A DNA stretch of 64,000 nt, taken from positions 3,990,501 through 4,054,500 of the forward strand of contig NZ_CP020700.1 in the NCBI RefSeq assembly GCF_003932715.1, given 5' to 3'. Shown here piece after piece: positions 1 through 64,000 of the stretch. A program made the translations under genes and the position numbers. A model generated the notes under the pieces. That model made no database searches. It saw nothing but the letters and a program-made list of their open reading frames with translations, and was not told where the DNA came from. The first letter of the stretch is position 1, and each line of letters begins with the position of its first letter. The DNA is from Streptomyces tsukubensis. Lineage in GTDB: Bacteria > Actinomycetota > Actinomycetes > Streptomycetales > Streptomycetaceae.

Positions 1-367
1 CGACGCATGCGCCCCGGCCCACCAGGGGCAGGAGTCCGGCGCGCAGCCCGGCGCTGCCGTACCGCTCCACGGCCATGGCGACCGCACCGGTCTCCAGCAG
101 GGGAACCCGGGCGAGCACCTTCGCGGACTCGCGCAGCACCAGGCAGAACGCGACGGGGTCGGGGCCCGCGCCGCCGTATTCCTCCGACAGCACCAGGCTC
201 AGCAGATCGGTGGACGCGAGCACGGACCACAGGGGGCGGTCGAAGGTGTCGGCCACCGCGCCCGGGGTGAGCGCCGGGCTCGGTACGCCGTCCGGGGCGA
301 CCTTCGAGAACACCGCCCTCGCCGCCTCGACGGCCGCCTGCTGCTCCTCGGTGAAGGTGAAGTCCAC
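1..367 (-). CDS. Acyl-CoA dehydrogenase, N-terminal part (gene runs off the window)
   Basis: Only the first 122 or so codons lie in the window. Translation from the GTG at 367 begins VDFTFTEEQQAAVEAAR, the usual opening of the acyl-CoA dehydrogenase N-terminal helical domain (FT.EQ motif). Further in, LVLSEEYGGAGPD matches the conserved LP.EYGG segment of the family. The enzyme would oxidise an acyl-CoA to the 2-enoyl-CoA using FAD and ETF; the substrate cannot be told from this fragment. The start is supported by a purine-rich GGAGGGCAGG about 5 bases upstream of the GTG; an ATG slightly upstream is in another frame. A palindromic operator-like site lies 46 bases upstream. It is a separate unit from the paa operon, whose last gene ends at 511. 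The C-terminal part is outside the window, so completeness is unknown. Confidence 0.85.
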   Translation of the reverse strand, partial: MDFTFTEEQQAAVEAARAVFSKVAPDGVPSPALTPGAVADTFDRPLWSVLASTDLLSLVLSEEYGGAGPDPVAFCLVLRESAKVLARVPLLETGAVAMAVERYGSAGLRAGLLPLVGRGACV

Positions 368-410
368 AGCCCTGCCCTCCCGCGCATCCTGACCGGCCCC
401 ACCGACCGTA

Positions 411-427
411 TCTGACGGACCGTCAAG
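411..427. promoter_or_regulatory. Palindromic operator upstream of the acyl-CoA dehydrogenase
   Basis: TGACGGACCGTCA at 413-425 is a perfect 13-bp palindrome, and it extends imperfectly into flanking TATC/AGATA. It lies 46 bases upstream of the GTG start at 367, where a repressor site would be expected. Sites of this shape (TGACGG-N-CCGTCA) are typical TetR-family operators for acyl-CoA genes in actinobacteria; naming the regulator would be a guess. It differs from the paa operators in this window. Confidence 0.55.
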
Positions 428-510
428 ATAAGGCAGGGCGGCGGAAATGACCACAGCAGCGGGAGCGCGGGAGAGGGGTCGCGAGGCGGGGACCGCGGCC
501 CGTTTGGCGG

Positions 511-1572
511 TCAGCGGTCGAAGTCCAGCTCCACCTCCGGGGTCATCGGGTGGGACTGGCACGCCAGCACATAGCCCGTCTCCGTCTCCTCCGGCTCCAG
601 GGCGAAGTTCCGGTCCATCCGGACCTCGCCGGAGACCAGGAAGGCCCGACAGGTGCCGCAGACCCCGCCCTTGCAGGCGTAAGGGGCGTCCGCGCGGCTT
701 CGCAGCACCGTCTCCAGGAGCGACTCCCGGTCCCGGACGGTCCAGGTGCCGGAGCGCCCGTGCAGGGTGGCCGTCAGCGCGGCCCCTTCGGGGGCGGGCA
801 GCGGGGCGGGAGCGGGCGCCGAGCCGTCGTCGACGTGGAAGATCTCCTGGTGGATCCGGGACCGGTCGACTCCGAGCCCGCGCAGGGCCTGTTCGGCCGC
901 GGACACCAGCCCCAGGGGGCCGCACAGGAACCAGCCGTCCACCTCCGGCACCGGCAGCAGCGCGGGCAGCAGGGCCGTCAGTCTCTCCCGGTCCAGCCGC
1001 CCGGACGGCAGCCCGGCGGACTGCTCCTCCCGGGAGAGGGCCGTGACCAGGTGGAAGCGGTCCGGATAGCGGTCCTTGAGGTCCGCGACATCGTCGAGGA
1101 ACATCGTCGAGGCGGCGGTCCGGTCACTGCGCACCAGACAGAAGCGGGCCTCCGGCTCCCGGGCCAGCAGGGTCGCGATCATCGAGAGCACCGGGGTGAT
1201 CCCGCTGCCGCCGACGACCGCCGCGAACCGGCCGGGGCGTGGGGACAGCCGGAACCGGCCCGTCGGGGGCATCACCTCGACCAGCTCACCGGGGGCCAGT
1301 TCCTTCAGGGCCCAGGTGGAGAACGCGCCGCCGTCGACCAGCCGGATGCCCACCCGGAGCACGGGCGCGGCGGATCCCTCGCCGTCGGCGGCCGGGGTGC
1401 AGACCGAGTACGTCCGCCGGATCTCCTCGCCGTCGATCACCCGGCGCAGGGCGAGATGCTGACCGGGGGTGTGCCGGAAGTCGGCGGCCAGTTCGGGCGG
1501 CACCTCGAAGGTGACGGCGACCGAGTCGTCCGTGAGCCGTTCGACCTCGCTGACCCGGAGCGGATGGAACAT
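511..1572 (-). CDS. paaE: Phenylacetyl-CoA epoxidase, reductase subunit PaaE
   Basis: This 353-residue flavo-iron-sulfur reductase passes electrons from NADPH to the PaaAC di-iron oxygenase that makes 1,2-epoxyphenylacetyl-CoA. The N-terminal ferredoxin-reductase module carries the flavin signature RRTYSV at about residues 53-58. A nucleotide-binding segment (VVGGSGITPVLSM) follows at about residue 115. A plant-type 2Fe-2S domain closes the protein, with CKGGVCGTC near residue 300 and the last ligand in LACQSHP near the end. Length and domain order match PaaE (PaaK in the older naming). It is the last gene of paaABCDE; its ATG directly abuts the paaD stop codon, so the two are translationally coupled. 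No terminator is obvious after it. Confidence 0.95.
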   Translation of the reverse strand: MFHPLRVSEVERLTDDSVAVTFEVPPELAADFRHTPGQHLALRRVIDGEEIRRTYSVCTPAADGEGSAAPVLRVGIRLVDGGAFSTWALKELAPGELVEVMPPTGRFRLSPRPGRFAAVVGGSGITPVLSMIATLLAREPEARFCLVRSDRTAASTMFLDDVADLKDRYPDRFHLVTALSREEQSAGLPSGRLDRERLTALLPALLPVPEVDGWFLCGPLGLVSAAEQALRGLGVDRSRIHQEIFHVDDGSAPAPAPLPAPEGAALTATLHGRSGTWTVRDRESLLETVLRSRADAPYACKGGVCGTCRAFLVSGEVRMDRNFALEPEETETGYVLACQSHPMTPEVELDFDR

Positions 1573-2109
1573 CTACAACTCCTTGAAGTGGTCGAAGGGT
1601 TCACGGCAGGAGACACAGCGGCGCAGTGCCTTGCAGGCGGTGGAGGAGAATCTGCTGAGCAGCTCGGTCTCCGTCGAACCGCACTGCGGGCAGCGGACGG
1701 AGAGCCCCACCGGGACCGGACCCGACGCCGCGTGGGGGCGGGGCGGGGCAATACCCGACTCGGCCAGCTTGCGCCGCCCTTCGGCGGTGATGTCGTCCGT
1801 CGACCAGGCGGGGGAGAGCACGGTGACGACCGACACCTCCGTCATTCCGTGGCCGCGCAGGGCGTGCTCGATATCGGCGCTCATCGTCTCCACGGCGGGG
1901 CAGCCCGTGTACGTCGGGGTGAGGGCCACCTCGACCCGGCCGGGGCCGAGGATCTGGACATCGCGCAGTACTCCCAGCTCGGCCAGTGTCAGCACCGGAA
2001 GCTCCGGATCGGGCACCGCTCCGGCGATCAGGCGCAGCTCCGCCTCCAGGCCCGAATCGCCGTCCGGGCCCGGTGCCCGCACCGGCGGGCGGACCGTTTC
2101 GTTCACCAT
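1573..2109 (-). CDS. paaD: Phenylacetyl-CoA epoxidase accessory protein PaaD
   Basis: The 178-residue protein has a MIP18/DUF59-type N-terminal domain with VPDPELPVLTLAELGVLRDV at about residues 35-55 and the TYTGCPA motif near residue 80. Its C-terminus is a zinc-ribbon-like domain, CPQCGST followed by CVSCREPFDHFK. This is the standard PaaD (PaaJ) layout; the protein is thought to help assemble the Fe-S or di-iron centres of the epoxidase. The ATG at 2109 overlaps the end of paaC by 7 bases, and the stop codon touches the start of paaE. An apparent longer open frame upstream lies inside paaC and was not used. Confidence 0.93.
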   Translation of the reverse strand: MVNETVRPPVRAPGPDGDSGLEAELRLIAGAVPDPELPVLTLAELGVLRDVQILGPGRVEVALTPTYTGCPAVETMSADIEHALRGHGMTEVSVVTVLSPAWSTDDITAEGRRKLAESGIAPPRPHAASGPVPVGLSVRCPQCGSTETELLSRFSSTACKALRRCVSCREPFDHFKEL

Positions 2110-2942
2110 GACGCCCCCGGGTGGCTGCGGTGGAGGTGCTGCATCTCGGCGAGCATCCGGCCGAAGGGCTCGGTGTGAATGCCCTGGCGGCCCGCGCCCG
2201 CCGTCCAGCCGCCGGACCGGGGACCTTCGGGAACGGTCAGCGTCGCCCGGGTCAGCACGGCCGTCACGGATGCCAGCCACTCGGCCTCCAGTGCCGCCCC
2301 GTCGACGACGGTCCCGGCGCCGGACGCATCCCCGGACCCTTCCGGCTCCGGCGGTCCGTACCGTCCCGGACCGTCGGCCCGGACGGCCGGGCCGATCAGT
2401 CCGCCGAAGGGCCGGAACGGCTCGTCCGTGAACCGCCACAGCGCCTCGCAGGCCCGCTGCATCCGCCGCCTGCTCTCCTCGGTGCCGTCGCCGAGCCGGA
2501 GCGTCCACTGCTCGGCGTGGTCGCGGTGGTAGGCGACTTCCTTGACCGCCTTGGCCGCGAGGGCGGTGAACGGCCCGTCCACCGCCGCCAGCCGGGTGTA
2601 CAGCAGATGCTGGTAGGTGGAGAAGAAGAGCTGACGGACGATGGTGTGCGCGAAGTCGCCGTTCGGCTGCTCGGCCAGCTGGAGATTGCGGAAGGCCCGC
2701 TCCTCGCGGAGATACGCCAGCTCGTCCTCGTCCCCGACAAGGGAGAGCAGAACCCTGGCCTGGCCCAGCAGGTCGAGGGCGATATTGGCGAGGGCGACCT
2801 CCTCCTCCAGCACGGGGGCAAAGCCCGCCCACTCCCCCAGCCGGTGCGACAGCACCAGCGCGTCGTCGCCGAGGGCGAGGGCCGCTTCGCGCGGCACCCC
2901 GGTCCCGGGCGCCCGGCGGGCTCCTTCCACGGTGGCCGTCAC
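2103..2942 (-). CDS. paaC: Phenylacetyl-CoA epoxidase structural subunit PaaC
   Basis: The 279-residue ferritin-like subunit pairs with PaaA in the epoxidase core. Recognisable family segments are LGDDALVLSHRLGEWAGFAP near residue 25, ANIALDLLGQARVLL near residue 55 and KEVAYHRDHAEQW near residue 130. PaaC has the four-helix fold without a complete di-iron site, so it stabilises rather than catalyses. The start is the GTG at 2942, whose GTGA overlaps the paaB stop; earlier candidate starts are within paaB. An insertion of about 25 residues rich in Gly, Pro and Ala (near residue 195) is poorly conserved and probably a surface loop. It is the third gene of the operon. Confidence 0.94.
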   Translation of the reverse strand: MTATVEGARRAPGTGVPREAALALGDDALVLSHRLGEWAGFAPVLEEEVALANIALDLLGQARVLLSLVGDEDELAYLREERAFRNLQLAEQPNGDFAHTIVRQLFFSTYQHLLYTRLAAVDGPFTALAAKAVKEVAYHRDHAEQWTLRLGDGTEESRRRMQRACEALWRFTDEPFRPFGGLIGPAVRADGPGRYGPPEPEGSGDASGAGTVVDGAALEAEWLASVTAVLTRATLTVPEGPRSGGWTAGAGRQGIHTEPFGRMLAEMQHLHRSHPGASW

Positions 2943-3229
2943 AGGTGCTTCACCCCCTCGGGGATCTCGTAGAACGTCGGATGGCGGTAGGGCTTGTCGG
3001 CGGACGGTTCGAAGAAGGAGTCCCGCTCGTCCGGCGAGGAGGCGGTGACCGCGGTCGACGGTACGACCCAGATCGACACGCCCTCGCTGCGCCGGGTGTA
3101 CAGATCGCGGGCATTGCGCAGGGCCATCTCCGCGTCCGGCGCGTGCAGGCTGCCGGCGTGGGTGTGGGAGAGGCCGCGCCGCGAACGGACGAAGACCTCC
3201 CACAGGGGCCAGTCCTTCGAACTGCTCAT
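2939..3229 (-). CDS. paaB: Phenylacetyl-CoA epoxidase subunit PaaB
   Basis: This small protein (96 residues) is a classic Paa[25 protein letters not shown] at the N-terminus, then [16 protein letters not shown] and IWVVPS. PaaB is needed for epoxidase activity and is believed to bridge PaaAC heterodimers. It overlaps paaA by 4 bases (ATG inside the last codons of paaA) and overlaps paaC through GTGA, which should keep the subunits at fixed ratio. Confidence 0.95.
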
Positions 3230-4302
3230 GCCGTCGCCTCCCGGGGGCCCGTGTCCTGCTGGTCCGTGCTTCTGTCCGTCACAGGGGCCGGCGCCGCGGC
3301 GGCCGTGTGCTTCGCGGCATGGGCCGCGGCGGCGTCCCGCACCCAGGCGCCGTCCTCGTGGGCGCGGCGGCGCTGGTCCAGACGCTGTTCGTTGCAGGGG
3401 CCGTCGCCGCGGAGGACGGCCTGGAACTCCGCCCAGTCGATCGCGCCGAAGTCGTAGTGCCCGCGCTCCTCGTTCCACCGGAGATCGGGGTCGGGGAGGG
3501 TCAGGCCGAGGCTCTCGGCCTGCGGGACGCAGATGTCGACGAACCGGCGGCGCAGCTCGTCGTTGGAATGGCGTTTGATCTTCCAGGCCATGGACTGCGC
3601 CGAGTGCGCCGACTCGTCGTCCGGCGGGCCGAACATCATCAGCGACGGCCACCACCAGCGGTCCACCGCGTCCTGCGCCATGGCGTGCTGGGCGGGGGTG
3701 CCGCGGGAGAGGCTCAGCAGCAGCTCGTACCCCTGGCGCTGGTGGAAGGACTCCTCCTTGCAGATCCGGACCATCGCGCGGGCGTACGGACCGTAGGAAC
3801 AGCGGCAGAGGGGGACCTGGTTGGTGATCGCGGCACCGTCGACCAGCCAGCCGATGGCACCGACGTCCGCCCAGGTCAGCGTCGGATAGTTGAAGATCGA
3901 CGAATAGCGCTGTCGGCCGGAGTGGAGCTTGTCGAGCAGTTCGTCCCGGCCGACGCCCAGGGTCTCCGCCGCGCTGTACAGATACAGGCCGTGGCCCGCT
4001 TCGTCCTGCACCTTGGCCATGAGGATCGCCTTGCGGCGCAGGGACGGCGCACGCGTGATCCAGTTGGCCTCGGGCTGCATCCCGATGATCTCCGAGTGCG
4101 CGTGCTGCGCCATCTGCCGGATCAGGGTCGCCCGATATGCGTCGGGCATCCAGTCGCGCGGCTCGATGCGCTCGTCGGCCGCCACGGCCGCGTCGAAGAC
4201 CTCCTGAGGGGTGCCGCCGGGGGCGAGCGGCCCGCGCGGACCGGAGCCGTCGTCGGGCACCGACCCGTACATCTCCGGCTTATCCGCCGTCACTGACGCC
4301 AT
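3226..4302 (-). CDS. paaA: Phenylacetyl-CoA epoxidase catalytic subunit PaaA
   Basis: The 358-residue di-iron oxygenase inserts an oxygen atom into the ring of phenylacetyl-CoA, the committed step of aerobic phenylacetate degradation. The di-iron ligand regions are visible: [28 protein letters not shown] and [15 protein letters not shown], each supplying E or E..H ligands. The C-terminal 40 residues are Ala-rich and variable. It is the first gene of paaABCDE. Its ATG lies only 11 bases from an 18-bp inverted-repeat operator at 4314-4331, so repression by PaaR would cover the transcription start. The divergent DUF5819 gene starts 113 bases away and may share control. Confidence 0.96.
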
Positions 4303-4313
4303 CCGAACCCCCT

Positions 4314-4331
4314 ACCGACCGATCGTTCGGT
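4314..4331. promoter_or_regulatory. PaaR-type operator upstream of paaA
   Basis: ACCGACCGATCGTTCGGT lies just upstream of the paaA start codon. It is the exact reverse complement of the site at 9323-9340 in the paaN/paaR intergenic region. It has dyad symmetry (ACCGA..CGATCG..TCGGT). TetR-family PaaR proteins bind sites of this type, and a TetR gene lies at 9496, so the assignment is well founded though untested here. A second small palindrome, CATTGACTTCAATG, follows at 4333-4346. Confidence 0.8.
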
Positions 4332-4415
4332 TCATTGACTTCAATGGTGAGTCGGCGGCCCTTAAGGTGTCAACCCTGTGGATAACCGAGCTGGGACCGG
4401 CGGGATCGGGGCGGG

Positions 4416-5510
4416 ATGGACTCCTACGAGCACGAGGGCGCACAGGGACCGGGGGGCCGTCGGCCGGACGTACCGCCGGACACCGCGCCCGCACCGTCCG
4501 ACGACCGGGCCGGACGCGCCGTCGACCAGCCGGAACGGGCGGCCGGTGCCGAGTCCGGCGCGAATGCCGCCGATGGGGTGACGACGGCCCCCGCCGCCGC
4601 GAAGGGCGCCCCGGCTTCCCCGGCTGCGACGAGCGCCCCGGCTTCCCCCGACGCGAAGGCCGACGGCCCCGGTACTGCGGGGCCCCTCGGAGACGCCGAG
4701 GCGCCCCGGGCCCCCGAGGCGCAGGGCGAGGCAGCGGCGGCGCCCGTATCCGGGATCGCCGCGCTGTCGCTCCCGTACCAGATCACCGCCGCCGTCGTCC
4801 TCGGGCTCGTCGCCCTGGTCGCCGGGGTCCATCTGCTCTTCGTCTTTCTGCACGTCGCCCCGTCCAACACCGCGAGCAAGCAGTACGACAAGGGCATCGA
4901 CGCCTGGGTCTATCCCGAGTTCGAGCAGAACTGGAAGCTCTTCGCCCCCAATCCGCTCCAGCAGAACATCAGGATCCAGGTGAAGGCGGAGCTGTCGACC
5001 GCCGACGGCGGCAAGAAGACCACGGAGTGGATCGACCTGAGCGCAGGCGACGCCGCGGAGATCCGCGGCAATCTGCTGCCCAGCCACACCCTGCAGAATC
5101 TGCTCCGCCGCTCCTGGGACTTCTACACGAGCTGGCACGACAACCAGAACCGCTCCACCGGCCCCCGGGGCGAGCTGGCCCAGACCTATCTGAAGCGGAT
5201 CGTGATGCTCAAGCTGGACCAGCGCCACGGCCTCGGTGCCGAGGTGGAGCGCATACAGGTCCGCTCGGAAACGGATCTGGTGAAGCCGCCTTCGTGGTCG
5301 AAGGAGAAGAACGACAGCCGTCCCGTCTACCGGGTGCTGCCGTGGTGGAACGTCACTCCCGCGGACCGCCCGCTGGGAACCGGAGTCCGCGCGGCCGGGC
5401 CGGTCGGCCTTCAGAGCGGTACGGGCCTTCAGAGCGGCACCGGCTTCAAGAGCGGTACCGGCTTCAAGGACGGCGTACTGAACGGCGAGCGCACGGAGGC
5501 GGCCCGATGA
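4416..5510 (+). CDS. DUF5819-family membrane protein
   Basis: The 364-residue protein has a disordered N-terminus of about 115 residues rich in Ala, Pro and Gly. One transmembrane helix (ITAAVVLGLVALVAGVHLLF, about residues 122-141) follows, then an exported domain of about 170 residues. The motif FEQNWKLFAPNP just after the helix is characteristic of DUF5819 proteins. The C-terminus carries an odd short repeat, GLQSGTG/GFKSGTG, four times (near residues 330-350). Function is not established. It overlaps the next gene (HTTM protein) by ATGA. The pairing of a single-TM protein containing an F.(A/S)..NP motif with an HTTM protein resembles the Bacillus SdpA-SdpB pair that matures the SdpC toxin peptide. 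That comparison is inference; no SdpC-like gene is visible nearby. Confidence 0.8.
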   Translation: MDSYEHEGAQGPGGRRPDVPPDTAPAPSDDRAGRAVDQPERAAGAESGANAADGVTTAPAAAKGAPASPAATSAPASPDAKADGPGTAGPLGDAEAPRAPEAQGEAAAAPVSGIAALSLPYQITAAVVLGLVALVAGVHLLFVFLHVAPSNTASKQYDKGIDAWVYPEFEQNWKLFAPNPLQQNIRIQVKAELSTADGGKKTTEWIDLSAGDAAEIRGNLLPSHTLQNLLRRSWDFYTSWHDNQNRSTGPRGELAQTYLKRIVMLKLDQRHGLGAEVERIQVRSETDLVKPPSWSKEKNDSRPVYRVLPWWNVTPADRPLGTGVRAAGPVGLQSGTGLQSGTGFKSGTGFKDGVLNGERTEAAR

Positions 5511-6796
5511 GCGGCACGGCAGACGGCCCGGAGACCGAGCGGACCCGTACCACCGCCACCCCCGCCACCACCGCGGACGGCGAGACCAGCCGGACCGCCC
5601 GGGTGCTCCAGAAGATCACCTCCACCGCCCTGGGCCCCTACCAGAGCGCCGTCATCCGGATCGGTTTCTCCGGGACCTGGCTGCTCTATCTGCTCTGGGA
5701 GATCCCCAACCGCCATGAGCTGTACGGCCCGGACGGGCCGTGGAGCTGGCAGATGGCGGACCGGTTCATCAAGGGCAACGACGCCTTCACCGTCCTGATG
5801 TGGTCGGACAGCGGACTCTGGTTCGAGATCGTCTACTTCGCAGCCGTACTGGCGAGCCTGCTCCTCTGTCTCGGCTGGCGCACCCGCACCATGTCCGCGC
5901 TGTTCATGGTCGGGGTGTTGTCGCTTCAGAACCGGTCGATCTTCGTGGGCGACGGCGGCGACAACGTCATCCATCTGATGGCGCTCTATCTGCTGGTCAC
6001 CCGCTGTGGCCAGGTGTGGTCGCTGGACGCCCGCCGGGCCGCGCGGAGCGCCCCGGACGCTCCCGACCGGGTGGGCCCGGTGCTCTGGGTGATCACCGGA
6101 ACCCTGCTGCTCACCGCCACCCTGGAGAACCGGACGGGTCTGTTCATCCTGCTCGTGCTCTGGGGCATGTGGGTGGGCCTGGCCCTGTGGGCGCTGGCGG
6201 ACCGGCTCGGACCCCGCAGCCAGCCGCGGATCCTGCTGGACTGCTGCGCCAATCTGGGCCACAACGCGGGACTCGTCGTGATCATGGCCGAAGTCTGTCT
6301 GATCTACGCCACGGCCGGCTGGTACAAGATCCAAGGGTCTCGCTGGCAGGACGGAACCGCGCTCTACTACCCCCTCAAGCTGGACTACTTCACCCCCTGG
6401 CCCGCGCTCTCCGATCTGCTGGCCTCCAACGGGCTGATGGTGATGGTGCTGACCTACGGCACGGTCGTCGTGCAGGTCGCCTTCCCCTTCACCCTCTTCA
6501 ACCGGCGGGTGAAGAACGTCCTGCTGGTGGTGATGATCGCGGAGCACGCGGGGATCGCCCTCATCCTCGGCCTGCCGTTCTTCTCGCTGGCGATGATCGC
6601 CGCCGACGCCGTGTTCCTGCCGACCGCCTTCCTGCTCTGGCTGGGGGCCCGGACGGCGCGCGGCCGGGACGGTCTGCTGTCCCGGTTCGGGCGGAAGCCG
6701 GGTTCGGGCGGCGGGGGCGCGCAGCCGGGGCCCGCTCCGGTGGTGCCGGAGCAGCGGACCGGCGACGCCGGACAGCCCCGTACGCTCGTGGGGTGA
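5507..6796 (+). CDS. HTTM-domain membrane protein (vitamin K gamma-carboxylase-like fold)
   Basis: The 429-residue protein has a hydrophilic N-terminus of about 45 residues and then many transmembrane segments. It belongs to the horizontally transferred TM (HTTM) family, which includes SdpB and shares its fold with gamma-glutamyl carboxylase. Family features are QSAVIRIGFSGTWLLYLLWE near the first helix, the loop NRSIFVGDGGDN, and the motif YATAGWYKIQGSRWQDGTALYY near residue 285. The start is the ATG whose ATGA overlaps the DUF5819 stop. Its own stop overlaps the GTG of the next gene (GTGA), so all three are co-translated. The substrate is unknown. Confidence 0.85.
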   Translation: MSGTADGPETERTRTTATPATTADGETSRTARVLQKITSTALGPYQSAVIRIGFSGTWLLYLLWEIPNRHELYGPDGPWSWQMADRFIKGNDAFTVLMWSDSGLWFEIVYFAAVLASLLLCLGWRTRTMSALFMVGVLSLQNRSIFVGDGGDNVIHLMALYLLVTRCGQVWSLDARRAARSAPDAPDRVGPVLWVITGTLLLTATLENRTGLFILLVLWGMWVGLALWALADRLGPRSQPRILLDCCANLGHNAGLVVIMAEVCLIYATAGWYKIQGSRWQDGTALYYPLKLDYFTPWPALSDLLASNGLMVMVLTYGTVVVQVAFPFTLFNRRVKNVLLVVMIAEHAGIALILGLPFFSLAMIAADAVFLPTAFLLWLGARTARGRDGLLSRFGRKPGSGGGGAQPGPAPVVPEQRTGDAGQPRTLVG

Positions 6797-7539
6797 GCAC
6801 CACCCGAGACACCAGCACCGAAGCCGCACCGGCCGGCCCGGCAGGCGCCCCCGACTCCGTCCCTGCGGCCGGTGCGCCGGCCGGGGACGAGCCGGTGCAG
6901 CCGGTGCAGTACGACGAGGGCTACGGGCCCGAGATCGGTGTCGGCCCGCATCCGCTGCCGTGGCCCGAGGACGAGCGGTACGACCCCGAGCTGCTGGCCG
7001 GGGGCGACCGCCGCAATGTCACCGACGGCTACCGCTACTGGACGCGGGAGGCCGTCGTCGCGGATCTCGACACCCGGCGGCACGATTTCCATATCGCCGT
7101 GGAGAACTGGAGCCACGACTTCAACATCGGTTCGGTCGTGCGCACCGCCAATGCTTTCCTCGCCCGGGAGGTCCATATCGTCGGCCGCCGCCGCTGGAAC
7201 CGGCGCGGCGCCATGGTCACCGACCGCTACCAGCATGTCCGGCACCACCCGGACACCGAGTCCCTGACGCGCTGGGCGGCGGCCGAGGGCCTGCCGGTCA
7301 TCGGGATCGACAACCTCCCCGGCGCCGTACCGCTGGAGCGGACCGTGCTGCCGCGCCGCTGTGTGCTGCTCTTCGGCCAGGAGGGGCCGGGGCTGACGGA
7401 CGAGGCCCGGAAGCACGCCGCGATGGTCTGCTCCATCGCGCAGTTCGGCTCGACGCGGTCCATCAACGCGGGGGCGGCCGCCGCGATCGCCATGCATGCC
7501 TGGGTACAGCGGTACGCGGAGATCCCCGACCCCTCCTGA
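6793..7539 (+). CDS. TrmH/SpoU-family RNA 2'-O-methyltransferase
   Basis: The 248-residue protein is a SPOUT methyltransferase with the three TrmH-family motifs: NIGSVVRTANAF (motif 1, N for RNA binding) near residue 114, LLFGQEGPGLTDEA (motif 2) near 195, and SIAQFGSTRSINAGAAAAIAMH (motif 3, knot and SAM site, quoted in part) near 216-236. It would methylate a ribose in tRNA or rRNA; which one cannot be told. The first 60 residues are a low-complexity Ala/Pro extension. It starts with GTG overlapping the HTTM stop. The link to the two membrane proteins may be only transcriptional. Confidence 0.88.
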   Translation: MSTTRDTSTEAAPAGPAGAPDSVPAAGAPAGDEPVQPVQYDEGYGPEIGVGPHPLPWPEDERYDPELLAGGDRRNVTDGYRYWTREAVVADLDTRRHDFHIAVENWSHDFNIGSVVRTANAFLAREVHIVGRRRWNRRGAMVTDRYQHVRHHPDTESLTRWAAAEGLPVIGIDNLPGAVPLERTVLPRRCVLLFGQEGPGLTDEARKHAAMVCSIAQFGSTRSINAGAAAAIAMHAWVQRYAEIPDPS

Positions 7540-7594
7540 CGGGACGGCTCACGGCTTGGCGGCTCTGCGGGCTGCGGTCTGCGGTCTGCGGGGG

Positions 7595-9268
7595 TCAGGC
7601 CTGTCGGCGGACCTCGACCACCCGGAACCGGTTGGCGACGAACGCCCCGTCGCACAGGGCCGCGTTCGCCGCGGGGTTGCCGCCGGAGCCGTGGAGGTCG
7701 GAGAACGCGGCCGTCTGGTTCACGTACACCCCGCCCGTCAGGTTCAGCGACAGCTGGGCCGACTCCTCCAGACAGACCTCCTCGACCGCGCGCTCGGTCT
7801 TCTCCGACACCGTGTACGCGCCGACCGTCATCGCGCCCCGGTCGCGGATCGTGCGCCGCAGCAGCTCGACCGCCGCGTCCGTCGAGTCCACGGCGACGGC
7901 GAAGGAGACCGGTCCGAAGCACTCGGTGAGGAAGGCGGACTCGGACTCCGGCACGGCGGCGTCCACCTTGACGATGACCGGCGTACGGACGACGGCGTCC
8001 GGGAAGTCGGGGTTGCTGATCCTGCGGGAGGGCAGGGCCACCTCGCCCAGCTCCGCGGCACCGTCCAGCCGTGCCTTGACGTCCGGATTGACCAGGGCGC
8101 CCAGCAGGGCGTTGGCCCGGGCGTCGTCGCCGAGGAGGCCGCCGACCGAGGCCGCGAGGTCGTTCACCACCTCGTCGTACGACTTGTGGCCCGCGTCGGT
8201 GGGGATGCCGTCGCGGGGGATCAGCAGATTCTGCGGGGTGGTGCACATCTGGCCGCTGTAGAGGGAGAGGGAGAACGCCAGATTGGACAGCATGCCGCGG
8301 TAGTCGTCGGTGGAGTCGACGAGGACGGTGTTCACCCCCGCCTTCTCCGTGTACACCTGGGCCTGGCGGGCATGGGTCTCCAGCCAGTCTCCGAAGGAGC
8401 TGGACCCCGTGTAGTCGATGATCTTGATTTCGGGGCGCAGAGCGAGGGTTTTGGCGATGCCCTCGCCGGGGTGCTCGGCGGCCAGGGCGACCAGATTGGG
8501 GTCGAAGCCCGATTCGGCGAGGACCTCCCGGGCCGTCCGGACGGTGAGCGCCAGCGGAAGGACCGCCCGCGGATGCGGCTTGACCAGCACCGGATTGCCG
8601 GTGGCCAGGGAGGCGAAGAGCCCCGGATAGCCGTTCCACGTGGGGAAGGTGTTGCAGCCGATGACCAGGGCGATGCCACGGCCCGCCGTGGTGAACGACT
8701 TGTGCAGCTTCAGGGGGTCGCGCTTGCCCTGCGGCTTGGACCAGTCGGCGGTCTCCGGGGTGCGGGTCTGCTCCAGATAGGCGTACGTCACGGCCTCCAG
8801 GCCGCGGTCCTGCGCATGCGGCCCGCCCGCCTGGAACGCCATCATGAACGCCTGGCCGCTGGTGTGCATCACGGCATGGGCGAACTCGTGCGTCCGGGCG
8901 CTGATCCGGGCCAGGATCTCCAGACAGACCAGGGCGCGCCGCTCCGGCCCGGCCTCGCGCCAGGCGGGCACGGCCCGGCGCATCGCGGGCAGCAGCACAT
9001 CCGGGTCGATGTGCGGATACTCGATGCCCAGCTCCGGCCCGTACGGCGAGATCTCGGCGCCGGCCCAGCCGTCGGTGCCGGGCTGGTCCAGGTCGAAGCG
9101 GGTGCCCTTGAGCGCTTCGAAGGCCGCGAGGCCCTCGGCGGGCGCACTCTCCCCGTACGCCTTGGGGTGCTCGGGGTGGGGGGACCAGTAGGCCCGGGTG
9201 CGGATCGCTTCGAGGGCCTGGTCGAGCGTCGCACGGTGGCCGGTCAGCCGGGTATCGGTCAGCGTCAT
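7595..9268 (-). CDS. paaN: Phenylacetate degradation aldehyde dehydrogenase PaaN
   Basis: The 557-residue protein is of the stand-alone aldehyde dehydrogenase type called PaaN, without the MaoC-like hydratase domain found in E. coli PaaZ. It has the NAD-binding region IALVIGCNTFPTWNGYPG near residue 205, KPHPRAVLPLA near 235, and the catalytic cysteine in LYSGQMCTTPQN near residue 345. The C-terminal segment GGVYVNQTAAFSDLHGSGGNP closes the fold. The expected role is oxidation of the ring-opened semialdehyde in the phenylacetyl-CoA pathway. It is transcribed away from paaR, with a PaaR-type operator 55 bases upstream of its ATG. Confidence 0.92.
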   Translation of the reverse strand: MTLTDTRLTGHRATLDQALEAIRTRAYWSPHPEHPKAYGESAPAEGLAAFEALKGTRFDLDQPGTDGWAGAEISPYGPELGIEYPHIDPDVLLPAMRRAVPAWREAGPERRALVCLEILARISARTHEFAHAVMHTSGQAFMMAFQAGGPHAQDRGLEAVTYAYLEQTRTPETADWSKPQGKRDPLKLHKSFTTAGRGIALVIGCNTFPTWNGYPGLFASLATGNPVLVKPHPRAVLPLALTVRTAREVLAESGFDPNLVALAAEHPGEGIAKTLALRPEIKIIDYTGSSSFGDWLETHARQAQVYTEKAGVNTVLVDSTDDYRGMLSNLAFSLSLYSGQMCTTPQNLLIPRDGIPTDAGHKSYDEVVNDLAASVGGLLGDDARANALLGALVNPDVKARLDGAAELGEVALPSRRISNPDFPDAVVRTPVIVKVDAAVPESESAFLTECFGPVSFAVAVDSTDAAVELLRRTIRDRGAMTVGAYTVSEKTERAVEEVCLEESAQLSLNLTGGVYVNQTAAFSDLHGSGGNPAANAALCDGAFVANRFRVVEVRRQA

Positions 9269-9322
9269 GACGGACCAACTCCTCGTCGAGCTGGGCGGGG
9301 ATGAGTGGACAGGGTTAGAGTA

Positions 9323-9340
9323 ACCGAACGATCGGTCGGT
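9323..9340. promoter_or_regulatory. PaaR-type operator between paaN and paaR
   Basis: ACCGAACGATCGGTCGGT is an exact reverse-complement copy of the site upstream of paaA. It lies in the divergent intergenic region, 55 bases from the paaN start and about 150 bases from the paaR start. It can therefore serve both repression of paaN and autoregulation of paaR. The assignment is by position and identity, plus general knowledge of TetR-type PaaR sites. Confidence 0.8.
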
Positions 9341-9391
9341 ACAAGGGGGCCTGTCGAAGCTGTGGAAAACTCATCGGGGAGGATCACCTCC

Positions 9392-9499
9392 ATGACCGCC
9401 ATCGAGCACGGGACCGCCGGTGCGTACGGCACCGTCGACGGCCGGGGCATAGCCCGGGTGGCCCCGGCCGCCGGACCAGGCGAGGGAGCGGACGGATGA
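9392..9499 (+). CDS. Possible 35-residue leader ORF upstream of paaR
   Basis: A short frame starting ATGACCGCCATCGAG is preceded by a strong ribosome binding site, GGGGAGG, 9 bases upstream. It ends in a stop codon that overlaps the paaR start (ATGA). The peptide (MTAIEHGTAGAYGTVDGRGI, then Ala/Gly-rich) has no recognisable domain. Its spacing and overlap suggest translational coupling of paaR to this leader. It could be chance in GC-rich DNA. Conservation in other Streptomyces would decide. Confidence 0.35.
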   Translation: MTAIEHGTAGAYGTVDGRGIARVAPAAGPGEGADG

Positions 9500-10125
9500 C
9501 CACCGCGAAGCGGGACACCTATACCCCGGAGACACTGCTGACCGTCGCGGTCCGCATCTTCAACGAGCGCGGGTACGACGGCACGTCCATGGAGCACCTC
9601 TCCCAGGCGGCGGGTATCTCCAAGTCGTCCATCTACCACCATGTGGCGGGCAAGGAGGAGCTGCTGCGGCGGGCGGTGAGCCGGGCGCTCGACGGCCTGT
9701 TCGGGATCCTCGACGAGAGCGGGGCGCAGCGCGGCAGGGCCGTGGAGCGGGTCGAGTACGTGGTGCGGCGGACGGTTCAGGTACTGGTGGCCGATCTGCC
9801 CTATGTGACGCTGCTGCTGCGGGTGCGGGGCAACACCAAGACGGAGCGGTGGGCCATGGAGCGCCGCCGGGAGTTCGACCACCGGGTGGTGGAGCTGCTG
9901 CGGGCGGCGGCGGCCGAAGGCGATCTCCGCACCGACGTGGACACCAGGCTCGCCACCCGGCTGCTCTTCGGCATGGTGAATTCGCTGGTGGAGTGGTACC
10001 GCCCGCATCCGGGCGGTGGCTGGGAGGGCGACCAGGTGGCCGAGACGGTGGTACGGATCGCCTTCGACGGCCTGCGGACAGTGAACGGGGCCGGGGCGGG
10101 GGCGGCGGGCCGGCCCGCGTCCTGA
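9496..10125 (+). CDS. paaR: TetR-family transcriptional regulator, probable PaaR
   Basis: The 209-residue protein opens with a TetR DNA-binding domain: TLLTVAVRIFNERGYDGTSM, then HLSQAAGISKSSIYHHVAGKEE (helix-turn-helix, about residues 35-55). The C-terminal ligand domain fits actinobacterial PaaR, the repressor released by phenylacetyl-CoA. Neighbourhood supports this: it sits divergent from paaN, with identical operators upstream of paaN/paaR and paaA. A ribosome binding site GAGGGAG precedes the ATG at 9496. A third, slightly degenerate site before bkd cluster 1 suggests a wider regulon. Confidence 0.88.
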   Translation: MTTAKRDTYTPETLLTVAVRIFNERGYDGTSMEHLSQAAGISKSSIYHHVAGKEELLRRAVSRALDGLFGILDESGAQRGRAVERVEYVVRRTVQVLVADLPYVTLLLRVRGNTKTERWAMERRREFDHRVVELLRAAAAEGDLRTDVDTRLATRLLFGMVNSLVEWYRPHPGGGWEGDQVAETVVRIAFDGLRTVNGAGAGAAGRPAS

Positions 10126-10157
10126 CGGCTTCCGGACCGATGCGGCGGTGTCCCGAC

Positions 10158-10184
10158 CGCCGGCCCGGGGTTCCCGGGCGCCGG
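10158..10184. terminator. Possible bidirectional terminator between paaR and the Lrp-type gene
   Basis: A GC hairpin with CCCGGG arms around GTT, extended imperfectly by flanking CCGG, lies between the convergent genes. There is no U-tract, as is usual in Streptomyces. Confidence 0.4.
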
Positions 10185-10187
10185 GCT

Positions 10188-10733
10188 TCAGCAGAAGCCG
10201 TCGTCGTCCGGCGGAACGGCCGGTGCCGGGAGCCCGGTGCCCTGGTCGAGGTCGGTCTCCTCGAAGACCAGCAGCGTGCGGGTGGAGAGCACCTCCGGCA
10301 TGGACTGGAGGCGGGTCAGCACCAGCTCCCGCAGGGTCCGGTTGTCCCGGGTGTGCACCAGGAGCAGTACGTCGAAATCGCCGCTGACCAGCGCGATATG
10401 CGTGGCCCCCGGCAGTTTTTCGAGCTGCTCGCGCACCGTCCGCCAGGAATTCTGGACGATCTTGAGGGTGATGTAGGCGGAGGCACCCTGCCCGGCCCGC
10501 TCGTGGTCGATCCGGGCGCTGAAGCCGCGGATCACGCCGTCGTCGAGGAGGCGGTTGATCCGGGCGTACGCATTGGCCCGGGAGACATGGACCCGCTCGG
10601 CCACGGAGCGTATCGACGCCCGGCCGTCGGTCCGCAGGATGCCCAGGATGTCCCGGTCGACGGCGTCGAGCGGGCGCGGAGCGGGCAGTTGTCCGGTTCG
10701 GGCCCCGCCGGCGGCCATTTGTTCAGCTTCCAT
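10188..10733 (-). CDS. bkdR: Lrp/AsnC-family regulator, probable BkdR
   Basis: The 181-residue protein has an N-terminal winged helix with LDAVDRDILGILRTDGRASI and SVAERVHVSRANAYARINRL (about residues 22-65). A RAM/AsnC ligand-binding domain follows, with AYITLKIVQ, HIALVSGDFDVLLLVHTRDN and FEETDL. It is transcribed divergently from bkd cluster 1, the classic position of BkdR, so control of branched-chain oxoacid dehydrogenase genes by branched-chain amino acids is the natural inference. The chosen ATG at 10733 has a GGGGGG tract two bases upstream; an alternative ATG lies 15 bases downstream. The long open frame continuing upstream is an antisense shadow of bkdA. Confidence 0.85.
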   Translation of the reverse strand: MEAEQMAAGGARTGQLPAPRPLDAVDRDILGILRTDGRASIRSVAERVHVSRANAYARINRLLDDGVIRGFSARIDHERAGQGASAYITLKIVQNSWRTVREQLEKLPGATHIALVSGDFDVLLLVHTRDNRTLRELVLTRLQSMPEVLSTRTLLVFEETDLDQGTGLPAPAVPPDDDGFC

Positions 10734-10778
10734 GTCCCCCCGCTTTCCCGGTATGGACGACCTGTGCCCATCACAGGC

Positions 10779-10800
10779 TGTGGAGAACCGTTTGTCCACA
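10779..10800. promoter_or_regulatory. Inverted repeat with a DnaA-box-like half in the bkdR/bkdA promoter region
   Basis: TGTGGA at 10779-10784 and TCCACA at 10795-10800 form a dyad. TTGTCCACA at 10792-10800 is identical to the Streptomyces DnaA box consensus. A single pair of boxes is not an origin; it may be a regulator site or coincidence. Similar TGTGGANAAC sequences occur near the other two paa-type operators. Confidence 0.4.
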
Positions 10801-10834
10801 GGCTGAGGCCGCCTGTAGCCAAATTGCGTCGACG

Positions 10835-10852
10835 ACCGAACAATCGGTAGGT
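10835..10852. promoter_or_regulatory. PaaR-like operator upstream of bkd cluster 1
   Basis: ACCGAACAATCGGTAGGT differs from the paaN/paaR operator at two of 18 positions. It lies 55 bases upstream of the preferred TTG start of bkdA, so a bound repressor would block the promoter. It covers an in-frame GTG at 10851, which argues that the true start is further downstream. Confidence 0.65.
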
Positions 10853-10907
10853 GAGGCGGACCACAGTCGGCCGTCTCCTTCGTCGCCCCCACGAGGAGGT
10901 GCTCGCG

Positions 10908-12127
10908 TTGCGAAAGAGCAGCAGCACGACCGTGCAGGAGCTGCCCGGGTCCGCCGCCTACCGGCCCACCCCGCCCCCGGCCTGGCGGCCCCGCACCGAC
11001 CCCGCGCCCCTGCTCCCCGACCCCGAGCCGTTCCGTGTGCTGGGTACGGACGCCGCGGCCGCGGCCGACCCCGAGCTTCTGCTGACGCTCTACGCACAGC
11101 TCGTCCGCGGCCGCCGGTACAACGCTCAGGCGACGGCCCTCACCAAGCAGGGCAGGCTCGCGGTCTACCCCTCCAGCACGGGTCAGGAGGCCTGCGAAGT
11201 GGCGGCCGCGCTGGTGCTGCGGGAGCAGGACTGGCTGTTCCCGAGCTATCGGGACACGCTGGCGGCCGTCGCCCGCGGGCTGGACCCGGTGCAGGCGCTG
11301 ACCCTGCTGCGCGGCGACTGGCACACCGGGTACGACCCTCATGAGCACCGCATCGCGCCGCTCTGCACCCCCCTCGCCACCCAGCTGCCCCATGCCGTGG
11401 GCCTGGCGCACGCGGCCCGGCTCAAGGGCGACGACGTGGTCGCGCTCGCCCTGGTCGGTGACGGCGGGACCAGCGAGGGCGACTTCCACGAGGCGCTGAA
11501 CTTCGCGGCGGTGTGGCGGGCCCCGGTCGTCTTCTTCGTCCAGAACAACGGCTTCGCGATCTCCGTACCGCTGGCCAAGCAGACCGCCGCGCCGTCCCTG
11601 GCCCACAAGGCCGTCGGGTACGGCATGCCGGGCCGTCTGGTCGACGGGAACGACGCGCCCGCGGTCCACCAGGTCCTCTCCGAGGCGATGGAGCGGGCCC
11701 GCTCCGGCGGCGGTCCGACGCTGGTGGAGGCGGTCACCTACCGCATGGACGCGCATACGAACGCCGACGACGCCACGCGCTACCGCGGTGACGCGGACGT
11801 CGAGGCCTGGCGGGAGCACGATCCGATCCTGCTGCTGGAGCGGGAGCTGACCGCCCGCGGGCTGCTGGACGACGGACACCGGCGGACCGTCGCAGAGGGG
11901 GCCGAGGCGATGGCCGCGCGGCTGCGGGAGCGGATGAACGCCGATCCGGTGCTCGACCCGATGGACCTGTTCGCCGAGGTGTACGCGGAGCGCACCGGCC
12001 AGCTCAGGGAGCAGGCGGATCTGCTCCGCGCCGAGCTGGAGGCCTCCGAAGAGACCGGCGACGCCGGTGAGGGCTCCCACAGTCCCCACAGCCCTCGCGG
12101 CCCCCGCGGCGAAGAAGGAGACGCGCG

Positions 12128-12131
<4 letters not shown>
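10908..12131 (+). CDS. bkdA: Branched-chain 2-oxoacid dehydrogenase E1 alpha subunit, cluster 1
   Basis: The 407-residue E1 alpha subunit binds thiamine diphosphate and decarboxylates the 2-oxoacids of valine, leucine and isoleucine. Family motifs are YPSSTGQEACEV near residue 95, the ThDP motif VGDGGTSEGDFHEALNFAAVW...NN (about residues 180-210), and the phosphorylation-loop-like segment YRMDAHTNADDATRYR near 280. The start is uncertain: a TTG at 10908 has an ideal GAGGAGG 8 bases upstream, whereas the longer GTG at 10851 lies inside an operator. The gene overlaps bkdB by ATGA. Products feed branched fatty acid and polyketide starter units. Confidence 0.92.
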
Positions 12132-13158
<1,027 letters not shown>

Positions 13159-13159
<1 letters not shown>

Positions 13160-14658
13160 TGGCCCAGGTGCTGGAGTTCAGGCTTCCCGACCTCGGTGAG
13201 GGGCTGACCGAGGCGGAGATCGTGCGCTGGCTGGTCTCGGTGGGTGATGTGGTCGCCGTCGACCAGCCCGTGGTCGAGGTCGAGACGGCCAAGGCCATGG
13301 TGGAGGTGCCCTGCCCGTACGGGGGTGTGGTGACCGCGCGCTTCGGGGAAGAGGGCACCGAACTTCCGGTGGGCGCACCTCTGCTGACGGTCGCCGTGGG
13401 TGCGGTGGACGGTGGCCCGGGCGGCGGGCCGGTGCCGGATGCGGAAGCCCGGGAGCCGGGCGGCGGCCACCGAGCTGCCGGTTCGCGTACCTCCGGTGCC
13501 GCACCGCCGGGCGGCGCCGCCGACAGTGCGGGTGCGGCCGGCGGGGCCTCGGGTGAGACGTCCGGCAATGTGCTCGTGGGGTACGGGACGGGGGCTCCGG
13601 CCGCCCGTCGCCGCCGGGTCGGGCCCCGATCCGTACGGCCCGCGGCAGGGACGCCCGTTCTGCGCGAGCCCGGTGTCGTCACGCCGGAACCGGCGGCGGT
13701 CCAAGAGCCCGTTCCCGAGGGGCCCGTGCCCGTGATCTCGCCCCTGGTGCGGAAGCTGGCCCGGCAGGGCGGTGTGGACCTGCGGCAGCTGACCGGCTCG
13801 GGACCGGAAGGGCTGATCCTGCGGGCCGATGTGGAAAGGGCCGTTCAGGCGGCCGCCGCCCCGGTCGCTCCGGCGGTCCCCGGTACGGCCTCCGAGCCGG
13901 TCCCGGCTCCCGCGGCAGCCGCGGAACCGGCGGGCCGGACGGGACAGGCAGCGGGGCAAGCGGCGGGGCAGGAGATCCGGATCCCGCTGCGCGGAGTGCG
14001 CGGCGCGGTGGCCGACAAACTCTCCCGCAGCCGCTCCGAGATACCCGACGCCACCTGCTGGGTGGACGCCGACGCGACCGAGCTGATGGCCGCGCGGACC
14101 GCGATGAACGCTGCGGGCGCGCCGAAGATATCCCTGCTCGCGCTGCTCGCCCGGATCTGTACGGCCGCGCTCGCCCGCCATCCGGAGCTGAACTCCAGGG
14201 TCGACACGGAACGGCGGGAGGTCGTGCTGCTGCCCGAGGTGCACCTCGGGTTCGCCGCCCAGACCGAACGGGGTCTGGTGGTGCCGGTGGTGCGTGCCGC
14301 GCACCGCCGGACGGCGGAGTCGCTCACCGAGGAGTTCGCCCGGCTGACGGACGCCGCCCGGCGGTCCGCGCTGACCCCTGCGGAGCTGACCGGAGGGACG
14401 TTCACCCTGAACAACTACGGGGTGTTCGGTGTGGACGGGTCGACCCCGATCGTCAACCACCCGGAGGCAGCGATGCTCGGCGTCGGCCGGATCGTGCCCA
14501 AACCGTGGGTGCACCGGGGTGAGCTGGCCGTCCGTCAGGTCGTGCAGCTCTCCCTCACCTTCGACCACCGGGTGTGCGACGGCGGTACGGCGGGGGGATT
14601 CCTGCGGTACGTCGCGGACTGTGTGGAGCAGCCCGCGCTGCTGCTGCGCACTCTCTGA
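13159..14658 (+). CDS. bkdC: Dihydrolipoamide acyltransferase E2, cluster 1
   Basis: The 499-residue protein has the full E2 layout. A lipoyl domain with EVETAKAMVEVP (lipoyl lysine in TAKA, about residue 45) spans residues 1-80. A long Ala/Pro/Gly linker follows. A peripheral subunit-binding domain (ISPLVRKLARQGGVDLRQL...GPEGLILRADV) lies at about 195-230. The catalytic acyltransferase domain ends with FDHRVCDGG, the HR..DG active-site signature, near residue 475. It transfers the branched acyl group to CoA. No E3 gene is nearby, so a shared lipoamide dehydrogenase must be used. Confidence 0.94.
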
Positions 14659-14725
14659 CGGCGACGACGACGGCGGGGCGGGTACGGATGGTCCACTGCG
14701 GCGGGCGCGGATCATACTGCTGGGT

Positions 14726-15700
14726 ATGACTGCGACCTCGGGCGAGTCCGTCCCGGCCGAGCCCGTTCCGTACGAGCCCGTTCCGTACGACGCCGTGGTG
14801 CTCGCCGGAGGGGCGGCGAAGCGACTCGGTGGTGCGGACAAGCCGGGCATCGGGGTGGGCGGCCGGGCGCTGCTCGACCGGGTGCTGACGGCCTGCGGGG
14901 AGGCGGGTCGGACGGTGGTCGTCGGTGGGCGGAGGCCCACCGCGCGGCCCGTCGTCTGGGCCCGTGAGGATCCTCCCGGCGGTGGCCCGCTCGCTGCTCT
15001 CGACGCCGGGATCCGGCGGCTCGACACCCCGCCGGACGGTGTCGTCGTGGTGCTCTCGGCGGATCTGCCGTTTCTCGACCCGGCGACCGTACGGCGGCTG
15101 GTGTCCGCCCTCGGTGGCGCGGGCGAAAGCGGCGGGCGGGAGGGCGTCGTCCTGACCGATACCGCAGGGCGGGACCAGTTCCTGGTGGCGGCGTACCGCG
15201 CGGAGCCGCTCCGCCGTGAACTGGCCCTGCTGGCGACCGAGTACGGTTCGCCGGCCGGACTGCCGCTGAAACTGCTGGTCCAGGAGTTGGACCCGGTCCG
15301 GATCGCGGCTGGGCCGTTCGCCGCTTTCGACTGCGACACCTGGGAGGACATCGCCGCCGCCAGGGCCCGGATCAGGGAGCATGGGGCCGTGCTGGAGGAA
15401 TGGATTACCGCCGTCAAGGACGATCTCGGTATCGAGCTCGACGTGGACACCAATCTGCTGCTCGACCTGGCCCGGGACGCCGCCCACGGGGTGGCCAGGC
15501 CCGCCGCTCCGCTGACCACTTTCCTCGTGGGCTATGCGGCTGCTTCCGCGGGCGACGGCGGGCCCGAGGCGGTCGCAGCGGCCGTACGGAAGGCCACCGC
15601 GCTCGCCCGGCGCTGGGCGGAGGAGACACCCGGCCCCGACGGCCCCGACTCCCCTGTCGGCCCCGGTGGCGCGGGCGGTTCCGGCGGGGGCGGTGCGTGA
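14726..15700 (+). CDS. MobA-like nucleotidyltransferase fused to a DUF6457 domain
   Basis: The 324-residue protein begins with a MobA-type NTP transferase domain (about residues 13-215). It has AVVLAGGAAKRLGGADKPGI, the nucleotide-binding GG..KR.GG.DK signature, then EDPPGGGPLAALDAG and LSADLPFLDPATV. A C-terminal helical domain of about 85 residues (EWITAVKDDLGIELDVDTN onward) is the small DUF6457 domain. The likely role is attaching GMP to molybdopterin. It starts 67 bases after bkdC and shares one base with the moeA start (TGATG), which supports the cofactor role. Other sugar-nucleotide transferase activities are not excluded. Confidence 0.85.
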   Translation: MTATSGESVPAEPVPYEPVPYDAVVLAGGAAKRLGGADKPGIGVGGRALLDRVLTACGEAGRTVVVGGRRPTARPVVWAREDPPGGGPLAALDAGIRRLDTPPDGVVVVLSADLPFLDPATVRRLVSALGGAGESGGREGVVLTDTAGRDQFLVAAYRAEPLRRELALLATEYGSPAGLPLKLLVQELDPVRIAAGPFAAFDCDTWEDIAAARARIREHGAVLEEWITAVKDDLGIELDVDTNLLLDLARDAAHGVARPAAPLTTFLVGYAAASAGDGGPEAVAAAVRKATALARRWAEETPGPDGPDSPVGPGGAGGSGGGGA

Positions 15701-17448
15701 TGGGCGCAGGACGCAGCTCCGGACGCAGCCCCCGCCCGGACCAGGAGCAGGGACAGGGACAGGACCAGGGAGAGGACGACCGGGACTGGTGCGCCGACTG
15801 GGACCGTGTTTTTGACGTTTCCGATGTTTCCGATGTTTCCGACGTTCTCGACCGGGGTCCGGACGGCACCGGCCGTGTCCCGTCCCCCGGCCACTCCGGA
15901 TCGCCTTCCGGGCCGGACGGCTCCGGCGGTGGCCCGTCCCCCGCGCCGGGGCACGACCCCGGCCGCGACCCGGACTCGGGTCCGAACTCCGGTCCGGGGG
16001 ACCCTCCCGGGCCGGACCCCGAAGTGCCGTTCGTCGACTTCGCCGAGGGACTGGACGACGATCCCGTCCGGCCCCCGGACCGTAAACGGAGCACCGAGGG
16101 CACCGGGGCGGGCGCGCACGACGCTGTCGAGGACGCTCTCGCGCTCGTCGGACGGCGTACCGCCGTGCCGGACGGCCCACCGCCTGCTGCCGCTGCTCCG
16201 CCGCCGTCCCGGCCCGGCGGTACATCCTCCTCACGGCCTCGGGCCGTCCCCTGGCCCGAGGCCCGGAGACTGGCCGCCAGGACCGGCCGGGAGACCGCCC
16301 GCCGGACCGGCACCGACGGCGACCGGGTCCACCGGGCCCCGCTGGAACACTCCTTGGGGCTGGTGCTCGCGGAGGAACTGCCCGCCCTCTGCGATCTGCC
16401 CTCCTTCGACACCTCCGCCATGGACGGCTGGGCGGTGGCCGGACCCGGTCCCTGGACCGTCGACGGGGACGCCCCGGTGCTCGCCGGACGCGCCGACCCG
16501 CCCCCGCTGCCGGACGGCACCGCCGTACGGATCGCCACCGGCGCCCGGATTCCGCCGGAGACCACCGCGGTCATCCGCAGCGAGCACGCGCAGCTCGACC
16601 TCACGCGGCAACTGCTCTCCGCCGACCGTGCGGTCGTCCCCGGCCAGGACATCCGACCCCGGGCCCAGGAGTGCCGTACCGGCGAGCTTCTGCTGCCCGC
16701 CGGTGCACTGGTGACCCCCGCGGTCCTCGGACTCGCCGCCGCGGCCGGCTACGACGCCCTGGCCGTCGTCGCCCGTCCCACGGTGGAGGTCCTCGTCCTC
16801 GGCGACGAACTCCTCGACAAGGGGCTCCCCCGGGAAGGGCTGATCCGGGACGCTCTCGGCCCCATGACCGGCCCCTGGCTGCGGGCGCTCGGCGCCGAGG
16901 TCGTCGCCACCCGCCGGATCGGCGACGACGAGTCGGCGCTGCACCGAGCGGTGACCTCGTCCACCGCCGATCTGCTCGTCACCACGGGCGGTACGGCCGC
17001 CGGGCCCGTCGACCACGTCCACCCGGTCCTGCGGAAGGCAGGCGCCGAACTGCTCGTCGACGGAGTCGCCGTCCGCCCCGGGCACCCGATGCTGCTGGCC
17101 GGGCTTCCGGACGGGCAGGGCCCCCGCTGTGTCGTCGGACTGCCAGGCAACCCCCTTGCGGCCGTCTCCGCGCTGCTCACCCTGGCCGCCCCGCTGCTGC
17201 GGGGACTGGCCGGGCTGCCGGAGCCCGTCCCGTACACCGCGCCCGTACGGGACGAAGTGACCGGCCATCCCCGGGACACCCGCCTGGTCCCCGTGGTCGA
17301 CCACGGCGAGGTGCTCGTGCCGCTGCGCTACAGCGGCCCCGCCATGCTGCGCGGTATCGCCGCGGCCGACGGTCTGGCTGTCGTCCCCCCGGGCGGGGCC
17401 CGCCCGGGGGACGAACTGGAGGTGCTGGACCTGCCGCTGGGCCGCTGA
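15700..17448 (+). CDS. moeA: Molybdopterin molybdenumtransferase MoeA with a long N-terminal extension
   Basis: The MoeA core (about residues 185-582) inserts molybdate into adenylylated molybdopterin. Signatures are LPSFDTSAMDGWAVA near residue 230, IATGARIPPETTAVI, VTTGGTAAGPVDHVHPVL near residue 435 and GLPGNPLAAVSALL near 485. The first 170 or so residues are unusual: acidic, Pro/Gly-rich and probably disordered, with a DVSDVSDVSDV repeat at about 40-50 encoded by tandem 9-base units at 15814-15845. Typical MoeA is about 400 residues. The start overlaps the mobA-like stop. An internal start nearer the core cannot be excluded, although the frame and GC pattern run through. Confidence 0.9.
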   Translation: MGAGRSSGRSPRPDQEQGQGQDQGEDDRDWCADWDRVFDVSDVSDVSDVLDRGPDGTGRVPSPGHSGSPSGPDGSGGGPSPAPGHDPGRDPDSGPNSGPGDPPGPDPEVPFVDFAEGLDDDPVRPPDRKRSTEGTGAGAHDAVEDALALVGRRTAVPDGPPPAAAAPPPSRPGGTSSSRPRAVPWPEARRLAARTGRETARRTGTDGDRVHRAPLEHSLGLVLAEELPALCDLPSFDTSAMDGWAVAGPGPWTVDGDAPVLAGRADPPPLPDGTAVRIATGARIPPETTAVIRSEHAQLDLTRQLLSADRAVVPGQDIRPRAQECRTGELLLPAGALVTPAVLGLAAAAGYDALAVVARPTVEVLVLGDELLDKGLPREGLIRDALGPMTGPWLRALGAEVVATRRIGDDESALHRAVTSSTADLLVTTGGTAAGPVDHVHPVLRKAGAELLVDGVAVRPGHPMLLAGLPDGQGPRCVVGLPGNPLAAVSALLTLAAPLLRGLAGLPEPVPYTAPVRDEVTGHPRDTRLVPVVDHGEVLVPLRYSGPAMLRGIAAADGLAVVPPGGARPGDELEVLDLPLGR

Positions 17449-17455
17449 GGACAAC

Positions 17456-17505
17456 GGCGGGGGCTGTGGGGGTGTTTCACGTGAAACACCCCCACAGCCC
17501 CCGCC
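17456..17505. other. parS: parS centromere-like site at the centre of a 50-bp perfect palindrome
   Basis: Every base of 17456-17480 pairs with 17481-17505, without a loop. The central 14 bases at 17474-17487 are GTTTCACGTGAAAC, identical to the ParB-binding parS consensus of Streptomyces. The element sits between the convergent ends of moeA and the K+ channel gene, so it can also act as a bidirectional transcription terminator. parS sites in Streptomyces cluster around oriC, which places this window in the origin-proximal core. The site is read directly; ParB binding is inferred from the consensus. Confidence 0.88.
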
Positions 17506-17544
17506 CCGGGCAATGAACAAGGCCCTGAGAGAACCAACCAGGCC

Positions 17545-18654
17545 CTAGTAGTCGGTTTCCTCCCGGCTGATCGTGATCAGCCGGTCCCCGAACTGCAGCG
17601 TCGCCGACTCCGGGTCGGTGTAGTCCAGCATCCGCTTCCGCCGTACGACGGCGACCACCAGGTCCGTCGCCTCCCGGGGCGATCTGCCGATCTCGTCCTG
17701 GCGTACCGGGCGCTCCGTGAGGCTCAGCCCGCGGCCGTGCGTCATCAGGTCTTCCAGGGTGTCGGCGACATGGGGGCTGGCCGTCGACACCCCCAGCAGA
17801 CGGCCCGCCGAGCTGGAGCTGGTGACCACGGTGTCCGCGCCGCTCTGCTTCAGCAGCGGGACGTTCTCGTCCTCGCGGACCGCGACCACGATCGCGGCCC
17901 GGCGGTTCAGCTGGCGGGCCGTCAGCGTGACCAGGGTCGCCGTATCGTCCCGCTGGAGCGAGACGATCACCCGGGTCGCCCGGTCCAGCTCCGCCTTCAG
18001 CAGGGTGCGGGAGCGGGTGGCATCGCCCTGGACGGCGACCAGACCGTCGTTGTTCGCCGCGTCGATCGCCTTCTGCTGGGGATCGACCACCACGATCTTC
18101 TCCTTGGGCATGCCCTGGCCCTTGAGAGTCTCGACGGCATGCCGGCCCTTGGTGCCGTAGCCGATGACGACGACGTGGTCCCGCATCTTGGAGCGCCAGC
18201 GGTGGACGCGGACCTGCTGGCGAGTGCGCTCGGTGAGCACCTCCAGGGTGGTGCCGACCAGGATGATCAGGAACACCACGCGCAGGGGCGTGATGACGAA
18301 GATATTGGTCAGCCGGGCGGCGTCGCTGACGGGGGCGATATCGCCGTAACCCGTGGTGGAGAGGGTGACGGTGGTGTAGTAGGCGGCGTCGAGCAGATCG
18401 ACCTTGCCGTCGGCGTTGTCGTTGTAGCCCGCCCGGTCGAGCCACACGAGCAGGGTGGTGACGGTGAGCACCAGTATCGCCATCGCCAGACGGCGCAGTA
18501 CCTGCTGGAGCGGTGGGACGGCGGCTGCCGCGGGCATGGTGATGAAGCGCCCGGCCTCGGCGTCCTCCCGGGCCTCCGCCCGGGGGCGGGACCAGATGGT
18601 CCGCAGGATCGGGAACCTTCCCTCCCTGGGAGGCGGATGCTCCTCGTCCTTCAT
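17545..18654 (-). CDS. Two-TM potassium channel with RCK (TrkA-N) domain
   Basis: The 369-residue protein has two transmembrane helices flanking a K+ selectivity filter, TTVTLSTTGYGDIAP (about residue 100-114, GYGD signature). The cytoplasmic part is an RCK module: VVVIGYGTKGRHAVETL for nucleotide binding, VQGDATRSRTLLKAEL, and a TrkA-C-like tail. It would be a ligand-gated K+ channel in the membrane. The ATG at 18654 has a perfect GGAGGAG 7 bases upstream; earlier in-frame starts are not supported. Its RCK domain is clearly paralogous to the product of the divergent neighbour. Confidence 0.92.
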   Translation of the reverse strand: MKDEEHPPPREGRFPILRTIWSRPRAEAREDAEAGRFITMPAAAAVPPLQQVLRRLAMAILVLTVTTLLVWLDRAGYNDNADGKVDLLDAAYYTTVTLSTTGYGDIAPVSDAARLTNIFVITPLRVVFLIILVGTTLEVLTERTRQQVRVHRWRSKMRDHVVVIGYGTKGRHAVETLKGQGMPKEKIVVVDPQQKAIDAANNDGLVAVQGDATRSRTLLKAELDRATRVIVSLQRDDTATLVTLTARQLNRRAAIVVAVREDENVPLLKQSGADTVVTSSSSAGRLLGVSTASPHVADTLEDLMTHGRGLSLTERPVRQDEIGRSPREATDLVVAVVRRKRMLDYTDPESATLQFGDRLITISREETDY

Positions 18655-18826
18655 CGGGTGTCTCCTCCGGCATTGGCCGTCGTGCGGGGCATGAGTGACC
18701 ATGGTCGCGGATCCGTCCGGGTAAGTCTCGCCGGGTTCGATCGGTTGTGCCGGAGCCACCGGGAACGACGTACCGGGTATGTCGTACGGCGAGGTACCGG
18801 ACGGGACTGGGAGGAGCAGGCCGGAC

Positions 18827-19477
18827 ATGCGCGATCACACGATCATCGTCGGCTTCGGAACGAAGGGCCGCTCGGCGTTGCAGACGCTGATGGCGACGGG
18901 GCTGAGGAAGGACCAGGTCATCGTCGTCGACCCCAGCGGCAAGGTCATCGAATCGGCCGCTGCCGAGGGCATCGAGGGGGTCGTCGGCGATGCGACCCGC
19001 AGCGGGGTCCTGCTCCGTGCCGAGGTCCAGCGGGCCCGCCAGATCGTCATCGCGGCGCAGCGCGACGACACGGCCGTCCTGGTGACGCTGACGGCCCGGC
19101 AGCTCAACCGCCAGGCCAAGATCGTGGCGGCGGTCCGGGAGGAGGAGAACGGCCCGCTGTTGCGCCAGTCGGGGGCCGATACGGTCATCACCAGCGCCAG
19201 CGCCGCCGGACGCCTGCTGGGGCTCTCCGTCCTCAGCACCAGTGCCGGGGCGGTGATGGAGGACCTGATCCACCAGGGCAGCGGTCTCGACCTGGTGGAG
19301 CGGCCGGTGATAAAGGCCGAGGTGGGGCGGAACGTACGGGACACCGACGATCTGGTGGTGAGCGTGCTGCGGGGACATCGGCTGATCGGGTACGACGACC
19401 CCGCCGCGAGCCCGCTCCAGTTGACGGACCGTGTGATCACGATCGTCCGGGCGGGGTCGGCCGAAAACGACGGGTAG
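18827..19477 (+). CDS. Free-standing RCK/TrkA-N domain protein
   Basis: The 216-residue protein contains MRDHTIIVGFGTKGRSALQT, VVGDATRSGVLLRAEVQRAR, VTLTARQLNRQAKIVAAVRE and QSGADTVITSASAAGRLLGL. It aligns along its whole length with the RCK half of the divergent K+ channel, but has no membrane segment. It could assemble with that channel as a hetero-oligomeric gating ring, or be a TrkA-like subunit of another transporter. The ATG at 18827 was chosen because GGAGGAG lies 10 bases upstream; an in-frame ATG at 18779 lacks a binding site. The two genes look like a duplication followed by loss of the pore. Confidence 0.85.
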   Translation: MRDHTIIVGFGTKGRSALQTLMATGLRKDQVIVVDPSGKVIESAAAEGIEGVVGDATRSGVLLRAEVQRARQIVIAAQRDDTAVLVTLTARQLNRQAKIVAAVREEENGPLLRQSGADTVITSASAAGRLLGLSVLSTSAGAVMEDLIHQGSGLDLVERPVIKAEVGRNVRDTDDLVVSVLRGHRLIGYDDPAASPLQLTDRVITIVRAGSAENDG

Positions 19478-19533
19478 CGGCCCCGGACGCCCGGAGCGGA
19501 CCTGACGGGGGGTGCGGGAGTAGCCTCGCGGCC

Positions 19534-20526
19534 ATGTACGCGATCACGATTCCGGAACCCGGCGGACCCGATGCGCTGCTCTGGGCCGAGGTGCCCGACC
19601 CCGTGCCCGGTGAGGGCGAGGTGCTCGTCGAGGTGGTGGCGAGCGGGGTCAACCGCGCGGATGTGCTCCAGCGGCAGGGCTTCTACGATCCTCCGCCGGG
19701 CGCCTCGCCGTATCCGGGCCTGGAGTGCGCGGGCCGGATCGTCGGGATCGGCCCGAGCGTGTCGGGCTGGACCCTCGGCGACGAAGTGTGCGCCCTGCTC
19801 GCGGGCGGCGGGTACGCGGAGAGGGTCGTGGTGCCGGCCGGGCAGGTGCTGCCGGTGCCGAAGGGCGTCGACCTGGCGGTCGCCGCCGCTCTGCCGGAGG
19901 TCGCCGCGACGGTCTGGTCGAACGTCTTCATGGTCGCCCAGCTGCGGCCCGGCGAGACCGTGCTGATCCACGGCGGGGCGAGCGGGATCGGCACGATGGC
20001 GATTCAGCTCGCGAAGGCGGTCGGGGCCCGGGTGGCGGTCACCGCGGGCGGCCCGGAGAAGCTGGCGCGCTGCGCCGAGCTGGGGGCGGACATCCTGATC
20101 GACTACCGGCAGCAGGACTTCGTCGACGAGCTGCGCCGGGCCACCAACGGCGACGGCGCGGACGTCGTCCTCGACATCATGGGCGCGAAGTACCTGGACC
20201 GGAACGTCCGCGCCCTGGCGGTCAACGGACGGCTCGCCGTGATTGGGCTCCAGGGCGGGGTGAAGGGCGAACTCAATCTGGCGACCCTGCTCGGAAAGCG
20301 GGCGGCGATCACCGCGACCTCGCTGCGGGCCCGGCCGCTCGACGAGAAGGCGGCCATCGTGGCGGCGGTACGGGAGCACGTCTGGCCGCTGGTCGAATCG
20401 GGCCGGGTCCGGGCGGTCGTCGACCGGGAGTTCCCGCTGCGGGACGCGTCGGCGGCCCATGAGGCGTTGGAGTCGGGGACGCACGTGGGCAAGCTGCTGC
20501 TCCGCACCGGAAGCCCGGGGGCCTAG
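19534..20526 (+). CDS. NAD(P)H:quinone oxidoreductase, zinc-independent alcohol dehydrogenase superfamily
   Basis: The 330-residue protein matches the PIG3-type quinone oxidoreductase family. It has GVNRADVLQRQGFYDPPPGA near residue 40, PGLECAGRIVGIG, VCALLAGGGYAE, ALPEVAATVWSNVF and the dinucleotide-binding loop IHGGASGIGTMAIQLA near residue 150. These enzymes reduce quinones or similar electrophiles with NADPH and lack the zinc ligands of true alcohol dehydrogenases. It starts 56 bases after the RCK gene and ends convergently with the SLATT gene. Confidence 0.9.
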   Translation: MYAITIPEPGGPDALLWAEVPDPVPGEGEVLVEVVASGVNRADVLQRQGFYDPPPGASPYPGLECAGRIVGIGPSVSGWTLGDEVCALLAGGGYAERVVVPAGQVLPVPKGVDLAVAAALPEVAATVWSNVFMVAQLRPGETVLIHGGASGIGTMAIQLAKAVGARVAVTAGGPEKLARCAELGADILIDYRQQDFVDELRRATNGDGADVVLDIMGAKYLDRNVRALAVNGRLAVIGLQGGVKGELNLATLLGKRAAITATSLRARPLDEKAAIVAAVREHVWPLVESGRVRAVVDREFPLRDASAAHEALESGTHVGKLLLRTGSPGA

Positions 20527-20545
20527 GCACCGGGAGCGGGGCAGG

Positions 20546-21070
20546 TCAGGTGCCGGAGGCGGGGCGCTGAAGCTGAGGAGGTACCCCGACCGGGGAGGGG
20601 AGGTTCCTGAAGAAGCGCAGGGACTCCTCTTCCCGGATGTGGAGGACCTGGCCGATCAGGGTGTGGGCGGCCCCGGGGTCGGGCGGGCCGTCGCCGGACT
20701 CCTTGGCGGAGGCGTAGGCGGCATACGCACGGGTGAGATCGGTCTCCGTCTGGCGGAGCAGCACCCAGGAGGTGTCCCAGCGGTAGAACTCCTTGAGCGC
20801 GGTGCTGACCGCCACCAGACAGCCGACGCCGGAGATGACCACGCTCTTGTTCGGCAGGTCCAGGATGGTGAGCAGGGGCAGTGCCGCGGCGCTGAGGATG
20901 GTGACGACACCGCTGATCCGGTAGAAGCGCCGGTGCCAGCGGGCGCGACTGTCGTAGAAGCCGATCAGTTCGCGTACGTACGCCTCGGCGTTCGTGATGA
21001 AGTCGGCGCCCGTGTCGAGCAGGCGCGGCGTTCTGGAAGCCGGACGGCGGCGGTTGCCTGTCTCGTGCAC
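20546..21070 (-). CDS. SLATT/DUF4231-type two-TM membrane protein
   Basis: The 174-residue protein has a hydrophilic N-terminus, a charged helix (YDSRARWHRRFYRIS), and a transmembrane hairpin (ISGVVTILSAAALPLLTILD, then SVVISGVGCLVAVSTALKEF). A soluble helical tail follows, with WDTSWVLLRQTETDLTRAYAAYA. This is the SLATT/DUF4231 pattern, a small pore- or anchor-like module often found as a membrane component of bacterial conflict and nucleotide-signalling systems. It is the last gene of the five-gene operon, 71 bases after the patatin gene. In this context it could be a membrane-perturbing effector or an anchor. Its function here is not shown. Confidence 0.75.
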   Translation of the reverse strand: MHETGNRRRPASRTPRLLDTGADFITNAEAYVRELIGFYDSRARWHRRFYRISGVVTILSAAALPLLTILDLPNKSVVISGVGCLVAVSTALKEFYRWDTSWVLLRQTETDLTRAYAAYASAKESGDGPPDPGAAHTLIGQVLHIREEESLRFFRNLPSPVGVPPQLQRPASGT

Positions 21071-21141
21071 GGTGTCTCCCGGGGCAGGTCAGAAGGGTCA
21101 GAGGGCCAGACGGCCAGAAGGGGCAGCCGGTCTGCCGTGCT

Positions 21142-22257
21142 TCACGGCGGTGGTGCCCCGGCGCGCATCCGTTGCAGGGCGGCCAGCATCGTGGATTCGG
21201 CGGCGGCGAGGGTCCTGCGGCCTTTCAGCAGCTTCTCGGTCTCGCCGAAGCGTGCGGCGGCGTCGCGGTAGCCGAGGGTCCGCAGTGCGCCGACGCGTTC
21301 GGGTGAGAACGACATGAGCCCGGTCAGCGGGCCGAGGGGACCGGGCGGGATGATCGGCACGCTGGGCCGGATGTCGATCCGGACGAGTCCGGTCACCGCG
21401 CCGGGCGCCACCCGGGCGTCGGGATGCAGATGCACGACAACGAGAACGTCGCAGTGTTCCTTCTCGGCGAAGGCCCGTACCGGGGTACGGTCCCCGCGGC
21501 CCAGCCCGCCGTCGAGATAGGCACAGCCGTCGACCACCCGCGTCGGAAAGACGAACGGCAGGGCGGCGCTGGCCAGCACCGCCTCCCGGACCTCCGGCGC
21601 TTCCAGATCGTTCAGCCGGATGATGTCGGCCCGGGCACCACCCATCCACCGGGCGAACTCCACCAGGTACCGCAGTCGCTCGGGCACCGCCTCCCGGTCC
21701 AGCAACGGATAGGCGGCGACCCACAGCGGCCGTCCGGCCCGGATGTGCTCGGGATCCACCGCCGCGTCGACCAGCTCTTCGAGGAGCGCCAGACGGCTCT
21801 TGAGGGCCGTCAGCCGCCGGTGGAACATCTTCAGCTGTTGCGCCGTGCTCTCCACGCCGACGCCCGCGGCGTCCAGTGGCAGGCCCCGGTCCTCGGACGG
21901 CGCGACGCCCATACGGGTGGAGAAGCGCTCCCAGAACGCGGCGAGCCGTGCGACACCGTCGAAGAGTGAGTCCTCGCTGGCCAGTACGGCACCGTTGAGG
22001 GCGCCGATGCTGGTTCCGGCGATGGCGGAGATCCGGGTGCCGCGCTCCGCCAGATAGTCCAGAACGCCCAGTTCATAGGCGCCTTTGGCGCCGCCGCCCG
22101 CCAGCACCAGCCCGATCCTCAGGGGGGTGAGCGGGCCCGACGGCACCGGGCGCCGGGCAGCGGGAACGGCCGGCGGGTCCTGCTGGGCAGGTAAAGGGCG
22201 CCTGGAGACCTCCAGCGCCTGCTGCGCGATGCGGTTGAAGTCCTCCTGTCCGGTCAT
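21142..22257 (-). CDS. Patatin-like phospholipase
   Basis: The 371-residue protein has all patatin hallmarks. The oxyanion-hole loop GLVLAGGGAKGAYELGVL lies near residue 50, the nucleophile elbow AGTSIGALNGA (Ser in GTSIG) near 80, and the catalytic Asp in AYLDGGLG near residue 255. The first 45 residues are a Pro-rich linker. It is expected to hydrolyse acyl chains from membrane phospholipids. Patatins are common effectors of antiphage systems, but many are housekeeping. The ATG overlaps the preceding gene's stop by ATGA, so it is coupled to the Hsp70-led operon. Confidence 0.9.
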   Translation of the reverse strand: MTGQEDFNRIAQQALEVSRRPLPAQQDPPAVPAARRPVPSGPLTPLRIGLVLAGGGAKGAYELGVLDYLAERGTRISAIAGTSIGALNGAVLASEDSLFDGVARLAAFWERFSTRMGVAPSEDRGLPLDAAGVGVESTAQQLKMFHRRLTALKSRLALLEELVDAAVDPEHIRAGRPLWVAAYPLLDREAVPERLRYLVEFARWMGGARADIIRLNDLEAPEVREAVLASAALPFVFPTRVVDGCAYLDGGLGRGDRTPVRAFAEKEHCDVLVVVHLHPDARVAPGAVTGLVRIDIRPSVPIIPPGPLGPLTGLMSFSPERVGALRTLGYRDAAARFGETEKLLKGRRTLAAAESTMLAALQRMRAGAPPP

Positions 22258-23246
22258 GCGCTGCTCCCGAGTTCCCGCAGCCGAGAGCGGCGTGAATCCG
22301 CCTCCGCGAACTGCTCCCTGATGATCTGCCGTACCAGTTCCTCGGCGCTCAGGCTCGGGGCGACGTAGTCCGAGCCGTTCCCGGTGGCGGTGCGCAGTGC
22401 CGCTTCCGCGGCGGCGTCCGGATCGACGCCCTCCACCGTGGTCGCCAGCGCCGTCTTCCGCAGCGCGGAGCTCAAGGGGCCACGGGTTCCGGTCAGTGCC
22501 TCGGGGACGCCTTCGCCCAGCAGCTCGGCGACCATGATCCGGTTTTCGTCGCCGGGGAGCGTGCGGGTCGATTCGGCCAGCAGGCCCGCGATCGGTCTGA
22601 TGCCGTCGTACCACGGCTCCGGCGGGTCCTGGAGCATCCGCTCGGCCAGTTCGTACTCGACACCGGCTCCGGGCTTCGATGCGGCGTACTCCCCCGCGGG
22701 GCCGCCCGCCACCTCCCGGGCCAGCAGCATCGCCCCGGCCAACCGGCCCAGGTTCGGGTCGGGTCGCGGATGCCGCCACCGGCGCACCGCGCGGTCGACG
22801 GCCAGTGTGCTCTCCACCCGGCGCAGCCGCTCGTCTTGTTCGGCGAGGCCCCGACCGGTCTGCTCGGCGAGCTTCGCCAGCGCGATTCCCAGGTCCCGGA
22901 CTCCGCCTTCGGCCCACTGGAGCCGGGCGTCGAGCCGGTCCACGCGGTGGTTCACCCGGGTCACCTCGTCGGTGACCTCGGCAACCACGAGGTCGGTGGC
23001 CGCGAGCCGGTCGGTGAGTTCGGAGATCCACGCCAGGGTGCCGCGCTGGGCACCGACCAGGGCGCCGGTGACCGCGAGGTCCCGCCGCCGGCTGTGCCCG
23101 GTGACCTGGGCGAGCAGCCGGGCGAAGAAGCCCTCGCGGGCCCTGGCCCGCGTCAGATCGTCCGCGGTGTGCAGGTCGTTGAGCAGCTCCAGCAGCAGCC
23201 GGTCGTCGACGAGCGGGACGCCGCGGGCGATGTCCGGCAGCTTCAC
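22254..23246 (-). CDS. Uncharacterised coiled-coil protein of the Hsp70-patatin operon
   Basis: I do not recognise this 330-residue protein with confidence. It begins VKLPDIARGVPLVDDRLLLE at a GTG whose GTGA overlaps the preceding stop. Residues 15-60 are helical and charged (LLNDLHTADDLTRARAREGF). Residues 60-165 contain heptad-like coiled coil (EVTDEVTRVNHRVDRLDARL). The C-terminal half is Ala-rich and helical. The FF.RLL..VTG..RR segment near residue 42 reminds me weakly of the RdcB/YjcZ-type regulators of diguanylate cyclases; this is a low-confidence thought. No signal peptide or membrane helix is seen. It sits between the other unknown protein and the patatin gene, with 4-base overlaps on both sides. 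Confidence 0.7.
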   Translation of the reverse strand: MKLPDIARGVPLVDDRLLLELLNDLHTADDLTRARAREGFFARLLAQVTGHSRRRDLAVTGALVGAQRGTLAWISELTDRLAATDLVVAEVTDEVTRVNHRVDRLDARLQWAEGGVRDLGIALAKLAEQTGRGLAEQDERLRRVESTLAVDRAVRRWRHPRPDPNLGRLAGAMLLAREVAGGPAGEYAASKPGAGVEYELAERMLQDPPEPWYDGIRPIAGLLAESTRTLPGDENRIMVAELLGEGVPEALTGTRGPLSSALRKTALATTVEGVDPDAAAEAALRTATGNGSDYVAPSLSAEELVRQIIREQFAEADSRRSRLRELGSSA

Positions 23247-24130
23247 CGGCCGGTTCCCGGGGCGGGCGGCGGGGCGACGAAGACGACGGGCTTGGTGAGA
23301 GTCTGCGGCCGGGCGCCCCGCATGACGTACGAGGGTGCGATCAGGAACTCCGGGCGTGCCCCGGGGGCCGGTTTGACGGGCCATGGTTCGTAGTCGTCCG
23401 CGGAGAGAGCGGTCACGTCGACCGGGGAGTCCAGCTCTCCGGTGATCGGCAGACCCACGACGGCGTCGCGCAGTCTCGCTGCCTTGCCGAAGGTCGTGGG
23501 GAAACCGGTCCGGAAGCCGGAAGTGTCGGTCGCCAGGTTCAGCTCTCTCAGTTCGGCGACGATCTGCTCCGGCTTTCCGGACATCGGCTGGTCGAGCGGT
23601 TCGAAGAGCAGCGCCACGAGCTTGCGGGCGATCTCCGCCCGGCGCCGCGCCAGTGCCGTATCGTCCTCGCCGGTCTGCTGCGGGCAGAGCAGTTTCACCA
23701 GGTACCGCACGTCCTGCTGCACCAGCCCGCTGTAGCTCTGGGCGAGTTCCAGGTGGCGGCGGTGGATGTCGGAGGTGGTGTGACCGCTGTCGATCGCATT
23801 GCGGACCCCCTGGTTGCGCAGGGCGTCCAGGATCAGTTGGACGTCGCGGGCGACCGCATCGAGGCGCTTGTTCAGGTCCGCTACGGCGCGGAGGACCACC
23901 GTCTGATGCTCCGCCATCCTCGATGTGAGGTGATCGGTCTGCTGCCGGAGATCGGCGGCGACCTCGTTGAGCAGCCAGTCGTTCACGGCTTCGAGGTCGC
24001 TCTGCGATACGGCGTTCCCCTGCAGAGAATATGGTCCCTCTTTATCGCTTTTACCGAAAAGCCCCATGCTGGACCCCGTTGGCTCGCCCTGCTCTTCGTC
24101 TTGGTAGGTGCCGAAACCGTCGTTCTGCAT
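23243..24130 (-). CDS. Uncharacterised coiled-coil protein immediately after the Hsp70-like gene
   Basis: I do not recognise this 295-residue protein. Residues 45-125 form a probable long coiled coil (VNDWLLNEVAADLRQQTDHL, then MAEHQTVVLRAVADLNKRLD). A helical middle contains IHRRHLELAQSYSGLVQQDV. The C-terminus is Pro-rich with no membrane helix. The long N-terminal coiled coil before a compact domain recalls GrpE-like Hsp70 partners, but no GrpE motif is visible. The ATG at 24130 is 4 bases after the Hsp70 stop. An internal ATG at 24067 (MGLFGKSDKEG) is an alternative, and bases around it are unusually AT-rich for this genome. It overlaps the next gene by GTGA. Confidence 0.7.
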   Translation of the reverse strand: MQNDGFGTYQDEEQGEPTGSSMGLFGKSDKEGPYSLQGNAVSQSDLEAVNDWLLNEVAADLRQQTDHLTSRMAEHQTVVLRAVADLNKRLDAVARDVQLILDALRNQGVRNAIDSGHTTSDIHRRHLELAQSYSGLVQQDVRYLVKLLCPQQTGEDDTALARRRAEIARKLVALLFEPLDQPMSGKPEQIVAELRELNLATDTSGFRTGFPTTFGKAARLRDAVVGLPITGELDSPVDVTALSADDYEPWPVKPAPGARPEFLIAPSYVMRGARPQTLTKPVVFVAPPPAPGTGR

Positions 24131-24134
24131 GGGA

Positions 24135-25988
24135 TCAGCCGCCCGTCCGGCCACGACGTCCGTACAGCTCGGAGAACTCGATGGTCGCTCTGAGGCGTAC
24201 ACCGCCCTGCCGGTCCTGGGTCTCGACGGCTATCTCGGTGCCGCCGAAGGCGTAGTAGATGTCGAGTTTCCGCTTGTCCATGCGCGTTCCCACCGATCCG
24301 CTCACGTCCGCAGTCACGGTGCCGATCCGCTCGCAGCCCGCCTCGGTCGTGTACTGCGGGTCGTCGCTGTAGGTCGCGAACAGTCCGAGTTTGAAGCGGA
24401 CCTCGGTCGACGGCACTCGCATCTCGTGGTTCCTCGTCTCACCGACCGTCACTTGAGCGCCGCGTTCGACCACGACACGGAATCGGTCGCTGCACATCTC
24501 TTCGCCCAGCTCGTTGCGGAAGTGCTTACCCGCCGGGTCGACTCCCTCGCGGAAGGGCATCGCGCACTCGTAGCCGTACGTGTACTTCGAGCGGCGGCCC
24601 CAGATGACGGCGGGGTCGTAGGCGAAGTGCACGGCGCCGCCGAGGACCGCGGACGCCGGATCGCGCGGCATCACCACCTTCACCTTGCCGCCGAACCGCT
24701 GGGCGATCCGGTCGCGCAGATAGGTGGAGCGGGAGAAGCCGCCGACCACGACGATCTGGTCCACGCCGGTCCTGGGGCCGTTGTCGACCACGATCCGGCG
24801 CTGTTCTTCGATCGTCTCCAGAATGGGCCCGACCACCGTTTCATGGAGGTCGACGATCTCGTCCGGGGTGATGACGATCTGGTACGGCTCCCCGTAGGCC
24901 AGCTCGGTCAGCCGCTCCTTCACGGGCGGGGACAGGGCCTCCCAGAGCCGTCCATGCACGTCCAGGGTGCACGGCAGGGTGAAGGTCGGTGAACCGTCGG
25001 CTCCGGTCTCGGAGGTCAGGCCGACCTTCGACCTCTCCCAGTGGTCCTCCAGCGCGGCGATCTCCCGCGGACGGGAGACGAGCAGCTTCTCCAGCTCTTC
25101 GGCCCCGAAGCGCTTCGCGAGCACCTCGGTCACGAAATGCCGGTTGATGTAAGCGGATCCCAGGCGTCCGCCGTCGGCGATGCCGATCTCGGCCAGCCGG
25201 TCGTCACCGACGCCTTCCGGGCGGATCTGGTAGCTGGTGATGTCGACGGTGCCGCCGCCGCAGTCGACCACCATGAAGCGGCTGCCGTCCGTCCCGACGT
25301 CGAGACGTCCTTCCGGCCGGCTGGTTTCCAGCAGGGTGCCGGGAGTGAGCGCGCAGTACACGGCTGCCGCCTCCGGTTCGCCGACGAGGAGGAGCCGTTC
25401 CTCGTCCGCGGGGATACCGGCGGCGGCCGCGGCATCGCGCATCACCTGCTTCTCGTGGTCCTTCCAGATCGCGGGCACGGTGATGCACCACCGGATGTCG
25501 TCGGCGCTGAAGCCGAGACCTCCGTAGTTGGTCGCTTCGATGTCCTTGAGAGCCGTGGTGTACAGATGGCGGAGGTAGGCGGCGATCAGCGCGGGCACTA
25601 CCGAGGCGGGGTCGCCGGCCTCGGCCAGATTGCCGACGAAGCGCGGCACATCGGCCGGTGGGGCGTCGGCCCGCAGCGCCATCTTGAACCGGGTGGCGTA
25701 TCCGTATCCGTTCGGGTTGTTGCGGCTGTTCTCGACCTGCCAGAGCTTGTCGGCCTCGTACCCGAACGCCTTCGCGTCACCGTGCACATCCACCAGGACG
25801 GACGTCAGATCCTTCGGATAGGAGATGCCGCGCTCTTCCTTGAAGGTCTGGTAGGCGATGCGGCGGTTTTCCGAGAGGTCTTGCAGATCCTGCACCGTGG
25901 CCCAGGCGAACCCGGAACCGTGGGTCCCGAAGTCGATCGCCACGACGACCTTGGCCACAAACGGCTTGCGCTGCTCCGGCTTGCCCAT
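24135..25988 (-). CDS. HSPA12-like Hsp70-family ATPase
   Basis: The 617-residue protein has the actin/Hsp70 ATPase fold. Phosphate 1 motif VVVAIDFGTHGSGFA lies near residue 15, the connect region DIRWCITVPAIWKDHEKQVM near 165, phosphate 2 MVVDCGGGTVDITSYQ near 245, and the adenosine motif IVVVGGFSRSTYLRDRI near 430. The WC.TVPAIWK and EPEAAAVYC segments resemble animal HSPA12A/B more than DnaK. There is no canonical DnaK substrate-binding domain or lid; the last 130 residues are beta-rich and different. It is the first gene of the operon, with GGAGGGGGATC before the ATG. Peptide chaperone, sensor and scaffold roles are all possible. Confidence 0.85.
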   Translation of the reverse strand: MGKPEQRKPFVAKVVVAIDFGTHGSGFAWATVQDLQDLSENRRIAYQTFKEERGISYPKDLTSVLVDVHGDAKAFGYEADKLWQVENSRNNPNGYGYATRFKMALRADAPPADVPRFVGNLAEAGDPASVVPALIAAYLRHLYTTALKDIEATNYGGLGFSADDIRWCITVPAIWKDHEKQVMRDAAAAAGIPADEERLLLVGEPEAAAVYCALTPGTLLETSRPEGRLDVGTDGSRFMVVDCGGGTVDITSYQIRPEGVGDDRLAEIGIADGGRLGSAYINRHFVTEVLAKRFGAEELEKLLVSRPREIAALEDHWERSKVGLTSETGADGSPTFTLPCTLDVHGRLWEALSPPVKERLTELAYGEPYQIVITPDEIVDLHETVVGPILETIEEQRRIVVDNGPRTGVDQIVVVGGFSRSTYLRDRIAQRFGGKVKVVMPRDPASAVLGGAVHFAYDPAVIWGRRSKYTYGYECAMPFREGVDPAGKHFRNELGEEMCSDRFRVVVERGAQVTVGETRNHEMRVPSTEVRFKLGLFATYSDDPQYTTEAGCERIGTVTADVSGSVGTRMDKRKLDIYYAFGGTEIAVETQDRQGGVRLRATIEFSELYGRRGRTGG

Positions 25989-26299
25989 GATCCCCCTCCC
26001 GCGCGGGCGGCGCCGACGGACCCCACACCCGTCTGTCCCGGGACCGCGTCGCGAAAAACGATCAACGCAGCCCGAAGCGCCGCACCGGCGTGCTTATGCG
26101 TTCTTCTGCCCGACGTTATCCGAGTGCGGGGAAAAGTGTGTGCCCCTTTCTCAGCCTCTGGAAAGGTTCCGGTGGCACATCATTGATGCCCATCCGGCTC
26201 AGAAGTCACAGGAGAATCAGAGGTCAAGGGTTTCCGGGATAAAAGTGCTGATGGGGTGCCGGGAAATTCGCTGTATACGGTCGGGAATTCTCCCTCCGC
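25989..26299. other. Intergenic region upstream of the Hsp70-led operon
   Basis: These 311 bases contain no convincing gene. The part at 26050-26290 is clearly richer in A+T than the surroundings (for example GGGATAAAAGTGCTG and CTGTATACGG), which fits a promoter region for the minus-strand operon. I looked for HAIR (HspR) and CIRCE (HrcA) heat-shock operators and found neither. Confidence 0.5.
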
Positions 26300-27544
26300 T
26301 CACTGCTCCGCGACGGTGGATCTGCCGTCGGCGCCGGCCGGATCCGGCCCCACGGCCGGACGCGGCCCGGGGACGGCCGTCGGCCCCTTTCCCTGTCCCC
26401 CCACTGCCGCCAGCGTCAGGGTCACACCCACCGAAGCGGCCGCCATCAGCGACATCGCCGTGGCCGGAGAGGTCAGTTGGGCCAGGGTGCCCGCCAGCAG
26501 GGCGCCGAGGCCCTGGCAGCCCGCCATGCCGGTGCCGTGCAGTCCGAGGGCCTGGCCGGTGAGTGCGTCGGGGGTGAGGGAGAGCAGGCGTTCCTGGAGG
26601 ATCAGGCTCGCCGCGTAGCCGACGGAGGCGACCGTGACGGCGACGGCGGCCGGTACGACGCCGGGCCGCAGCACGAAGAACAGATAGGGGATCGCCAGCA
26701 GCAGCCGCAGCGGGACCACCAGCCGGGAGCGGACCGCGGGCGGCACCAGCCGGCCCACCAGCAGATCGCCCGCGAACATGCCCAGCGCCGCGCACGCGTA
26801 CAGCGTTCCGGCGTCCCCGGGGGCGTACGAGATGTACAGCGAAGCACTGCCGACCACCAGCCCGTTGGGGAGCCACAGCCCCAGATACGTCAGTCGGCGG
26901 GGGCGCGACGACCACAGCCGGGCGTTGCTGCGCCAAGAGGCCGAGGGCGACGGGCGGCCGGACGAGCGCGCCGGGCGGGCCGTGAGGCCGAGGCGGGTGA
27001 CGAGGGCGCTCAGCAGGTGCAGTGCCACCGCGAGGAGCAGGCAGCTCTGCGGGGACAGGAGCGTGAGCAGGGCGCCGCCCGCCGCGAACCCGCCCACCTG
27101 CATCAGGCCCCAGAGCATGTTGTAGACCGAACGGCCCAGTACGTAACCGTCCTTGGACAGGATCTCGTTCAGCAGCCCCCCGCGGGCGCCCCCGCCCAGG
27201 GAGGCGACCAGGCCCTGGAGGAGGACGACGGCGAAGACCGCCGCGACCGGCAGACCGGGCAGCGCCGGAATCGCCGTGACAGCGGCGAACGCGAGGGCGA
27301 GGGTGGTCAGGAGCGCCCGCGGCGGCAGCCGGTCGGAGGCCGAGAGCAGGAAGGCGGCTCCCAGCAACTGCGCGAGCTGCGGCCCGAACATGCTGAGCGC
27401 CGAAAGGAGCGGGGAGCCGGTGGCCCGGAACACCAGCGTTCCAAGGGCCAGGCCGCCGATGGTGTGGGCCGCGCCGGAGGCGCCGAAGGAGAGCAGGAAC
27501 GGGGTGAATTCGGGGGTCCGGAACAGGGTGCGGTAGCTGCGCAT
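26300..27544 (-). CDS. Major facilitator superfamily transporter
   Basis: The 414-residue protein has about 12 hydrophobic segments and begins MRSYRTLFRTPEFTPFLLSF, the usual opening of actinobacterial drug-efflux-type MFS permeases. It contains GGLALGTLVFRATGSPLLSA and, between the halves, a loop rich in Ser, Arg and Pro. The last 40 residues are hydrophilic. The ATG at 27544 was chosen over a longer in-frame start because it matches the family N-terminus and leaves a 67-base spacer to the divergent ArsR-type gene. That arrangement suggests the neighbour regulates it. The substrate is unknown. Confidence 0.87.
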   Translation of the reverse strand: MRSYRTLFRTPEFTPFLLSFGASGAAHTIGGLALGTLVFRATGSPLLSALSMFGPQLAQLLGAAFLLSASDRLPPRALLTTLALAFAAVTAIPALPGLPVAAVFAVVLLQGLVASLGGGARGGLLNEILSKDGYVLGRSVYNMLWGLMQVGGFAAGGALLTLLSPQSCLLLAVALHLLSALVTRLGLTARPARSSGRPSPSASWRSNARLWSSRPRRLTYLGLWLPNGLVVGSASLYISYAPGDAGTLYACAALGMFAGDLLVGRLVPPAVRSRLVVPLRLLLAIPYLFFVLRPGVVPAAVAVTVASVGYAASLILQERLLSLTPDALTGQALGLHGTGMAGCQGLGALLAGTLAQLTSPATAMSLMAAASVGVTLTLAAVGGQGKGPTAVPGPRPAVGPDPAGADGRSTVAEQ

Positions 27545-27611
27545 GCACCGCAGTCTCCGAACTCCGGGAGGCTCTGTTGAATGTTTCGCCGGTACACGAA
27601 AGGTCGTACGC

Positions 27612-28589
27612 ATGGGCTTGTGGCAGATCGGCATCGACACCCTCGCCTCCAGCCGGTTTGCGCTGTCACCGTTCGCCGAGACCTTCGCGAGCCTGCGCCT
27701 GCTGCATACGGGGAGCGGCGCCCATCCGGGCGAAAGGGCCTGGCTGCGGGCGCAGCTGCCCGGCTACCGGGCCCGTCTGGCGGCCGATCCGGTGGCGGCG
27801 CCGCTTGTCCGGGCGGCCTTCGGCACCTCGTGGAACGCCGACTTCCTCTGCCCCGCGCCGGGCGCCGGGGAGGACTTCGAGGAGACCGTGGCCCGGGTGC
27901 GTGCGGCCGGGCCCGGCAAGGCGCGGGACGATCTCCGGGTGTCCCTCCGGGGTCCGCTTCCCGCCGCCCTGGACCGGGACGATCTGCCCGAGCGGGCGGC
28001 CGCGCTTCTGACGTATGTGTGGGAGGCGGCCGTACGGCCCCACTGGGAGCGCCGGAGACGCGTCCTGGAGGCCGATGTGGCCGCGCGGACCGCGCAGGTG
28101 AGCCGGGGCGGCTGGGCGGCCGTGCTGGACTCGCTGAGACCGGGGACGCGATGGCTCGGGGAGAGCGGCTTCCAGGTCAATCCGTGGCCGTACCCGCCGC
28201 GGGAGATCCCCGCGGGGGCCGAGCTGCTGTTCACTCCGGTGACCCCGAGGACCGGATGGGTGGCGTGGCAGGAGCGCGAGCGGTACGCGGTCTTCTACCC
28301 CTGTCTCGGGGTGCTCGCCGAGGACCACCACCGGCGCCCCGTCCCGACCGGGCTCGGGACGCTCGTCGGCAGCGCCCGGGCCGGAGTGCTGGCGCTGCTC
28401 GGAACCCCCTTGAGCACGACCCAGCTGACGGCCCTGACCGGGCAGGGGCTGGGGTCGGTGGGCCGGCATCTCCGGGTGCTGCTGGACGCGGGGCTGGTGG
28501 AGCGGCGCCGGGCCGGACGATCGGTGCTGTACGTCCGCACGGCGGCCGGGGAGGTGCTGGTGGCGGCCTCGGGCCCGGGGACTGGCTGA
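27612..28589 (+). CDS. ArsR-family regulator with DUF5937 domain
   Basis: The 325-residue protein has a large N-terminal domain (SRFALSPFAETFASLRLLH, WNADFLCPAP) typical of DUF5937. A C-terminal ArsR winged helix follows, with RAGVLALLGTPLSTTQLTAL and GSVGRHLRVLLDAGLVERRR. The ATG at 27612 has GAAAGG 8 bases upstream. It is divergent from the MFS permease gene and probably controls it. The inducer is unknown. It ends convergently with bpa, with a hairpin between. Confidence 0.85.
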   Translation: MGLWQIGIDTLASSRFALSPFAETFASLRLLHTGSGAHPGERAWLRAQLPGYRARLAADPVAAPLVRAAFGTSWNADFLCPAPGAGEDFEETVARVRAAGPGKARDDLRVSLRGPLPAALDRDDLPERAAALLTYVWEAAVRPHWERRRRVLEADVAARTAQVSRGGWAAVLDSLRPGTRWLGESGFQVNPWPYPPREIPAGAELLFTPVTPRTGWVAWQERERYAVFYPCLGVLAEDHHRRPVPTGLGTLVGSARAGVLALLGTPLSTTQLTALTGQGLGSVGRHLRVLLDAGLVERRRAGRSVLYVRTAAGEVLVAASGPGTG

Positions 28590-28611
28590 AGCCGTTCGAC
28601 GGTGGAGCGAC

Positions 28612-28660
28612 GGCCCGCGGCGGGGGCCCGGGACGATCCGGGCCCCTGCCGCCGCGGGCC
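28612..28660. terminator. Bidirectional terminator between the ArsR-type gene and bpa
   Basis: A long GC stem with GGCCCGCGGCGG on the left and its complement on the right closes a short loop (ACGAT), with a bulge of two or three bases on one side. It lies between convergent genes. Confidence 0.65.
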
Positions 28661-28668
28661 GGGACGGT

Positions 28669-29211
28669 CTACAGATACGGGCCCGAGCGCAGGGCGCCGT
28701 GGGCCGGGTCGTCGTCGTGCGGGGCGCCGGGAGGCAGGGCGCGGCGCATCTGCTCCAACTGGGCCCGGGCCGCCATCTGCTGGGCGAACAGGGCCGTCTG
28801 AATACCGTGGAACAGCCCCTCCAGCCAGCCCACCAACTGGGCCTGGGCGATCCGCAGCTCGGCCTCCGAGGGCACGGCCTCATTGGTGAACGGCAGGGAG
28901 AGCCGCTCCAACTCCTCGACCAGCTCGGGCGCGAGACCGTCCTCCAGCTCCTTCACGGAGCTGGCGTGGATCTCCTTCAGCCGTACCCGGCTCGCCTCGT
29001 CGAGAGGAGCCGCCCTCACTTCCTCCAGCAGCTGCTTGATCATGCTGCCGATCCGCATGACCTTGGCCGGCTGTTCCACCATGTCCGTCACGGGGACCTC
29101 ACGAGACTCGTCGTCGCCGTTACCGTCACCGCCGCCGAGAGCCATGCCGTCCTGCCCCACGACGAGGACGTGGGGACTCTCCTGCGAGCGTTCGTTCCTC
29201 GGCATATCCAT
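28669..29211 (-). CDS. bpa: Bacterial proteasome activator Bpa
   Basis: The 180-residue protein matches Bpa (DUF2587): VMRIGSMIKQLLEEVRAAPLD near residue 55, IHASSVKELEDGLAPELVEEL, then QAQLVGWLEGLFHGIQTALF. It ends in GPYL, the C-terminal tail that docks into the 20S proteasome and opens its gate independently of ATP. A four-helix ring-forming core is flanked by disordered ends, as in the mycobacterial protein. Start choice is uncertain among ATG 29211, ATG 29205 and GTG 29229. It is a lone gene bounded by hairpins. Confidence 0.92.
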   Translation of the reverse strand: MDMPRNERSQESPHVLVVGQDGMALGGGDGNGDDESREVPVTDMVEQPAKVMRIGSMIKQLLEEVRAAPLDEASRVRLKEIHASSVKELEDGLAPELVEELERLSLPFTNEAVPSEAELRIAQAQLVGWLEGLFHGIQTALFAQQMAARAQLEQMRRALPPGAPHDDDPAHGALRSGPYL

Positions 29212-29248
29212 GCCGCCATTCTCGCGCACCCGCGCGTCATCACGCGGT

Positions 29249-29288
29249 GTGCCCCCGGGCGGGAGTGATCACTCCCGCCCGGGGGCAC
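29249..29288. terminator. 40-bp perfect palindrome, probable terminator of the ABC transporter operon
   Basis: Bases 29249-29268 pair perfectly with 29269-29288, centred on GTGATCAC, with no loop. It lies between the end of the ABC permease gene (29448) and the start of bpa on the same strand. The central sequence is not parS-like. Confidence 0.6.
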
Positions 29289-29447
29289 GAATGCGCAGGT
29301 GGCCGCCGTGCCGTCCGGTCCGGGCCCCTGGAAAGGAGCCGCGGACCGGAGTCACTCCGGGTCTACCGGAGGGCCCGCTTCCGTCACCGCGGCCGGACCG
29401 GGCGCCGTCGCATCACGCCGCCCCGCTCCGGAGCTCCGCCGGTTCCG

Positions 29448-32300
29448 TCACGTCGTCTCGCGGCGGGCCAGCGCCCCCCGCGAACGGGTCATCAGCGCCG
29501 CCAGCAGCACCGCGCCCAGCGGGACGACGACCAGCAGGGCCCCGAGGGTCTCCCACGGCATGATGATCGGGACGTACGGGGCGGGCATCTCGTACCCGCT
29601 GTTCAGCGCGTCCTCGTACCAGGACTGTTCGTCCCGGCGCTCGGTGAGCAGCAGCCCGACCGCGGGCAGCACACCCGCCGCGGTCCCCAGCACCACACCC
29701 ATCGTGGCGACCACCCCGCACTGGAATCCGCTGAGGGTCCTGCGCACCCGCGGCGGGGCACCCACCGCGGCCAGCGTCTTCAGATCGGCCTCGGCATCGG
29801 CCTGGGAGAGACCCGTGGCGATACCGGCCGCACCGATGGTGATCAGCGCGGCGAAGGCGGCCAGCGCCACCAGCACGATGCTGGTGTCGGACTCGTAGCC
29901 CTTCTCGACGGAGAGGCTGATGCTGGTCCCGATCCGGGAGAGCTCGTCCTCCAGCTTCTGCAGGTCCTTGTCGGCGACCCCGCCGTCCGTGAGGACGTAG
30001 GAGCCGTACGGCACGGCCTTCATCGCGCCCGCGGACTTCAGCGCGGCGGGCGGGAGCACGGTCTGGAAGCCCCAGGCGTTCACATCGCCGGTCACCTCGT
30101 GCACCGGGAAGGACTTGATGACGCCGGGCTCCTCCTTGCCGGTCTCCAGAGCCTTGTCGGCGGCCTTGATATCGGTCACGACCTTGATGTTGACCGTGCC
30201 GCCGTCGCCGACGTGCTGCTTCTTGAAGGTGATGGCCTTGCCGGACTTCAGGGCCTGCTCCGCCGCCGGGTTCTTGATGCCCAGAACCTTCAGCAGCTTC
30301 TCGTCCGCGACGACCACCTCGCCCTGGTACGGGCCCTGTTCGTTCTTGCAGCGCCAGTCCTTGGCCAGGGCGCGCCGCTGCTCGACGGTGAACCTGGCCG
30401 CCGGGTCCTCCCCGTTGGGCACGGCCCCGTCCGAGTACAGCGGACACTTCTTGGCCTGCGGAATCATCAGTACGTACCGGCCGCAGGCCGGGTCGTCGTC
30501 GTACATGGCGCAGGTGGACTTCCCGACGACGAGCCGGTCCACATCGGCCCGGACCCCGACCGGGATGGTCCGCTGGACCGCGGTGCGGATCGCGGGTACG
30601 TCACGGCTGTTCTCGTCGGTGACGATGACCGATCCGTGCGGGGCCTGCGCGGTGTACGCCGCCTTCTGCTGGGCCTCGTCGCTCGCGGCGTAGGTGGCCA
30701 CCGCCACGGTGCCCGCGACGGCCGCCAGGACCGCCGCCACCGCCGGGGCCGTACGGCCGCGGTTGCGGACCGCGTCCCGCAGGGCCAGCCGCGGCGACAG
30801 CGGCAGAAAGCCGCCGAGCCGCCCGAAGAGCCCGACCAGGACCGGGGTGAGCGCCACGATGCCCAGCTCGGCGATGATCGCGCCGGCACCGACGATCACA
30901 AAGCTTTCGAGCATCAGCGAGCCGGCCAGGGCGATGGTGGCGCCGAGGGCCACCGCGATCAGCCCGATCACCGGCAGGACCCGGCTGCTGCGCCGGATAC
31001 CGCGGCGTCCGGTCAGCGACGACAGGACGGACTGACGGGACGAGGTGACGGCGGGGACGAGCGCCGCCATCGTGCCGGTGAACACCGCCAGCAGGGCGAT
31101 GCCGAGCAGCTCCAGCGGCCGGGCGTCGAAGGCGCCGAACCGCGCATCCATCATCTCCTCGAAGGTGCCCTGCAGCGTGATGCTGAGGACCACGCCCAGG
31201 GTGGTGCCGATCACCGCGGCCGCCGCGCCGAGCACCAGACCGCCGGCGAGCACGATGGCGCGGATATGGCTGCGCTCACCGCCGTTGGCGCCGACCAGGC
31301 CGAGCTGCCGGCGGGAGCGCCGGGCGCCCACGGCGAAGGCCGGTCCGGCCAGCAGACAGATCTCCAGCAGCGCCAGGCTGACGACGGTGGCCAGAGCGGT
31401 CAGCTCTTCGGCCTGGAAGCCCGGGCCGTCCATCGAGTACTTGGTGAAGCCGGGCTTCTGGTAGAGCGGGACCTCGGAGTCCGCGGGCTTGGAGAGAGTC
31501 ACCGCACGGGAGTCGACGATGACGCCCCTGGTGTTGGTCTCCTTCACCATGTTCCACGTGAAACCACCCTCGACGGCCGCCAGATAGGTCGTCGAGCCGT
31601 AGTCGGTTCCCAGCTCCGCCTTCTTCAGCGCCTCGTTGAGCGGCTTGATGAAAGCGCCCGGCAGGGCGTTGATCTGGTCCGTCTTCAGACTGCTGGGCAG
31701 TTCGTAGGCACCGGTGATCCGGTACTCGCGGTCCAGGTGGCGCGCGGTCAGCTTGCCGCCCACCTTCAGACCGCTCTTCTTCAGGAACGCGGTCGTCGCG
31801 GCGACCTCGCCCTCCTGTGCGGGGAACCGGCCCTCGGTGAGGTCCATGATCCCCGCGGCCATCGGGTCCGTCGCCTTCAGCTCACGGACCTCGGTGGCCA
31901 GCAGTCCGTGTTCCGTCTCCAGCTTCGCCCGGCCGACGGTGTCCGGCAGCAGCCGGGCGTTCTTGGGGGCCGCCTTGCGGACGTCCGTCGGGCCCTCGGG
32001 GTACGGCTCGTTCTCCTTGAGCACCCTCGCGGGCTCGTAGAGCCGGGCGTCGGGGGCCTGGAAGATGGCCTCGCCACCCATGCTCGGGCTGCTGAGCCGG
32101 GCGTCCGCCGCGCCCATCTCGCGCTCCAGCGTCTCCGTCGTGGAGAGTTCGGCGCTGCGGAGGGTCAGATCGGCGGCGCTGACACCCATGATCGGCAGGG
32201 CGATCATCGCCAGGACGAGGAAGCTGCGTCCCTTGGAGCGCCAGGCGTCGCGGCGGGCGATACGGAGCGCGGCCCGCCAGGAGTGGAACCATTTCTTCAC
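29448..32300 (-). CDS. FtsX-like ABC transporter permease
   Basis: The 950-residue protein starts MKKWFHSWRAALRIARRDAW, an N-terminal cytoplasmic helix followed by a TM segment (SFLVLAMIALPIMGVSAADL). A large exported domain leads into three TM helices around residues 285-400. A second TM block, another exported domain (with CAMYDDDPACGRY and paired cysteines) and a final three-helix FtsX domain complete the duplicated FtsX/MacB layout. Such permeases move lipids, peptides or act as mechanotransmitters. It lies 55 bases after its ATPase gene in a PadR-headed cluster. A near-consensus parS sequence is embedded at 31551-31564. Confidence 0.9.
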   Translation of the reverse strand: MKKWFHSWRAALRIARRDAWRSKGRSFLVLAMIALPIMGVSAADLTLRSAELSTTETLEREMGAADARLSSPSMGGEAIFQAPDARLYEPARVLKENEPYPEGPTDVRKAAPKNARLLPDTVGRAKLETEHGLLATEVRELKATDPMAAGIMDLTEGRFPAQEGEVAATTAFLKKSGLKVGGKLTARHLDREYRITGAYELPSSLKTDQINALPGAFIKPLNEALKKAELGTDYGSTTYLAAVEGGFTWNMVKETNTRGVIVDSRAVTLSKPADSEVPLYQKPGFTKYSMDGPGFQAEELTALATVVSLALLEICLLAGPAFAVGARRSRRQLGLVGANGGERSHIRAIVLAGGLVLGAAAAVIGTTLGVVLSITLQGTFEEMMDARFGAFDARPLELLGIALLAVFTGTMAALVPAVTSSRQSVLSSLTGRRGIRRSSRVLPVIGLIAVALGATIALAGSLMLESFVIVGAGAIIAELGIVALTPVLVGLFGRLGGFLPLSPRLALRDAVRNRGRTAPAVAAVLAAVAGTVAVATYAASDEAQQKAAYTAQAPHGSVIVTDENSRDVPAIRTAVQRTIPVGVRADVDRLVVGKSTCAMYDDDPACGRYVLMIPQAKKCPLYSDGAVPNGEDPAARFTVEQRRALAKDWRCKNEQGPYQGEVVVADEKLLKVLGIKNPAAEQALKSGKAITFKKQHVGDGGTVNIKVVTDIKAADKALETGKEEPGVIKSFPVHEVTGDVNAWGFQTVLPPAALKSAGAMKAVPYGSYVLTDGGVADKDLQKLEDELSRIGTSISLSVEKGYESDTSIVLVALAAFAALITIGAAGIATGLSQADAEADLKTLAAVGAPPRVRRTLSGFQCGVVATMGVVLGTAAGVLPAVGLLLTERRDEQSWYEDALNSGYEMPAPYVPIIMPWETLGALLVVVPLGAVLLAALMTRSRGALARRETT
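31551..31564. other. Near-consensus parS sequence inside the ABC permease gene
   Basis: GTTCCACGTGAAAC matches the Streptomyces parS consensus GTTTCACGTGAAAC at 13 of 14 positions. It lies within coding sequence, 14 kb from the perfect site. Degenerate parS copies are known in Streptomyces, so binding is plausible but unproven. Confidence 0.5.
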
Positions 32301-32355
32301 AGTGCTGCCCTCGTACGGATCATGGGTATGCCGGTCGGTGGGTGCGGTGCGGTCT

Positions 32356-33132
32356 TCACCGGTCGGCCGCCTGGCCCGTCAGCAGCGAGTCGGCGTCGCT
32401 GCGGACCGTCTGGTCGACGACGGAGCCGTCCCGTACGAAGACGACCCGGTCCGCCCAGGCCGCGAAGCGCGGTTCGTGGGTGACCAGGACGGCGGCGGCA
32501 CCCGCATCGCAGCGGGAGCGCAGCAGGGCGAGGACCGACTCGCCGGTCTCCGAGTCCAGGGCGCCGGTCGGCTCGTCGGCGAGGACCAGTCTGCGGTCGC
32601 CGACCAGGGCGCGGGCAATGGCCACTCGCTGCTGCTGGCCGCCGGACATCTCGTCGGGGAAGCGTTCGGCGAGATGGCCGAGGTCCATCTCCTCCAGGGC
32701 CGCCAGGGCCTCCGCCTTGGCCTTGCGCGCGCTGGTGCCGTCCAGCTCCCGGGGGAGGGCGACGTTCTCGGCGGCGGTCAGGGCCGGGATGAGGTTGTAG
32801 TCCTGGAAGACGTAGCCGATGCTCCGGCGGCGCAGGGCGGCGAGCGTCTTGCGGCTCGCGGTGGTGATGTCCGTGCCCTCGACGATCACTTGGCCCGAGG
32901 TGGGCAGGTCCAGCCCGCCCGCGAGGGTCAGCAGGGTGGACTTGCCGGAGCCGGACGGGCCCATGACGGCGACGAGTTCGCCGGGGAAGACGTCGAGGTT
33001 GACCCCGCGCAGTGCGTGCACCTCGGTGGCACCGCTGCCGTGGACCCGGGTGAGCTGGACCAACTGGAGCACCGGCTGGTTCGGCTGTGACGAACGGGTC
33101 TGCTGTGACTGCTGGGGATTGGCTGTGGACAT
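32356..33132 (-). CDS. ABC transporter ATP-binding protein
   Basis: The 258-residue ATPase has Walker A GPSGSGKST near residue 60, Q-loop VFQDYN near 110, signature MSGGQQQRVAIARAL near 160, Walker B LVLADEPTGALD and switch HEP (VTHEPRFA). It is the LolD/MacB type that partners FtsX permeases. The ATG at 33132 has AAGGGGGG 8 bases upstream. Gene order PadR regulator, ATPase, permease is common in Streptomyces and suggests PadR control. Confidence 0.94.
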   Translation of the reverse strand: MSTANPQQSQQTRSSQPNQPVLQLVQLTRVHGSGATEVHALRGVNLDVFPGELVAVMGPSGSGKSTLLTLAGGLDLPTSGQVIVEGTDITTASRKTLAALRRRSIGYVFQDYNLIPALTAAENVALPRELDGTSARKAKAEALAALEEMDLGHLAERFPDEMSGGQQQRVAIARALVGDRRLVLADEPTGALDSETGESVLALLRSRCDAGAAAVLVTHEPRFAAWADRVVFVRDGSVVDQTVRSDADSLLTGQAADR

Positions 33133-33369
33133 GGTGGGTTCCCCCCTTGGGCGGGCAGATATGAGCGGTCGGCCGGTGCCGTCGGCTCCGCAGGACCATG
33201 CGGGACCCGGCGGCCCCGGAGGAAGCGGTGGGGGTCGCGGGCGATGGAACGGCGGACCGGCCGGTGGTGGTACGGGCCGTGGTCGGGCGAGACCCGGTGG
33301 CGCGGTCGGCTCGCCCCGTGACGGACGCATCTGTGGTGCGGGCGCAAGGGGGCGGGAACGGTCACGCGT

Positions 33370-33560
33370 GCGGGCGTGGGTGGTTCGGGTGGTGCGGGTG
33401 GTTCCAGTGCGGCGGACGGTGCCTGTGGTGCGGGCGCCTTCAAGCGGGTCAAGCAGCTCAAGCAGCTCAAGCGGTTCAAGCGGTTCGAGCGTTCAAGCAG
33501 CGCGGGTGGTTCAAGTGGTGCAGATGGTGCGGGTAGTGCGAGTAGTGCGGGTGGTTCAGT
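33370..33560. repeat. Degenerate 9-bp tandem repeat between padR and the ABC ATPase gene
   Basis: Nine-base units of the type TCAAGCGGT, TCAAGCAGC and GCGGGTGGT follow each other some 15-20 times, drifting in sequence. The clearest part is about 33430-33500. The region lies in the 423-base gap (33133-33555) between two genes read in the same direction. Frames opened by the repeat are simple-sequence artefacts. No terminator is clear in the gap. Confidence 0.7.
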
Positions 33561-34209
33561 GGGGCCGGGTACCGGCCCGGTGGGGAGCGGGCGGGGCGGA
33601 GACCTGGTCCCCGTCCGCCCCCTTCGCGGCCTTCCGGTCGTTCGCCGCTCTCCGATCGGCCGTGGCGGAGAGCCGGATCAGCCGGGCCTCGGAGTGGTCC
33701 AGCCAGCGCGCCTCCGCCTCGGTCTGGAAGATCAGCTGCTCCAGGACGAGCAGCCAGGCGATGTCGTCCCGCTCCCGCGAACCGTCCCCGTTCTCGATGG
33801 CGGCCAGCGCCTGCATCTTGAGCCGGGTGTAGTCCTGCATGGCCTTGACCGTGTGGTGGCGCTGGGACTGGATGACCCTGCGGATGTCCACGCCGGGTGC
33901 GCCGATCGCCATCGCCAGCTTGATGGACAGCTCGTCCCGGGGCGGGCTGGTGCGGTCGACCGGGGCCTCGAACCAGGTCTTCAGCTCGCTGCGGCCCGTC
34001 TCGGTGATGGCGTAGAGCGCGTGTCCGGCGTCGTCCTCACCGTTCTGGACGACCATGCCGTCGCGTTCGAGCCGGTTCAGCGTCGTATAGACCTGGCCGA
34101 CGTTGAGCGGCCAGGTCGATCCCGTACGGGCCTCGAACTCCGTACGGAGCTGAGAGCCGTACCGGGGGCCGTGCTCCAGAAGGGCGAGTAGCCCGTGGCG
34201 GATGGACAT
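33556..34209 (-). CDS. PadR-family transcriptional regulator
   Basis: The 217-residue protein has the PadR winged helix MSIRHGLLALLEHGPRYGSQ and YTTLNRLERDGMV, then a helical C-terminal dimerisation domain (Vir-type, long helices, HHTVKAMQDYTRLKMQAL). It precedes the ABC ATPase and permease genes on the same strand and likely represses them and itself. The ATG at 34209 fits the family N-terminus. Tandem palindromes overlap this start codon, as expected for an autoregulatory operator. The C-terminus is unusually long and basic. Confidence 0.88.
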   Translation of the reverse strand: MSIRHGLLALLEHGPRYGSQLRTEFEARTGSTWPLNVGQVYTTLNRLERDGMVVQNGEDDAGHALYAITETGRSELKTWFEAPVDRTSPPRDELSIKLAMAIGAPGVDIRRVIQSQRHHTVKAMQDYTRLKMQALAAIENGDGSRERDDIAWLLVLEQLIFQTEAEARWLDHSEARLIRLSATADRRAANDRKAAKGADGDQVSAPPAPHRAGTRPH

Positions 34210-34231
34210 ACCGAGTATGTATACCGGGTAT
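34208..34231. promoter_or_regulatory. Tandem palindromes at the padR start, probable PadR operator
   Basis: ATACCGAGTAT (34208-34218) and ATACCGGGTAT (34221-34231) are two adjacent ATAC-N3-GTAT palindromes. The first overlaps the padR start codon. Position and symmetry indicate binding by a dimeric regulator, most simply PadR itself. Confidence 0.6.
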
Positions 34232-34330
34232 GCAGGTCGCCTCCAACCGTCCGCAGACGGATGTGACACGTCCGACTCAAGGGGGACCCGGGGCGGTGCG
34301 GAGAGGTACGGAGGAGGGACCCGGCGGCCC

Positions 34331-35044
34331 TCAGCGATGCCTCAGCCGGATCCCGAGGAAGCCGATTCCCAGGCCCATCAGGGCCAGGCCGATGCCCAGG
34401 GAGAGCGGGGAGAACTCGTGTGCCGCCGGGGTACCGGTCGCTCGCGTACGGTGCTGACCTGCCGCGGAGGGGGCGTCCCCGGTGAGGTACGGCGTGGGTT
34501 CGGCCGCGGGGTCGGTATCGCCGCGCCAGCCGTCCGCACCGTCCGGGCGGAGGAGGTCGCCGTCCGCGGCGGGGGCGGCCGGATCGGGCTCCGCGGCGGC
34601 GGTGGCGGTGTCGGTGGTGTCGGTGGTGTCGGTGGCGGACGGCGGATCGGAGGGGGTTCCGGTACGGGACTGTGACACGGACGCCTCGGCGGGCGGGTCC
34701 TCGGTATCGCCCCGGGGGCGCGGCGGAAGGTGGTGCGGCGGCCGGCCGGGCCGGATCCGCCCCTCTCCGGCGGGGTGCCCGGCGAGGGACTCGTGCGGGT
34801 CGGGCGCGGGCGCCGCGGCCCCCGTCCCGGAACCGGCGGCGTCCGGGGGCGGGCCGGTGCTGCCGGGGGGTACGGCGGTCTCCGGGCCGCCGGGACCGGC
34901 GGCCGGTGCCGCGGCGGTGAGGGTGGTGACGGCGGCGGCCGTTCCGGTCAGCAGGCCCGGTCCGTTCCCGTACGCCAGGGGGGTGGCCAGTACGGCCAGC
35001 GCGGCGAGGGTGATCGCACAGCGCGAGCGGAGTGTGGGATGCAC
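34331..35044 (-). CDS. Secreted or membrane-anchored Pro/Ala/Thr-rich protein
   Basis: The 237-residue protein begins with a signal peptide (MHPTLRSRCAITLAALAVLA). A low-complexity central region of about 160 residues, rich in Pro, Ala, Asp and Thr with a TDTTDTTDTAT run, follows. It ends with one TM helix (LSLGIGLALMGLGIGFLGI) and RLRHR. There is no LPXTG sortase motif. The layout fits an exported surface protein held by a C-terminal anchor. I do not recognise a family. Confidence 0.65.
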   Translation of the reverse strand: MHPTLRSRCAITLAALAVLATPLAYGNGPGLLTGTAAAVTTLTAAAPAAGPGGPETAVPPGSTGPPPDAAGSGTGAAAPAPDPHESLAGHPAGEGRIRPGRPPHHLPPRPRGDTEDPPAEASVSQSRTGTPSDPPSATDTTDTTDTATAAAEPDPAAPAADGDLLRPDGADGWRGDTDPAAEPTPYLTGDAPSAAGQHRTRATGTPAAHEFSPLSLGIGLALMGLGIGFLGIRLRHR

Positions 35045-35311
35045 CGGGGGGAGCCCCCTCCCGTACGGGCCGCGAGGCGGCGGCCGGCGTCCGTGATCAC
35101 GGACTCAGCGTCACATGCCACGGGCCGTCCGGCATCTCGGGCGGCGCGGTTCCACACGGGAGGGGGACACGGCGCCCCGGAAGTCGACGCGGGCACCTCG
35201 CCGGTGGGGCGGGGCGCCGGGGAGGGGCGGACGGCTCCCGGTCCACTGCCGATGCGGTACGGAACCGGCCCGGCGGCCGGAGAAGCCGGGGCGCCCCCGG
35301 TCCTTACGCCG

Positions 35312-37153
35312 TCAGCCCGCCTTGCCCGTGGAGACCGTCAGTTCGAACTGCTGGCGCTCGGAGGCCGGGCTGCCCGCGCTCGGGAACTGCTCGACGACCG
35401 CGTCCTTCGGGTACTGCGGGTTGTCGACCTCGGTGACCTTCCAGGTCCAGCCCGCGGCCCGGAGACAGTCCTTCACCGAGAGCAGGTCCTTGTAGAGCAG
35501 GCTCGGGGCGTCGACCTTCGACGGGTCGGAGGAGTCCTCACGGGCCTCCGAGCACTTCTCGGCCTTGATGGTGCGGGTGCGGTCCGGCGGGATGGGGTCC
35601 GCGGCCTTCCCGGATCCGCTGTCCGTACCCGTGCCCGTATCCGTCCCCGTACCGCGGTCTCCCGATCCGGTGGATCCGGGCGGAGTGCTCACGACCTCCA
35701 CATCCGGCGAGTCCTTGTCCAGCATGGAGCCGATGAAGCCGATCCCGAAGTTGATCGCGATGAACGCGGAGAACACGGAGACGATGCCCAGGACCACCTT
35801 GCGGCCCCGGCTGGTCCCCTTGGGCGCCGCGGGTCCGGGCCGGTGCTGCATCACCGGGGCGGGCCGGGGGGTGGGCGGGGAGGCGTACGGCGGCGGGACA
35901 TGGGCGCCCATTCCGGCCCCGCCCTGCTGCGGATAGCCGTACGGCGGAGGTGCCATGCGCTGCTGCGGCGGCGGGGTGCCCGGGCCGTGGCCCCGCGAGC
36001 CGTACGGCGTCTGAGGCCCCGGCTGCTGCTGGTACGGCGCGCGGGCTATGCCGTGCGCCGGGGAGTGCGCGGGCGGCTGCTGCCGGGGGTGCGGTGCGAT
36101 GTGCGGATGCGGCGGGGAGACCGGGGCGTGACTGTGGCCGTGCCCCTGACCGTGCTGCGGCGCGGCATGCGGTGGGGTGTGCGGGGACGGCGCATGCGGC
36201 GGGAACACCGCGGAGCCCACTCCGGCCCCGCTTCCGCCGCCCGGACCGCTGATCACGGAGGGCGCCGCGGGCTGCCCGCCCGCGGCCACCCGCAGACATT
36301 CGTTCCGCATGGCATCGGCGGAGGGGAACCGCTCGTTCGGGTTCTTCTTCAGCGCCCGCAGCACCAGCGCGTCCACCGCGGGCGTGACCGAACGGTTGAC
36401 CGTGGAGGGCGCGACCGGCTCCTCCTGGACATGCGCGTAGGCGATGGCCAGCGGCGAGTCCGCGTCGAACGGCAGCCGCCCGGTCAGCAACTGGAAGAGC
36501 ATGATGCCGACGGAGTACAGATCGGAGCGGGCGTCCACCGCCCGCCCCAGGGCCTGCTCGGGCGACAGGTACTGCGGGGTGCCGACGACCATGCCCGTCT
36601 GGGTCATGGACGTCACGCCCGACTGCACGGCCCGGGCGATGCCGAAGTCCATCACCTTGACGACGCCGCGCCGGGTCAGCATGACGTTGCCGGGCTTGAT
36701 GTCCCGGTGCACCAGCCCGTTCTCGTGCGAGGACTCCAGGGCGGCCAGTACATCGGCCGCCACCCTCAGCGCCCGGTCGGCGGGCATCGCCCCGTACTGC
36801 CGGATGTCCTCCTGGAGTACGGCGCCGAGCGGGCGGCCCTCCACGTACTCCATGACGATGTACGGCACCAGGGCGCCGCCCAGTTCGTCCTCGCCGGTGT
36901 CGAAGACGGAGACGATATTGGTGTGGGAGAGCTTGGCGACGGCCTGCGCCTCGCGGCGGAAGCGCTCCCGGAACGACTGCTCGCGCCCCAGCTCCGTATG
37001 GAGGGTCTTGATGGCGACCTGACGGTCGAGCACGGTGTCGTACGCCAGGTGCACCGATGCCATCCCGCCCTGGCCCAGCAGATCGCGAAGCAGGTACCGG
37101 CCGTTCGCGACCGAGCCGCCGACATGGTGGCCCTGCGCGCCGTCCTGGCTCAT
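35312..37153 (-). CDS. Eukaryotic-type Ser/Thr protein kinase, membrane-bound
   Basis: The 613-residue protein has an N-terminal kinase domain: LLGQGGMASVHLAYD (glycine loop), VAIKTL (ATP lysine), VHRDIKPGNVML (catalytic Asp), MDFGIA and GTPQYLSPEQA. A Pro/His/Gly-rich cytoplasmic linker of about 140 residues leads to one TM helix (VVLGIVSVFSAFIAINFGIG). The extracellular part ends with one PASTA-like module (WTWKVTEVDNPQYPKDAVVE). The start MSQDGAQGHHVGG was chosen because longer versions run into the intergenic region. It is divergent from a second kinase gene, an arrangement I recall from the homologous region of S. coelicolor. Confidence 0.93.
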   Translation of the reverse strand: MSQDGAQGHHVGGSVANGRYLLRDLLGQGGMASVHLAYDTVLDRQVAIKTLHTELGREQSFRERFRREAQAVAKLSHTNIVSVFDTGEDELGGALVPYIVMEYVEGRPLGAVLQEDIRQYGAMPADRALRVAADVLAALESSHENGLVHRDIKPGNVMLTRRGVVKVMDFGIARAVQSGVTSMTQTGMVVGTPQYLSPEQALGRAVDARSDLYSVGIMLFQLLTGRLPFDADSPLAIAYAHVQEEPVAPSTVNRSVTPAVDALVLRALKKNPNERFPSADAMRNECLRVAAGGQPAAPSVISGPGGGSGAGVGSAVFPPHAPSPHTPPHAAPQHGQGHGHSHAPVSPPHPHIAPHPRQQPPAHSPAHGIARAPYQQQPGPQTPYGSRGHGPGTPPPQQRMAPPPYGYPQQGGAGMGAHVPPPYASPPTPRPAPVMQHRPGPAAPKGTSRGRKVVLGIVSVFSAFIAINFGIGFIGSMLDKDSPDVEVVSTPPGSTGSGDRGTGTDTGTGTDSGSGKAADPIPPDRTRTIKAEKCSEAREDSSDPSKVDAPSLLYKDLLSVKDCLRAAGWTWKVTEVDNPQYPKDAVVEQFPSAGSPASERQQFELTVSTGKAG

Positions 37154-37280
37154 GCTCTGCTTCCCCCTCGGCGTGAGCGTCCGCGGCCGGCCGGCTGCCG
37201 CCGCGCGGATCGCGGTGTGCGGTGCACGTCGTACACCCCCGCGGCCTCCGGCGGTCCCGGCGGCTCCGGTGCTCACGCGA

Positions 37281-37298
37281 TGCCCCGTTTACGGGGCA
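37281..37298. promoter_or_regulatory. Inverted repeat between the two divergent kinase genes
   Basis: TGCCCCG-TTTA-CGGGGCA lies in the 483-base spacer (37154-37636) between the divergent kinase starts. It may be a regulator site or a hairpin in a 5' leader. The rest of the spacer is GC-rich and shows no gene. Confidence 0.45.
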
Positions 37299-37636
37299 AG
37301 TCTGCCGCAGGTGACCGGCACGTCAAGCCGGGTGCCCGTTCCGTGACCCTCCGCACGGGAAGCGTCCCGGAAGCGTTACAGGAACGCCATGTGACGGGCG
37401 TGGCCGGGCTCACAGCGGCCCCGGCGACGGGTCCGTCCCGCACGGCGGTGTCGGTGGGAGGCTGTAGCGTGAGGCAACGGAACGCCTGTCCCGGGCGTTG
37501 GGTATGAGACGGATGCGCACGCGGCGGCCGATATCGGGCACCCTGCATCCGGCGCCTGCCGCCCCGGGACCCCACCCCGGCAACAGAACACGACGGCTCC
37601 ACCGAACAGACACCGAAGAGACGACGGCGAGGACTG

Positions 37637-39250
37637 ATGGCACCCGAACCCGAAGCAGGCGTCGGCGGCGTGCCGGGATCCGGGGACCACTGGGGGCCGG
37701 GCGGTCTTGTCGGCGGCGGCCGCTATCGGATGACGTACCGCCTGGGCCGCGGCGGCATGGCCGAGGTCTATGCGGCCGAGGACGTCCGGCTGGGCCGTGA
37801 GGTCGCGGTGAAGCTGCTCCGCGCCGATCTCGCCGAGGACCCGGTCTCCAAGGCCCGTTTCACCCGTGAGGCACAGTCCGTCGCCGGTCTGAACCACCAT
37901 GCGATCGTCGCGGTGTACGACTCCGGGGAGGACGCCGTCGGCGGCCAGTCCGTCCCCTACATCGTCATGGAGAAGGTCGAAGGGCGGACGATCCGCGATC
38001 TGCTGATCAACGCCGAGGCGCCCCCGGTCGAGCAGGCGCTGATCATCGTCTCCGGGGTGCTGGAGGCGCTGGCGTACTCCCATCAGCACGGCATCGTGCA
38101 CCGGGACATCAAGCCGGCCAACGTCATCATCACCAACTCCGGCGCGGTCAAGGTGATGGACTTCGGCATCGCCCGCGCCCTGCACGGCGCGTCCACGACG
38201 ATGACGCAGACCGGCATGGTCATGGGCACCCCGCAGTACCTCTCGCCGGAGCAGGCGCTGGGCAAGGCCGTCGACCACCGCTCCGATCTGTACGCGACGG
38301 GCTGTCTGCTCTACGAACTGCTGGCGCTGCGGCCCCCGTTCACCGGCGAGACCCCGCTCTCCGTGGTCTACCAGCACGTCCAGGACGTGCCCGTACCGCC
38401 GTCCGAGGTGCTGGACTCGGTCCCGCCGGAGCTGGACGGCCTGGTGATGCGGTCGCTGGCGAAGGACCCGGACGACCGGTTCCAGAGCTCGGAGGAGATG
38501 CGCGGACTGGTGCAGTACGCGCTCCAGATGCTCCAGCAGCAGGGCGGGCACACCGGCAGCTGGAACACCGGACCCGTCGACACCTACGGCGGCACCACCC
38601 GTGTCATGGGTGCGCCGGGCGGTCCCACGGCGGTCCACCCCGCGGTGCAGGGCGAGACCTCGGCAGGGCCGATCCTGCCGCCGGTCAATCCCGACGACGG
38701 CGGTTTCTCCGGCTACCAGCAGCAGTCCGGCGGGCGCCGCCGCCGCGGCCGGATGGTGCTGTTCGCCGCGCTCGCGGTGATCGCCGTCGTGATGGGTGTG
38801 GCGATGGCGCTGCGGGCCGCGGACACCGGCAACGAGAGCCCCGGTGACGACACCAAGGTGTCCGACTCGCCGTCGGTGAAGTCGTCGCCGTCGCCGAGCG
38901 CGGAGTCCAAGCCCTCCGAGAAGGAGGTGGAGAACGAGTCCCCGCGCTGGTCCGAGCGGCCGAAGTGGCCCAAGAACAGCAAATCGTGGCAGCCCTCGCA
39001 GTCGACGAAGCCGTCGAACGACACCAAGCCGTCGAACGACACCAGCGAGGAGCCGCCGACCCAGTCGGAGAACCCGGGCTCCGGGGAACCCCAGCAGCCC
39101 GGCCAGCCGGGCGGCAGCGACAACGGCGGTCAGCAGGGCAGCACGGACAACGGCGGCCAGCAGGGCGGCAACACCGGCGAGACGGCGTCGGGCGGCCAGG
39201 CCAGTACCGGCCAGCAGGGCGCCGCGGCGGCGAGCGGCGGCACCACCTGA
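37637..39250 (+). CDS. Eukaryotic-type Ser/Thr protein kinase, membrane-bound, paralogue of its neighbour
   Basis: The 537-residue protein carries a complete kinase domain: LGRGGMAEVYAAEDVRLGRE, VAVKLL, VHRDIKPANVIITNSGAVKV, MDFGIA, GTPQYLSPEQALGKAVD. A linker of about 75 residues leads to a TM helix (MVLFAALAVIAVVMGVAMAL, near residue 375). The outer part is low-complexity: Ser/Pro/Lys/Glu-rich, then Gly/Gln/Asn repeats such as NGGQQG. No PASTA domain is seen, unlike the neighbour. The kinase halves share long identical stretches (VMDFGIARA, TQTGMV), so the pair arose by duplication. Confidence 0.93.
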   Translation: MAPEPEAGVGGVPGSGDHWGPGGLVGGGRYRMTYRLGRGGMAEVYAAEDVRLGREVAVKLLRADLAEDPVSKARFTREAQSVAGLNHHAIVAVYDSGEDAVGGQSVPYIVMEKVEGRTIRDLLINAEAPPVEQALIIVSGVLEALAYSHQHGIVHRDIKPANVIITNSGAVKVMDFGIARALHGASTTMTQTGMVMGTPQYLSPEQALGKAVDHRSDLYATGCLLYELLALRPPFTGETPLSVVYQHVQDVPVPPSEVLDSVPPELDGLVMRSLAKDPDDRFQSSEEMRGLVQYALQMLQQQGGHTGSWNTGPVDTYGGTTRVMGAPGGPTAVHPAVQGETSAGPILPPVNPDDGGFSGYQQQSGGRRRRGRMVLFAALAVIAVVMGVAMALRAADTGNESPGDDTKVSDSPSVKSSPSPSAESKPSEKEVENESPRWSERPKWPKNSKSWQPSQSTKPSNDTKPSNDTSEEPPTQSENPGSGEPQQPGQPGGSDNGGQQGSTDNGGQQGGNTGETASGGQASTGQQGAAAASGGTT

Positions 39251-39269
39251 TCCGGCGCCCGGCCGGTCA

Positions 39270-39290
39270 CCGCGGGTGATCCGCCCGCGG
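39270..39290. terminator. Possible terminator between convergent kinase and phosphotransferase genes
   Basis: CCGCGGG and CCCGCGG arms flank TGATCCG. It is a short GC hairpin between convergent genes. Confidence 0.45.
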
Positions 39291-39336
39291 CTCAACTCCC
39301 CGCCGGGCGCGGTGTGCAGGGCGCCGGGCGGGTCCG

Positions 39337-40419
39337 TCAGGTGGCGAACGCCTCCCGTACCGCCTCGTACTCCCTCGTCCACCACACCGCCAGGGCCGAC
39401 ACCGCGGCGAACTGCGGGTCGGCCCTCCGGTCGTGGCGCTGGTAGCGCCAGCGCAGTATCCAGAAGTCGTTGAGCCGTTCCCACCACACGCGGTGGACGG
39501 CCGCGGCGAGTTCGGTGGTGTCCGCGCCGGCGGCCCGGCGGTACGCCCTGGCGTACGCCCGTACCTTCGTCAGCTCCAGTGCGCCTTCGGGCCGTACGAA
39601 GAAGATGGCGGCGGCCCGGACCGCCTCCTCGGCCCGCGGCTGGACGCCCAGCCGGTCCCAGTCGACGATCGCGGCCGGTTCGGCGCCCCGGTAGAGGAGG
39701 TTGAGGGGGTGGAAGTCGCCGTGCACCCAGCCCCCGGCGGGCGCGGGCGGCGGCCGCAGATCGGCGTGCAGCTCCAGCAGGGTGCGGCGTTCGACGAGCC
39801 GGTGCTCGGCGAGGACGTCGAAGGAGTCGCGCGGGCCGCCCGCGGCCCGGATCAGCGAGAGCAGTTCGTCGATGAGGGAGAACGTCTCCCGCGGATCGGC
39901 GCTTTCGTACGCGTCCCGCCCGCCGGTCTCCGCTCCGGTCTCCGCTCCGGTTCCCTGTGGGGGCAGTTCGCGACCGCTCCGGGCGGACCGGCCCGGCGGA
40001 TGGTTCATCACCTCTTCGAGGCAGGTGTGGACCAGGCCGAGCAGGGCGCCCAGCCGGCGGCATTCGACGGTGGAGAGATGGGCGCCGTCGCGGTGGCGGC
40101 CGTCCACCCAGGGGTGCAGGGCGTAGCAGTGGCCGCCGATGACCGCGACCGTATCGCCGCGGGCGTCCGCCACCGGCGGGGCGACGGGCACCCCGAGGGG
40201 CTCCAGCCGCTGGGTCGCCCGGTGCTGGCGGACGATGACCTCGGGATCGTCGTCCAGATGGTGCTTGAGGAAGTACGCGCCCCGGGTGGTGGCCAGCCGG
40301 TAGCCCCGGTTGAGCAGGCCCTGGGAGACCGGCTCGCAGGACAGCGGTTCGCCGGGGTTGTCGTAGCGGCGCAGCAGGGCGCCGACGGGAGGGACGGCGG
40401 TGTCATATGAGCGCGGCAC
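39337..40419 (-). CDS. Aminoglycoside phosphotransferase-fold kinase, substrate unknown
   Basis: The 360-residue protein has the APH/choline kinase fold: VSQGLLNRGYRLATTRGAYF near the N-terminus, the catalytic loop WVHGDFHPLNLLY near residue 230 and AAIVDWDRLG as the metal-binding DxD-like segment. This family includes homoserine kinase II- and maltokinase-like enzymes as well as resistance enzymes; nothing here indicates antibiotic resistance. A Thr/Gly/Glu-rich insertion interrupts residues 140-165. It starts 15 bases after the PNPOx-like gene and is probably transcribed with it. Confidence 0.82.
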   Translation of the reverse strand: MPRSYDTAVPPVGALLRRYDNPGEPLSCEPVSQGLLNRGYRLATTRGAYFLKHHLDDDPEVIVRQHRATQRLEPLGVPVAPPVADARGDTVAVIGGHCYALHPWVDGRHRDGAHLSTVECRRLGALLGLVHTCLEEVMNHPPGRSARSGRELPPQGTGAETGAETGGRDAYESADPRETFSLIDELLSLIRAAGGPRDSFDVLAEHRLVERRTLLELHADLRPPPAPAGGWVHGDFHPLNLLYRGAEPAAIVDWDRLGVQPRAEEAVRAAAIFFVRPEGALELTKVRAYARAYRRAAGADTTELAAAVHRVWWERLNDFWILRWRYQRHDRRADPQFAAVSALAVWWTREYEAVREAFAT

Positions 40420-40434
40420 TCGCCAGATGCTAGA

Positions 40435-41034
40435 TCACGCAGCGTGTCCGTTGGGCTGCTCTTCGCGATACTCCAGCGTATGCAGCGTGACGAACTGAGG
40501 TTCGACGCGCATGAATACGGGCTCGAAGGGTTCGCCGTCCGCCTGCTCGGGTTCGGCGCCGAAGAGCAGCAGCTCCTCGTCGGTCGGGCAGACGATCCGG
40601 GCGGTCCCGATGAACTGGACGGACCAGACGGACCGGCCGCCGCGGTCGAAGGAGTCCGCGCCGTAGGCGACGACGCTGCCGTTGCAGGCGCGGTGGTAGC
40701 CGAAGCCGCGGTGGATGCGGAGGACGACTCCGCCGTCGTTGACGATATGCCGGGCGGGGGCGACGAAGGGCATCGCCCGCATGCTGGTCGCCAGCCGGCC
40801 GAAGGAGACCCGGCCGAGCAGGTCGATGGCGCGGGCGGTGTCCGCATCGGTCCCGGAGTCGGTGCCGGTGCCGGTCCCGGAGCCGGTGCTCGGCGGACCG
40901 AAGGGGTCCCCCGTGCCGAAGGCGCCGGACGGGCCGGAGGTCCCGGGGCCGCCGGATATCCCGGGCAGGCCGGAGGTCCCGGACAGGCCGGGGGCACCGG
41001 GGCGGCCGGCGGAAGCGGGGGACTCGGTGGGCAT
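40435..41034 (-). CDS. Pyridoxamine 5'-phosphate oxidase-like flavin-binding protein
   Basis: The 199-residue protein has an N-terminal Gly/Ser/Pro/Thr-rich tail of about 70 residues. A split-barrel domain follows: LLGRVSFGRLATSMRAMPFV, PARHIVNDGGVVLRIHRGFG and VWSVQFIGTARIV. It belongs to the PNPOx-like family whose members bind FMN, F420 or haem; the cofactor cannot be told. Its ATG is doubtful because GGAGG is only two bases upstream. A DevR/DosR-type box lies 60 bases upstream. In mycobacteria related genes belong to the hypoxia regulon, so dormancy-linked expression is a reasonable inference. Confidence 0.8.
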   Translation of the reverse strand: MPTESPASAGRPGAPGLSGTSGLPGISGGPGTSGPSGAFGTGDPFGPPSTGSGTGTGTDSGTDADTARAIDLLGRVSFGRLATSMRAMPFVAPARHIVNDGGVVLRIHRGFGYHRACNGSVVAYGADSFDRGGRSVWSVQFIGTARIVCPTDEELLLFGAEPEQADGEPFEPVFMRVEPQFVTLHTLEYREEQPNGHAA

Positions 41035-41093
41035 GACCTCCACTCTCGGCCCCGGGACCGGTGCGCGGAAGGGGCCGCCGCCCCTGCTCGGCG

Positions 41094-41107
41094 GGGACGT
41101 TAGTCCC
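41094..41107. promoter_or_regulatory. DevR/DosR-type box upstream of the PNPOx-like gene
   Basis: GGGACGTTAGTCCC has the GGGAC-N4-GTCCC core of DevR/DosR binding sites and extends in partial symmetry with GCGG/CGCC. It is 60 bases from the PNPOx start. A DevR-like response regulator gene lies immediately upstream on the same strand. Confidence 0.65.
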
Positions 41108-41611
41108 GCCCGGGCGGTGCCGGGTGGGCCGGAAAGCTCGGGTGACTGCGTCACGAAGAGTGATACCCCCTGTTGTGGCGTGGTACGCCTGCCGGTTCGC
41201 CTGCCGCTCGGCTCGACTCGACTCCTGAGCCGGGCCCCCGGGCCCGGGCCGGTTGCCCCGGCTCCCCCGGGGCGCGCTTGCTGGATTCGGGTGCGCCGCC
41301 GGACCGCCGGAGCCTCCGGCCCGCCCTGTCCGCCGGACCCACAGGGCTGCCGGGAGCCGGTCCGGCTTCCGGATCCACAGAGTCGCGGTCCCGTGGTCCC
41401 GGGAGCGGCCTCGGCCATCGGCCCCGTAAGCCGCCGTCCTTCCCGTCCCCGGGCGCCCGCCCTCGTCGCCGGGAGCGGTCAGGCCCTGGTACCTCCGCAG
41501 CCCGTACCCCTGTACGTCCCGCAGGGCCGCCCCCGGCAGCCGGTCTCCGGCGCCTTCCGCCGGTACGCCCCCGGGCCGCCCCCCGACGGCACCCCCTGCC
41601 CGAGCCGGAGG
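41108..41611. other. Long non-coding gap between the PNPOx-like gene and the response regulator gene
   Basis: These roughly 500 bases are very GC-rich. They contain no frame with gene-like codon use and no clear RNA gene. A CCGGGCCCCCGGGCCCGG-like palindromic run occurs near 41230-41255. Confidence 0.5.
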
Positions 41612-42310
41612 CTAGTACGTCCCGGACGGGGACGAGGACCTGCCCTCCGCCTGGAGCCGGGCCACGTACGCCGCCGCCTGCGAGCGCCGCTCCATGCCCA
41701 GCTTGCTGAGCAGGCTCGACACATAGTTCTTGATGGTCTTCTCGGCCAGGTGCAGCCGCTCGCCGATCGCGCGGTTGGTCATGCCCTCCCCGATCAGGTC
41801 GAGGATCCGCCGCTCCTGCTCCGTCAGCGAGGCGATCTTGTCGTCCCGTTTGGGACCGCCGTCCCGCAGCCGGGCGAGGACCCGCGCGGTGGCCACCGGA
41901 TCCAGCAGGGAGCGCCCCGCCGCCACATCACGGACCGCCGACAGCAGCTCATTGCCCCGGATCGCCTTCAGCACATATCCCGAAGCGCCCGCCATGATGG
42001 CGTCGAAAAGCGCCTCGTCGTCCGCGAAGGACGTCAGCATCAGGCATTTGATGGACTCGTCCTGGGAACGGATCTCCCGGCAGACCTCCACCCCGCTGCC
42101 GTCCGGAAGCCGGACGTCCAGCACGGCGACATCGGGCCGCGTCGCCGGAATCCGGGCGAGGGCGTCCTCGGCCGTCCCGGCCTCGCCGACGACGACGATG
42201 TCGTCCTCGACCGAGAGCAGTTCATGAACGCCCCGGCGGACGACTTCATGATCATCGAGTAGGAATACGGTGATTTTTCCTTCTTCGCGCACGCTTGCAG
42301 TCTCACACAT
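41612..42310 (-). CDS. devR: NarL-family response regulator of the DevR/DosR type
   Basis: The 232-residue protein has a receiver domain with the acidic pocket VFLLDDHEVVRRG and the phosphoacceptor Asp in VAVLDVRLPDGSG (near residue 61), Thr/Ser in MLTSFADDE and Lys in YVLKAI. The LuxR-type output domain reads LTEQERRILDLIGEGMTNRA, then LHLAEKTIKNYVSSLLSKLG and MERRSQAA. The segment AEKT.KNYVS.LL.KLGMERR.QAA is the hallmark of DevR/DosR. No histidine kinase is adjacent. A matching box upstream of the neighbouring PNPOx gene suggests a hypoxia- or nitric-oxide-responsive circuit. The start could instead be the GTG at 42292. Confidence 0.88.
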   Translation of the reverse strand: MCETASVREEGKITVFLLDDHEVVRRGVHELLSVEDDIVVVGEAGTAEDALARIPATRPDVAVLDVRLPDGSGVEVCREIRSQDESIKCLMLTSFADDEALFDAIMAGASGYVLKAIRGNELLSAVRDVAAGRSLLDPVATARVLARLRDGGPKRDDKIASLTEQERRILDLIGEGMTNRAIGERLHLAEKTIKNYVSSLLSKLGMERRSQAAAYVARLQAEGRSSSPSGTY

Positions 42311-42427
42311 CGACTCTTCCCGTGCCCCGGGTGGCCGGGATACCGTGCGGTTGTTCCCGGCGGTTCACCAGGCCGCCATCCATGGCCGCGTCCAAGGCCC
42401 TGACCAGTGATTGTTCCCCCGGTGCCG

Positions 42428-42480
42428 CCCCATTTCGCGATTTACTTGGAAATCCAAGCAAAAATGCAGGTCAAATGGGG
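42428..42480. promoter_or_regulatory. Nested inverted repeats upstream of bkd cluster 2
   Basis: In an AT-richer stretch, CTTGGA-AA-TCCAAG (42445-42458) is nested between outer arms CCCCATTT (42428-42435) and AAATGGGG (42473-42480). The site is 198 bases before the bkdA start and 118 bases before the divergent response regulator gene. It is a plausible operator for either. The paa-type operator found before cluster 1 is absent here. Confidence 0.5.
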
Positions 42481-42677
42481 TTTCGCAGGAATGAGGGACA
42501 CTGGGTAACGTGCTGAGGACAGGGCGCTCGCCGGGGCACCTGTCACGTCTGTTCCCGGCACCGCACCCACCCCGTGCGGGGAGCGGGAGCGGACGAGCCT
42601 CCCCGGCCTCCTGAGGCCCGGGGCGACCCCAGCCTCCCGGCGAACCCGGGGGACCGGACAGACGGAGGAGCACGCAC

Positions 42678-43883
42678 GTGACCGTGGAGAGCACTGCCGC
42701 CCGGAAACCGCGGAGGACCGGCGGCACCAAGCGCGTGAGCGCCGCGAAGAAGGCACAGCCGGCCCGGCCGGGGCCTTCCGAGCCGCAGCTCGTTCAGTTG
42801 CTGAACCCCGAGGGGGAGCGCGTCCCGCACCCCGATTTCGATCTCGACCCGACGCCCGAAGAGCTGCGCGGCTACTACCGGGACATGGTCCTGACCCGCC
42901 GCTTCGACGCCGAGGCCACCGCCCTCCAGCGCCAGGGCGAGCTGGGCCTGTGGGCGTCCCTGCTGGGCCAGGAGGCCGCGCAGATCGGCTCCGGCCGGGC
43001 CCTGCGCGACGACGACTACGTCTTCCCGACCTACCGCGAGCACGGCGTCGCCTGGTGCCGCGGAGTCGACCCGACGAATCTGCTGGGCATGTTCCGCGGC
43101 GTCAACAACGGCGGCTGGGACCCCAGGAGCAACAACTTCCACCTCTACACCATCGTGATCGGTTCGCAGACGCTGCACGCCACCGGCTACGCGATGGGCA
43201 TCACCAAGGACGGCGCCGATTCCGCCGTGATCGCCTACTTCGGCGACGGTGCCTCCAGCCAGGGCGATGTGGCCGAGTCCTTCACCTTCTCCGCGGTCTA
43301 CAACGCGCCCGTCGTCTTCTTCTGCCAGAACAACCAGTGGGCGATCTCGGAGCCCACCGAACGCCAGACCCGGGTGCCGCTCTACCAGCGCGCCCAGGGT
43401 TACGGCTTCCCCGGCGTCCGCGTCGACGGCAACGACGTCCTCGCCTGTCTCGCCGTCACCCGCTGGGCGCTGGAGCGGGCCCGCCGCGGCGAAGGCCCCA
43501 CCCTGGTCGAGGCCTTCACCTACCGCATGGGCGCGCACACCACCTCCGACGACCCCACCAAGTACCGCGCCGACGACGAGCGCGCCGCCTGGGAGGCCAA
43601 GGACCCGATCCTGCGGCTCCGCCGCCATCTGGAGCGGGAGGGCCACGCGGACGAGGCCTTCTTCGCCGCGCTGGAGGAGGAGAGCGACGTCCTCGCCAAG
43701 CGGGTGCGGGAGGCCGTGCGGTCGATGCCCGACCCCGACCCGATGGCGATGTTCGACAACGTCTACGCGGACGGGCACGCGCTCGTCGACGAGGAGCGCG
43801 CCCAGTTCGCCGCGTACCAGGCGTCCTTCGCGGACGCCCCCGGCCACGCGACCGGCACCGACGCGCACGGAGAGGGGCACTGA
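42678..43883 (+). CDS. bkdA: Branched-chain 2-oxoacid dehydrogenase E1 alpha subunit, cluster 2
   Basis: The 401-residue E1 alpha has a basic N-terminal tail rich in Lys, Arg and Ala. It then has GLWASLLGQEAAQIGSGRAL, the ThDP motif YFGDGASSQGDVAESFTFSA...NNQWAIS (about residues 190-225) and YRMGAHTTSDDPTKYR near 280. It decarboxylates branched-chain 2-oxoacids and loads E2. The GTG start has GGAGGAG 7 bases upstream. It ends two bases before the E1 beta GTG. It is clearly divergent from the cluster 1 copy, so the clusters are old paralogues. Confidence 0.93.
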   Translation: MTVESTAARKPRRTGGTKRVSAAKKAQPARPGPSEPQLVQLLNPEGERVPHPDFDLDPTPEELRGYYRDMVLTRRFDAEATALQRQGELGLWASLLGQEAAQIGSGRALRDDDYVFPTYREHGVAWCRGVDPTNLLGMFRGVNNGGWDPRSNNFHLYTIVIGSQTLHATGYAMGITKDGADSAVIAYFGDGASSQGDVAESFTFSAVYNAPVVFFCQNNQWAISEPTERQTRVPLYQRAQGYGFPGVRVDGNDVLACLAVTRWALERARRGEGPTLVEAFTYRMGAHTTSDDPTKYRADDERAAWEAKDPILRLRRHLEREGHADEAFFAALEEESDVLAKRVREAVRSMPDPDPMAMFDNVYADGHALVDEERAQFAAYQASFADAPGHATGTDAHGEGH

Positions 43884-43885
43884 CC

Positions 43886-44866
43886 GTGGCCGTACAGAAA
43901 CTTCCCCTCGCCAAGGCGCTCAACGAATCGCTGCGCACGGCGCTGGAGACCGACCCCAAGGTCCTGATCATGGGTGAGGACGTCGGCAAGCTCGGCGGCG
44001 TCTTCCGGATCACCGACGGGCTCCAGAAGGACTTCGGCGAGGACCGGGTGATCGACACCCCGCTGGCCGAGTCCGGCATCATCGGCACCGCCATCGGGCT
44101 CGCCCTGCGCGGCTACCGCCCGGTCGCCGAGATCCAGTTCGACGGCTTCGTCTTCCCCGCGTACGACCAGATCGTCACCCAGCTCGCGAAGATGCACGCC
44201 CGCGCGCTGGGAGCGGTCAAGCTGCCGGTCGTCGTGCGGATTCCGTACGGCGGCGGGATCGGCGCGGTGGAGCACCACAGCGAATCGCCGGAAGCGCTGT
44301 TCGCCCATGTCGCCGGATTGAAGGTCGTCACGCCGTCGAACGCGTCCGACGCCTACTGGATGCTCCAGCAGGCCATCCAGAGCGACGACCCGGTCATCTT
44401 CTTCGAGCCCAAGCGGCGCTACTGGGACAAGGGCGAGCTGGACACCGAGGCGATCCCCGGACCGCTGCACACCGCCCGGGTGGTGCGCGAGGGCGACCGG
44501 ATCACGCTGGCGGCGTACGGGCCGATGGTGAAGGTCTGTACGGAGGCCGCGGCGGCCGCCGCCGAGGACGGCGTCTCGGTCGAGGTGCTCGATCTGCGGT
44601 CGGTCTCGCCGCTCGACTTCGACACCATCCAGCGGTCGGTCGAGAAGACCGGCAGGCTGGTGGTGGTGCACGAGGCACCGGTGTTCTACGGTTCGGGCGC
44701 GGAGATCGCCGCCCGGATCACGGAGCGCTGCTTCTACCACCTGGAGGCACCGGTGCTGAGGGTCGGCGGTTTCCACGCCCCCTACCCGCCGGCGCGGCTG
44801 GAGGAGGAGTACCTGCCGGGTCTGGACCGGGTGCTCGACGCCGTCGACCGCGCGCTGGCGTACTGA
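43886..44866 (+). CDS. bkdB: Branched-chain 2-oxoacid dehydrogenase E1 beta subunit, cluster 2
   Basis: The 326-residue protein has MGEDVGKLGGVFRITDGLQK, DTPLAESGIIGTAIGLALRG, RIPYGGGIGAVEHHSESPEA, the C-terminal VEVLDLRSVSPLD and VVVHEAP. It is the standard transketolase-type beta subunit, without the Thr/Ala-rich N-terminal tail of the cluster 1 copy. The GTG at 43886 has AGAGGGG 8 bases upstream, straddling the end of bkdA. Confidence 0.95.
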   Translation: MAVQKLPLAKALNESLRTALETDPKVLIMGEDVGKLGGVFRITDGLQKDFGEDRVIDTPLAESGIIGTAIGLALRGYRPVAEIQFDGFVFPAYDQIVTQLAKMHARALGAVKLPVVVRIPYGGGIGAVEHHSESPEALFAHVAGLKVVTPSNASDAYWMLQQAIQSDDPVIFFEPKRRYWDKGELDTEAIPGPLHTARVVREGDRITLAAYGPMVKVCTEAAAAAAEDGVSVEVLDLRSVSPLDFDTIQRSVEKTGRLVVVHEAPVFYGSGAEIAARITERCFYHLEAPVLRVGGFHAPYPPARLEEEYLPGLDRVLDAVDRALAY

Positions 44867-44888
44867 GGAACGAGGGAGTGCCGAGATC

Positions 44889-46400
44889 ATGACGGAGAAC
44901 GCTTCGCGCTTCCGTGAGTTCAAGATGCCCGATGTGGGCGAGGGACTCACCGAGGCGGAGATCCTCAAGTGGTACGTACAGCCCGGTGACACCGTCACCG
45001 ACGGGCAGGTCGTCTGCGAGGTCGAGACGGCGAAGGCGGCGGTCGAGCTGCCCATCCCGTACGACGGCGTGGTGCACGAGCTGCGCTTCCCGGAGGGCAC
45101 GACGGTCGACGTCGGCCAGGTGATCATCTCCGTGGACGTGGCCCCGGGCACGGCGTCCGGGGAGGCATCCGGGGAGACGGTGGGCGGGGCCGCCTCGGGG
45201 GAGGCCCCCGCCGCACCGGCCACTGCCGCACCGGCCCCCGCGGCGCAGGCTTCTGCCGAAGAGGCGCCGAAGGGGCGTACGCCGGTGCTCGTCGGCTACG
45301 GCGTCACCGAGACGTCCACCCGGCGCAGGCCCCGTAAAACTACGGCCCCCGCCGCGCAGGTGCCGGTCCAGCAGGCCGCCGCCGCGCTCCAGGGAGAGCT
45401 GAACGGCAACGGGACCGGTGCGGGCGGCGGCGGGCTGAACGGCAGCCGGGCCCTCGCCGACGTCCCGCCGGGCGCGCTCGGCCCCCGTCCGCTGGCGAAG
45501 CCGCCGGTACGGAAGCTGGCCAAGGACCTCGGTGTCGATCTGGCGCAGGTCAGGCCCACCGGCCCGGACGGCATCATCACCCGCGACGACGTACGCGCGG
45601 TGGTCGCCGCCCCGGCCCCGGAGACCGCCCCGGCCCCCGCCGGCGAGGTCCTGCCCCCGGTGGCCCCGGTGGCCCCGGTGGCCCCGGTGCAGTCCGGTGC
45701 CCGGGAGACCCGTATCCCGGTCAAGGGGGTACGGAAGGCGACCGCGGCGGCCATGGTCGGCAGTGCCTTCACCGCTCCGCACGTCACCGAGTTCGTCACC
45801 TTCGACATCAGCCGCACGATGAAGCTGGTCGAGGAGTTGAAGACGGATCCGGATCTGGCGGGGGTGCGGGTCAATCCGCTGCTGCTGATCGCCCGGGCGC
45901 TGCTGGTCGCCGTCCGGCGCAACCCCGGGATCAACGCCTCCTGGGACGAGGCCAACCAGGAGATCGTCCAGAAGCACTACGTCAATCTGGGCATCGCCGC
46001 GGCCACCCCGCGCGGTCTGATCGTGCCGAACGTCAAGGACGCCCAGGACAAGACCCTGCCCGAACTGGCCGCCGCCCTCGGTGAACTGGTCTCGGTGGCC
46101 CGGGAGGGGAAGACCACGCCCGCCGCGATGCAGGGCGGCACGATCACCATCACCAACGTCGGTGTCTTCGGCATCGACAGCGGGACCCCGATCCTGAACC
46201 CGGGCGAGTCCGCGATCCTCGCGGTCGGTGCCATCAAGCTCCGGCCCTGGGTCCACAAGGGGAAGGTGAAGCCGCGTCAGGTCACCACGCTGGGGCTGTC
46301 GTTCGACCACCGGCTGATCGACGGTGAACTGGGCTCGCGCTTCCTGGCGGACGTCGCCGCGATCCTGGAGCAGCCGAAGAAGCTGATCACCTGGGTCTGA
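44889..46400 (+). CDS. bkdC: Dihydrolipoamide acyltransferase E2, cluster 2
   Basis: The 503-residue E2 has a lipoyl domain (KMPDVGEGLTEAEILKWYVQ and the lipoyl lysine in EVETAKAAVELP), a long Ala/Pro linker, a subunit-binding domain (KPPVRKLAKDLGVDLAQVRP, about residues 200-235) and a catalytic domain with LSFDHRLIDGELG near the C-terminus. A VAPVAPVAPV repeat sits in the second linker. It follows bkdB after 22 bases. Like cluster 1 it lacks an E3 gene. Confidence 0.94.
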   Translation: MTENASRFREFKMPDVGEGLTEAEILKWYVQPGDTVTDGQVVCEVETAKAAVELPIPYDGVVHELRFPEGTTVDVGQVIISVDVAPGTASGEASGETVGGAASGEAPAAPATAAPAPAAQASAEEAPKGRTPVLVGYGVTETSTRRRPRKTTAPAAQVPVQQAAAALQGELNGNGTGAGGGGLNGSRALADVPPGALGPRPLAKPPVRKLAKDLGVDLAQVRPTGPDGIITRDDVRAVVAAPAPETAPAPAGEVLPPVAPVAPVAPVQSGARETRIPVKGVRKATAAAMVGSAFTAPHVTEFVTFDISRTMKLVEELKTDPDLAGVRVNPLLLIARALLVAVRRNPGINASWDEANQEIVQKHYVNLGIAAATPRGLIVPNVKDAQDKTLPELAAALGELVSVAREGKTTPAAMQGGTITITNVGVFGIDSGTPILNPGESAILAVGAIKLRPWVHKGKVKPRQVTTLGLSFDHRLIDGELGSRFLADVAAILEQPKKLITWV

Positions 46401-46426
46401 GTACCTGGGTCCGAGCACCCTGCTCA

Positions 46427-46474
46427 ACAGCCCGGGGCCCGTGACCAGGCACATGGTCACGGGCCCCGGGCTGT
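46427..46474. terminator. Strong bidirectional terminator after bkd cluster 2
   Basis: A perfect 21-bp stem (arms 46427-46447 and 46454-46474, starting ACAGCCCGGGGCCCGTGACC) closes a GGCACA loop. It lies between convergent genes. Confidence 0.85.
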
Positions 46475-46497
46475 GGTGTGTCACCGGCCGGAAGGCA

Positions 46498-47436
46498 TCA
46501 GTCCTGCTGGGCGCCCGCCGGGAGCGTGCGGAGCTGCATGGTCTTCGCGGTCGTCGACTTGAAGCCGTAGTCCAGGAGCTTCGCGGCGTCCGTGAAGCGG
46601 TCGGTGCCGTTCAGGGCGACACCGATGTACGTCTTGCCGTTACGGGTGGCGGCGAACACCAGGCAGGGGCCGGCAGCCGTGCCCGTACCCGTCTTCACAC
46701 CGACAGCGCCCGAGTAGGAGCCGAGCAGCTTGTTGGTGTTGTACCAGGTGTACGTGCGCTTCTTGCCGTTCGAAGCGGTGGCCACGGCCACGTACTTCGT
46801 CGCCTTGACGACCTCGCGGAAGACCGGGCTCGTGAAGGCGTGGCGGGTCATCAGCGCCATGTCGTTGGCGCTGGTGTAGTTCTGGCCGGCCTGGGAGATG
46901 CCGTCGAAGGAGTCGTACTTGGTGTTCTTCAGGCCGAGCGCGGCGGCCTTGCGGTTCATGCTGCCGATGAACGACTTCGTCCGGGCGGTGGTGTTGCTTC
47001 CGGTGCCGAAGGCGTCCGCGAGGGCGTAGGCGGCGTCGCAGCCGGACGGCAGCATCAGGGCCGACAGCAGCTGCCGGACCGTCAGCACGTCCCCGACCTT
47101 GAGCTGGGCGGAGCTGCCGCCCTTCTTGACGACGTAGTCGGTGTACGTCTTCTTGATGGTGATCTTGCGGTTCAGATTGAGGTTAGGCGAGGTCAGGACC
47201 GTGGCCGCGGTGACGATCTTCGTCGTGCTCGCCATCTGGCGACGGGTGTCCGCGCCCTTCTTGTAGACCGGCTTGCCGCTGGCGAAGTCCAGCATGAAGG
47301 CGCTCTTGGCGCTGACGGTCGGCACCGCCGGGGCGGCCTGCGCGGAGGTCGCGGCGAAGGGGGAAGCGGCGATCAGAAGGCCGCTGGAGAGGACGACGGT
47401 GGCGGCGCGACGGGCGCGCACGCTGCTGAGTATCAA
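46498..47436 (-). CDS. D-alanyl-D-alanine carboxypeptidase/transpeptidase of the Streptomyces K15 type
   Basis: The 312-residue penicillin-binding protein has a signal peptide (RRAATVVLSSGLLIAASPFA, cleavage after AQA). The active-site SxxK is in MASTTKI near residue 70, the second motif is SGCDAAYA near 130, and KTG is in GVKTGTGTAAG near 255. A Cys instead of Asn in the second motif (SGC for SxN) is the peculiarity of the Streptomyces K15 DD-transpeptidase. It should act on cell-wall stem peptides outside the membrane. A TTG start at 47436 was chosen because CGGAG lies 8 bases upstream and it gives a normal signal peptide; longer frames do not. Confidence 0.9.
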   Translation of the reverse strand: MILSSVRARRAATVVLSSGLLIAASPFAATSAQAAPAVPTVSAKSAFMLDFASGKPVYKKGADTRRQMASTTKIVTAATVLTSPNLNLNRKITIKKTYTDYVVKKGGSSAQLKVGDVLTVRQLLSALMLPSGCDAAYALADAFGTGSNTTARTKSFIGSMNRKAAALGLKNTKYDSFDGISQAGQNYTSANDMALMTRHAFTSPVFREVVKATKYVAVATASNGKKRTYTWYNTNKLLGSYSGAVGVKTGTGTAAGPCLVFAATRNGKTYIGVALNGTDRFTDAAKLLDYGFKSTTAKTMQLRTLPAGAQQD

Positions 47437-47719
47437 AAGAAACGCTCCGAAAGGGACGAATGCGTCAATTGCCGTAATGCATAAGGAAAGAAAAGAAAGG
47501 GGGACCCGGGCGGCCGTGAGCCGCAAGGGGTCGCTGGGGTAGACGTTCGTGCGCGCCGAATGGATGCACGGCGCAGTGCCGTTTCTGCGGAAAAGTTTTC
47601 GAGAGCGGGGTGTTCTGCGTCACGGTGCCCCGTGTGGACCGGGTAGCCGTACGGAGGCGCGGGGTCCGCCGGTCGGACGCCCTCTGGGCATGCACCTGTG
47701 TTGTATCTAAGCTGTGCGC

Positions 47720-48370
47720 ATGCCTGCTCCCGCCCCCGTCACCCCCGCCGCCGAACGCGTCTACGTCCATGTCAAGCAGGCCGTACTCGACCGCCGTTAC
47801 GCCGGAGGGACCCTGCTCACCGAAGGCGAACTCGCCGACGAGGTGGGCGTCTCCCGTACCCCCGTCCGGGAGGCGCTGCTCAAACTGGAGGTCGAAGGGC
47901 TGATCAAGCTCTACCCCAAGAAGGGCGCGCTGGTCCTCGCCGTATCGGCGCAGGAGATCGCCGATGTCGTCGAGACCCGGCTGCTGGTCGAGGAGCACGC
48001 CGCGCGGAAGGCCGTCCCCGCATCGCCGCAGCTGCTGGCCCGGCTGGAGCAGCTGCTGGAGCAGCAGAAGCGGCAGGGCGAGGAGGGCGATCTGGCCGCG
48101 GTCGCCGTCACCGACCGCAACTTCCATCTGGAGATCGTCCGCAGCGGCGGCAACGCCATCCTCTCCAAGCTGTACGAGCAGCTCCGCGACCGTCAGCTGC
48201 GGATGGGCGTCGCCGTGATGCACGCGCATCCCGACCGGATCGCCAAGAACGTCGTGGAGCACGGTGAGATCCTCGAAGCGCTGCGGGCGGGCGATCCGGA
48301 GGCGGCCGCCGCGATCATCCACCGGCACGTGGGGTGGTTCAACAGTCTGGCGCGGGGCGACGTCCGATGA
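47720..48370 (+). CDS. GntR-family (FCD) transcriptional regulator
   Basis: The 216-residue protein has a GntR winged helix (LLTEGELADEVGVSRTPVRE, then LLKLEVEGLIKLYPKKGALV) and an all-helical FCD ligand domain (VETRLLVEEHAARK, DRNFHLEIVRSGGN, EHGEILEALRAGD). It overlaps the following MFS gene by ATGA, so regulator and transporter form one unit. The -10-like TATCTAA is only about ten bases before the ATG at 47720, which suggests a leaderless transcript; a GTG at 47714 is the alternative. Confidence 0.9.
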   Translation: MPAPAPVTPAAERVYVHVKQAVLDRRYAGGTLLTEGELADEVGVSRTPVREALLKLEVEGLIKLYPKKGALVLAVSAQEIADVVETRLLVEEHAARKAVPASPQLLARLEQLLEQQKRQGEEGDLAAVAVTDRNFHLEIVRSGGNAILSKLYEQLRDRQLRMGVAVMHAHPDRIAKNVVEHGEILEALRAGDPEAAAAIIHRHVGWFNSLARGDVR

Positions 48371-49695
48371 GCCCGCGGTCCGCCGCGGGCGCCCCCGGTC
48401 CGATATCCCTGCCCGGTGATCCGCCGGGCGGCCGCCGCGCCGCCCTGATCTGGGGCATCGGGGTCTCCGTCTACTGCGTCGCCGTCGTCTTCCGCACGTC
48501 CCTGGGCGTCGCGGGACTCGACGCCGCCGACCGCTTCGGCGTCGGCGCCTCCGCGCTCTCCACCTTCTCCATCCTCCAGCTGCTGGTCTATGCGGGGATG
48601 CAGATCCCCGTGGGCGTCCTGGTCGACCGGCTGGGCACCAAGAGGGTGCTGGCCATCGGGGCGGCCCTGTTCACCCTCGGCCAGCTCGGCTTCGCGCTCT
48701 CCCCCTCGTACGGGACGGCCCTCGCCGCCCGGGTCCTCCTCGGCTGCGGCGACGCGATGACCTTCATCAGCGTGCTCCGGCTGGGCGGGCGCTGGTTCCC
48801 CGCCCGGCGCGGCCCGCTGATCGGACAGATCGCCGCGCTCTTCGGCATGGTCGGGAACCTGGTCTCCACGGTCGTCCTGGCCCGGCTCCTCGACGAACGG
48901 GGCTGGGTCTTCACCTTCGGCGGCAGCTCGGTGGCCGGGGCCGTCGTGCTGGTGCTGGTGCTCTGTTTTCTGAAGGACCATCCGGAGGGGCACGAACCGG
49001 CGCCCGTCCGGCACCGGGGCGCGGGCTCCGTCCGCCGTCAGATCGCCGGCTCCTGGCGGGAACCGGGCACCCGGCTCGGGATGTGGGTCCACTTCACGAC
49101 GCAGTTCCCGGCGATGGTGTTCATGCTGCTCTGGGGCATGCCGTTCCTGGTCGAGGCGGAGGGACTGACGCGGGAGACCGCCGGGGCACTGCTGACGCTC
49201 GTGGTGCTGGTGAGCATGGTGGTGGGGTTGGTGTACGGGCAGATCATCGCGCGCCACCATGCCGCGCGGCTGCCGCTGGCCCTGGGCACGGTCCTGGCCA
49301 CGGCCGTGGTGTGGGGCGCGGTGCTGGCGTACCCCGGTGGCCGGGCCCCGCTCTGGCTGCTGATCACGCTCTGCGCGGTGCTCGGTGCCTGCGGTCCGGC
49401 GTCCATGATCGGCTTCGACTTCGCCCGCCCGGCGAATCCCCCGGAGCGCCAGGGCACGGCGTCGGGGATCGTCAATGTGGGCGGCTTCACCGCGTCCATG
49501 ACCACCCTGCTGGCGATCGGACTGCTCCTCGACAGCAGCGGCGGCGACTATCGGGCCGCGTTCTCCAGCGTCTTCGTCCTGGAGGCGCTGGGCGTCGTGC
49601 AGATCCTCCGCCTGCGCGGCCGGACGGCCCGGCTGGAGCGGGAACGGCTGGTGGCGAGCCGGGTGGAGGCGGTCCACGTACCGGCGAAGGCGTAA
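48367..49695 (+). CDS. Major facilitator superfamily transporter
   Basis: The 442-residue permease has 12 predicted helices. It contains the loop 2-3 motif VGVLVDRLGTKRVLAIGAAL typical of the family, then GRWFPARRGPLIGQIAALFG. It resembles anion or carboxylate MFS carriers; the substrate is unknown. It is translated from an ATG overlapping the GntR stop. The C-terminal tail is short and basic. Confidence 0.88.
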   Translation: MSPRSAAGAPGPISLPGDPPGGRRAALIWGIGVSVYCVAVVFRTSLGVAGLDAADRFGVGASALSTFSILQLLVYAGMQIPVGVLVDRLGTKRVLAIGAALFTLGQLGFALSPSYGTALAARVLLGCGDAMTFISVLRLGGRWFPARRGPLIGQIAALFGMVGNLVSTVVLARLLDERGWVFTFGGSSVAGAVVLVLVLCFLKDHPEGHEPAPVRHRGAGSVRRQIAGSWREPGTRLGMWVHFTTQFPAMVFMLLWGMPFLVEAEGLTRETAGALLTLVVLVSMVVGLVYGQIIARHHAARLPLALGTVLATAVVWGAVLAYPGGRAPLWLLITLCAVLGACGPASMIGFDFARPANPPERQGTASGIVNVGGFTASMTTLLAIGLLLDSSGGDYRAAFSSVFVLEALGVVQILRLRGRTARLERERLVASRVEAVHVPAKA

Positions 49696-49727
49696 CGGAT
49701 CCCGGACCGGCGGCGTGGCGGGCAGCG

Positions 49728-49772
49728 GTATCGCACGGTGCCGTATCGCCCGGTGCTGTATCGCACGGTGCT
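49728..49772. repeat. Three 15-bp direct repeats after the MFS gene
   Basis: GTATCGCACGGTGCC, GTATCGCCCGGTGCT and GTATCGCACGGTGCT follow without spacing, then decay. They lie in the convergent spacer 49696-49888, which holds no gene. Confidence 0.75.
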
Positions 49773-49888
49773 GTGACGCGAGTGCCGGTGCTCGCGCGGG
49801 AGGGTCCCGCCGGACGGCGGGCACGCGCGGGCATCGGACGGCGGCCTCGGGGCGCAGGGCCCGGGGCGCACCGCTCAGGGCAGACCGC

Positions 49889-50713
49889 TCAGGGTGTGAC
49901 CGCGAACTCCCGCAGAATGACGGCGCCCAGCTCCTGGTCCCCGTCGACCTTCACCCGGTCCGCGACCGCGGCCGGCCGCACCCGGCCGCATGCCAGCCGG
50001 TAGTAGGTCTCCCAGTCGGTGGCGAGGGTGACCACGGGGCCCAGCGAAGGCGATCCGTCGACCGAGCCCCGGCCGTCCGCGCCGACCCGGACCGTACGGA
50101 GGAACTCCAGCGGCCCGTGCACGTCGATCACCACGGCGGAGTTGGGCGGGGCGCCCGCGTCCTTGGCGACCACCTTCGGCAGGGCCTCCAGCAGCACGTC
50201 CCGGGTGATGTGCGCACCCGGCGAGTCCAGATTGCCGGGCCGGCCCAGCGCGGCGCGCAGATCCTGCTCGTGCACCCAGGAGTCGAAGGCCCGCATCCGC
50301 ATCGCCACCTCCAGGGTCATCTCCGCCCCGAGCGGCGCCCGCACCCTGGCGTCCGGCGCCCGGTTCTCGTTCCGCAGCTGCCGGGCCCGCCGGATCAGCA
50401 CGTACTCCAGCTCGGCCACCATCTCCGGCGCGGTGTGATGCCGCCGTACGTCCACCTGCATCTCCATGTACCGCGCGAAGTCGCTCTTCACGTGGTAGAG
50501 ATCGCGGGGCAGGGTGTGGATCGGCCGGGGGTCACCGAGGAACTCGGTCTCCAGCCCGATGACATGGGAGACCACGTCCCGGACGGACCAGGCGGGGCAG
50601 GGCGTCACCCGGTTCCACTCGCCTTCGACGAGTGGTGTCACCAGCTCCGTTATTGCTTCGAGGGAGTGGGTCCAGGCATCGGCGTAGGTCTGGAGGCTGG
50701 GATGGACGGTCAC
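49889..50713 (-). CDS. Maleylpyruvate isomerase-family (DinB-like) protein
   Basis: The 274-residue protein has the mycothiol-dependent maleylpyruvate isomerase N-terminal fold. It starts VTVHPSLQTYADAWTHSLEA, with WNRVTPCPAWSVRDVVSHVI near residue 35 (the His for metal binding in VSHVIG) and later MRAFDSWVHEQDLR. The C-terminal half carries a sterol-carrier-like domain (VTLATDWETYYRLACGR). Such proteins may use mycothiol, but the substrate is unknown. The GTG start at 50713 was chosen for its GAGGGG and the family N-terminus. Confidence 0.82.
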   Translation of the reverse strand: MTVHPSLQTYADAWTHSLEAITELVTPLVEGEWNRVTPCPAWSVRDVVSHVIGLETEFLGDPRPIHTLPRDLYHVKSDFARYMEMQVDVRRHHTAPEMVAELEYVLIRRARQLRNENRAPDARVRAPLGAEMTLEVAMRMRAFDSWVHEQDLRAALGRPGNLDSPGAHITRDVLLEALPKVVAKDAGAPPNSAVVIDVHGPLEFLRTVRVGADGRGSVDGSPSLGPVVTLATDWETYYRLACGRVRPAAVADRVKVDGDQELGAVILREFAVTP

Positions 50714-50991
50714 GGGACCCCTCGACGATTCTGCGGGTGGCTGGCGGTGGCGGTGGCGGGCTGGTTGCGGTGGGAGCGGGAGGCTCGACAGTAAGTTACG
50801 CCGCCGGGCCGCGGCCCGGCAGGGCTTTCGTCTCACGATCGTAGGCCCGGGTGCAAGGCCGGAACACGGGGACGGCGAGGGTTCGCCACGGTGACGGGCA
50901 TTCCCTTCCCGGCTCCCGGAACCACGTGAAGCCTGCTGCAGAATGGCGCAGAGGGTGGCCCTGGTGATGCTACTCGGGCAGCCTTGGCGGT

Positions 50992-51222
50992 ATGGAGATC
51001 AGCGTCAGCCTCCCTGAAAGAGATGTCGCGTTCCTCGACGAGTACGCGGCAGCGACGTCCGCCGAATCCCGGTCCGCAGTGATCCAGATCGCCATCGGCC
51101 TCCTCCGTATGTCCTTGTCGGAGGACGAGTACGCACAGGCGTGGCAGGAGTGGGAGCTGGACGAGGCCGCCGAGGCCTGGTCCGGTACGAGCGGAGACGG
51201 CCTTTCCGGCGGAGCACGGTGA
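50992..51222 (+). CDS. Ribbon-helix-helix antitoxin-like protein without a recognisable toxin
   Basis: The 76-residue protein begins MEISVSLPERDVAFLDEYAA, a ribbon-helix-helix beta strand and first helix, followed by SRSAVIQIAIGLLR. The acidic C-terminus (EDEYAQAWQEWELDEAAEAW) is typical of antitoxins that wrap a PemK/MazF-type toxin. A GTG overlaps its stop codon, the place a toxin gene would start, but that frame ends after 16 codons. It may be a solitary regulator or the remnant of a toxin-antitoxin pair. Confidence 0.7.
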   Translation: MEISVSLPERDVAFLDEYAAATSAESRSAVIQIAIGLLRMSLSEDEYAQAWQEWELDEAAEAWSGTSGDGLSGGAR

Positions 51223-51312
51223 CCTCTGAGTGCTGGGTTCACCCCGGTCCGCGGCCGTGCGACCCATAAGGCATCCTCCGGTGCCCACGCCCCGGAATGC
51301 GGGGATCCGGTC

Positions 51313-53106
51313 ATGCTGTTGGATGGAGGCATGGCTACTCGTGCACGTGTTCGCGCCCCCGAGCTGGTCGGCGGCGGCGGTTGGATCAACACCGGCGGCA
51401 GGGAACTGAAGCTCGCAGACCTCCGCGGCAAGATCGTCGTTCTCGATTTCTGGACCTTCTGCTGCATCAACTGCCTGCATGTCCTCGACGAACTGCGCGA
51501 GCTGGAGGAGAAGCACCGCGACACCCTGGTGATCGTCGGGGTGCATTCTCCGAAGTTCGTGCACGAGGCCGACCACCGGGCGGTCGTCGACGCCGTCGAG
51601 CGGTACCAGGTGGCGCATCCGGTGCTCGACGATCCGGAGCTGGTGACCTGGAAGCAGTACGCGGTACGGGCCTGGCCGACGCTCGTGGTGATCGACCCCG
51701 AGGGGTACGTCGTCGCCCAGCACGCGGGCGAGGGGCATGCGCACGCCATCGCGCGGCTGGTCGCTGAGCTGGAGGAGGAGCACGCGGCCAAGGGGACGCT
51801 GCGGCGCGGGGACGGGCCCTATGTGGCGCCCGAGCCCGTCGCGACCGATCTGCGCTTCCCCGGCAAGGTGCTGGTGCTGCCGTCCGGGAATCTGCTGGTC
51901 TCCGACTCGACCCGGCACCAGCTGGTGGAGCTGGAGCCCGACGGAGAGACGGTGGTCCGCAGGATCGGCGGGGCGGACGAGTTCAACGAGCCGCAGGGGC
52001 TGGCGCTGCTGCCCGACGGGCGGGTCGCCGTCGCAGACACGGTCAACCACCGGATCCGGGCCTACGACCCGTCGAGCGGGGCGGTCGAGACCCTCGCGGG
52101 CACCGGGAAGCAGTGGTGGCAGGGGTCTCCCGCCGAAGGGCCCGCCCTGACGGTCGACCTCTCGTCGCCGTGGGATCTGGCCTGGTGGGACGGGCTGCTG
52201 TGGATCGCCATGGCCGGGACGCACCAGCTGTGGACGTACGACCCGGAGGCCGGGACGGTCCGCCGGGCCGCGGGCACCACCAACGAGGGCCTGGTCGACG
52301 GGCCCGCGGACGAGGCCTGGTTCGCCCAGCCTTCGGGGCTCGCGGTCGCCGCGGACGGGGAGCGGCTGTGGATCGCGGACTCGGAGACCTCGGCGCTGCG
52401 GTGGATCGGCCGGGACGGCTCCGTGCACTCCGCGGTCGGCACCGGGCTCTTCGACTTCGGGCACCGGGACGGCGACGCGGCCCAGGCGCTGTTCCAGCAT
52501 CCGCTGGGGGTGACCGCCCTCCCGGACGGCTCGGTCGCCGTCTGCGACACCTACAACCATGCGCTGCGCCGCTACGACCCGGCGACCGGGCAGGTCACCA
52601 CGCTCGCCACGGAGCTGCGGGAGCCCTCCGGCGCGGTGCTGGCCGACGGGGACATCGTGGTCGTGGAGTCGGCGGCGCACCGGCTGACCCGGCTGCGGCT
52701 GCCGGAGGAGGCGGTACGGGTGGCGGCGGTGGCGCACCGGACGCAGCGCGCGGCCACGGCCGTCGCGGGCGGGCCGGTGGTCCTCGACGTGGTCTTCGAG
52801 GCGCCCAACGGGCAGAAGCTGGACACCCGGTACGGCCCGTCGACCCGGCTGCTGGTCTCGGCCACCCCGCCGGAGCTGCTGCGCTCCGGTGCGGGTACGG
52901 GCACGGAGCTGTCGCGGCGGCTGGAGATCGACCCGGCGGTCGGGGAGGGCGTGCTGCACGTTTCCGCGATGGCCGCTTCGTGCGACGACGATCCGGCGAA
53001 CGAGTACCCGGCGTGCCATGTGCACCAGCAGGACTGGGGCGTTCCGGTGCGGGTCACGGCGGACGGGGAGGCCCGGCTGCCGCTGATCCTGGCGGGCATG
53101 GCCTGA
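51313..53106 (+). CDS. Thioredoxin-like and NHL-repeat protein (NHLRC2 type)
   Basis: The 597-residue protein has an N-terminal thioredoxin domain with the motif FWTFCCINCLHVLDEL (CINC active site, about residue 56). A beta-propeller of NHL repeats (FNEPQGLALLPDGRVAVADT, FAQPSGLAVAADGERLWIAD, FQHPLGVTALPDGSVAVCDT) and a C-terminal beta domain follow. This is the layout of animal NHLRC2. It has no signal peptide, so it is probably cytoplasmic. A redox or scaffold role is likely but unproven. Starts at 51313 (GGGGA 9 bases upstream) and 51331 (MATRARV) are both possible. Confidence 0.88.
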   Translation: MLLDGGMATRARVRAPELVGGGGWINTGGRELKLADLRGKIVVLDFWTFCCINCLHVLDELRELEEKHRDTLVIVGVHSPKFVHEADHRAVVDAVERYQVAHPVLDDPELVTWKQYAVRAWPTLVVIDPEGYVVAQHAGEGHAHAIARLVAELEEEHAAKGTLRRGDGPYVAPEPVATDLRFPGKVLVLPSGNLLVSDSTRHQLVELEPDGETVVRRIGGADEFNEPQGLALLPDGRVAVADTVNHRIRAYDPSSGAVETLAGTGKQWWQGSPAEGPALTVDLSSPWDLAWWDGLLWIAMAGTHQLWTYDPEAGTVRRAAGTTNEGLVDGPADEAWFAQPSGLAVAADGERLWIADSETSALRWIGRDGSVHSAVGTGLFDFGHRDGDAAQALFQHPLGVTALPDGSVAVCDTYNHALRRYDPATGQVTTLATELREPSGAVLADGDIVVVESAAHRLTRLRLPEEAVRVAAVAHRTQRAATAVAGGPVVLDVVFEAPNGQKLDTRYGPSTRLLVSATPPELLRSGAGTGTELSRRLEIDPAVGEGVLHVSAMAASCDDDPANEYPACHVHQQDWGVPVRVTADGEARLPLILAGMA

Positions 53107-53115
53107 CCCGCGCGG

Positions 53116-53158
53116 CCCGCGGGCGGTCGTGGGGCGCTGCCCCGTGACCGCCCGCGGG
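53116..53158. terminator. Bidirectional terminator
   Basis: CCCGCGGGCGGTC and its near-perfect complement GACCGCCCGCGGG form a long GC hairpin between convergent genes. Confidence 0.75.
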
Positions 53159-53171
53159 TCTTCGTCAGACG

Positions 53172-53633
53172 TCAGGGGAGCTTGTTCGCGGCGATCGGGG
53201 AGACCGCGATGCAGGGGCTGACCGCCGCCGCGCCGCTGCTCTTCTTCTCCACCAGCACCTTGCCGTCGTGGGTCACCTTGCAGGTGATGTCGGCGGCACC
53301 GCCGGCGTCGAGGGCGGAGGGGATGACGGTGGGCGCCATGACGCCGCGCAGCGTGACCGTCTTCTTCCAGGGCAGCTGCGGCTTGTTGACCGTCTCCAGG
53401 GTCGGGTTGAGCGCGTCGCCCTTCCCGTTGGCGAACTCGATGGAGTCGACGTTCTTCCCGGTGACCTCGTAGGTCACCTCGTACTCCTTGTTGAGGGTGT
53501 CGTCGACGGCCTTGGAGGCCTCGTCCTTGACCTTGTTCTTGACGGCGTCCTCCGCCTCGGAACAGGCGGTGAGCGTCAGGACGAGTCCGGCGGCAAGGAC
53601 GGCGGCAGTGGTGTGGCGCAGGGAACGGCGCAT
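53172..53633 (-). CDS. MmpS-like lipoprotein
   Basis: The 153-residue protein has a lipoprotein signal with lipobox LTLTAC (Cys near residue 24). A charged stalk (EDAVKNKVKDEASKAVDD) leads to a domain like MmpS transport accessory proteins: YEVTYEVTGKN, QLPWKKTVTLRG, ITCKVTHDGKVLVEKKSSG and a final conserved Cys. It should sit on the outer face of the membrane. No MmpL gene is nearby, so a transport role is uncertain. The start is the ATG at 53633, giving a standard signal peptide. Confidence 0.78.
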   Translation of the reverse strand: MRRSLRHTTAAVLAAGLVLTLTACSEAEDAVKNKVKDEASKAVDDTLNKEYEVTYEVTGKNVDSIEFANGKGDALNPTLETVNKPQLPWKKTVTLRGVMAPTVIPSALDAGGAADITCKVTHDGKVLVEKKSSGAAAVSPCIAVSPIAANKLP

Positions 53634-53759
53634 TGGAGAGAGAACCCCCGGGGTCGTGGTCGGCAGAGCCGCAGACAATCGTAAAGCGAAAGTAAAGTCA
53701 AGCTGTGGGCGGCCGGATGGCGGGGCCGCGCCGCCGTCGGCGCCGCGGCCCGTGACCGG

Positions 53760-55079
53760 TCAGCCTTCCAGGAATGCCACCAGCGCGTTGGCCAGCAGAT
53801 ACGGGTCCTGCGCGCCGCACAGCTCCCGCGCGCTGTGCATGGAGAGGATCGCCACCCCGATGTCGACGGTCCGGATGCCGTGCCGGGCGGCCGTGATCGG
53901 GCCGATGGTGGTGCCGCACGGCATCGCGTTGTTCGAGACGAAGGTCTGCCACGGCACGCCCGCCCGCTCGCAGGCCGCCGCGAACACGGCCCGTCCGGAG
54001 CCGTCGGTGGCGTACCGCTGGTTGACGTTGACCTTGAGGATGGGGCCGCCGTTGGCTCTGGGGTGGTGCGTGGGGTCGTGGCGCTCGGGGTAGTTGGGGT
54101 GGACCGCGTGGCCGGTGTCGGAGGAGAGGCAGACCGTCTCGGCGAAGGCGCGCGCCCGGTCCTCGTAGCCGCCGCCGCGGGCGTACACGGAACGTTCCAG
54201 CACGGTGCCGAGGAGCGGGCCTTCGGCGCCGGTGTCGGACTGGGAGCCGTTCTCCTCGTGGTCGAAGGCGGCGAGGACCGGGATGTACGGCAGGCCTGCG
54301 CCGCGCGCGGATACGGCGGCGAGCGCGGCCGCGCCCGCGTGCACCGAGAGCAGGTTGTCCATCCGGGGACCGGCCACCAGCTCCCGGTCCCGGCCGAGGT
54401 AGGCGGGGGGCTCGACGGGGTGGACCATCAGGTCCCAGCCGGTGACCGAACCGTCGGGGAGACCGGCCTCCTCCTCCAGGAAGCGGATCAGATCGCCTTC
54501 CAGGACCTCCCCGAGGCCCCAGACGGGCTGCATGTGCCGCTGCTTGTCGAGCTTGAGGCCTTCGGTGTTGACCGAGCGGTCGAGATGGACGGCGAGCTGC
54601 GGCACCCGCAGCAGCGCCCGGTCGACGTTGACCAGCCGCTCGGAGCCGTCGCCTAGGGTCAGCCGCCCGGCGAGCCCGAGGTCCCGGTCCAGCCAGGTGT
54701 TGAGCAGGGTCCCGCCGTACAGCTCGACGGCGATCTGGCGCCAGCCCGCGGAGCCCGCGTCGGGCAGGGGCTTGACCCGGAGATTGGGCGAGTCGGTGTG
54801 CGCGCCGACGATCCGGAAGGGGGTGTGCGGCGCGGCGCCCTCGGGCACGAACCAGGCGATGATCGCCCCACCGCGGATCACATAGCGCCCACCGGCCTCG
54901 CCGTCCCAGGCCTCGGCCTCCCGCACCTCGCGGAACCCGGCCTTCTCCAGCTTCTCGGCCGTGTTCGCGACGGCGTGGTACGGCGAGGGTGACGCGGCCA
55001 GGAACGACATCATCTCGTCGGTGTGACCGGGGCCGAAGGGCCCGGCCGCGCTGCTGGTGCTCTGCGGGCTGCTGCTCAT
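53760..55079 (-). CDS. apeB: M18 family aminopeptidase
   Basis: The 439-residue metallopeptidase has the M18 motifs: FRIVGAHTDSPNLRVKPLPD (first metal-binding His in GAHTDS), GGTLLNTWLDRDLGLAGR, AFDHEENGSQSDTGAEGPLL (catalytic EE pair) and SMHSARELCGAQD for the last His. It removes acidic or other N-terminal residues from peptides in the cytoplasm. Length is normal for the family. It is followed upstream, on the same strand, by a Uma2 gene, with TGTGGAAAAC in the spacer. Confidence 0.95.
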   Translation of the reverse strand: MSSSPQSTSSAAGPFGPGHTDEMMSFLAASPSPYHAVANTAEKLEKAGFREVREAEAWDGEAGGRYVIRGGAIIAWFVPEGAAPHTPFRIVGAHTDSPNLRVKPLPDAGSAGWRQIAVELYGGTLLNTWLDRDLGLAGRLTLGDGSERLVNVDRALLRVPQLAVHLDRSVNTEGLKLDKQRHMQPVWGLGEVLEGDLIRFLEEEAGLPDGSVTGWDLMVHPVEPPAYLGRDRELVAGPRMDNLLSVHAGAAALAAVSARGAGLPYIPVLAAFDHEENGSQSDTGAEGPLLGTVLERSVYARGGGYEDRARAFAETVCLSSDTGHAVHPNYPERHDPTHHPRANGGPILKVNVNQRYATDGSGRAVFAAACERAGVPWQTFVSNNAMPCGTTIGPITAARHGIRTVDIGVAILSMHSARELCGAQDPYLLANALVAFLEG

Positions 55080-55130
55080 GAACCCACTGTAACGACCACG
55101 GTCCGACCGGCTCCGCGGCCTGTGGAAAAC

Positions 55131-55742
55131 CTAGAGCCGATCGTATTCGCCCAGGTCAATGTCGATGGTGAAGGGGGCGTCGACTTTCAGCCGGTCGCGG
55201 TGGACCCCGGTCGGTTCATAGCCGTGACCGGTGGCGGAGCGGATGTGGGTGTGGACGACGGGCCGCTTGGTGCGGGGGTCCATCTCGACGAGCCAGAAGT
55301 GGGGGATGCCGGCGGCGGCGTACTTGAGGGGCTTGGTGTCGCGGTCGCGGGACTCGGAGTCGGGGGAGACGACCTCGATGGCGAGTACGACGTCCGATGC
55401 CTGGTATCGGGTCAGTTCGTCCTCGCCGTCACTCTCGGCCGTTACCACGACCAGATCGGGCTCCGGGACTGTCTTGTGGGTCAGGATCACCGCCATCTCG
55501 CGGCGCACCCGCAGATGCTCCGGGATGGTTTGCCGCAGACCCAGCTCCAGCAGGAACATCACCAGCGAATGGAATTTGCGCTGCGGGCTCACGAAGACCA
55601 GGCTCCCGTCGATCATCTCGGTGTGAGGCGGGAGATCGAGGGCGAAGTAGTCGTCCACGGTGTAGCCGTCCTGCGGGGGCATGGGCCACGCGGAGCCGTC
55701 GGGCTGCCTGTGCTGCGTGTGGTCCCCGGCCTTGGCAGTCAT
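55131..55742 (-). CDS. Uma2-family (DUF820) nuclease-fold protein
   Basis: The 203-residue protein has a PD-(D/E)XK-like Uma2 fold: GYTVDDYFALDLPPHTEMID, the acidic residue in PEPDLVVVTAE, and DVVLAIEVVSPDSESRDRDT with the EVVSP core and a following KPLKYAAAGIPHFWLVE. Many actinobacteria carry several copies and their role is unknown. The ATG at 55742 has GGAGG 7 bases upstream; a second upstream ATG is less well placed. Confidence 0.88.
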   Translation of the reverse strand: MTAKAGDHTQHRQPDGSAWPMPPQDGYTVDDYFALDLPPHTEMIDGSLVFVSPQRKFHSLVMFLLELGLRQTIPEHLRVRREMAVILTHKTVPEPDLVVVTAESDGEDELTRYQASDVVLAIEVVSPDSESRDRDTKPLKYAAAGIPHFWLVEMDPRTKRPVVHTHIRSATGHGYEPTGVHRDRLKVDAPFTIDIDLGEYDRL

Positions 55743-55885
55743 GGTGATTCCTCCCATGGACGAGATCTTGGACCCAGATTTCAGCGTACCCAGTTGATAC
55801 GAGGAAACCGTCACTCGAACAGGCGACACATCGGCCCGAGGCTGACGGGCGCCACAGGGATCCGCTGCTCAGCGGCCCTGTCGCG

Positions 55886-56641
55886 TCACGGCTTCTTCTC
55901 GTACGTCAGCGCGCCCTCCGGCAGGTCCAGCGTCGCCGGGCCGCCCCCCTGGACCTGGCGGGAGCGGTCCGCGAGCAGGGTGCCGAGGGCGGCCAGTTCC
56001 TTCGGGGTGTAGGTCTTCGACATGGCCGCCAGGCCGCCCGTGCGGACCGTCACCACCGTGGTGCCGGCCGCCGCGGACAGCAGGGTGCCGGGGCTGTTGA
56101 GGCGGGTGGTGCCCTGCTTGGCCAGGGCGGCGTCGCCGACGCGGGTGGGGAGGGCGACCTCGGTGCTGTTCTTCGGGTCCAGCTCCCTGATCTCCAGGTC
56201 CTTCAGGACCAGCGGGTACGCCGCGGTCGCCGCCGCGCTCGTCCCGTACGCGTACACCGTGAACTCGATATGGCCGGCGTCCCGGTGGGTGAAGAAGGCG
56301 CTGCTCATCTGCAGGGCGCCCTTGCACCAGGCGGAGACGCCGGTGCACATGGCCGCTTTCTTCGTCAGGTCCTCCGCGGTGGGCCGGGAGGTGAGGGACC
56401 AGTCGACGAGGTCGTCGGCGCGGGGGAGGGCGGCGACCGTCTGTTCCGGGGTGAGCCGGGCCGCGGCCGGGCCGCCCCGGTCGGCTTGGTCGGCTTGGGT
56501 CCGGCCCGGTTCGGGGCTCGTACCCGCCCGGGAGCCCGCGCCGGAGTCGGTGTCGGCGTCCCCGCAGCCGGTGAGCAGGACCGCCGTGGCCGCCAGCGCC
56601 GCCGCGAACCCGCTGAAACGTACTCGTCCCGTCGTTCCCAT
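55886..56641 (-). CDS. Putative lipoprotein of unknown function
   Basis: The 251-residue protein has a lipoprotein signal peptide with lipobox LLTGC (Cys near residue 26). A Ser/Gly/Asp-rich spacer and a domain with two Cys close together (MCTGVSAWC) follow. Later segments IEFTVYAYGTSAAATAAYPL and VVTVRTGGLA suggest a PknH-sensor-like or DUF-type extracellular fold. I cannot assign the family. It is a lone gene. Confidence 0.75.
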   Translation of the reverse strand: MGTTGRVRFSGFAAALAATAVLLTGCGDADTDSGAGSRAGTSPEPGRTQADQADRGGPAAARLTPEQTVAALPRADDLVDWSLTSRPTAEDLTKKAAMCTGVSAWCKGALQMSSAFFTHRDAGHIEFTVYAYGTSAAATAAYPLVLKDLEIRELDPKNSTEVALPTRVGDAALAKQGTTRLNSPGTLLSAAAGTTVVTVRTGGLAAMSKTYTPKELAALGTLLADRSRQVQGGGPATLDLPEGALTYEKKP

Positions 56642-56777
56642 GATCCCCCCGTCCTATTGGCGCGATCATACGAACGGCCCGGCACCCGGGGAATCCCCGA
56701 GGTGCCGGACCGGCGTACGCATTTCGCCACAGAATCGCCACGGATGGGCAACCCGGCAGCTCAGCAGGGGTACGGGC

Positions 56778-58610
56778 TCAGAAGGCGGCCTCGTCGAGGT
56801 CCATCAGCGATCCGTCGACCGACTCCGCCAGCGCCCGCTCCACCGAGACGCCCGGCAGGACGTTGGCGGCGAAGAACTTCGCGGCGGCGATCTTGCCCTG
56901 GTAGAACGGCACGTCCTTCGCGGACGCCGACTCCGACCGGAGCTTCTCGGCCGCGACCGCCGCGCCGCGCAGCAGCAGATAGCCGACGACGACGTCCCCG
57001 GACGCGTACAACAGCCGCGTCGTGTTGAGGCCGACCTTGTAGATGTTCCGGACGTCGTCGCCGGTGGCGATCAGGTCCTTGGTCATCGCGCCGACGATCG
57101 CCTCCAGTTCGACGGCCGCCTTGGTCAGCGCGGCCCGGGCCGGGGCCAGTTCCTCGCCGCCCTCGCCGAGCGCGAGGAACTTCTTGATCTCCTCGGCCAG
57201 CGTGTTCAGCGCCTGCCCCTGGTCGCGGACGATCTTCCGGAAGAAGTAGTCCTGGCCCTGGATGGCCGTGGTGCCCTCGTAGAGGGTGTCGATCTTGGCG
57301 TCGCGGATGTACTGCTCCAGGGGGTACTCCTGGAGGTAGCCGGAGCCGCCGAAGATCTGGAGCGCCTGGGCCAGCTGCTCGTACGACTTCTCGGAGCCGT
57401 AGCCCTTGACGATCGGCAGCAGCAGGTCGTTGAGGGCGACCAGGGACGCGGCGTCCTCGCCCGCCGCCTCCTTGACCGCGATGTCGTCCTGGACGGAAGC
57501 GGTGTAGAGGACGAGGGCGCGCATGCCCTCCGCGTACGCCTTCTGCGTCATCAGCGAGCGGCGGACGTCGGGGTGGTGCGTGATGGTGACCTTGGGCGCG
57601 GACTTGTCCATGAAGTTGACCAGGTCCTGGCCCTGGACGCGCTCCTTCGCATACTCCAGGGCGTTGAGGTAGCCGCTGGAGAGCGTGGCGATCGCCTTGG
57701 TGCCGACCATCATCCGGGCGAACTCGATGATCATGAACATCTGGCGGATGCCGTCGTGCTTGTCGCCGATCAGCCAGCCCTTGGCGGGGTGCTGGTCGCC
57801 GAACGTCATCTCGCAGGTGTTGGAGGCCTTCAGGCCCATCTTGTGCTCGACGTTGGTCGCGTAGACGCCGTTGCGCTCGCCCAGTTCGCCGGTCTCCCAG
57901 TCGAACTCGTACTTCGGTACGAGGAAGAGGGAGAGGCCCTTGGTGCCGGGTCCGGCGCCCTCGGGGCGGGCCAGCACATAGTGGAAGATGTTCTCCGCCA
58001 TATCGTGCTCGCCCGAGGTGATGAAGCGCTTCACGCCCTCGATGTGCCAGGAGCCGTCCTCCTGCCGCACGGCCTTCGTCCGGCCGGCGCCCACGTCCGA
58101 GCCGGCGTCCGGCTCGGTGAGGACCATGGTGGAGCCCCACTCCTTCTCGACGGCGAGGGCGGCGACCTTCTTCTGCGCCTCGTTGCCCTCGGCGTAGAGG
58201 ATTCCGGCGAAGGCGGGGCCCGATGCGTACATCCAGATCGCGGGGTTGGCGCCGAGCAGCAGCTCCGCGTACGACCAGATCAGGGAGCGGGGCGCGGTGG
58301 TGCCGCCGATCTCCTCGGGCAGGCCGAGCCGCCAGTACTCCGAGTCCATGAAGGCGCGGTAGCTCTTCTTGAAGGTCTCGGGGACCGGGGCGGTGTGGGT
58401 GGCGGGGTCGAAGACCGGAGGGGTGCGGTCGGCGTCGGCGAACGACGCGGCCAGGTCGTTCTCGGCGAGCCTGGCCAGCTCCTCCAGGATGTTCCGGGCG
58501 GTGTCGGCGTCCATTTCGGCGAACGGACCCGTGCCGTACAGCTTGTCGCGCCCGAGGACCTCGAAGAGGTTGAACTCGATGTCGCGGAGATTCGACTTGT
58601 AGTGCCCCAT
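56778..58610 (-). CDS. Acyl-CoA dehydrogenase, FadE5-like long form
   Basis: The 610-residue protein is of the larger acyl-CoA dehydrogenase class. It has [17 protein letters not shown], the FAD-contacting [40 protein letters not shown], and [20 protein letters not shown] with the C-terminal [17 protein letters not shown] that carries the catalytic Glu in YEGT. The C-terminal domain of about 130 residues is the extension typical of FadE5-type enzymes. It should oxidise medium- to long-chain acyl-CoAs. An imperfect dyad operator lies 31-70 bases upstream, in the divergent spacer with the SseB gene. Confidence 0.93.
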
Positions 58611-58640
58611 GGCGACGGCTCCGTAAAGATCGAAACGCAG

Positions 58641-58680
58641 TACCGGTGAGTAGCTACAGCCATGATGCTACCCATCGGTA
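58641..58680. promoter_or_regulatory. Dyad operator between the acyl-CoA dehydrogenase and SseB genes
   Basis: TACCGGTGAGTAGC (58641-58654) and GCTACCCATCGGTA (58667-58680) are inverted copies matching at 12 of 14 positions, with a 12-base spacer. Each contains a smaller TACC-N4-(G/A)GTA palindrome. Two adjacent dimer sites fit a TetR-type acyl-CoA-responsive regulator; the gene for it is not in this stretch. Confidence 0.6.
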
Positions 58681-58730
58681 ATAAGGCACAACCCCGAAGC
58701 GGTCATCTGTGACTCGTTACTCTTACTGGC

Positions 58731-59219
58731 ATGTACGGCTATGACCAGAGTCAGGGCGCTCAGCAGCAGTACGCACCCCAGCAGCCCTACGGGGCCCAGC
58801 CGCACGGCCAGCCGTCCCACGGGCAGTCCGTGCCGGGCCAGCCGCTCTATCCGGAGCCGTCCCCGCCGTCCCTCGCCGACGCCGTCCGGGCCTTCACCAC
58901 CGGTTCGCTCGCCGCGGAGGACTTCCAGCAGATCTTCGCCACGTCCAAGGTGTACTGCCCGCGCGGCGACAACCCCGGCTTCCTCGCGCTGCACAACACC
59001 CAGCAGCCGGTGATCCCCATGTTCAGCTCGCTGAAGGAGCTGCGGCGGTACGCGGGCAAGGAGTCCAAGTACTTCGTGATCACCGGCGCCGAGGTGATCG
59101 ACCTGCTGCCGACCGGCTACGGCTTCGTCCTCGATATGGAGGGGCAGCACCGGATGGTCTTTGACGCCAAGGCGGTGGAGCAGATGGTCGACTTTGCGAT
59201 GCGCCGGATGTACGGCTGA
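58731..59219 (+). CDS. SseB-domain protein
   Basis: The 162-residue protein has a Gln/Tyr/Pro-rich N-terminus (MYGYDQSQGAQQQYAPQQPY) and an SseB-type domain: LADAVRAFTTGSLAAEDFQQ, PVIPMFSSLKELRRYAGKES, ITGAEVIDLLPTGYGFVLD. The family is common in Streptomyces and its function is unknown; it is named after a type III secretion protein but is not part of one here. No ribosome binding site precedes the ATG, and a TACTCTTACT promoter-like stretch is close, so the transcript may be leaderless. Confidence 0.8.
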   Translation: MYGYDQSQGAQQQYAPQQPYGAQPHGQPSHGQSVPGQPLYPEPSPPSLADAVRAFTTGSLAAEDFQQIFATSKVYCPRGDNPGFLALHNTQQPVIPMFSSLKELRRYAGKESKYFVITGAEVIDLLPTGYGFVLDMEGQHRMVFDAKAVEQMVDFAMRRMYG

Positions 59220-59249
59220 GAGGCTGAGACGTACGGCGCCGCACGGCGC

Positions 59250-59282
59250 GGGGGGCCCGGGGGAATATCCGCCGGGCCCTCC
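59250..59282. terminator. Terminator after the SseB gene
   Basis: GGGGGGCCCGG and CCGGGCCCTCC pair (one G-U wobble) around an 11-base loop. Confidence 0.6.
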
Positions 59283-59350
59283 GCCGTTCCGGGTGGCAAG
59301 AAGTTCAGGATTCAACTAAAGTGGGAACCGGTAGCCCGAGGAGGTACCCC

Positions 59351-60331
59351 ATGCCTGCAGTGACCGTCGAGAACCCGCTGACCCTGCCGCGCGTCGCCGC
59401 ACCCGCCGACGCCGTCGCCCGTCCCGTACTGGCCGTGTCCACGGCCCCCACCGGGTTCGAGGGCGAGGGCTTCCCGGTGCGCCGCGCGTTCGCCGGGATC
59501 AACTACCGCCACCTCGACCCGTTCATCATGATGGACCAGATGGGCGAGGTGGAGTACGCGCCGGGCGAGCCCAAGGGCACCCCCTGGCACCCCCACCGGG
59601 GCTTCGAAACCGTCACCTACATCATCGACGGGATCTTCGACCACCACGACAGCCAGGGTGGCGGTGGCACCATCACCAACGGCGACACCCAGTGGATGAC
59701 GGCCGGGTCCGGTCTCCTCCACATCGAGGCGCCGCCGGAGCACCTGGTCATGTCGGGCGGCCTCTTCCACGGCCTCCAGCTGTGGGTGAACCTCCCGGCC
59801 AAGGACAAGATGATGGCCCCCCGCTACCAGGACATCCGCGGCGGCCAGGTGCAGCTCCTCACCTCTCCCGACGGTGGCGCGCTGCTCCGGATCATCGCCG
59901 GTGAGCTGGACGGACACGCCGGTCCCGGGATCACCCACACCCCGATCACGATGATCCACGCCACCCTGCGGCCGGGCGCCGAGATCACCCTGCCGTGGCG
60001 GCAGGACTTCAACGGCCTGGCGTACGTCCTGGCCGGACGGGGCACGGTGGGCGCCGACCGGCGGCCGGTCCACATGGGCCAGACCGCGGTCTTCGGCGAG
60101 GGCGGTTCGCTGACCGTCCGCGCCGACGAGAAGCAGGACGGGCACACGCCCGAGCTGGAAGTGGTGCTGCTCGGCGGCCGGCCGATCCGGGAGCCGATGG
60201 CGCACTACGGGCCGTTCGTGATGAACACCCGCGAGGAGCTCCAGCAGGCCTTCGACGACTTCCAGAAGGGCCGGCTGGGCACGGTCCCGGCGGTCCACGG
60301 AATGAAGCCGTCGGGCCCGTCGGGCGAGTAA
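59351..60331 (+). CDS. Pirin family protein
   Basis: The 326-residue bicupin has the pirin signature FIMMDQMGEVEYAPGEPKGT, the metal-binding WHPHRGFETVTYIIDG (H..H and later ligands in HHDSQGG), and QWMTAGSGLLHIE. Pirins bind iron; some act as quercetinases, others as redox-sensitive regulators. The role here is not known. GAGGAGG lies 6 bases before the ATG at 59351; an earlier in-frame start at 59321 lacks such a site. Confidence 0.92.
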   Translation: MPAVTVENPLTLPRVAAPADAVARPVLAVSTAPTGFEGEGFPVRRAFAGINYRHLDPFIMMDQMGEVEYAPGEPKGTPWHPHRGFETVTYIIDGIFDHHDSQGGGGTITNGDTQWMTAGSGLLHIEAPPEHLVMSGGLFHGLQLWVNLPAKDKMMAPRYQDIRGGQVQLLTSPDGGALLRIIAGELDGHAGPGITHTPITMIHATLRPGAEITLPWRQDFNGLAYVLAGRGTVGADRRPVHMGQTAVFGEGGSLTVRADEKQDGHTPELEVVLLGGRPIREPMAHYGPFVMNTREELQQAFDDFQKGRLGTVPAVHGMKPSGPSGE

Positions 60332-60692
60332 CCGCCCGGTGCCGGGCGCGAGCCCTTCGCGCCCGTACCAGACCCCGCCGGGTCGTTCCCCCCGACGGCC
60401 CGGCGGTCAGCCGCCCATCCGGTCCCCCGCCGGGTGGGCGGCGTTTTTCCGTTCGGGGCGGTACGGGTGCGGGGCGAGGGTCCCGGTACGTGCCCCGGCC
60501 CCGTACCGCCCGGCTCGTGCCCACCCGGACCCGGGCGGGACCGGCGTCACGCCCCGTCCGGGCCCCGCACCGCTGCGGGGCCCGCCCGGGGCCGGGCCGC
60601 CCGGCCGACCCCGGATCCGGGCCGGGGGCCGCTGTCACCCGTACGGGCGCCTCCCGCGCGCCCGCCCGCCCCGGTCGTGATCGCGTGGGAGC
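60332..60692. other. GC-rich non-coding spacer before the AI-2E family gene
   Basis: These 361 bases are extremely rich in C and G, with runs such as CGGGCCCCGCACCGCTGCGG. I see no gene with sensible codon use. Short hairpins are possible anywhere in such sequence and are not called. Confidence 0.5.
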
Positions 60693-61769
60693 GTGCACAC
60701 CCTCCTGCCCGAACCGGTACGGCGGCTCGCCGCCTGGTGCGCCGTCCTGCTGCTGGTCGCCGGGGTCGGCGCGGTGGGCATCTGGCTGGTCATCACCTTC
60801 CGTATTGCCGTCACCCCGCTCCTGCTGGCGATCCTCGGCACGGCCCTGCTCGGCCCGCTCTACCGCAGGCTGGTCCGGATGAAGGTCCACCGGTCCCTCG
60901 CCGCCGCGCTGACCTGCGTCGCCGTCGTCGCGGCCGTCGGCGGGGCGATGTACATCGTCGTCGGCGCGCTGATCGACAACGGCGCTCAGATCGTCTCGTC
61001 GCTGCGCAGCGCGGCCAAAGGCGTCACCGACCACTTCGGTGCCGCGGGCACCGACCTCGTGGACCTCGCCCGCAACGGCAAGGAACTGCTGGCCAAATTC
61101 GGCGGAACGGCCGCGTCCGGGGTGATCAGCGGGCTGAGCGTGGCCGGCCAGGCGATCGCCACCGCCGTGCTCGCCCTGCTGCTGATCTTCTTCTTCCTCC
61201 GGGACTCCGACAAGGCCGCCGGATTCGCCCGCTCGGTGATCCCGGGACCGGCCGGGGAGACCGTGGAAGCCATGGGCCGGCGGGCCTTCGAAGCCGTCGA
61301 GGGCTTTATGCGCGGGACGACCATCATCGCCCTCATCGACGCCCTGCTGATCACGATCGGACTGCTGATCCTGCGGGTCCCGGGCGCGGTGGGCCTGGGT
61401 GCGCTGGTCTTCGTCGGCGCCTATATCCCCTACCTCGGCGCCTTTCTGTCCGGCGCGGTCGCCGTCCTGGTCGCGCTGGCGGACCGCGGCTGGGTGATCG
61501 CGCTCTGGGCGCTCGGCGTGGTGCTGGCGGTGCAGGTGCTCGAAGGCCATCTGCTCCAGCCGATGATCCAGAGCCGGACGGTCCAGATGCACCCGGCGGT
61601 GGTGATGCTCGCGATCACGGCGGGCGCGGGCGTCGCGGGCATCCTCGGCATGCTGCTGGCGGTGCCGGTGACGGCGGCGGCCTTCGGAATCGTCGGCGAG
61701 CTGCGGACCCGGTACGGCACGGCGGACGAGCCCTTGCCGGGCGGGCCCGGGCCCGCGCCCGGGGCCTGA
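60693..61769 (+). CDS. AI-2E family transporter-like permease
   Basis: The 358-residue protein has about seven or eight TM segments: two at the N-terminus (LAAWCAVLLLVAGVGAVGIW and ITFRIAVTPLLLAILGTALL), a soluble stretch of about 70 residues, then the conserved VLALLLIFFFLRDSD...RGTTIIALIDALLI and GALVFVGAYIPYLGAFLSGA region. This is the AI-2E/TqsA-PerM family, whose members include Na+/H+ antiporters and putative signal exporters; the substrate is unknown. The GTG start has a poorly spaced GGGAGC. Confidence 0.88.
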   Translation: MHTLLPEPVRRLAAWCAVLLLVAGVGAVGIWLVITFRIAVTPLLLAILGTALLGPLYRRLVRMKVHRSLAAALTCVAVVAAVGGAMYIVVGALIDNGAQIVSSLRSAAKGVTDHFGAAGTDLVDLARNGKELLAKFGGTAASGVISGLSVAGQAIATAVLALLLIFFFLRDSDKAAGFARSVIPGPAGETVEAMGRRAFEAVEGFMRGTTIIALIDALLITIGLLILRVPGAVGLGALVFVGAYIPYLGAFLSGAVAVLVALADRGWVIALWALGVVLAVQVLEGHLLQPMIQSRTVQMHPAVVMLAITAGAGVAGILGMLLAVPVTAAAFGIVGELRTRYGTADEPLPGGPGPAPGA

Positions 61770-61896
61770 GCGCCGCCGGACGGGCGACGCGCACTCCCGG
61801 ACTCCATCGGGATTACTTATAGTATTGGATCTTGTGCAAGGTGTGACTACTCTCCCGGAGGTCAAGTGGTCCAAAACTGCACAACTGGAGATTTCG

Positions 61897-62868
61897 ATGG
61901 CACGTTCTCGTATCCGGCTGACCCTGCTGGGCTCGGCCGTGGCGCTCACCGCGGGCGCTCTCGTACCCGCCCAGCTCGTCGGGGCGCAGCCCGCCGCGGC
62001 GGCGTCGTACGACTGGGTGGCGCTGGGTGACTCGTACACCGCCGGGGTCATCCAGGCAGCCGGTGATGTCTTCGAGATCCCCCGGGACGGCTGCGAGCGG
62101 ACCGACCAGTCCTATCCGCAGGTCATCGACCGGGACCTGTCTTCGCTTATCGAGCTGACCAATGTGAGTTGCGGCGCCGCCACCATCGAGGACATCACCT
62201 TCCGGGCCCAGGAGCCGATCGGCCGTCATCTGCCGCCCTTCTCCGAGGACCCGGACTACCCCTTCCCGCCGGTGCCGCCCCAGTCCGAAGCGGTCGGGCC
62301 CGGCACCGATGTGATCACCGTGGGCGCGGGCGGCAACACCCTCGACTTCGGCGGAATTCTCTCCAAGTGCCTGGAGCTGGGCTCGGGCAGCGGCGGCACG
62401 GACACGCCGTGCAAGGACGAGCTGGCCGCCGGTATCCCCGCCAAGTTGACCAAGGTGGGCAAGGACTACAACGCGATGCTCGCCAAGCTCCACGAGAAGG
62501 CCCCGCAGGCCAGGATCCTGGCCGTCGGCTACCCCACGATCATCCCCGCGGATACCTCCAAGTGCCGCTACAACGACGTGCACCAGTTCTTCTCCATCAC
62601 CCAGGGCGATCTGGACTGGCTGCGCCGGGACGTCCTGGAGCCCCTGAACAAGACCATCGAGAAGTCGGTCGGCACCCAGGACAAGGCCGACTTCGTCGAC
62701 CTCTACGCATCCTCCGCGAACCACAGCGTCTGCGATGCCCGCAAGTGGGTCGAGGGCATCCTCGACAGCGACGACCGGCCCGCCCTGGTGCACCCCAACG
62801 CCGGGGGCCACCGCAACGCCGCCGACCAGGTGACCTCGGCGATCCTGAACGCCATCAGCCCGAGCTGA
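61897..62868 (+). CDS. Secreted SGNH/GDSL-family lipase or esterase
   Basis: The 323-residue protein has a signal peptide (RLTLLGSAVALTAGALVPAQ, cleavage after AAAA). It carries the SGNH blocks: nucleophile in ALGDSYTAG near residue 48, GAGGNTLDF (Gly and Asn of the oxyanion hole) near 145, and HPNAGGHRNAA with the catalytic His near the end. Six or more cysteines suggest disulfides, as in Streptomyces extracellular lipases. TGGAG lies 6 bases before the ATG at 61897. A TATAGTATTGGAT-like promoter element occurs near 61819. Confidence 0.92.
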   Translation: MARSRIRLTLLGSAVALTAGALVPAQLVGAQPAAAASYDWVALGDSYTAGVIQAAGDVFEIPRDGCERTDQSYPQVIDRDLSSLIELTNVSCGAATIEDITFRAQEPIGRHLPPFSEDPDYPFPPVPPQSEAVGPGTDVITVGAGGNTLDFGGILSKCLELGSGSGGTDTPCKDELAAGIPAKLTKVGKDYNAMLAKLHEKAPQARILAVGYPTIIPADTSKCRYNDVHQFFSITQGDLDWLRRDVLEPLNKTIEKSVGTQDKADFVDLYASSANHSVCDARKWVEGILDSDDRPALVHPNAGGHRNAADQVTSAILNAISPS

Positions 62869-62911
62869 CCCGCACCGCGGCACCCCACCCCGGCCAGGGG
62901 CCGGGGAACGG

Positions 62912-62957
62912 CCAGGGGTCCCGTACGGCCGCTTTCGCGGTGGTACGGGACCCCTGG
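62912..62957. terminator. Bidirectional terminator between the lipase gene and aspS
   Basis: A perfect 15-bp stem (CCAGGGGTCCCGTAC with its complement at 62943-62957) closes a 16-base loop. Confidence 0.85.
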
Positions 62958-62979
62958 TCCGGTTACTGCCCTGCTACGG

Positions 62980-64000
62980 CTACTCGGCCGCCTGCGACGG
63001 CTTCGCGACCGGCTTGCGGAGCTGGAGGTTCAGCTCCCGCAGCCGCGTCTCGTCCAGCTCCGTCGGCGCCCCCATCATCAGGTCCTGGGCGTTGCCGTTG
63101 AGCGGGAAGGCGATCGTCTCGCGGATGTTCGGCTCGTCGGCCAGAAGCATCACGATCCGGTCGATGCCCGGGGCGATACCGCCGTGCGGCGGGGCGCCGA
63201 GGCGGAAGGCGCGCAGCATGCCCGCGAACGCCTCCTCCGTGGTCTCCCGCTCGTAGCCGGCGATCTCGAAGGCCTTCAGCATGACCTCGGGCTCGTGGTT
63301 CCGGATCGCGCCGGACGACAGCTCGATGCCGTTGCAGACGATGTCGTACTGCCAGGCCAGGATGTCCAGCGGGTCCTTCTCCTCCAGGTCCTGCATACCG
63401 CCCTGCGGCATCGAGAAGGGGTTGTGGGAGAAGTCGATCTTTCCGGTCTCCTCGTCCTTCTCGTACATCGGGAAGTCGACGATCCAGCAGAAGCGGAAGA
63501 CGCCGTCCTCGAACTGGCCGGCCCGCTTGGCGGCCTCGACCCGGACCGCGCCCATGATCTTGGCGACCTCGTCGCTGTCACCGGCGCCGAAGAAGACGGC
63601 GTGCCCGGCGGCGAGGCCGAGGCGCTCGGTGAGGACCTTGACGTTCTCCTCGGTGAGGAACTTGGCGATCGGGCCGGACAGCGCACCGTCCTCGCCGACG
63701 CGGACCCAGGCCAGGCCCTTGGCGCCCTGCTCCACCGCGTACTCGCCGAGCTGGTCGAAGAACTTCCGCGGCTGGGCGGCGACGTCCGGCACCGGCAGCG
63801 CGCGCACGTGCTTGCCCGCGAAGGCCTTGAACTCCGAGCCCTCGAAGACGTCGGTGATGTCCACCAGCTCCAGCTTGGCGCGGAGGTCCGGCTTGTCGGA
63901 GCCGTACTTCAGCATCGCCTCGCGGAACGGGATCCGCGGGAACGGGGACGTGACATGGCGTCCGCCGCCGAACTCCTCGAAGATCTCCGTCATCAGCTTC
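62980..64000 (-). CDS. aspS: Aspartyl-tRNA synthetase, C-terminal part (gene runs off the window)
   Basis: About 340 C-terminal residues of the class II synthetase are present. The GAD insertion domain is seen in the stretch with [20 protein letters not shown]. Catalytic motif 3 appears as [19 protein letters not shown], and the typical bacterial ending [20 protein letters not shown] follows. Presence of the GAD domain marks the bacterial type. The 5' end lies beyond the window edge. Confidence 0.95.

Follow-up and report, generated by a model that had tools for sequence, protein, structure and literature searches.

Five adjacent genes in Streptomyces tsukubensis encode an Hsp70-fold ATPase, two further proteins, a patatin-like phospholipase and a SLATT membrane protein, and we suggest, at a probability of roughly 0.42, that the operon is a mobile, chaperone-gated membrane effector, with a role that is probably conflict with phages or other elements. 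The five-gene unit is rare and horizontally acquired in Streptomyces. Hsp70, gene 2, gene 3 and patatin follow one another identically in all eight loci that carry gene 3, and dN/dS was below 1 for all genes in all pairs compared, so the operon is under purifying selection and its arrangement is more than chance.

The window, meaning the whole 64,000-nucleotide stretch analysed (contig NZ_CP020700.1, positions 3,990,501 to 4,054,500), holds five minus-strand genes between 20546 and 25988, with overlaps and gaps exactly as the original prediction described: 4 bases separate Hsp70 from gene 2, a GTGA overlap (23246-23243) joins genes 2 and 3, an ATGA overlap (22257-22254) joins gene 3 to the patatin gene, and 71 bases lie between patatin and SLATT.

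Table 1. Features of the operon and of the insert that contains it, in window coordinates.
Feature	Position	Strand	Details
SLATT/DUF4231 two-TM membrane protein gene	20546..21070	-	174 aa, GTG start
Patatin-like phospholipase gene	21142..22257	-	371 aa
Gene 3, putative adaptor	22254..23246	-	330 aa, GTG start
Gene 2, Hsp70 partner	23243..24130	-	295 aa
Gene 1, Hsp70-fold ATPase	24135..25988	-	617 aa, ATG start
MFS transporter in insert	26300..27544	-	MFS_1 34.0 bits, cut-off 33.4
ArsR-type HTH regulator in insert, divergent from MFS gene	27612..28589	+	HTH_20 29.6 bits (cut-off 27), HTH_5 24.4 bits (22)
Insert of about 8.1 kb	20509..28651 (ends approximate)		without counterpart in relatives

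The Hsp70, patatin and SLATT assignments, made initially from the letters and translations, were all borne out by scores above the Pfam cut-offs and, for SLATT, above the NCBIfam cut-off as well. Gene 1 matched PF00012 (HSP70) at 33.1 bits against a cut-off of 20.6, and its profile aligned with residues 3-482 of the genome's own DnaK (hhalign probability 98.5, E 3.7e-15). Residues D19, E204, D242 and D249 are present in all 26 aligned Hsp70 rows and K102 in 25 of them; mapped to DnaK, these are the catalytic residues of the ATPase. The full-length alignment reaches DnaK residue 482, with the C-terminal part alone giving only 0.4%, so by sequence the protein comprises a nucleotide-binding domain and possibly an SBD-beta; the alignment shows no lid region. 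No HSPA12 profile or structure appeared among the Pfam and NCBIfam matches or the 60 of 119 PDB matches listed. Both Hsp70 and the SLATT protein matched families of unknown function in PHROGs, a phage-protein library, at 35.6 and 29 bits respectively; the viral contigs searched contained no Hsp70 relative.

The patatin scored 87.8 bits against PF01734 (cut-off 27.7), and no other protein of the genome matched Patatin at E 0.001. Its GGGAKG, GTSIG and DGG motifs are invariant in 7 of 7 rows, including the catalytic S83 of GTSIG and D249 of DGG; the first is the oxyanion glycine loop and the other two (GTSIG being of the GxSxG form) are the motifs of the Ser-Asp dyad. By sequence, the closest solved relative is PlpD, at 49.5 bits. 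The membrane protein matched DUF4231 (32.5 bits, cut-off 24.7) and NCBIfam SLATT_1 NF033634 (77.9 bits, cut-off 41), and has two hydrophobic segments, near residues 52-70 and 77-95.

A gene-2 homologue lies directly downstream of Hsp70 in all 25 counted loci besides the window, which comprise 7 five-gene loci and 18 others; the partner profile was built with 14 of the 25 partner genes and the other 11 are independent of it, and the count leaves out L019 (Hsp70 in broken pieces), L040 (the L024 contig) and L004 (the same as L025). Comparison of the partner family gave an hhalign probability of 98.2% (E 4.3e-14), with controls at no more than 1.1%. Hsp70 and gene 2 thus apparently form an obligate pair, which is a new observation. 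The Hsp70 family was also matched on eight Streptomyces plasmids and gene 2 accompanied it on all five that were fetched, a set to which matches H3, H4 and H5 do not belong. Some pair loci adjoin transposon, relaxase or kinase genes: L018 has TniB and TniQ neighbours with sub-threshold TnsA and transposase-core matches, L044 a relaxase, and L048 a DnaB domain with a sub-threshold integrase match, several of these Tn7-like, relaxase and integrase-like matches being marginal.

The model of gene 2 has low confidence (pLDDT 56.8) and predicts a long helix, a helical region and a small C-terminal APxY motif; a fold search with it returned no match at E ≤0.001. Genes 2 and 3 matched no Pfam or NCBIfam family above cut-off, their best sequence comparisons with solved structures were at E 0.25 or worse, and a comparison of the two with each other was negative. 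The layout and C-terminal motif of gene 2 prompted a comparison with GrpE (30 actinobacterial sequences and that of E. coli), which was no better than the patatin control (hhalign 0.5%, E 0.12, against 0.5%, 0.13); PF01025 (GrpE) was likewise absent among the 25 of 63 families listed for 16 gene-2 members, and comparison with the start of DnaJ was negative. In each of five pairs compared, gene 2 had the highest or second-highest dN/dS.

Gene 3, a putative adaptor, was seen only with the lipase version of the Hsp70 locus. All eight members matched PF13990 (YjcZ) at E ≤1, from a best value of 1.3e-7 to only 0.041 for L024, and the window copy, at 26.1 bits in one scan and 27.2 in another against a cut-off of 27, was the only PF13990 match in 149 genomes; the similarity to YjcZ/RdcB is N-terminal and marginal. 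The signal for RdcB was confined to Pfam: in a direct comparison with the gene 3 profile, several of 500 shuffled sequences with the hydrophobic pattern of RdcB preserved scored higher than RdcB itself. The gene 3 model is all-helical, with low confidence (pLDDT 56.7).

The eight gene-3 loci are the window and seven found by a single motif-based search of 84,980 species genomes. SLATT lies downstream of patatin in six of the seven loci in which the contig continues, the eighth contig stopping before it; in L022 a different multi-TM protein takes its position, as expected of an effector slot. The five genes are therefore not often separated, in agreement with the original prediction. A glycerophosphodiesterase (GDPD) gene lies between patatin and SLATT in four of seven loci (75.5 bits in L025), which would fit lipid salvage no less than attack. 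Counting its own genome, gene 3 occurred in 2 of 150 Streptomyces genomes, the same two that carried the patatin and SLATT subfamilies, and in 1 of the 296 genomes sampled across the phylum, where the Hsp70 family at E 1e-40 was likewise found in its own genome only; the locus is thus not universal in Streptomyces. In the tree of 26 Hsp70 rows, every five-gene Hsp70 falls to the same side of a 100/100 branch, and these include a second genus, Actinacidiphila. In eight relatives, picked for flank adjacency from a listing of matches, the flanks of the insert lie 78-291 bp apart and the operon is missing. The insert's MFS transporter is probably separate cargo; the MFS stretch also has matches elsewhere in other genomes. 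Four closely related carriers have flanking genes in common, so the distribution is partly vertical, and loci L023-L026 retain the unit across species divergence.

We infer the complex, its gating, the membrane damage, the trigger and the benefit as follows. The Hsp70-fold ATPase and gene 2 would form a sensor or regulator core, which the gene 3 adaptor may tie to the patatin phospholipase, with SLATT or another multi-TM protein serving as membrane anchor or pore. The resting complex would keep the lipase inactive or off the membrane until unfolded or foreign protein on Hsp70, or a disturbed ATP pool, changed the ATPase cycle; the lipase might then act at the membrane and bring about cell arrest or death of the abortive-infection type. 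The proposal that Hsp70 senses together with two partners calls for amendment: gene 2 is the constant partner throughout the wider family (25/25), whereas gene 3 turned up only with the lipase version. A doubtful but conceivable extension is that Hsp70 and gene 2 are an unrecognised obligate mobile pair of ATPase and co-chaperone, a plug-in sensor platform whose outputs would include a lipase with SLATT or a different membrane protein (with or without GDPD), a kinase-TPR protein, and an AAA/TerY-P/radical-SAM cluster. On that extension, bacterial immunity would have a sensor that monitors proteostasis itself and not a specific phage molecule. Because the operon is small and transferable and brings its own Hsp70, a partner dedicated to it and a defined output in the lipase, it would allow a test of whether an Hsp70 ATPase cycle can trigger membrane destruction, and the constant pair offers a genomic handle for finding more such systems. 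Roles of chaperones in bacterial immunity are just emerging, as in passages on DnaJ-dependent phage sensing by bNACHT25 (PMC12169576).

The operon could instead be a module for envelope stress or membrane turnover, in which the pair senses stress and tunes the phospholipase, GDPD (in the loci that have it) recycles glycerophosphodiesters and SLATT anchors the complex. The position of GDPD is that of a sequential phospholipid-degradation pair and the scanned flanks hold mostly non-defence genes, yet the very patchy occurrence (2/150) with absence from near relatives, the replaceable SLATT, and an Hsp70-gene 2 core that also sits on plasmids and beside mobile-element genes make this rather unlikely. 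The SLATT protein scored 13.3 bits against PspM (cut-off 80), too weak to count.

The plasmid copies and the TniB/TniQ, relaxase and DnaB neighbours also accord with a pair that serves replication, establishment or maintenance of a plasmid or ICE, the lipase version then being a cassette for addiction or exclusion that stayed behind in the chromosome. We regard this as unlikely, because the five-gene form is absent from the plasmids searched (gene 3 gave no match there), the window insert carries, besides the operon, just the MFS transporter and the regulator and so nothing for replication or conjugation, and L023-L026 keep the unit as species diverge. Far less probable still is that gene 1 encodes a filament-forming actin-like ATPase of the ParM or MamK type, for which gene 2 would be the adaptor, and that it positions a lipid-modifying complex. 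ParM-ParR is a two-gene ATPase-adaptor pair, which the plasmid layout of Hsp70 and gene 2 resembles, and MreB and MamK profiles matched weakly (15.0 and 15.7 bits), but HscA (35.9 bits) and DnaK (26.9 bits) outscore both among the NCBIfam and Pfam matches and the DnaK alignment extends into SBD-beta.

A literature search found no system of this five-gene composition, as originally anticipated. Passages of Kaur et al. 2020 (PMC7159879) place HSP70 and GrpE in GAP1-N2 GTPase-centric conflict systems, which resemble the operon in two respects: operons of actinobacteria and firmicutes that are predicted to act in conflict include HSP70, and SLATT is a predicted pore effector; however, our five proteins matched no GTPase, GrpE, DnaJ or FNIII family in Pfam or NCBIfam, and the words "patatin" and "lipase" do not occur in the main text of that article. 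CoCoNuTs, in the passages of PMC11090510 on their Hsp70-like NBD/SBD domains, are predicted defence systems that likewise combine an Hsp70-like ATPase with coiled-coil partners and include TerY-P triads, which the related locus L014 also has. The operon differs in encoding no McrB, McrC or HEPN family (Pfam, NCBIfam) and in its conserved ATPase positions, whereas the Walker A-like motifs of CnuD are described there as degenerate and hydrolysis is expected to be very low. E. coli RdcA/RdcB (YjdA/YjcZ), described in PMC6510439 as regulators of DgcE, offer an NTPase with a soluble partner, RdcB, that activates a membrane enzyme, and gene 3 has a marginal match to the YjcZ profile; unlike the operon, that NTPase is a dynamin-like GTPase and the output a diguanylate cyclase. 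The operon recalls DnaK-GrpE-DnaJ in that the gene directly after Hsp70 encodes a protein modelled, at low confidence, as having a long helix and, at its C-terminus, a small region of strands, but the gene 2-GrpE profile comparison was non-significant and this Hsp70 has no lid. CBASS systems of the CapV type share the patatin-fold lipase as membrane effector, although the operon patatin scored 21.1 bits against NCBIfam CBASS_lipase, far under the 200-bit cut-off, and we found no CD-NTase cyclase/sensor family in the five proteins and no cyclase among 37 flank proteins.

Those 37 proteins, chosen from six loci with the L023 and L025 flanks outside the set, were compared with PADLOC at E 1e-5 and matched Csa3-type regulators only (two models with two members each, best E 7.7e-7), so the expected proximity to defence genes is mostly missing apart from these matches. 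The first interpretation as a whole therefore stands in part, its patchiness and conserved order being found and its defence neighbourhood largely not. Upstream of the operon, the eight loci compared had no obvious shared element, and Rfam gave no match above gathering score over 18000-30000 of the window. A simple promoter and terminator scan found a single site for each, and shuffles gave no fewer terminator-like sites. A CHAT protein is encoded near the S. bicolor copy.

The five-gene operon of the window, which encodes an Hsp70, its partner (gene 2), gene 3, a patatin and a SLATT/DUF4231 protein with two transmembrane segments, is a real, conserved and mobile unit. The coordinates, overlaps and gaps of the original prediction were exact on re-reading the sequence, and profile searches placed the Hsp70, patatin and SLATT domain assignments over curated cut-offs; the window spans 3.99-4.05 Mb on a contig of 7.96 Mb (genome 8.02 Mb). 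Co-occurrence of the genes in the same order, patchily and near other defence genes, had been named as what would support a defence role. Order and patchiness were borne out: Hsp70, gene 2, gene 3 and patatin follow one another in the window and all seven other loci carrying gene 3 (8/8, with gene starts at those seven being estimates), and gene 3 was present in two of 150 Streptomyces genomes, its own included. The neighbourhood mostly was not: the 37 flank proteins scanned at six loci were largely free of matches to known defence genes. The contig of the S. bicolor locus ends within the patatin gene; SLATT comes next or after a GDPD gene in six of the remaining seven loci (window, L021, L023-L026), and its place in L022 is taken by a protein that has four hydrophobic regions and matches no Pfam family. 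GDPD separates patatin and SLATT in L025 (75.5 bits), as does a similar gene in L023, L024 and L026.

Gene 3 is the most specific marker of the operon, with its own genome the only carrier among 296 sampled phylum-wide. A two-sequence gene 3 alignment, applied to a collection of 84,980 species genomes, gave the seven other loci among 232 pattern-bearing stretches, exact conserved peptides being required so that more distant relatives would be missed. Searches with subfamily-specific alignments of the patatin (E 1e-25) and of SLATT (E 1e-12) found both in the same two of 150 Streptomyces genomes and in none of the others sampled; neither effector gene was thus seen outside the operon.

The flanks of the window block adjoin in the same orientation in at least 10 of 36 Streptomyces relatives, and the gap between them was 78-291 bp in all eight fetched from those 10, compared with about 8.1 kb in the window, where the operon shares the block with an MFS gene and a regulator. 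A stretch like these last two genes is found at other sites in many Streptomyces genomes. The junction is variable, because the right-hand gene, a bacterial proteasome activator, is inverted or more distant in many other relatives. Surroundings differ among the other carriers (gene identities mostly by eye): the operon adjoins tRNA-synthetase-like genes in L022, in L024 and L025 its neighbour is a gene set of fatty-acid type, the S. bicolor contig encodes a CHAT protein and gives a sub-threshold integrase match, and the S. hiroshimensis carrier has a serine recombinase. One flank is common to L023-L026, where the operon thus looks vertically inherited; L023, filed as Streptosporangium, is likely a misnamed strain, judging by an operon copy and flank nearly identical to those of S. 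roseoverticillatus.

The Hsp70 and gene 2 form a pair that extends beyond the operon. At E 1e-30 the Hsp70 family was detected in 17 of 392 Streptomyces genomes, including its own and two five-gene carriers, with distant members about 32-38% identical to the window protein, and matches fell on eight plasmids. Each of the five plasmids fetched carries, 7-28 bp behind the Hsp70 gene, a partner gene 229-244 codons long. Taken together with the L016 and L017 partners, these show homology to gene 2 (hhalign 98.2%, E 4.3e-14, 185 columns; controls ≤1.1%). A joint partner profile run on 4,914 stop-to-stop frames from 25 loci, of which 11 lay outside profile building and seven were five-gene loci, gave 25 strong matches, a single one at each locus and always immediately downstream of the Hsp70 gene. 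Across 26 rows, gene 2 residues H126 and Y268 are invariant, and P266 and V283 are kept in 25.

The Hsp70 positions that we take to be catalytic, by analogy with DnaK residues, are kept in 26/26 rows, bar K102 in 25. Its profile alignment reaches DnaK residue 482, covering the nucleotide-binding domain and SBD-beta but not the lid; the C-terminal part alone did not align significantly to DnaK, so the predicted peptide-binding role is plausible only. In a midpoint-rooted tree of 26 rows, with long branches in some non-five-gene members, the five-gene Hsp70s fall on one side of a 100/100 branch, and the window protein clusters with those of S. bicolor, SID3212 and Actinacidiphila, another genus (support 90/84). 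Ratios of dN/dS for L023, L025 and L026 against L024 were 0.10-0.18 for Hsp70, 0.34-0.47 for gene 2, 0.20-0.24 for gene 3, 0.17-0.27 for patatin, 0.17-0.35 for GDPD and 0.29-0.51 for SLATT; those between the window and L021 reached 0.78 (gene 2), with high dS lowering their reliability.

AlphaFold models built on eight-sequence alignments were of weak confidence, with gene 2 (pLDDT 56.8) showing a helix at 43-114, helices up to 225 and low-confidence strands beyond, and gene 3 (pLDDT 56.7) entirely helical. PF13990 matched all eight gene 3 members at E ≤1 (best 1.3e-7; window 6.5e-6, L022 7.9e-5, L024 0.041), and window gene 3 was its only match among 149 genomes; direct comparison of gene 3 with RdcB supported no similarity. 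If the PF13990 match is real, a precedent would be RdcA/RdcB, which PMC6510439 presents as an NTPase and soluble partner activating a membrane enzyme.

We favour the five-gene operon as a chaperone-gated membrane effector, a function that we infer. The ATPase, with intact catalytic residues, and its constant partner would form a regulated core, the patatin, with its dyad intact, would supply lipase output, and the replaceable membrane protein may place the lipase or contribute a pore; SLATT proteins are predicted pore formers and accompany some DRT9 defence systems (PMC12483538). The operon's sparse distribution and its spread by insertion are better explained by a conflict function than by housekeeping; the flank scan speaks against this, as does the GDPD gene, which would fit lipid recycling. 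PADLOC at E 1 returned nothing for the five proteins apart from weak, generic phospholipase hits for the patatin. Among the matches listed from the PubMed Central open subset, where subscription journals are mostly uncovered, none described an operon joining Hsp70, patatin and SLATT, nor the Hsp70-gene 2 pair; as far as these literature searches show, the composition is new and its parts known.

Locations of the operon-associated and pair-associated features
Location	Feature	Remark
Window 20546-25988	Five-gene operon, minus strand	
Window 26300-28589	MFS transporter and divergent ArsR-type regulator	Within same insert as operon
Window 20509-28651	Junction of quinone-oxidoreductase-like gene (by eye) and proteasome-activator gene; adjacent, inverted or apart among relatives	Possible integration hot spot
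L020:3359-4081	CHAT-domain (caspase-like) protein	~3 kb from S. bicolor five-gene operon
L014:1632-13575 (Streptomyces G125)	Same-strand run: vWA, PP2C, weak kinase (TerY-P-like), radical-SAM-type, unknown, AAA_2 (ClpB-like), Hsp70, partner, M6 peptidase	Candidate chaperone conflict cluster
L016:1353-2684	443-aa protein, no Pfam match	Overlaps start of family Hsp70 gene
L018:11864-16888	TniQ and TniB, sub-threshold TnsA and transposase-core matches	Tn7-like, near pair
L019:8422-9614	Window-family Hsp70 gene in pieces	Apparently a decayed copy

Other genes beside the pair are a relaxase in L044, a DnaB-domain gene with a sub-threshold integrase match in L048, and a kinase-TPR gene after the pair in L017. 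Upstream of the Hsp70 on all five fetched plasmids lies a small divergent gene with an HTH-like end (by eye), possibly a repressor of the pair, which measures 84-90 codons on L031-L033 and L035 and 55 codons on L034.
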